Shown here: positions 1 to 21,685 of the stretch, in pieces | How positions within the stretch are numbered: position 1 is the first letter of the stretch | Layout of the letters: every line of letters starts with the position of its first letter | Virus record (IMG/VR): IMGVR_UViG_3300036985_001022 | Coordinates: 1 to 21,685 of that record | Strand: one strand, 5' to 3' | Length of the DNA stretch: 21,685 nucleotides | Source: a virus | The notes under the pieces: generated by a model | What the model was told of the DNA's origin: nothing | Database searches by the model: none | Seen by the model: only the letters and a program-made list of their open reading frames with translations | Translations under genes and position numbers: made by a program

Positions 1-499
1 TACTTCCAATATTTACATATGGGGTAATTGAGAAATTAATTTGTAATAAAGCTGGATTAGGATTTGTAAAGCTTAAACTTCTTCCAATACCATTCAATGA
101 CCTTAAAGCATACTCTGATGGAGAAGCAGGAGTGGTTCCTGAATTCCTTATAAATGCAAAGTATGATTGCTCTTTCTTTTCAAAATAATTAGATTGCACA
201 AAACCACCTGATTGTATATCAGTATATAAATCTGCATCCCAAGTATCATCCCCTTCTATATTTAAAGTTTTAAATAACTTATTCTGCAATGGAACATCAT
301 TAAATACACTTTTAATAGTAGCTTCTGTGAATACCCCATAAAATGTATTTCTTTGAGACCCGGTATTGTGTCTGTACAAGTTACCACTTTTAAAAGTGTA
401 GAAAAAATTGTTCATCCCAATCATGAAGTCAGGATAGAAGGAGTAGAAGGATACCCATCCATCTACTCCCGGACTATATGTTAATGTATAATTTGACAT
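1..499 (-). CDS. Tail protein, N-terminal part only (runs off the window)
   Basis: The reading frame opens with ATG at 499-497 and stays open for 166 codons to the left edge, so only the N-terminal part is visible. The start reads MSNYTLTYSPGVDGWVSFYS and continues with FYPDFMIGMNN and FYTFKSGNLYRHN, an aromatic, beta-rich segment. From memory, segments of this type occur in Bacteroidota phages in, or right after, the long tail stabilisation proteins. It starts 31 bases after the stop of the giant tail gene, and the gap holds an 18-base near-palindrome. The position suggests a tail part working with the upstream giant protein. The exact role is unknown. No signal peptide or TM segment is seen. 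Confidence 0.8.
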   Translation of the reverse strand, partial: MSNYTLTYSPGVDGWVSFYSFYPDFMIGMNNFFYTFKSGNLYRHNTGSQRNTFYGVFTEATIKSVFNDVPLQNKLFKTLNIEGDDTWDADLYTDIQSGGFVQSNYFEKKEQSYFAFIRNSGTTPASPSEYALRSLNGIGRSLSFTNPNPALLQINFSITPYVNIGS

Positions 500-510
500 T
501 TTATTATAAA

Positions 511-528
511 AGTGTATTCAAGTACACT
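511..528. repeat. Imperfect copy of the dispersed 18-bp inverted repeat
   Basis: The plus strand reads AGTGTATTCAAGTACACT. It differs at one base from the perfect-arm form at 8990-9007 and 16110-16127 once orientation is allowed for. It lies one base past the stop codon of the giant tail gene and before the ATG at 499. On the minus-strand RNA the substitution causes a C/A mismatch at the loop, leaving about 6 base pairs followed by UUUUAUAAU. It could be a weak terminator or a protein-binding site. Confidence 0.6.
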
Positions 529-529
529 A

Positions 530-3500
530 TTAACAACATGCTATTGAAGTAATTGTCATTAATGGTGGTGTAATTATAATGCTACCTATTTCTGCACAAG
601 CATTAAAAGCATATCCCGGATTTACCGTTACAAATTGTATTGCTCCTCCACAGATAGTGTATTGAACTCCAATAATGAGATTGGTAGTATTAACCCCTGT
701 GTATGTTCCACATACGTCATTACAAGTAACTCCCGGTGGTATTGATGCAATAGAATCTGTAGCAGATGCACCTGTGTATGATACTACTGTCCATCCACAA
801 GAAGGACTCCCAGCAGTTACTACAAATGTACCTAATGGAATCACAGGTCCTACATATGATGCGACTACAGTTGCTGCCGATGCGCAGTTTTGCAATACAT
901 AGTTACTTCCATATTCGCAAGTTCCAAACAATACAATAACTCCGTTCTCTACTCTAAACCAATTGTAAGGAGGAGGGCAAGCACTTGGTGCGTGATAATA
1001 TCCATCAGGTAATGGGAACTGCCCATTTACATCTTGGAATACTAAATCATAGTATCCAAGCGTACCCCCTGAACCATTTACATAGTTTACATAGTATGTT
1101 TGAGATACAGAACCACCACAAGCATTGAAAGCATCCGATTGAGTTCCTGATGAACTGAATGAAGTCAGATTAGATGGACAAGAAATTCCAATTGTAAATG
1201 GTGATGCAGATACACATAATGAAATGCAAATAATCCTTACAGTACTTGGAGTCGCAGATGTCTTTGGTATTACTAGATGACAAAGACCCGGAGCTCCCGG
1301 TGTTAATTGGGTAGAAGCAGGAACCACAGTAACATTAGTTGTGGTAATACCCGGATTGTACCCTGTTAACCCATTCCAGTAAAGTACGGGGATATTTGAC
1401 CAAGGACTATTAGGTATTATTCCACAATTATATGCTGTGTCTCCTACATATATAGGCTCTGCACTTGCTCCTGATGCTAAGTAACCAAAAGTATCTGAGC
1501 TTACAGAATTATATATTAATCCGTTGTACATAGCTATCATTCCAATAGGACCATTACCCGGTGCTAATATTACCCCAATAGCACCAATAGAACTACCCAT
1601 ATCCACATCTAAAATAAAGTATCCTTGCCCAGTTCCTGTCACTCCAACAGCAGGACAATTATGAGCACATGAAGGACAAGTATTTTGTGGTAGCAATGAA
1701 CATGAAACTAATTGTCTTACGATAACACTATCAGAATAATATCCATCAGGAGCACAAGTAGTCATGTTAGCATCTAAAAATATAGCTGTTGCTGACGTTA
1801 AGTTTGGACCATTTAAAAAATATGGAGTAAGAGCTATACAGTTACAGCAAACATCTTGCTCACTAACGCCTGAGTGACATAAAAATACTTGACTTGCTGC
1901 TCTGTAATCCCATATTAAATACAAGTAATCTTGTAATGTACCACAATTAAAATTAGCTTGTGCTATATTCCCTGATTGAGTTATAGGAGTAGCATCAGAA
2001 GCAAGACTAATTACCGCATCTACATCTATTATATTGTTGTCGTATAATGTATTTGATGTATAATATTTTAATTTGTCTGTAGTTAAATCAAAATTAAAAG
2101 TATCAGGAGGTATTTTATTTGAGTACATGTATACATCGCTATTATTTATAGGAATAGAACCAAACCCTTGAGCCCCTGTTGTTGCCCCATAATAACTTAC
2201 AAGAGGGATTGATGTACCTGATGCAAATGTTACAAAACTTGTTTGCAACGGAGATACATAAGAACCATTTTCGTATCTGTATTGAATATGATTTGTTTGA
2301 CCTGAATCTGAATTATTAGTTACTACAATTTCAATAACAGTTAATGATATTTGATTTGGGCATCCAACATTTACAGCAAGAACTACACTACCACTCGAAG
2401 TAATAGTTATCTCAGTTTGTTTTACATTGTTTACTCCTTTGTTAAATGTCAATACCCCACTTACATTTACGCTGTTAGTAGTATAAGTAACTGAATTGTA
2501 TACAGCATCTATTACAAAGCTTCCTCCAGCACTAATTGATAATACAGTATACTCAATATCAACATCCCCTACATACTCACCTAAATTAACACAATAAGAA
2601 ACAGCATCATTTGTTAAGCTAAATGTTTGAGATACCCCACAAGACAAACATTGGATAGGTTGAGGTATTTCTATTGCATTGCTAGTAAGGACATACTCAT
2701 TCATATAAGGGTCATATCCTCCAAGTTTTTGAGTATTGAATGAAGATATAAATAAATCTCTAAACCATGTTCTCATTCCTTGTTCTGATACAAGTTTTAA
2801 TTGGTCATTTGTATAGCTATTACCTCTTAATTGAATAACTGCACCACGTTTAGCATCTGTAAAATATCTATCGTATCCCCAATGCACATAACTTTCAGGA
2901 TGATAACTTATCCCATATTTTTCTGTACGAGCTATCTGTGTCCCCAATACTTCAGGAACAGAAGTGAGAGTACTTCCACCAGCAGCATCAGATAAAAGAT
3001 TTTTCCCTGCAAGCACATATGATATTTTATCTTCCTGTAAAACAAGCACATCTGTTTCACGAGCATCTAATAATTGAATTGGTCCAAATGCATCTTCGCA
3101 TTGTTTGAAATTTAATAATCCTAAATTGAATTCATTTAATCTATTTGTATTGCTTTCATCATAGTATACGCCACTATATGTGATATCAGCAAATCTGTCT
3201 ATTCGTCTATAATCTTGAGAAGCAACAGCTGTTACTCTGTTCCCAAAGTCAAAAGATTTTCCTATAATTGAATCACGAATCTTATAACTCTCGGCTCCAT
3301 TACCAAATGAATAACAATTGGCAAATCCAGTATTAATTATCGCATCAAGAGATGATGTTTGATTTTGAATATTTCCTTCATGGAATCCGTTAGTAATAGG
3401 TAATGAAAGATTGTTTTCATAAAATATATCGGGGTTAGCATCTTTTGGTTCTGTTTCAAATATTAACAAGTTTGTAGCACGGAATACCTCTACAGTAGCT

Positions 3501-6241
3501 TGAATAGATGAAGTTGTTCCATCTCTAAACCAATCATCACACGCAAAAGTTCCTGTCATTACTAAAACAAGTTCATTGGTTGATGGATTACGATACCATC
3601 CAAAATAGTTTGTACATAAACTGCTTGGGATACCAGTGGGAGAAGCCAATGACCCAATATACTCCCCTTCAGGAGTACAGTTGTTTCCTCCTGCTACGCC
3701 TACTCCATTTTCAACTACAATACCTACATTATCTCCATTCCACCAATCAATCATGCTATCATAATTCTTTGATGATATCAATGTGGTATCTACAGTATAC
3801 TTGCGTTTTTCACAACTATTGTTACCATCTCCTGTCCCATTACGAGTGAACTTAAAAGATAATCTAATACGGCTACCGGCAGGGACAGTATAATCATCCC
3901 ACATCCCTGTAGCTGGATTCTTTATGTTCATTGGGTATTGTAATCTTGGGCTTACTCCTCCATCGTCTTCGTTAACATTGTATGTTCCTTGAGAAACAAT
4001 AGCATTATCATCAATCTGAACATTGAAATTACTCGGATTAATTTTCATATATACTCCTGATGGAACCTGAATTTGTATATTAGGGTCTACTTGACTATAA
4101 ACAGTAATAAAGTTTTGAGTCTTTGATTCCTTTTCCAATACAGTAGCAAATGTGCATTGCTGAGTAGCTCCTACGCTATCAGCTTTTACAATTAATCTAT
4201 CGCCTTGACTTACTTTCCTTGCATTTTCTCCTTCCAATAAGAAGTATGCATTATTTGAATTTGGGTCAATAAAGAATATAAGAGTGTATATTGTCTCATA
4301 TAACGCTGTATCAGGTTTAATAACAAATTTATATCGTGTTGCCCAATAAGGGGGTTTTTGTGTAGGTGGTATGTTTACATACGCCATGTTCTGTAATGCT
4401 GAATTAGCACAAGGTACAAACAACGTATTGTTATTACTTACTAATGCAGTAGTTGCCCTATTATAGTCATCCATATAAACAATACCAATCTCATACCCAC
4501 GATTACTGTGTAAGCTTAATGGGTTTGATATTTCTTGAAAGTTTGCTTCAATACCATTTATATAATAATACTCATAAGCAGTATATGTAGGAGCTACAAG
4601 GTCATCTACATACGCAACTACAGGCATAACAAATCCAACTGTGGATGTAGCTGGAGTTGTTACCACATATATTGGTTGACCTAATGCACTTATACCACTC
4701 CCATATTTTAAATATGTAGATAATTGTTGAGGTACAGAACAGTTAAATTTATCTGTGAATGTTGTTCCATTACAAGCATTTGCAATTGGTTGTATATTGG
4801 TTGATGTACCTACAGCATTCTGAAACTCAGGGCTAGAAGCAAATTCATATGCTGAAGTATAATTTTTAACCAAAACATAAGAGAAACTTATAGTTACATC
4901 ATTTGTTTGTGCAGAAGGGAAAGGAAGACTCCCGGTAAATAATGCATGCGTGAATGTAAATGTAAATGATATAGCAGAACCTTTGCTTAAAGTTAATCCT
5001 GCTAAAGTTATTTGTAAAATAGAATCTGCTACAGTTTGACTACCATTAATAACATAAGTTGCTGTTCCTGTACCACTTACCATTGGGGTAGACCCAATTT
5101 CCGCAGTAACCACAGTAGGATAATATTCAAACATCACATCATTACCATCATTATCAACTAAATCATATCCTTCTACATAATTAGCAAACATCAATCTATT
5201 ACCCATAATTGTTTGAGCTTTAGCTTGAAGAGGAACATTATCGTATAATCTTAATATCTCTGAGTCAGGAAGTATAGTGAAGATTTTACTATTACTAAAT
5301 TGATAGTTGATATCTTGGTTATCTACATATCCAAGTTCTTGCTTATTCAACTTTTCAATAACTTTGATTACGTTTGAATCAGCTTCTTTAAATAATAAAT
5401 CAATACTCTTTACAAGTGGTCCACCAGTATTAAATGTAACTTCAACAGCATTGGTTTGATTTATCATCCCTTCGTTTAGATAACTATTAATACTAAAATT
5501 AAAAGGTTGTGGAGTAAATGAAGGTTCAGTAAATTGAGATGTAGCTGAATATTCATTATCAGCATATTGATATCTATAAGCAAAACATAAGAACCTAGTT
5601 TCCATAAAGTTCTCTTGACCATTTGTAACGTATGGTCTTATCCCCGGAGATTCAATAGGTGGTCTTTTAATTACTAATATGTCTTCTGATGTAATGGTAT
5701 CTATATTACTTAAAGGGACTGAGTATCCTCTTGTTATATTTATAAATCTTGGAGGATTATAATCATCTGTCCAGAATAATAAGTTCTCAGTTGTAGTTCC
5801 TGTCTTTATAAGATTAATCCCAGTTATCAAATAATCTGAATTAAAATTTAAAGTAGTATCTACATTGTTCCCATCATTGATGCTAACGATATGGTAAGTA
5901 AGAATATTTGTATTGGTATTGAATGATACCACCAAATCAAGTTTTCCTGTTGCACCTACTGGGAAGTCAGGGTCATGGACAAACCAATATAATGTACTTG
6001 CTTCTCCATCTTGATATGCCCCAATGCATTTAGCATTGGCACTTAATGCAGTTCCATCAATATAAGTCAATGATGTTAATCCTTCATTCCCTTTAGTATT
6101 TTCTATAACACCAATTTCGGACATCTCCGTAGAGCCCATCCTAATATTCATGGCATCAATGTATTCACCATTGGGAACAAGTCTTTCATCAAAGACTTTA
6201 TTCATTCTTCCTGTTATGAAGTTTCTTGTTATGTTTGTCAT
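530..6241 (-). CDS. Giant tail stabilisation / muzzle-type protein
   Basis: This 1903-residue protein is the largest in the window. Its N-terminus (TRNFITGRMNKVFDERLVPN, then GEYIDAMNIRMGSTE) resembles the crAss-like phage proteins compared with the P22 gp10 tail stabilisation protein. A region near residues 1055-1190 contains ARETDVLVLQEDKISYVL and VHWGYDRYFTDAKRGAVI, like conserved cores of this family. From about residue 1195 to the end the protein changes character: Ser/Thr/Gly/Asn-rich, apparently all beta, with about 30 cysteines and repeated DGYY-type modules (TTCAPDGYY; FPLPDGYYHAPSAC), ending in ACC. It follows the two ring proteins, the place of the tail tip in podoviruses. It probably closes the tail below the rings, with the Cys-rich part facing the host. 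Family call moderately sure; exact role inferred. Confidence 0.75.
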   Translation of the reverse strand: MTNITRNFITGRMNKVFDERLVPNGEYIDAMNIRMGSTEMSEIGVIENTKGNEGLTSLTYIDGTALSANAKCIGAYQDGEASTLYWFVHDPDFPVGATGKLDLVVSFNTNTNILTYHIVSINDGNNVDTTLNFNSDYLITGINLIKTGTTTENLLFWTDDYNPPRFINITRGYSVPLSNIDTITSEDILVIKRPPIESPGIRPYVTNGQENFMETRFLCFAYRYQYADNEYSATSQFTEPSFTPQPFNFSINSYLNEGMINQTNAVEVTFNTGGPLVKSIDLLFKEADSNVIKVIEKLNKQELGYVDNQDINYQFSNSKIFTILPDSEILRLYDNVPLQAKAQTIMGNRLMFANYVEGYDLVDNDGNDVMFEYYPTVVTAEIGSTPMVSGTGTATYVINGSQTVADSILQITLAGLTLSKGSAISFTFTFTHALFTGSLPFPSAQTNDVTISFSYVLVKNYTSAYEFASSPEFQNAVGTSTNIQPIANACNGTTFTDKFNCSVPQQLSTYLKYGSGISALGQPIYVVTTPATSTVGFVMPVVAYVDDLVAPTYTAYEYYYINGIEANFQEISNPLSLHSNRGYEIGIVYMDDYNRATTALVSNNNTLFVPCANSALQNMAYVNIPPTQKPPYWATRYKFVIKPDTALYETIYTLIFFIDPNSNNAYFLLEGENARKVSQGDRLIVKADSVGATQQCTFATVLEKESKTQNFITVYSQVDPNIQIQVPSGVYMKINPSNFNVQIDDNAIVSQGTYNVNEDDGGVSPRLQYPMNIKNPATGMWDDYTVPAGSRIRLSFKFTRNGTGDGNNSCEKRKYTVDTTLISSKNYDSMIDWWNGDNVGIVVENGVGVAGGNNCTPEGEYIGSLASPTGIPSSLCTNYFGWYRNPSTNELVLVMTGTFACDDWFRDGTTSSIQATVEVFRATNLLIFETEPKDANPDIFYENNLSLPITNGFHEGNIQNQTSSLDAIINTGFANCYSFGNGAESYKIRDSIIGKSFDFGNRVTAVASQDYRRIDRFADITYSGVYYDESNTNRLNEFNLGLLNFKQCEDAFGPIQLLDARETDVLVLQEDKISYVLAGKNLLSDAAGGSTLTSVPEVLGTQIARTEKYGISYHPESYVHWGYDRYFTDAKRGAVIQLRGNSYTNDQLKLVSEQGMRTWFRDLFISSFNTQKLGGYDPYMNEYVLTSNAIEIPQPIQCLSCGVSQTFSLTNDAVSYCVNLGEYVGDVDIEYTVLSISAGGSFVIDAVYNSVTYTTNSVNVSGVLTFNKGVNNVKQTEITITSSGSVVLAVNVGCPNQISLTVIEIVVTNNSDSGQTNHIQYRYENGSYVSPLQTSFVTFASGTSIPLVSYYGATTGAQGFGSIPINNSDVYMYSNKIPPDTFNFDLTTDKLKYYTSNTLYDNNIIDVDAVISLASDATPITQSGNIAQANFNCGTLQDYLYLIWDYRAASQVFLCHSGVSEQDVCCNCIALTPYFLNGPNLTSATAIFLDANMTTCAPDGYYSDSVIVRQLVSCSLLPQNTCPSCAHNCPAVGVTGTGQGYFILDVDMGSSIGAIGVILAPGNGPIGMIAMYNGLIYNSVSSDTFGYLASGASAEPIYVGDTAYNCGIIPNSPWSNIPVLYWNGLTGYNPGITTTNVTVVPASTQLTPGAPGLCHLVIPKTSATPSTVRIICISLCVSASPFTIGISCPSNLTSFSSSGTQSDAFNACGGSVSQTYYVNYVNGSGGTLGYYDLVFQDVNGQFPLPDGYYHAPSACPPPYNWFRVENGVIVLFGTCEYGSNYVLQNCASAATVVASYVGPVIPLGTFVVTAGSPSCGWTVVSYTGASATDSIASIPPGVTCNDVCGTYTGVNTTNLIIGVQYTICGGAIQFVTVNPGYAFNACAEIGSIIITPPLMTITSIACC

Positions 6242-6242
6242 A

Positions 6243-7166
6243 TTACTTTATCCACTTATCCATTCCCCGAAGATTCATTAGCAATCTACCCGGATGAATG
6301 TTACTGATTCTAATTTTAGCATTACGCAATAATGCTGACTTTTCTTTTCTTGAACGAGCTACAATATATTCTTGAATACCTAATTTAGATGCAAGCATTT
6401 CATGTTGAATATAAGCATATACATAATGTTCAAATAATTTATTTACTGATATAACTGACTCATCTCCATTTTCCATCCCGTCAGAAATATATTCAAGTAT
6501 ACAAGATTCATCTCTCATATCACTATTAAAAACTATTACTCCTCTCTTTTTATCTACATTAAATGTAGGATTAAAGTTTGCAGTTTCAGTATCTAATCCA
6601 TAACGCTCTCCAAATGAATAATCAAAATACCACATCCCATCCATATACCATCCTTCTTGACCATCAAACATATGACCGGGATTTAAATAAATATTTCTCT
6701 TACCTCCTTTTAACCTATCAAAATCAATAGTTGAATTTTGTGGTTCAAGAATGTTTCCATTTTGGTCAAATAAAATATCACCATTGTTATTTTGTAAATA
6801 AGCACTTGAAGATAATGCTTGGATATTTTCTGTTAAGGGTCTTAAATATCCATCCTTATATAAAGAAATACGTACCCAATTGACATAATCTGATGGGAGA
6901 ACAAATATCAAATTATCTGCCACAGTAAGTTCAAGTACTTTAATTTCTTTAAATGCATCGTAGTTTAATTCCTGAATCGCTCTCTTTGCATGGAATAATA
7001 TTTTATATCGCTCTTCATTATTAATTAATGAATGATTTCCTGTGTACATTAACTGAAAATTCTTTACGATATCAGCCAAGCTGACATATTGGTAAGACCC
7101 CCAGTTTTCATCTGTAGGGGTAGTTCCATTATTTGTATAGTATTGATACTGTGATATATATGCCAT
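6243..7166 (-). CDS. Tail tubular / ring protein (P22 gp4- or T7 gp11-like)
   Basis: This 307-aa protein has the look of podovirus adaptor or tail-tubular proteins: a helical N-terminal part (SLADIVKNFQLMYTGNHSLI, then ERYKILFHAKRAIQELNYDA) and a beta-rich part with PSDYVNWVRISLYKDGYLRP. A helical C-terminus holds EHYVYAYIQHEMLASKLGI and a basic end. In crAss-like phages such proteins form rings between the portal and the tail tip. It starts 5 bases after the stop of the other ring gene and ends one base before the giant tail gene, so the three are probably co-translated. No signal peptide or TM segment is seen. Which ring position it takes cannot be decided from sequence. Confidence 0.75.
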   Translation of the reverse strand: MAYISQYQYYTNNGTTPTDENWGSYQYVSLADIVKNFQLMYTGNHSLINNEERYKILFHAKRAIQELNYDAFKEIKVLELTVADNLIFVLPSDYVNWVRISLYKDGYLRPLTENIQALSSSAYLQNNNGDILFDQNGNILEPQNSTIDFDRLKGGKRNIYLNPGHMFDGQEGWYMDGMWYFDYSFGERYGLDTETANFNPTFNVDKKRGVIVFNSDMRDESCILEYISDGMENGDESVISVNKLFEHYVYAYIQHEMLASKLGIQEYIVARSRKEKSALLRNAKIRISNIHPGRLLMNLRGMDKWIK

Positions 7167-7171
7167 AACTA

Positions 7172-8125
7172 TTATTGTTGCGTGATATTTGTAGGTTGTT
7201 GGTGAGCTTGTTGAGCCATACCAAATTGCGCAACTTCTGTTTCTCTGATAGACATACCAGCATACTCAAGTATTTTTGTAATTAACTTATACTCATAATC
7301 TGCTGACAATTCAAAGTCCTGATAATCAGGTTGAGTTTGGTCAAACGATGGTTCACCATTACTTAAGTTTATATAAGTCCATTTTGGAGGCAATGGAAAT
7401 CTAAAATAATTTGCAATAACTTGACCTACATTTTTATATGTAGGTGGCATTATAGTTATTTTATTTGCTTGTAAAGTAAAAACAGGGAACAACGTAGATG
7501 GAGCAGTTAATAATGATGTGCTTAACAATGTAATTTGACTTTGAGGAATTTTTTCAGCCTCAGTAGCCGAGCTTGCTTTATATATAGCATATGTGTCTCC
7601 TATAGTTACAAAGATATCATTATTAATAATAATTGCAGTATTGCTTATTACTTGAACAACTTGAGCTACTTCGTTTGTAAACCCATTTACAACAATATCC
7701 CCAGCAACAATACCAAGCGTAGTAAATGATGCTGTTGAATCAATAAGTTCTGCTGATACTACACCAGTATTGGTTGCTGTTATATAGTTATTAGGATAGC
7801 ATACTACTCTTAATATCATATATGGGTCACTCCCAGTAGTAATTAATGAAGGTTGATAATATACATTACCAATATAAAGGCTCAATGCTTTTGTTTCGTT
7901 AAATATTTCTAATACTTCTTGATATGTTCTTAAAACATCTGCATATCCTTCATTAATTTGTCTTGTATTCTGACCAACAATTAATTTATTGTAGGCTGAA
8001 AAAACTTCTTCATACATCTCCATTTGAGCTTGAGATGCAAACAAATTAAAATCAGAAGGGGATATATAACCATAGTTATTCTTATTCAAAATAGACAATA
8101 CGGTATTTCTTACTTCGTTAATCAT
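7172..8125 (-). CDS. Ring / tail tubular protein with an inserted beta domain
   Basis: This 317-aa protein begins with a helical segment (INEVRNTVLSILNKNNYGYI, then SPSDFNLFASQAQMEMYEE) that I associate with crAss-like ring proteins. Residues about 117-186 form a separate beta-rich module (ELIDSTASFTTLGIVAGDIV; VQVISNTAIIINND; DTYAIYKAS) that looks like an accessory domain placed in a loop. After it the core resumes (NKITIMPPTYKNVGQVIANY; FELSADYEYKLITKILEYAG). The end is Gln-rich. It probably stacks on the portal or the neighbouring ring, and it opens a three-gene tail block. A terminator and a TAnnTTTG box lie directly upstream, so this block may have its own promoter. Structural role fairly sure; exact ring unknown. 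Confidence 0.7.
   Translation of the reverse strand: MINEVRNTVLSILNKNNYGYISPSDFNLFASQAQMEMYEEVFSAYNKLIVGQNTRQINEGYADVLRTYQEVLEIFNETKALSLYIGNVYYQPSLITTGSDPYMILRVVCYPNNYITATNTGVVSAELIDSTASFTTLGIVAGDIVVNGFTNEVAQVVQVISNTAIIINNDIFVTIGDTYAIYKASSATEAEKIPQSQITLLSTSLLTAPSTLFPVFTLQANKITIMPPTYKNVGQVIANYFRFPLPPKWTYINLSNGEPSFDQTQPDYQDFELSADYEYKLITKILEYAGMSIRETEVAQFGMAQQAHQQPTNITQQ
7568..7777 (-). other. Inserted beta-domain segment within the ring protein
   Basis: Codons about 117-186 of the 317-aa ring protein encode a compact run of alternating hydrophobic beta strands with turns at TTLGIVAGDIVVNG and NNDIFVTIGD. It interrupts the helical core, as a host-variable decoration domain would. Boundaries are estimates from residue pattern only. 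Confidence 0.45.
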
Positions 8126-8139
8126 TGTATCTTTTTATA

Positions 8140-8147
8140 CAAAGATA
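8140..8147 (-). promoter_or_regulatory. Promoter -7 box, Bacteroidota type, before the ring genes
   Basis: The minus strand reads TATCTTTG, a full match to the Bacteroidota -7 consensus TAnnTTTG. It sits 14 bases before the ATG at 8125, so the transcript would have a very short leader. A TTG at 8172-8170 lies about 22 bases upstream, near the expected place of the -33 TTTG, but it falls in the terminator loop and is a weak match. The location directly after a terminator supports a new start here. Confidence 0.5.
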
Positions 8148-8150
8148 AAT

Positions 8151-8179
8151 AAAAAAAAAGAGGGTGCATCAACACCCTC
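8151..8179 (-). terminator. Rho-independent terminator after the 249-aa gene
   Basis: On the minus strand a perfect 7-bp stem GAGGGTG / CACCCTC with loop TTGATG (8179-8160) is followed by nine T residues (8159-8151). It starts 28 bases after the stop codon of the 249-aa gene and precedes the ring genes. Read from the plus strand, the same stem is followed by ATTTTT, so it could work in both directions. Confidence 0.88.
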
Positions 8180-8206
8180 ATTTTTACCTAATAAATATAT
8201 GGAAAA

Positions 8207-8956
8207 TTAAATATTTGCTTCTAGTAATTTTAAAGCTTCTATCCCTTCATCTGTTTGCAGATGCATTGTCACAGACATATATGGGTCTGTATCAAAAGGA
8301 ATATTCATAAGTTTCTTTTTATTGCTTGTTGTATTAAACCAAACTTCTTTAGTTCCATTTTTGAAAACTAAAATGCTTGATGCAAAAAACTTATGTACGT
8401 TAGCTTCAAGCTTTAATAATGGGTCATTAATAACATCTAAGAAATTTCTTGGGTGGTTTTTTGAATACATCAATACATCACGTTTAATTTCAGCAACGCT
8501 GTATTTAGATGGGTCTTTTCCAAACAATACTCGGAATGTCATTTCTAAATGGTCAAGATTCATATTACGAGCTTCAATTAACGCATCAACTTCATAGTTG
8601 ATAGCTTCCATTTCTTCTTCTGCATCCTTCTCATTATTTACTTCTTCAAAAACCACTCCATTCAAAGGGTGGTAATAAAGAAAATGTTGAAGAACAGGGT
8701 TCTGTTTAGGAACATGTAATAATCCATCTTCAAATACTACAGGTTCTAGGATAGCATTCCCGTCCTGTTCATCTTCAAATGGGCTCTTTTGATTTCTTGC
8801 ATAACGCAAAGACCTATTTACGTTGTTTTCTTCATCAAAATACATTAAAGGATATCTTCTAGTATTTCTTGATGCCAATGTGTAAGACAATGGGGTCATC
8901 CCATTTCTTAATTTGTAGACTTTATCTACGCTATTTGTTGTTGCTTTCTTTTTCAT
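8207..8956 (-). CDS. Unknown phage protein between capsid and ring genes
   Basis: I do not recognise a named domain in this 249-aa protein. It begins with a basic segment and a motif-dense part: VYKLRNGMTPLSYTLASRNT, RYPLMYFDEENNVNRSLRYA, then RNQKSPFEDEQDGNAILEPV. An acidic helical stretch around residues 107-125 (EEVNNEKDAEEEMEAINYEV) follows, and the C-terminal part ends in SVTMHLQTDEGIEALKLLEA. From memory, similar proteins sit at this place in other Bacteroidota phages. There is no signal peptide, TM helix or cysteine. It is bracketed by two terminators, so it is set apart from capsid and tail genes. A head-tail joining or capsid role is possible from position only. Its start is preceded by the leader AAATTATATCAA. 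Confidence 0.8.
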   Translation of the reverse strand: MKKKATTNSVDKVYKLRNGMTPLSYTLASRNTRRYPLMYFDEENNVNRSLRYARNQKSPFEDEQDGNAILEPVVFEDGLLHVPKQNPVLQHFLYYHPLNGVVFEEVNNEKDAEEEMEAINYEVDALIEARNMNLDHLEMTFRVLFGKDPSKYSVAEIKRDVLMYSKNHPRNFLDVINDPLLKLEANVHKFFASSILVFKNGTKEVWFNTTSNKKKLMNIPFDTDPYMSVTMHLQTDEGIEALKLLEANI

Positions 8957-8982
8957 TTGATATAATTTAATTTAAATTAAAA

Positions 8983-9014
8983 AGAGGAAAGTGTACTTGA
9001 GTACACTCCCCTCT
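8983..9014 (-). terminator. Terminator after the major capsid gene, built on the 18-bp repeat
   Basis: The minus-strand RNA can form a continuous 14-bp stem: outer AGAGG/CCUCU, two G·U pairs, and inner AGUGUAC/GUACACU with a UCAA loop. It is followed by UUUUUAAUUU. On the plus strand the two G·U pairs become A/C mismatches, so the structure favours the minus strand. It begins 15 bases past the capsid stop codon. The inner 18 bases (8990-9007) are one of three copies of a dispersed inverted repeat. Confidence 0.8.
8990..9007. repeat. 18-bp inverted repeat, perfect-arm copy in the capsid terminator
   Basis: AGTGTAC-TTGA-GTACACT: two 7-base arms around a 4-base centre. It is identical to 16110-16127 and one base different from 511-528. 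Here it forms the top of the stem of the terminator after the capsid gene. Confidence 0.85.
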
Positions 9015-9029
9015 ATTTTATTACTTCTA

Positions 9030-10469
9030 TTATGCTCCGTAACGGAATAAGAAGAAGTTGTTAGCACCTAAGGTACATACACAACGCTCAGACAAGAAGT
9101 TAACTGTCATTGCATCCAAGTCATTATTAGAAGCACCACCAGCAGAACCTGTAATCCAAGTTTTGAATCTACGGTCTTCAGTCTCAGTAGCTCTGTAACG
9201 AACATGCAAGAAAGGACGTTTTGCGTTCTTACCCATGATTTGGTCATACACGTTTGTAGAACCAGCAGGAACTAACAAACCAGAGATAGTACCGGTCAAA
9301 CCAGCAGTTGTGTTTGTTGCCAAACCACCACGCATAGTAGGGTCATTCAAGTATTTCCAGTCAGACTTATAGAAGTCATAACCTCTACGGAAACCTGTGA
9401 AACCTAAGTTCAATGCCATCTCAGTATCATTATCGAATAAACCGAAAGATGCAGAGTTAGCAGAACCTCCTGATACATAACCATTCAAACCAGCTAACAT
9501 ATCATCGATATCAAAGCTCATGTCACGGTTAACAAAGATTACGTTTTCTTCGATTGAACCTTGTTTATCTAAACGAGAAACAACATTATCAAAGTCTACT
9601 AAGGTAGTTGGCGTACCACCACCCCAAACATTTCCACGAGTTTGAACTACATAGAAAATACCTTGTGAACCAATGAAACCTGCTGAGCTAGCACCTGAAG
9701 TACTTCCTGATGGAACTGCTTCAATCATTGCAGTCTCAAGGTAATCTTCAAAACGCAAACGAGTTTCATGTTCTGATTTCAAATACCACAAATAACCGGT
9801 AGCACCGTTTTCAGTAGTAACTTCAATCCATCCGATAGATGTCATATCTGAACCGTTAACGGCATATGTATCTTTCAAGATGATTGGGTTGTTAGTGAAG
9901 ATATCATCTTCTGCATCTAAAGAACCATCCATTCCGGTTGTTCCTTTTTTGAATTCAGAACCATAAATAAATACAGTACACTGTGTAGATACTGCAAAAG
10001 TTTGACCACCATTTTCATAGTAAGCAACTGTGAAAGTGTAAGGAGCAGTGTAAGGAGTAGCTGATACAGCTGTTACAATCGCTTTGTTACTCAATCCATT
10101 TGAATTGTTTTGAACAAAGATGGTTTGTCCAATACGAATAGGCACACTAGTCACACCAGTATCATTGATAGTAAGTGTTGCTGTGTTAGAACTTACGGCA
10201 GCAGCTGAAGTTACGTTTGTAAACTTCAAATGCAAACGACCTTGTTCAGCCCATTTGATTTGGTCAGAGTTAGAAGGCATTTCAGCTCCCACCATACGGA
10301 GGAAAGAAGAAATAGTACGGTTACCATAACGCTCAAATTCTTTCTCATATGTATCAGGAAGATACGTATTTAAGAATGAATAACTAGTTAGGTAGTTAGT
10401 TGATAATGCAACACGTTCAGCCGCTGGCTGAAGGGCATAGGTAGGGGTGGATAGAATTGCACCTGACAT
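9030..10469 (-). CDS. Major capsid protein (HK97-fold, crAss-like type)
   Basis: This 479-aa protein lies after the scaffold candidate and is the best capsid candidate by size, position and composition. The N-terminal part (YLTSYSFLNTYLPDTYEKEF, then ERYGNRTISSFLRMVGAEMP) recalls crAss-like capsid proteins. Residues about 84-170 are a Ser/Thr-rich beta region that reads as an inserted domain. The core resumes at FKKGTTGMDGSLDAEDDIFT and contains HETRLRFEDYLETAMIEAVP, the predicted spine and E-loop parts. The end, LSERCVCTLGANNFFLFRYG, is aromatic. Codon use looks smoother than in the neighbours, consistent with high expression. A strong terminator follows, and a (CAA)5 leader precedes the start. 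Self-assembles into the icosahedral head. Fold assignment rests on family resemblance. Confidence 0.85.
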   Translation of the reverse strand: MSGAILSTPTYALQPAAERVALSTNYLTSYSFLNTYLPDTYEKEFERYGNRTISSFLRMVGAEMPSNSDQIKWAEQGRLHLKFTNVTSAAAVSSNTATLTINDTGVTSVPIRIGQTIFVQNNSNGLSNKAIVTAVSATPYTAPYTFTVAYYENGGQTFAVSTQCTVFIYGSEFKKGTTGMDGSLDAEDDIFTNNPIILKDTYAVNGSDMTSIGWIEVTTENGATGYLWYLKSEHETRLRFEDYLETAMIEAVPSGSTSGASSAGFIGSQGIFYVVQTRGNVWGGGTPTTLVDFDNVVSRLDKQGSIEENVIFVNRDMSFDIDDMLAGLNGYVSGGSANSASFGLFDNDTEMALNLGFTGFRRGYDFYKSDWKYLNDPTMRGGLATNTTAGLTGTISGLLVPAGSTNVYDQIMGKNAKRPFLHVRYRATETEDRRFKTWITGSAGGASNNDLDAMTVNFLSERCVCTLGANNFFLFRYGA

Positions 10470-10486
10470 TTTAGTAGTTTTTTAAT

Positions 10487-10501
10487 TTGTTGTTGTTGTT
10501 G
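10487..10501 (-). repeat. (CAA)5 tract in the capsid gene leader
   Basis: On the minus strand, five CAA triplets follow the scaffold stop codon directly and are followed by ATTAAAAAACTACTAAAATG, the capsid start. CAA repeats stay unstructured in RNA and can raise translation in other systems. A role here as a single-stranded ribosome landing stretch is inference. Confidence 0.6.
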
Positions 10502-11605
10502 TTATCTATTTTTAAAGCTTCTTATTTTAAGATTCCTTCCAGAATCAGGATTCACTTCTTTAACCTGTACCCCTTCTTTTATAGTTGCCTGTGGTGCTAT
10601 ACGCTCTGACATATTAATATTTTTTATCTTACGTGTCACATCATCTGTGGCATCTGATTTACCTTGTTCATAAAAGAACTTGGCAAATTTTTCGGGGTTT
10701 AATGCTACTGCTAAAGCTTTGTGATATCCAACCGTATCTTTTAACAATCCATTCTCATCCAAAAACTTATTGATAAAGCCTGATGGATTAATGTGTTGTT
10801 TTTTTGTTTCGGTCAAATCCCCAGTAGAAAAGCGAATTTTTTTATCATCAATGTTAAATTCAAAACCTTTAAACTCTTCATTAAATAAATTTTCGGTTTG
10901 TTTATCAAACCATTCTTTTCTCTTGTACTGTTCTTCTTCAAAACTTTTAGCTTTCGCTATTGATTGTTTGTAGCCATCAATCTCTTCTTTATCAGAATCT
11001 GAAATAGAAGCCTGTCTTGACTCAAGTGGCATTCTGTACTTTTCTTTTTCCTGATTTAAATAGCTCTTGGCTTCTACAATTATTTTTTTCCTTGCGAGTC
11101 TGATTTTTTTAATGTCTGAGTCATCATCAATGTCTTCATCAAATCTGTAATCATCCATCATTGTATCAACATCATCATCATCTAAATGAGAATTACTATT
11201 CTTCAAATATCTTTTGATGATTTCATCTTCGCTCAAAGAATCAATATTTTCATTTACTTTTAGGAAGTCTTGAATATCTCTTCCTGTTTCTTTTTTGAAT
11301 TTTAAAAATGCAGAAACATCCTCAGGCAAACTTTCCTGATTACGCTCTTGCATCAATTCATCAAAGGAGTTTATGTCTTTGTTAAATCTTTTACCAATAT
11401 ATGAAAGAACATCTTCCTCTTTTAGCTCTGAAGCAACCGGAGGTTCGGAGTCATAATTAATAGTTTCTATTGGGGCAGCAGACGTTTCTATATTGATAGG
11501 TTCTGCATTATTAATTTCTTCCTCATGTTTTTTTAACAGGAGGTTTTCCATCTCTTGAATCCCTTTAGGCTCTATTGATGCTAGTTCTCTTACTTTAATT
11601 TCCAT
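10502..11605 (-). CDS. Capsid scaffolding protein candidate
   Basis: This 367-aa protein is highly charged and largely helical. An acidic N-terminal half includes a dense Asp cluster (HLDDDDVDTMMDDYRFDEDI). A central coiled-coil-like stretch follows (KEEIDGYKQSIAKAKSFEEE), then a more ordered part (NPSGFINKFLDENGLLKDTV; HKALAVALNPEKFAKFFYEQ) and a basic tail (PDSGRNLKIRSFKNR). An acidic body with a basic C-terminal end, right before the capsid gene, is the usual design of phage scaffolding proteins, whose basic end binds the capsid shell. No protease motif or cleavage site was recognised. It is preceded by a TAnnTTTG promoter-like box and followed after 32 bases by the capsid start. Role by position and composition. 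Confidence 0.65.
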   Translation of the reverse strand: MEIKVRELASIEPKGIQEMENLLLKKHEEEINNAEPINIETSAAPIETINYDSEPPVASELKEEDVLSYIGKRFNKDINSFDELMQERNQESLPEDVSAFLKFKKETGRDIQDFLKVNENIDSLSEDEIIKRYLKNSNSHLDDDDVDTMMDDYRFDEDIDDDSDIKKIRLARKKIIVEAKSYLNQEKEKYRMPLESRQASISDSDKEEIDGYKQSIAKAKSFEEEQYKRKEWFDKQTENLFNEEFKGFEFNIDDKKIRFSTGDLTETKKQHINPSGFINKFLDENGLLKDTVGYHKALAVALNPEKFAKFFYEQGKSDATDDVTRKIKNINMSERIAPQATIKEGVQVKEVNPDSGRNLKIRSFKNR

Positions 11606-11627
11606 TTGATTTAATTTAGTTATGGTA

Positions 11628-11635
11628 CAAAGTTA
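11628..11635 (-). promoter_or_regulatory. Promoter -7 box, Bacteroidota type, before scaffold and capsid
   Basis: The minus strand reads TAACTTTG, matching TAnnTTTG. It lies in the 48-base gap between the portal stop and the scaffold ATG at 11605, the largest gap in this part of the window. A T-run at 11648-11641 lies just upstream; no clear TTTG is seen at -33. The predicted leader is about 15 bases and contains the recurring AAATTAAATCAA motif. Confidence 0.5.
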
Positions 11636-11653
11636 TATAAAAAAAATTATATG

Positions 11654-14089
11654 TTATCTAGGATTAAATTCTGCTAAGTCAAAACCATCTAAACTATCTT
11701 CATTTGATTCAAAATTAATTGGTGGTAAGTTATTCTTACGTTGATTAATTAATTTTGATTGTTGACTATTCTGAATAGATACACGTTTATCCTTTGATTC
11801 TTCTTTCATCTTATCTTTTTCAGATAAAGACATTCCTTCCATTTGTGCTAATTGCATATTAAACTGAAACTCTAATTGCATTAACTCTTTTTTTAATTCA
11901 GCTTCAGCTTGCATACGTTGAATATCGAGTTGTACCTCAGCTTGTTTAACGCTCATCTTCGCTTTAGTTTCTCCTTCAATTTTTGCCATAGCAGTTTGTG
12001 CTGACATTTGTTGAATTTGCATTTGTTGTTGAGCAGCGATAGCTTGTTTTTGCATTGCCATCTTTTCTTCCCTTGCTTGAAGTTTTGCTCGTTTCATTTT
12101 TAGCAATTGATTTGCAAGTTTAAGGTTTTTAACCTCACGAATGTCAATAGCATCTTCAAGGTTAATATCTCCTTTAGATAAAGCCATTTGGATGTTGGCT
12201 TCAAGTTGAGATTTTTGTTCTTCATCAGGAGATACCTCAATAAAAATACCAAAATCATAAATGTAAAGTTCACGTATCTCATCTAATAAAGATACATTAT
12301 ACTTACCTATTCTTGATACAAAATCTTCTTTAAAATCTGCATACTCTACAATATCAGCTATCCTATAAGTCAAAGCTTCTGCCAATGACCTATATATATA
12401 TAATCCTGCATGAAGAATATGTCGAGTAGCTGTATTAGAATTTAATGCTGCCAACTTCTGTAAACCAACTAATGAATCTGGGTCTGGATTTGAAGCATCT
12501 CTTGCCTCATTCAATCCTGTTACTGAGCGTATCATATCCATATAATGATTATAATTAGCAATTAACATTTGAGTCTTTGCTGCCCCTGAGTTAGATGTCA
12601 ACTGAGTTATTGGAACTCTTGCATTATTAAAGTCTCCATCCTGTGTATAGCTACGTCCAATTACACTACCTGTTTGAAAGTATAACCTCAAAGCATCTTC
12701 AGGATTATATGCATTTCCTGTACCCAAATCTACTTCATTTAACCCATCTGCATCAATAAACACCCCATCAGGAACTGTTCTTGCAATTACTTGCTGTAAC
12801 TTTAAATGAGTTAACTGAATTAAATCAGCAAAAGGAATCATTCTTCTAACTAATGATTCAATAACCCCTTTGTACATTCTTGGAGCTGATGCGATATAAT
12901 TAGGTAATGCATGTTGGGATGACGACTTTGGTCTAACCATGTTTGATGCAAGCTCCCATTTTAATAAATAGTTTGTGCCCATAACCATAACTCCATCATA
13001 CCATACATCAATCTTTTTCTCAACTTTTTCAAACCCACCTTCTTCCATCATTTCAGCAGGAGGATTAAAGGTATCATCTTTTTCAATCATTTTAGTTCCA
13101 CCATTGTCTAGCTTTTTACGCTTATATACAATTGTTTTACTAGTCTTGTAGTTGAAATATAATAATGTGGCAGTGTCCCTGTAGAAGATACTGTTCTCGT
13201 AGTATTGTGCAACATTGTAATAGTTGTACCATGTTTGACTGTATTGAGATATTTCTTGTAGGTCATCCTGTGTTAAACTTTGTTCTATCTTTAATAGCTC
13301 CGTAATTGGAACTGTTTTAATTTCTCCCCAGTAAAAACAATCTTTAAAAGTAGGGTCTTCAGTATAACTGTATACCACATTTGCAGGGTCAACATACGAT
13401 ATCTGCACTCCTGCTCCGGGAAGAAATTCATGTTTTACAACTCCAATTCCAATAGTTGTCATATCGTAATCTACACGTTTACGAGTATCTTGATATTTAT
13501 TTTCGTCAAGTATTGTATTGATTGCTTCTTCTTCAGCAATCTCAATAGCTGGCTTATATTTCAACTGCATATGCAATTGTAGTTCTTCATCATTTTCAGG
13601 TAAGTCTTGAACATCCATCATAAATGGATTAACTCCTGAACGCTCTTTAACGGTCATTAACAAATCTTTTGCAGCAACTTGTCCCTCAACCATTTTCTGA
13701 TAACTGTTTCTCTTAGATAAAGACATTGCATCTTGAGAATATGCTTTAATTTTAAAAAGCCTATCAGACATTCCATTAACAACGATATCCACAAACTTAG
13801 GGATAACTGGAACTGGAGTCCAATCTAAATTTAAATACGATAAGTCACCATCAATAGCTAATTCATTCTTATATTTTTGAGTAGATTGTTCTCCTCTTGC
13901 ATATAATTTAAGTCTATGGAAATCTCTCCATTGACTGTAGTATCTACATTGGGTTCCATCTTTCCTAAACCATTCATACTGAATAGCTTGACCTATCTGT
14001 AACCCATACTCTTTTGTTTTCTTCACTGCATCAGATACAAACTGACCGGGGAAAGATGTAGGACTAATATCTATCTTAATTTCTTTCAT
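11654..14089 (-). CDS. Portal protein
   Basis: This 811-aa protein lies directly after the large terminase with a 4-base ATGA overlap, the usual place of the portal. It begins with a helical region including WFRKDGTQCRYYSQWRDFHR and LKLYARGEQS, continues with mixed alpha/beta clip and wing segments (KHEFLPGAGVQISYVDPANV; VYSYTEDPTFKDCFYWGEIK), and has a stem-like stretch (RRMIPFADLIQLTHLKLQQV; RSVTGLNEARDASNPDPDSL). The last 150 residues are a long Gln/Met/Lys/Glu-rich helix (QKQAIAAQQQMQIQQMSAQT; QAEAELKKELMQLEFQFNMQ), probably the coiled-coil barrel. The length is near that of crAss-like portals and much greater than a typical siphovirus portal. It forms the 12-subunit DNA channel at one head vertex. 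Confidence 0.85.
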   Translation of the reverse strand: MKEIKIDISPTSFPGQFVSDAVKKTKEYGLQIGQAIQYEWFRKDGTQCRYYSQWRDFHRLKLYARGEQSTQKYKNELAIDGDLSYLNLDWTPVPVIPKFVDIVVNGMSDRLFKIKAYSQDAMSLSKRNSYQKMVEGQVAAKDLLMTVKERSGVNPFMMDVQDLPENDEELQLHMQLKYKPAIEIAEEEAINTILDENKYQDTRKRVDYDMTTIGIGVVKHEFLPGAGVQISYVDPANVVYSYTEDPTFKDCFYWGEIKTVPITELLKIEQSLTQDDLQEISQYSQTWYNYYNVAQYYENSIFYRDTATLLYFNYKTSKTIVYKRKKLDNGGTKMIEKDDTFNPPAEMMEEGGFEKVEKKIDVWYDGVMVMGTNYLLKWELASNMVRPKSSSQHALPNYIASAPRMYKGVIESLVRRMIPFADLIQLTHLKLQQVIARTVPDGVFIDADGLNEVDLGTGNAYNPEDALRLYFQTGSVIGRSYTQDGDFNNARVPITQLTSNSGAAKTQMLIANYNHYMDMIRSVTGLNEARDASNPDPDSLVGLQKLAALNSNTATRHILHAGLYIYRSLAEALTYRIADIVEYADFKEDFVSRIGKYNVSLLDEIRELYIYDFGIFIEVSPDEEQKSQLEANIQMALSKGDINLEDAIDIREVKNLKLANQLLKMKRAKLQAREEKMAMQKQAIAAQQQMQIQQMSAQTAMAKIEGETKAKMSVKQAEVQLDIQRMQAEAELKKELMQLEFQFNMQLAQMEGMSLSEKDKMKEESKDKRVSIQNSQQSKLINQRKNNLPPINFESNEDSLDGFDLAEFNPR

Positions 14090-16335
14090 CGTATTATTTC
14101 ACTATAATTCCCATTATTGGAATACCTTGCAAAAGTAATGTTTATTTTGGATTTTTGTTTTTCAGGTAAATACACGTGTTTTTGGTTAGCCATAATTGCA
14201 AGTCCTGAACTAATAGATGCGTCAAACTTTGTACGCTCATCAATATCAAACTTAGCCCAATCCTCAAGAGTTCTAGTAAATGGCATTGTACCTATATCAT
14301 CAGGGCTTCTATATATACCTGCAAAATCAAACCCTATATTTTTTTCAATATATGTTTCAATTGCTGAAGCATGAGCTTGCTTTATATCTTCCGATGAGTT
14401 AGGAATCCCTCCTAGTTCTTTTTCCGTGTTACTTAGTTTTGAAAAATGTTTATCAGGTCGGTTCAGACTAAACCCTCTATAACCTCTATTTTTAAAATGG
14501 TATAGTAATCTTGGTCTATTATTCTCCGCAAGCACAGGCATGCCATAAAATATACAAGCCATTAATACTTCTTCAAAAAAAATCTCTGCTGTTTGTGGAC
14601 GAGCAATGTATTCTAAAAAGAATTGATTAGTAGGGGCATCATCCATATGGTATTTGGTCATCCCATGTAAGGAACCATTAGACCCTCTACCTCCTACCAC
14701 AGCTGATATGTCATATGGGTCACACCCAAATGCTCCTAAATGTTCATTCCCCGGATATTTGTTTCCATTTCTCTGTACTACATTGTTTTGCATTCCCTTT
14801 GGTGGGGTCCAATTTATTAAAAATCTCCCTTTGGGGTCTGGGGTAAATACGACTTCTGTATCTTTTTCCCCATTTCTCCAATGAAAAGACCCACGAATTA
14901 CAGAATAACTATCCATTTGAGAATCGTTATAATCAATCTGTTGATATATTTTAGTTAGATTGAACATAGCCTGTTTACTTTCATCTCTGAATGCATGAGA
15001 CTCTGTTCTTGGATACTGTCTGTAATATTCATTCAAAGCATCAGCATCACTTTTTAACCCTTCTACCTCTGCCTCCCAATAATCAATAGCTCCAACTTTA
15101 ATCCAAATTTCATCAATTCCTCTAACAGGGATAGCTGGAGTTTTTAATACAGGCATCCCATATCTATCAATAAATCCTTCCATATTCCATTCCATAGGAA
15201 CGAATAAAGAATATAATCCACTCTTGGTTTGACCATTCGCATTTCTATGATTGATATTTGAATCATGATACATGTCTTTAAAGTTCTGACCCCCTTTGCT
15301 TAAAGCATTAGATGTAGAACCCATCATACATTTACCAATAATTTTTTTACCCAATCGAAGACATGTCTTAGTTACCCTCCAGTTAATTTTAATATTTACT
15401 GGTTTCACCCATTTACCACTCTCATCATGAATTAATAATAAAAGCTTTTCTCCATCATATGAGTTATCATCTGTGTTACGCCAATCAATTGTCGTATCCA
15501 ATCCTGTCATCTCTTCTTCTTGTACTTCATGCATATTACGTTTAGTAATCTTAGAAGCAGGAATACGATAAGACAATTCTGTTTTAGGTTTGTCCATACC
15601 ATCCATAACAGGCTTAAAGAAAAATGGTAATTTGCTATTAATAGGGACAACTTTGTCGGTAAACATTTTTTTAGCATCAGGACCAGTCTTTGAAAGTATA
15701 CCAACCCTAGAATCCTTCGCTAATGTTGCAGTGTTTACACATTCTGATGATGCCATAAAAGAAAATCCAGAACGTCTTATCTTTAAATATATTATTCCAT
15801 AACACCTATCATCTGCTTTACAAGCTTCCCAAAACAAATATAGTATTCTATTTGCCTCACGATAATCGGGGTAACCAACGTCAATACTTGACCATTGCAA
15901 ATAAAACCAATGTGCTCCAGTTATGTATGTTGGTTTCCCATTGTTCATGAACCAATATCCTTGTTCACGATAATCAAATTGCTCTTCAATATAATTAACC
16001 CATTTGCTTTTGAATTGCATGGGCATATCATTCCATTGGAATATGGATTGTATTTTATCTAATTCTTTTGGCAAGGTTTCTCGCTGCCAAAACTGTTCTT
16101 CCTTTTTCAAGTGTACTTGAGTACACTTTTCAGGAGCCAATGGCAATGCTATATTTAATCCCGAAATACAAATTACTTCTCCAATCTGACCGGTGTTAGA
16201 TATAACAACCATATCATACTCTTCGTTATAACCATATGTCCATGCCTTTATTCTGTTCTTAGATTTAAGAACTTGAGCAGGAATATAATAAGGCAATTCC
16301 CTGTATAAGACATTATTTAGACCTTCGTTCTGCAA
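14086..16335 (-). CDS. terL: Terminase large subunit
   Basis: This 749-aa protein is the DNA-packaging motor. The ATPase half carries a Walker-A-position loop LKIRRSGFSF (about 184-193), a Walker B LLLLIHDESG with D304 and E305, and a coupling-type motif GSTSNALSKGG near 339-349. The nuclease half has acidic motifs GCDPYD (near 538-542) and VLAENNRPRLL (near 601-611). The Walker-A loop lacks the usual GKT/S, which is common among large crAss-like terminases. It overlaps the candidate small terminase upstream by 23 bases and the portal downstream by 4. Residues 70-76 (KCTQVHL) are encoded by a copy of the 18-bp inverted repeat. It cuts concatemers and pumps DNA through the portal. Confidence 0.9.
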   Translation of the reverse strand: MQNEGLNNVLYRELPYYIPAQVLKSKNRIKAWTYGYNEEYDMVVISNTGQIGEVICISGLNIALPLAPEKCTQVHLKKEEQFWQRETLPKELDKIQSIFQWNDMPMQFKSKWVNYIEEQFDYREQGYWFMNNGKPTYITGAHWFYLQWSSIDVGYPDYREANRILYLFWEACKADDRCYGIIYLKIRRSGFSFMASSECVNTATLAKDSRVGILSKTGPDAKKMFTDKVVPINSKLPFFFKPVMDGMDKPKTELSYRIPASKITKRNMHEVQEEEMTGLDTTIDWRNTDDNSYDGEKLLLLIHDESGKWVKPVNIKINWRVTKTCLRLGKKIIGKCMMGSTSNALSKGGQNFKDMYHDSNINHRNANGQTKSGLYSLFVPMEWNMEGFIDRYGMPVLKTPAIPVRGIDEIWIKVGAIDYWEAEVEGLKSDADALNEYYRQYPRTESHAFRDESKQAMFNLTKIYQQIDYNDSQMDSYSVIRGSFHWRNGEKDTEVVFTPDPKGRFLINWTPPKGMQNNVVQRNGNKYPGNEHLGAFGCDPYDISAVVGGRGSNGSLHGMTKYHMDDAPTNQFFLEYIARPQTAEIFFEEVLMACIFYGMPVLAENNRPRLLYHFKNRGYRGFSLNRPDKHFSKLSNTEKELGGIPNSSEDIKQAHASAIETYIEKNIGFDFAGIYRSPDDIGTMPFTRTLEDWAKFDIDERTKFDASISSGLAIMANQKHVYLPEKQKSKINITFARYSNNGNYSEIIR
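16109..16128. repeat. 18-bp inverted repeat inside the terminase gene (20 bp with extended arms)
   Basis: AAGTGTAC-TTGA-GTACACTT: 8-base arms around TTGA. The inner 18 bases are identical to the capsid-terminator copy. It lies in coding sequence near the 5' end of terL, and no T-run follows on the minus strand, so a terminator function is unlikely here. Confidence 0.8.
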
Positions 16336-16597
16336 AACCTATTTTACTATCGTTAATTGATACTCCTTTTTCCATCATATCAATATTTTCTTTTTCAGTT
16401 TCAATCTTATTTAAGATTTCAAACGCATCAAATATAGCTAATCTTTTTGTAGCTGCTGCATTCTTCAATCTATCAGCTGATAACTCTTCATCCCCTAATG
16501 GTTTTATTATATCTTCTTTAGCTACTTTTATTAATTGCTCAATAGCAATATGACCAGCATCTATGATATCCATTTTTATTTTCTTGATGTCTCTCAT
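16313..16597 (-). CDS. Small helical protein, candidate terminase small subunit
   Basis: The 94-aa protein is almost wholly alpha-helical by composition (DAGHIAIEQLIKVAKEDIIK; DRLKNAAATKRLAIFDAFEI; LNKIETEKENIDMMEK). It lies directly before terL and overlaps it by 23 bases. It also overlaps the stop of the dioxygenase gene by 4 bases, which supports the ATG at 16597 over the internal Met at codon 9. Small terminases are typically small, helical and next to terL, and bind the packaging start site. No helix-turn-helix is evident, so the assignment rests on position and size. A helical chaperone or adaptor is an alternative. Confidence 0.55.
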   Translation of the reverse strand: MRDIKKIKMDIIDAGHIAIEQLIKVAKEDIIKPLGDEELSADRLKNAAATKRLAIFDAFEILNKIETEKENIDMMEKGVSINDSKIGFAERRSK

Positions 16598-17064
16598 AGC
16601 TTCTTTAAAAATATTACTTGTACTAAACGAGAATGTTTTCCTTCCCCGTAATTATCAAATATAGCTCTTGAATGTTTAACATCTGCATCAAATGCAATCA
16701 TTTTATTAAACTCAGCTTTTACTTCTATACTTATTTCATCATTGTTATTATAAAAAATAGTCCCATCATTTTTTGCTGGCATCTCATTTAGATATAATAT
16801 GCAAGTGATATCTCCCATCATCTCATCAGTATGAATGAAATTAGGTTCGTCTTGTTTAAATGGTGACTGCCTTATAAAATTATATGTCAACCCTGTGTTT
16901 GGGAATTGATTCAAACAAAAATATGAAAACTCATCGTTATCTCTTGGTTGTATTCTTTTAAAAACTTTATCTCCATCATTGACATCTATGAATAGATTAG
17001 AATATATCTCCTCAACGTATTGCATAGGATTACTCAATACATTATTCTTGATTAATAAGTTCAT
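16594..17064 (-). CDS. 2-oxoglutarate/Fe(II)-dependent dioxygenase
   Basis: This 156-aa protein has the metal triad of 2OG-Fe(II) oxygenases: H78-T79-D80 in PNFIHTDEMM and H131 in DADVKHSRAIF, with R146 in EGKHSRLVQV as the likely 2OG-binding arginine. Between them lie the typical strands ITCILYLNEMP and DGTIFYNN. It is close to the prolyl-4-hydroxylase-like and DUF6445-like groups. All key residues are present, so it should be active: it would couple decarboxylation of 2OG to hydroxylation of a substrate. The substrate is unknown. It overlaps the co-chaperonin upstream and the small terminase candidate downstream by 4 bases each, so it is made with packaging proteins. A virion protein or a phage DNA base are possible targets. 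Confidence 0.82.
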   Translation of the reverse strand: MNLLIKNNVLSNPMQYVEEIYSNLFIDVNDGDKVFKRIQPRDNDEFSYFCLNQFPNTGLTYNFIRQSPFKQDEPNFIHTDEMMGDITCILYLNEMPAKNDGTIFYNNNDEISIEVKAEFNKMIAFDADVKHSRAIFDNYGEGKHSRLVQVIFLKKL

Positions 17065-17624
17065 AGCTTTACTGTTATTTGATGGTCATAAATCCTATAA
17101 AGTAATTGCCCATCAACATCAAACTCATATTCACTATCAGGTTGGAAGCATACTATATCACGCTCATTTACCCCCTTATCTAATAAATATTGACTTGGAT
17201 ATACCATCTCTCCCATAAGAGGTTCATCTTTAAATGGTTTAAATATATAAGACTCAATAACAGGAACAGGTTTTACAAAACAAAATCTGTCATGCGAATT
17301 CCATTTCCCATCTTGCTTATAAAGAAAAAACTGGTCAGGTTCAATAAAAAAGTAATCATCTCTAAAGAAAGATTTTCCACTTCTTCGTTTACCTCTTACA
17401 TCATTATAGAACTTGAATACGTTATGATGTACTAATAACGTATCTCCGGGCTTAATTCTGCCCTTATATGCCAATGGAAGCTCTATAACCTCAGCAAACC
17501 TATTTGAAGCTTTGTGGTCTTCTTCTGATGTGCTTGTGATTATTTGTATACCAGCTATTTCTTTTGTGTTGCTATATCGCTTTCCTTCTATTGGCTTTGC
17601 TATAAAATAAAATGGGGACCTCAT
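17061..17624 (-). CDS. Co-chaperonin with two fused GroES-like domains
   Basis: The 187-aa protein reads as two GroES domains in tandem. Copy 1 (about 4-102) has FYFIAKPIEG at the start, AGIQIIT in the mobile-loop position of GroES (GGIVLT), FAEVIELP, IKPGDTLLVHH (GroES: VKVGDIVIF) and ends DYFFIEPDQFFLY. Copy 2 (about 111-187) starts HDRFCFVKPV (GroES: HDRVIVKR), has GEMVYPSQYL, GVNERDIVCFQP and ends GQLLYRIYDHQITVKL, like the GroES end EEVLIMSESDILAIV. GroES is about 97 aa, so the length fits two copies. Such fusion is known in plant Cpn20. It probably caps host GroEL to fold phage proteins, as T4 gp31 does. Its start overlaps the stop of the 77-aa gene by one base (TAATG). Assignment is by eye. 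Confidence 0.72.
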   Translation of the reverse strand: MRSPFYFIAKPIEGKRYSNTKEIAGIQIITSTSEEDHKASNRFAEVIELPLAYKGRIKPGDTLLVHHNVFKFYNDVRGKRRSGKSFFRDDYFFIEPDQFFLYKQDGKWNSHDRFCFVKPVPVIESYIFKPFKDEPLMGEMVYPSQYLLDKGVNERDIVCFQPDSEYEFDVDGQLLYRIYDHQITVKL

Positions 17625-17857
17625 TAATAATTGATGTTATATTCAATTGATATCGGTATCGTTTGATTAAATTCTTTCCAAATAACAATCTCTTTTTTTT
17701 CGTTGATTATATAAATCATAATAGATTGCTTCTCAGAATTGTATTTAATCAAATGAATAGTATTAGTCCCGTCAAGTACAGCTTGACCAACAATATAATG
17801 CATAGCCCCACCCTTATAGTCGGGACCAACGGCTATCTTTCTGATATCCAAAGTCAT
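17624..17857 (-). CDS. Small unknown protein with a conserved-looking core
   Basis: The 77-aa protein has a motif-like N-terminus (KIAVGPDYKGGAMHYIVGQ), a beta-rich centre (IHLIKYNSEKQSIMIYIINE) and the ending FNQTIPISIEYNINY. From memory, similar short proteins occur in other Bacteroidota phages near the packaging genes. No signal peptide, TM helix or catalytic motif is visible. A small beta-sheet or barrel fold is likely from the strand pattern. It is joined to the co-chaperonin by a TAATG overlap, so the two are translated together. The leader upstream contains three TCAAA units before the ATG. Function unknown. Confidence 0.75.
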   Translation of the reverse strand: MTLDIRKIAVGPDYKGGAMHYIVGQAVLDGTNTIHLIKYNSEKQSIMIYIINEKKEIVIWKEFNQTIPISIEYNINY

Positions 17858-17886
17858 TTGATTTGATTTGATTTTATTTAATTTAA
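17858..17886 (-). promoter_or_regulatory. A/T-rich leader with three TCAAA units
   Basis: The minus strand reads TTAAATTAAATAAAA then TCAAATCAAATCAA and ATG. No Shine-Dalgarno is seen. The same AAATTAAAT...CAAATG pattern precedes the 249-aa (8957-8980) and scaffold (11606-11625) genes and, less exactly, the 97-aa gene (18776-18792). It probably serves as a ribosome landing site of the Bacteroidota type. Confidence 0.5.
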
Positions 17887-18495
17887 TTAGGTAAGCTTCC
17901 AGATATTTACTTCAGCAGAAGGTACAGCACTCCAACCACTAGTGTTGGTGTGTGGGGACAATCCACCAAAATTAACACCTGATGCATCCCTCATAATTTG
18001 GAATTCTACTGTAGTCCCAACAGTGGTAATGGTTATTGGCATTGTTATCTCGTAAGGGACACTAACCCCAGTTGTATCTAAATGGACACCTTTTACAGAA
18101 CCTGATTGAACTCCTCCAACTAAAAATCTAAACAGAAGAACAGCTACCCCCCCAGAAGACCCTTGACGTTCAATATTCCCAAATCCATTTAAAAGATAAG
18201 TTCCTACTTGATTGAATGTAATGGTTCCACTTGAATCAATCATCACAGCATCAGTTGATATTCCTTGTGCTGCTCCGAATGAAACTTGTAAAGCTACTCC
18301 CAAACTACTTGGAGCTTGAGTAATGGTAGATGTCCCTGTTAATACTTTTACATATTGGGTGTTCTCATTAATAAGAGCTCCTACTTGACCTAACGTATAA
18401 TTCTTGGTATTGTTTGAATCTGCCGTATCAGTCCCAATAAGTTTATCACTTAAAGACGGAGTGTTATCGGTGCTGTAACTACTAATCTTTGCCAT
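17887..18495 (-). CDS. Head- or tail-fibre-like protein with a C-terminal jelly-roll domain
   Basis: This 202-aa protein begins with a phage anchor-like segment, ISSYSTDNTPSLSDKLIGTD followed by NNTKNYTLGQVGALI, that I recognise from head-fibre and tail-fibre N-termini. The rest (about 50-202) is a beta-sandwich pattern with GTITFNQVGTYLLNGFGNIE, VAVLLFRFLVGGVQSG and TVEFQIMRDASGVNFG, like C1q/TNF-type jelly rolls. The end is SAEVNIWKLT. It probably trimerises on the virion surface and binds the host or extra-cellular glycans. It overlaps the coiled-coil gene upstream by 14 bases. Small size favours a head fibre or tip protein over a long tail fibre. Role inferred. Confidence 0.65.
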   Translation of the reverse strand: MAKISSYSTDNTPSLSDKLIGTDTADSNNTKNYTLGQVGALINENTQYVKVLTGTSTITQAPSSLGVALQVSFGAAQGISTDAVMIDSSGTITFNQVGTYLLNGFGNIERQGSSGGVAVLLFRFLVGGVQSGSVKGVHLDTTGVSVPYEITMPITITTVGTTVEFQIMRDASGVNFGGLSPHTNTSGWSAVPSAEVNIWKLT

Positions 18496-18775
18496 ATTTT
18501 ATTAATTCTATTTCTTTTTCTTTGTAGGTAATATCTCCTGTCTTCATATTGATAATAGCATCTTCTCCATACTTCTCAATCATCTGCTTTTCCTGAATTG
18601 CAAAAACCTCACGGATATTGTTTATCCTCTTTAAGATTTCATACTTTTCAAGTTCAATATCTCCAAGAGACATTTTTAATTTTTGGAACTCAGAATTCAT
18701 ATTCTGCATAGTTGCCAACTCATCTTGTGTTACAACATTTTTAATTTTGTTGTTTCTTTCTACTTTTAGTGCCAT
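18482..18775 (-). CDS. Small coiled-coil phage protein
   Basis: The 97-aa protein is helical with heptad-like spacing over most of its length (MNSEFQKLKMSLGDIELEKY; ILKRINNIREVFAIQEKQMI). It ends in a short ordered part with YGEDAIINMKTGDITYKEKE. The YGED...N..TG pattern recalls small coiled-coil proteins found in many tailed phages without known function. There is no signal peptide, TM helix or cysteine. It lies between the spanin and the fibre gene and overlaps the fibre by 14 bases, so it may be a fibre chaperone or a structural linker. Function unknown. Confidence 0.7.
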   Translation of the reverse strand: MALKVERNNKIKNVVTQDELATMQNMNSEFQKLKMSLGDIELEKYEILKRINNIREVFAIQEKQMIEKYGEDAIINMKTGDITYKEKEIELIKYGKD

Positions 18776-18785
18776 GTTATTTAAT

Positions 18786-19181
18786 TTAATTTAAAATTCT
18801 AGATATAATTATTCCCAGTATGAGAGATAACAGTACAAATATAAGCCACTTATTTAACTTTTCCTCTACGTATATAATATGTGGCTTAGGCGTAATGGTT
18901 CTAGTCTTAATTATAGTCTTAGGAGATTGAGATATAATCGTCTTTATCAAGTCTTTAACTCGAATTATTTTCACTTTAACACCATTGGTATCAATAACGA
19001 TTGTATCTATTTGTCTTGTTATAACAGACTTCTCAACATAAAATGAATCTCTAACTTTAATAGTATCTGATAACGTAATTGTATCAACCTTACAAATAGA
19101 TGGATTCTTTTTGCAAGCTTGCTTGATATGCCATTCAGCAGAGCAAGACGATATCAATAATATTAAAAATAAATATCTCAT
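18786..19181 (-). CDS. Unimolecular spanin (u-spanin) candidate
   Basis: The 131-aa protein starts with a lipoprotein signal (MRYLFLILLISSC) whose lipobox ISSC predicts lipidation at C13. It ends with a TM helix (WLIFVLLSLILGIIISRIL, about 112-130). The periplasmic part between them is Thr/Ile-rich and beta-like (VDTITLSDTIKVRDSFYVEK; IVIDTNGVKVKIIRVKD). A lipid anchor for the outer membrane at one end and an inner-membrane helix at the other is the design of T1 gp11-type u-spanins, which span the periplasm and fuse the membranes in the last lysis step. It overlaps the holin candidate by 4 bases and follows the endolysin. Two extra cysteines (C23, C30) are near the lipid anchor. Confidence 0.72.
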   Translation of the reverse strand: MRYLFLILLISSCSAEWHIKQACKKNPSICKVDTITLSDTIKVRDSFYVEKSVITRQIDTIVIDTNGVKVKIIRVKDLIKTIISQSPKTIIKTRTITPKPHIIYVEEKLNKWLIFVLLSLILGIIISRILN

Positions 19182-19420
19182 TTATTATTTGTGTATTTAT
19201 CTACTGACGTGAAACCTAAAGACAAAATTACAATCCATTCTATTGACTTAATAAGGTCAGCACTTAATGTAATTTCGTATTCAGATTTTGCATTAAATAT
19301 TAAAGTCCAAAAAAGAATAATAGCACCAATGATTCCTACGAATCTTTTAGAACTCCATTCCCCTTTGTCTCCTTTAAATAATTGGGATACGCTTAAAATC
19401 TTTTTAATTATAGTAATCAC
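19178..19420 (-). CDS. Holin candidate with two TM helices
   Basis: The 80-aa protein has two predicted TM helices, RFVGIIGAIILFWTLIF (about 27-43) and IKSIEWIVILSLGF (about 57-70), with a charged N-terminal part (KGDKGEWSSKR) and a short polar C-terminus. Size, two helices and the place between an M15 endolysin and a spanin fit a phage holin, which makes the inner-membrane holes that release or activate the endolysin. It overlaps the endolysin stop and the spanin start by 4 bases each, so the three are translated as a set. No dual start is obvious. Confidence 0.7.
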   Translation of the reverse strand: MITIIKKILSVSQLFKGDKGEWSSKRFVGIIGAIILFWTLIFNAKSEYEITLSADLIKSIEWIVILSLGFTSVDKYTNNK

Positions 19421-19917
19421 TTCTTGTTAGCTTTAACAGGTTTCTCAGTTTTCTCAGTTTTAGGGGCAGCCATAGGTACGTATACTGTTTTCCCATGTTG
19501 TCTTACTGCTTGCAACATTTGCTTTCTATTACGAATAGAAGAAAAAGAAACGTGAACCCATTCAGGATTCTCATTGCTACCAAATTCCCAAATCAATTGG
19601 TCAAACTCAATATTCTCAGCAATAGCTTTGAATACTTCAGCATTATTCATGTCCATAGAAATATCAGCAGCTTGACCTAATACATGTTGGCTACTAAGTG
19701 CTCCACCAATATATGAATTTAATTGACCACTTCTATACCCACTTGAAATAATAATTGGTTTTTTAATGATTGCTCTCAATGGTTCAAGAACATTCTCGCA
19801 TAAAGCTTTTAAGTTATTAATTACTTTTTCATCATAAGGGGTATTATCAATACCTCTTTTTTTTGCAGTAAGACTATCAGTCATTTCATGCAATTTAAAA
19901 TTTTCAGTTAAATTCAT
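19417..19917 (-). CDS. Endolysin, M15-family peptidase
   Basis: The 166-aa protein has the M15 zinc peptidase signature: SSQHVLGQAADIS with H78 and D85 as zinc ligands, and PEWVHVSF with H122 as the third. ISSGYRSGQLNS (57-68) is the family's substrate-loop motif. The fold covers about residues 1-145; the end is a Lys/Pro/Ala-rich tail with repeated TEK units. It probably cuts the peptide part of peptidoglycan (D-Ala-D-Ala or L-Ala-D-Glu type). No signal peptide is seen, so release needs the holin. It overlaps the 48-aa gene upstream by 4 bases and the holin downstream by 4. Confidence 0.88.
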   Translation of the reverse strand: MNLTENFKLHEMTDSLTAKKRGIDNTPYDEKVINNLKALCENVLEPLRAIIKKPIIISSGYRSGQLNSYIGGALSSQHVLGQAADISMDMNNAEVFKAIAENIEFDQLIWEFGSNENPEWVHVSFSSIRNRKQMLQAVRQHGKTVYVPMAAPKTEKTEKPVKANKK

Positions 19918-20060
19918 TTTCCTTGTCCTTTATATAGTTTTGAATAATTTTTACTTTGTTTCATATTGCTAACTTTTGTTTTAGCATGAATCCCCGGTCT
20001 ACTTACTTTTGGTTTTTGTTTTAATTTTACTTCAACCTTTGATGAGTTTATTTTTGCCAT
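19914..20060 (-). CDS. Unrecognised 48-aa basic protein
   Basis: A 49-codon frame including stop fills the gap between the thioredoxin-like and endolysin genes. It starts MAKINSSKVEVKLKQKPKVS and continues RPGIHAKTKVSNMKQSKNYS, ending KLYKGQGK. Its start shares one base with the upstream stop (TAATG), and its stop overlaps the endolysin start (ATGA), which supports it strongly. It is very basic, with 14 Lys and no acidic residue but one Glu. The RPGIHAKTK and SKNY..YKGQGK patterns recall tiny proteins in other Bacteroidota phages. Nucleic-acid or envelope binding is possible. Function unknown. Confidence 0.75.
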   Translation of the reverse strand: MAKINSSKVEVKLKQKPKVSRPGIHAKTKVSNMKQSKNYSKLYKGQGK

Positions 20061-20419
20061 TATTTTAATATTTTATTTTGTGGTTCAATAATAGACATAT
20101 TTAAACCACCATCAACTCTGCCAATTTCTTTCCCCTCTAGGAAAACTATAACAGTTGGGACTGTAGTTATTTTCATTTTACTTTTTAACTCAGGGAATTT
20201 ATCTAAAGACATATAGTAGTATTTCACTCCAGCCATTGGAACCCACTTATATGTATTTTGTTTATTCCAGTCGTAATTAAATTGAACTACAACTTTACCT
20301 TTGCTAATATCAGGTTGCCCTGATTGAGTTGGTTGAGTTGGTTGAGGTGCATAATGGTGAATTAGCGATGCCGTTGCTAACATAATTGCACTTGAGATGG
20401 CTAAAATAGTAATTTTCAT
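20060..20419 (-). CDS. Exported thioredoxin-fold protein without redox cysteines
   Basis: The 119-aa protein begins with a hydrophobic export or anchor segment (MKITILAISSAIMLATASL) and a PQPTQPTQ linker. A thioredoxin fold follows: KVVVQFNYDW, then TTVPTVIVFLEGKEIGRVDG with the cis-Pro at P88. The active-site position after Trp51 reads NKQN instead of CGPC, and the whole protein has no cysteine, so it cannot do disulfide exchange. It likely acts as a binding or scaffold protein in the periplasm. It overlaps the TM coiled-coil gene by 4 bases and is joined to the 48-aa gene by TAATG. It lies in the lysis cluster, so a role in lysis control or superinfection is possible but inferred. Confidence 0.72.
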   Translation of the reverse strand: MKITILAISSAIMLATASLIHHYAPQPTQPTQSGQPDISKGKVVVQFNYDWNKQNTYKWVPMAGVKYYYMSLDKFPELKSKMKITTVPTVIVFLEGKEIGRVDGGLNMSIIEPQNKILK

Positions 20420-20688
20420 TTCATTAATTTTTCTTCAATTTTTTCAAGACGTTGGTCAAGTTTATCTACTTTCTTGTCAATATTGTCTACCGTTGCTCTG
20501 AGCAATTCATCTTTTAACTTGTATTCCTCAGCTGTAACAGCAGCTTTAGGAAGTTGTTTAGCTTCTTCAATATCTGAAGATAACTTATAGTATACTCCCA
20601 TTGTACTAACAACTCCTGCAATAATAACAATTAAAAATTCAAGATTAATGTTAAATTTAGTCGATTTATTTATTTCTATTGGTTCCAT
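20416..20688 (-). CDS. Membrane-anchored coiled-coil protein
   Basis: The 90-aa protein has one TM helix near the N-terminus (LEFLIVIIAGVVSTMGVYY, about 16-34) and a C-terminal coiled coil (LRATVDNIDKKVDKLDQRLE, then KIEEKLMK). This resembles XhlA-type or i-spanin-like proteins that work with holins at the inner membrane. No lipobox is present. It overlaps the thioredoxin-like gene by 4 bases and lies in the lysis region. It may be an accessory holin or lysis regulator; a tail-associated role is an alternative. Confidence 0.7.
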   Translation of the reverse strand: MEPIEINKSTKFNINLEFLIVIIAGVVSTMGVYYKLSSDIEEAKQLPKAAVTAEEYKLKDELLRATVDNIDKKVDKLDQRLEKIEEKLMK

Positions 20689-20689
20689 T

Positions 20690-20899
20690 TCACGGTATAT
20701 TATTAGGGATAGGGGTAAACTCTATTTCTTGTAAAAGAATTAATTGGTCATGGATAGCTTCAAATGCTGGGTCTGTTAAGACATTTAATCCAACAATCCA
20801 TTTATCAGCTCCGTCTTTAACAAATTCTAGTCTAGATAAACCATTTGTATAAAGATTTAATGCTTGATATTGTTCGGGGGTAGGAGTTAGTACTATCAT
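20690..20899 (-). CDS. Small unknown phage protein
   Basis: This 69-aa protein reads MIVLTPTPEQYQALNLYTNG, then LSRLEFVKDGADKWIVGLNV and a helical end LILLQEIEFTPIPNNIP. It has a mixed beta/alpha pattern and no TM helix or cysteine. It overlaps the tail protein upstream by 4 bases and is one base from the coiled-coil gene. Small proteins of this kind follow tail genes in other Bacteroidota phages, from memory. Function unknown. Confidence 0.75.
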   Translation of the reverse strand: MIVLTPTPEQYQALNLYTNGLSRLEFVKDGADKWIVGLNVLTDPAFEAIHDQLILLQEIEFTPIPNNIP

Positions 20900-21685
20900 A
20901 ATGAAGCAATATAGTTTGTTAATGCAGTTCTAAAATTAGCTACTTCAGTTGGAGTTAATCCTGCTCCCCAGAAATCTGCTTTAAATGAAACACTTGAAGG
21001 GGCATGCCATTGTGGTGCTGGAACACCTCTTGCCATAATATAGATTGCAGATGATGAAGGTGTACTACTTGGAAAAGTTGTAAAACTTTCAACAACGCTA
21101 TCTCTATAAATACGAACATCTGTATTAGATACACGAGTAACTGCTCTAAACGCAGCGTTTAAAATACTAATATTAATAGCACTACTATTATTTGAATAAT
21201 ATCCTTCATATCCTCCACCTACCCAAGTATTAATTATATTGTAAGGATTACTTCCTCCTCCATGATATCCAGTATTTGATGGTGGATTTGTAGTATTAGT
21301 TAACACTCCATGGAAAATAGAGTTTTGAGTTGCCTGAGTTGCTGCTGTTATATTCCAATGAGGGTCTATATAAGCACTAGAACCATTACCTGAATATCCT
21401 ACATTAGAAGTAAAAGTAGGGCTATTTACAGCTTCATGCGTAGTTAGTCTTATCCAATCCACTAATGCAAAACTTGCACTACCATCCGTTTGGAAAATAG
21501 ACAAAGAATCCAATTTCACCCATAATCCAGCAGCTTTTAAGTCTACTACAAATTGATTTGATTTTGTTTGTTGTCCTGAACTTGGAAGAGTATACCCCAA
21601 AGATGTAGCATAATTAAGAACTGCTTGATAAGAAGTATCAAGACCTGCTGTTGTTACGGTAATCGTATTGCTATAACCTGTTATC
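20896..21685 (-). CDS. Tail or adhesin-type protein, C-terminal part (runs off the window)
   Basis: The frame is open from the right edge, so the true start lies outside; 262 codons before the stop are visible. The segment upstream of the first alternative start (a TTG at 21600) reads ITVTTAGLDTSYQAVLNYA and clearly continues the protein. Visible parts include SLGYTLPSSGQQTKSN, DLKAAGLWVKLDSLSIFQTD and a Gly/Ser/Asn/Thr-rich beta region, closing with GLTPTEVANFRTALTNYIAS. The pattern LWVKLD...FQTDGS..FALVDW recalls C-terminal domains of Bacteroidota phage tail proteins, perhaps with a lectin-like fold. It probably belongs to a tail or fibre and touches the host surface. Role inferred. Confidence 0.75.
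   Translation of the reverse strand, partial: ITGYSNTITVTTAGLDTSYQAVLNYATSLGYTLPSSGQQTKSNQFVVDLKAAGLWVKLDSLSIFQTDGSASFALVDWIRLTTHEAVNSPTFTSNVGYSGNGSSAYIDPHWNITAATQATQNSIFHGVLTNTTNPPSNTGYHGGGSNPYNIINTWVGGGYEGYYSNNSSAINISILNAAFRAVTRVSNTDVRIYRDSVVESFTTFPSSTPSSSAIYIMARGVPAPQWHAPSSVSFKADFWGAGLTPTEVANFRTALTNYIASL

Follow-up and report, generated by a model that had tools for sequence, protein, structure and literature searches.

The question raised by this locus is whether a 131-aa protein with a lipobox at its N-terminus and a transmembrane (TM) helix at its C-terminus, encoded beside a holin candidate and an endolysin, acts as a unimolecular spanin (u-spanin). The locus lies in the window, the whole stretch of 21,685 nucleotides that was analysed (IMG/VR record IMGVR_UViG_3300036985_001022, positions 1 to 21,685). 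Judging from its anatomy, the protein probably does act as a u-spanin, and we put the probability of this reading at about 85%. The initial annotation had proposed the same, and it is the reading best supported by the anchors, their conservation and the lysis context; of its accompanying ideas, the T1 gp11 design was borne out for the architecture alone, and a crAss-like phage was not supported. The gene has the following parts:

18786-19181, minus strand: candidate u-spanin, 131 aa (ORF list, both anchors, family conservation, AlphaFold2)
19146-19181, minus strand: lipoprotein signal peptide, residues 1-12 (MRYLFLILLISS), with lipobox ISSC (sequence; single possible start)
19143-19145, minus strand: Cys13 codon, predicted lipidated and family-invariant (alignment)
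18849-19142, minus strand: periplasmic region, residues 14-111, with a short helix and six predicted strands (AlphaFold2)
19113-19115, minus strand: Cys23 codon, first of a co-occurring periplasmic cysteine pair (alignment)
19092-19094, minus strand: Cys30 codon, second of this pair (alignment)
18792-18848, minus strand: C-terminal TM helix, residues 112-130 (hydropathy; AlphaFold2, helix pLDDT about 90)

An in-frame TAA stands directly before the ATG of this ORF, so the ATG is the sole start and the signal peptide comprises exactly 12 residues before the cysteine. Such a signal peptide is short, yet the same length is found in 18 unique family members. About 100 periplasmic residues separate the lipobox cysteine from the TM helix. 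The lipobox and TM helix were assigned from pattern, hydropathy, conservation and AlphaFold2, and both anchors described initially are borne out. This is the only ORF with a lipobox and a C-terminal TM helix among the 19 ORFs of at least 90 aa in the window; first-order Markov random windows contain a mean of 0.01 such ORFs (of 2.1 ORFs of at least 90 aa). Acidic residues after the lipidated cysteine and aspartate at position +2 are lipoprotein sorting signals; neither an acidic surface-export signal nor Asp at +2 follows Cys13 in the window protein.

A single-sequence search with the window protein found two relatives, and a search with a four-member alignment found at least 272 confirmed members of 599 candidate stretches in IMG/VR, among the matches listed. 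The resulting set, obtained by the family search suggested at the outset, comprises 68 unique IMG/VR proteins (the window's included) and one contig of a metagenome-assembled genome (MAG); 67 proteins were aligned. The lipobox cysteine is present in all 68 unique proteins, 10 to 30 residues from the start, and invariant in the alignment. A C-terminal TM helix is predicted by hydropathy in every family protein except L116, which is borderline at the threshold used. Among the 67 aligned proteins, the spacing from cysteine to TM helix varies only from 91 to 102 residues and the C-terminal end is always positively charged, and because both anchors are conserved throughout, a chance ORF is untenable. 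The invariant columns are C13, H18, A22, K25, D39, D59, T60 and T89, and the family motif is CSA-x-[WY]-H-x-[KN]-x-A-x-K-K-x-P. The median dN/dS is 0.137 (85 close pairs).

The family is not covered by Pfam or PHROGs. Searches of 50,697 phage records by tblastn gave no match with the window protein and four relatives, and chance matches only with the member L040. A scan of 84,980 bacterial species genomes found the one MAG contig, which belongs to the Sphingobacteriales, and no description of the family was found in open-access papers. The suggestion that the family had been left unnamed is therefore supported. The kind of protein is already known; the sequence family itself and its periplasmic cysteine pair are new. 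A large set of environmental phage proteins outside Pfam and PHROGs thereby receives a name and a testable role, and can help to locate the lysis genes of uncultivated Bacteroidota phages.

In the AlphaFold2 model of the window protein, a helix (residues 15-25) is followed by six strands and the TM helix. As the mean pLDDT is 67.6 and the pTM 0.29, only the secondary structure was used. Its order matches that published for the T1 gp11 family, in which a short helix precedes four or more strands (PMC6139136). Fold searches of BFVD and PDB with the model returned no match that reached E 0.001. The top match in BFVD is unnamed (E 1.5e-3), a lipoprotein of phi17:1 was matched at E 0.27, and neither was taken as evidence.

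Positions 23 and 30 are both cysteine in 30 of the 67 aligned proteins and neither is in the other 37, with a single cysteine in none, although these counts are inflated by the relatedness of the sequences. This all-or-none pattern suggests a disulfide. At least one cysteine beyond that of the lipobox occurs in 49 of the 67 proteins. None of the 58 u-spanins in SpaninDB has a periplasmic cysteine (PMC6139136), a trait that describes the class without defining it, and the pair in the window protein departs from this pattern. A membrane-anchored thioredoxin-like protein is encoded upstream of the endolysin (20060-20419, minus strand; relatives in L046, L095, L096 and L099); it lacks a CXXC motif, and a link to the cysteine pair was therefore dropped.

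The genes around the candidate spanin are as follows:

19178-19420, minus strand: 80-aa holin candidate with two TM helices and a GTG start codon (ORF list, TM prediction; clusters with proteins of other family loci)
19417-19917, minus strand: endolysin, peptidase M15 family (PHROG 894, E 1.4e-39; PF08291, E 2.2e-21)
20416-20688, minus strand: 90-aa protein with an N-terminal TM helix and a predicted coiled coil (weak matches to an Rz-like spanin, PHROG 739, at E 0.026, and to a holin, PHROG 9316, at E 0.03)

Four-base overlaps join the endolysin and holin genes (19417-19420, GTGA) and the holin and spanin genes (19178-19181, ATGA), so that the overlapping endolysin-holin-spanin set reported initially is real. 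The holin candidate has no match in Pfam or PHROGs; its cluster comprises 14 proteins in family loci, 13 of which are encoded directly upstream of the spanin gene. By prediction, the window protein combines an N-terminal lipoprotein signal and a C-terminal TM helix in one chain with a gene in the holin-endolysin cassette, three of the features by which u-spanins are classed; a u-spanin also spans both membranes and is required to disrupt the outer one, a role that the window protein would share. The nearby 90-aa protein is possibly a second holin or an i-spanin-like partner, and in the latter case the 131-aa protein could serve as the o-spanin of a two-component pair, its C-terminal helix being an inconsequential second anchor. 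The TM helix, coiled coil and weak Rz-like match of the 90-aa protein agree with this, as do proteins of similar build upstream in many family loci, but its matches are scattered over many unrelated coiled-coil families. An o-spanin is a lipoprotein without a C-terminal TM helix, whereas the helix of this family is retained even though identity to the window protein drops to 21-40%. An o-spanin is thus an unlikely explanation, and a u-spanin is preferred.

Across the 70 family loci, many of them incomplete where no enzyme was seen, a lysis enzyme or likely lysis enzyme is encoded on the same strand in 39 (M15 in 15, Amidase_2 in 14, GH108 in six, PHROG 3000 in three and DUF5675 in one), and a holin candidate in 35. 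The M15, GH108, DUF5675 and amidase names derive from Pfam matches of representatives; PHROG 3000 and DUF5675, both without an assigned function, were presumed to be lysis enzymes from their position, the former also from a motif. In L120 (3728-4309), and also in L133 and L137, the gene of the PHROG 3000 protein is flanked by those of a two-TM protein and the spanin. This PHROG 3000 protein has an L,D-transpeptidase-like NIHKAG...SEGC motif, read by eye, and may be an unrecognised type of endolysin. The cassette of the Sphingobacteriales MAG (L202, 4627-6374) encodes a holin candidate, a 109-aa protein, DUF5675, a 97-aa protein and the spanin, which hints at a lytic role for DUF5675.

This coupling to a holin and an endolysin, together with the other membrane-anchored proteins found at the same place in sister phages, also speaks against a receptor-blocking or superinfection lipoprotein encoded among the late genes, like T5 Llp or the Cor proteins. 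Three members do match a Cor superinfection-exclusion PHROG weakly (best E 0.012), but matches of this size can arise from the signal peptide alone. To our knowledge, proteins of the Llp/Cor type have no conserved C-terminal TM helix, and such a function is very unlikely here.

A second gene context is found in about a third of the unique members, many of them on siphovirus-like contigs. Here the spanin gene is directly behind portal and adaptor genes, in the order portal, 170-aa protein, spanin, and an amidase is encoded 3 to 4.5 kb downstream of the spanin, not in a tight cassette. Although a virion or assembly protein might be expected at such a position, a lipoprotein signal and a TM helix are ill-suited to the virion of a tailed phage, and the remaining two thirds of the family are not beside portal genes. 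Furthermore, the four portal-adjacent records that were read at length encode an Amidase_2 protein downstream on the same strand, and we regard a virion role as exceedingly improbable. A search for M15 in 16 records (portal-adjacent and other contexts) found none. Portal-adjacent members, among them L113, L122, L130, L142 and L145, have a conserved N-terminal extension (MES.KKPYKPK.DKVEKL..VY) before the signal peptide; as their ORFs are open upstream, translation may begin at either of two starts. A stretch similar to this extension forms a separate short ORF in L001.

Points counted for a u-spanin are therefore the conserved anchors, the T1-like strand order, the holin/M15 coupling, the lysis enzymes and holin candidates of other family loci, the sister-phage proteins with a lipobox and a C-terminal TM helix, the dN/dS and the lack of a surface-export signal. 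Those counted against it are the 12-aa signal peptide, the low pTM, the failure to detect homology to any spanin tested by experiment, the portal-adjacent third with its distant amidase and the 90-aa protein, which could be an i-spanin. The sequence shows the two anchors, their conservation and the lysis genes around them; lipidation, sorting, topology, bridging and fusion are inferred. If the protein is a u-spanin, lysis would begin with the opening of the inner membrane by the holin. The M15 endolysin would then cut the murein, freeing the spanin bridges to cluster. The beta-rich middle of the spanin would collapse, the inner and outer membranes would be brought into contact and fuse, and with this final step of lysis the outer membrane would no longer be a barrier.

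The window TerL is most similar to that of MW202828, a 60-kb podovirus (74% identity), followed by Elemovirus (44%), phi18:3 of the Pachyviridae (38%), Calle of the Pervagoviridae (37%), and Gundel (30%). Matches to Crassvirales TerL are partial and marginal, with about 22% identity and E values no better than 4e-4. Judged by this protein, the phage is Elemovirus/Pachyviridae-like rather than a member of the Crassvirales, and the crAss-like link drawn initially is not supported. From the TerL relatives and the Sphingobacteriales contig, we infer a Bacteroidota host.

Among phages that share 72-77% TerL identity with the window, the lysis region encodes this family in the window, L040, L046 and L063, and instead a lipobox and C-terminal TM protein like gp49 of Flavobacterium phage 11b in L011, L012, L016, L024, L029 and L057. 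The L011 protein shares PHROG 5885 with gp49; the other five were grouped with it by eye. The lysis region of MW202828 (L085) has, in place of the spanin family, a protein of a family with an N-terminal TM helix, a DT-rich middle and four predicted C-terminal strands (KRQLY.GGGL...LMYKNKKDQMYG...), here termed N-TM/C-beta, whose genes adjoin those of a holin and an endolysin (L085 5488-6111, L195 1037-1660, L196-L199 4001-4612, L200/L201 3929-4555 and possibly L084 6198-6743). AlphaFold2 predicts a TM helix and four strands at low confidence, and its members are possibly spanins whose anchors are reversed, with beta strands as the anchor in the outer membrane. It is a tentative and rather doubtful idea that 60-kb Bacteroidota phages swap unrelated single-chain bridges of opposite polarity at the spanin position. 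One kind, lipid-out/TM-in, would comprise the window family and the 11b type; the other, TM-in/beta-strands-out, would comprise the proteins of MW202828 and L195-L201, with a four-stranded C-terminal sheet as the outer membrane anchor, possibly closed into an oligomeric barrel. If true, this exchange would constitute a new spanin architecture, and the swapping of unrelated bridges at a single locus would point to selection on membrane linking and not on a particular sequence.

Bacteroidota-phage u-spanins have been known since 2018, when SpaninDB listed several from phages of Cellulophaga and Flavobacterium (PMC6139136). According to a survey of 2025, u-spanins are the only spanins used by Bacteroidetes phages (PMC12596118). 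Bartlau et al. give no spanin for Calle or Gundel (PMC8776804), and a Crassvirales review mentions spanins among the late genes (PMC10136315). The remark that spanins are rarely annotated in crAss-like and related phages needs this correction: u-spanins are known in the host group. The T1 gp11 design suggested initially is correct for architecture alone. Like T1 gp11 (PHROG 1804; SpaninDB T1 family), the window protein has an N-terminal lipobox, a C-terminal TM helix and a short helix followed by strands; it is similar in length (131 vs. 133 aa) and likewise encoded at the end of a coupled lysis cassette. T1 gp11 matches PHROG 1804 at E 9.7e-45, whereas the window protein has no match and 25 of the 67 aligned members match weakly (best E 2.5e-4). 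In the members that were rescanned without the signal peptide these matches disappeared, so they were not used as evidence of homology, and hhalign of the family against T1 gp11 was not significant (probability 5.6%). No sequence similarity is found outside the signal peptide region, and membership in the T1 family is not supported by detectable homology of the periplasmic domain. T1-type phages also mostly use a pinholin and SAR endolysin (PMC6139136), whereas no signal sequence was seen in the M15 endolysin of the window. Flavobacterium phage 11b is a u-spanin singleton in SpaninDB (PMC6139136), and gp49, from its place beside the endolysin, is presumably the protein meant. It too has a lipobox and a C-terminal TM helix, with homologues in the lysis region of sister phages such as L011, but belongs to a separate sequence family (CGSRKV start, lysine-rich middle), and the window protein does not match PHROG 5885. 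The u-spanins of Cellulophaga phages phi13:2 and phi18:3 come from TerL-related phages with lysis genes just upstream of TerL; no phage record has a sequence match to the window family, and the endolysin is of another type (GH108-like in phi13:2). Finally, the N-TM/C-beta proteins have reversed anchors and no profile similarity to the window family (hhalign 4%), but resemble it in their DT-rich middle, their place beside holin and endolysin genes and their occurrence in a sister phage.
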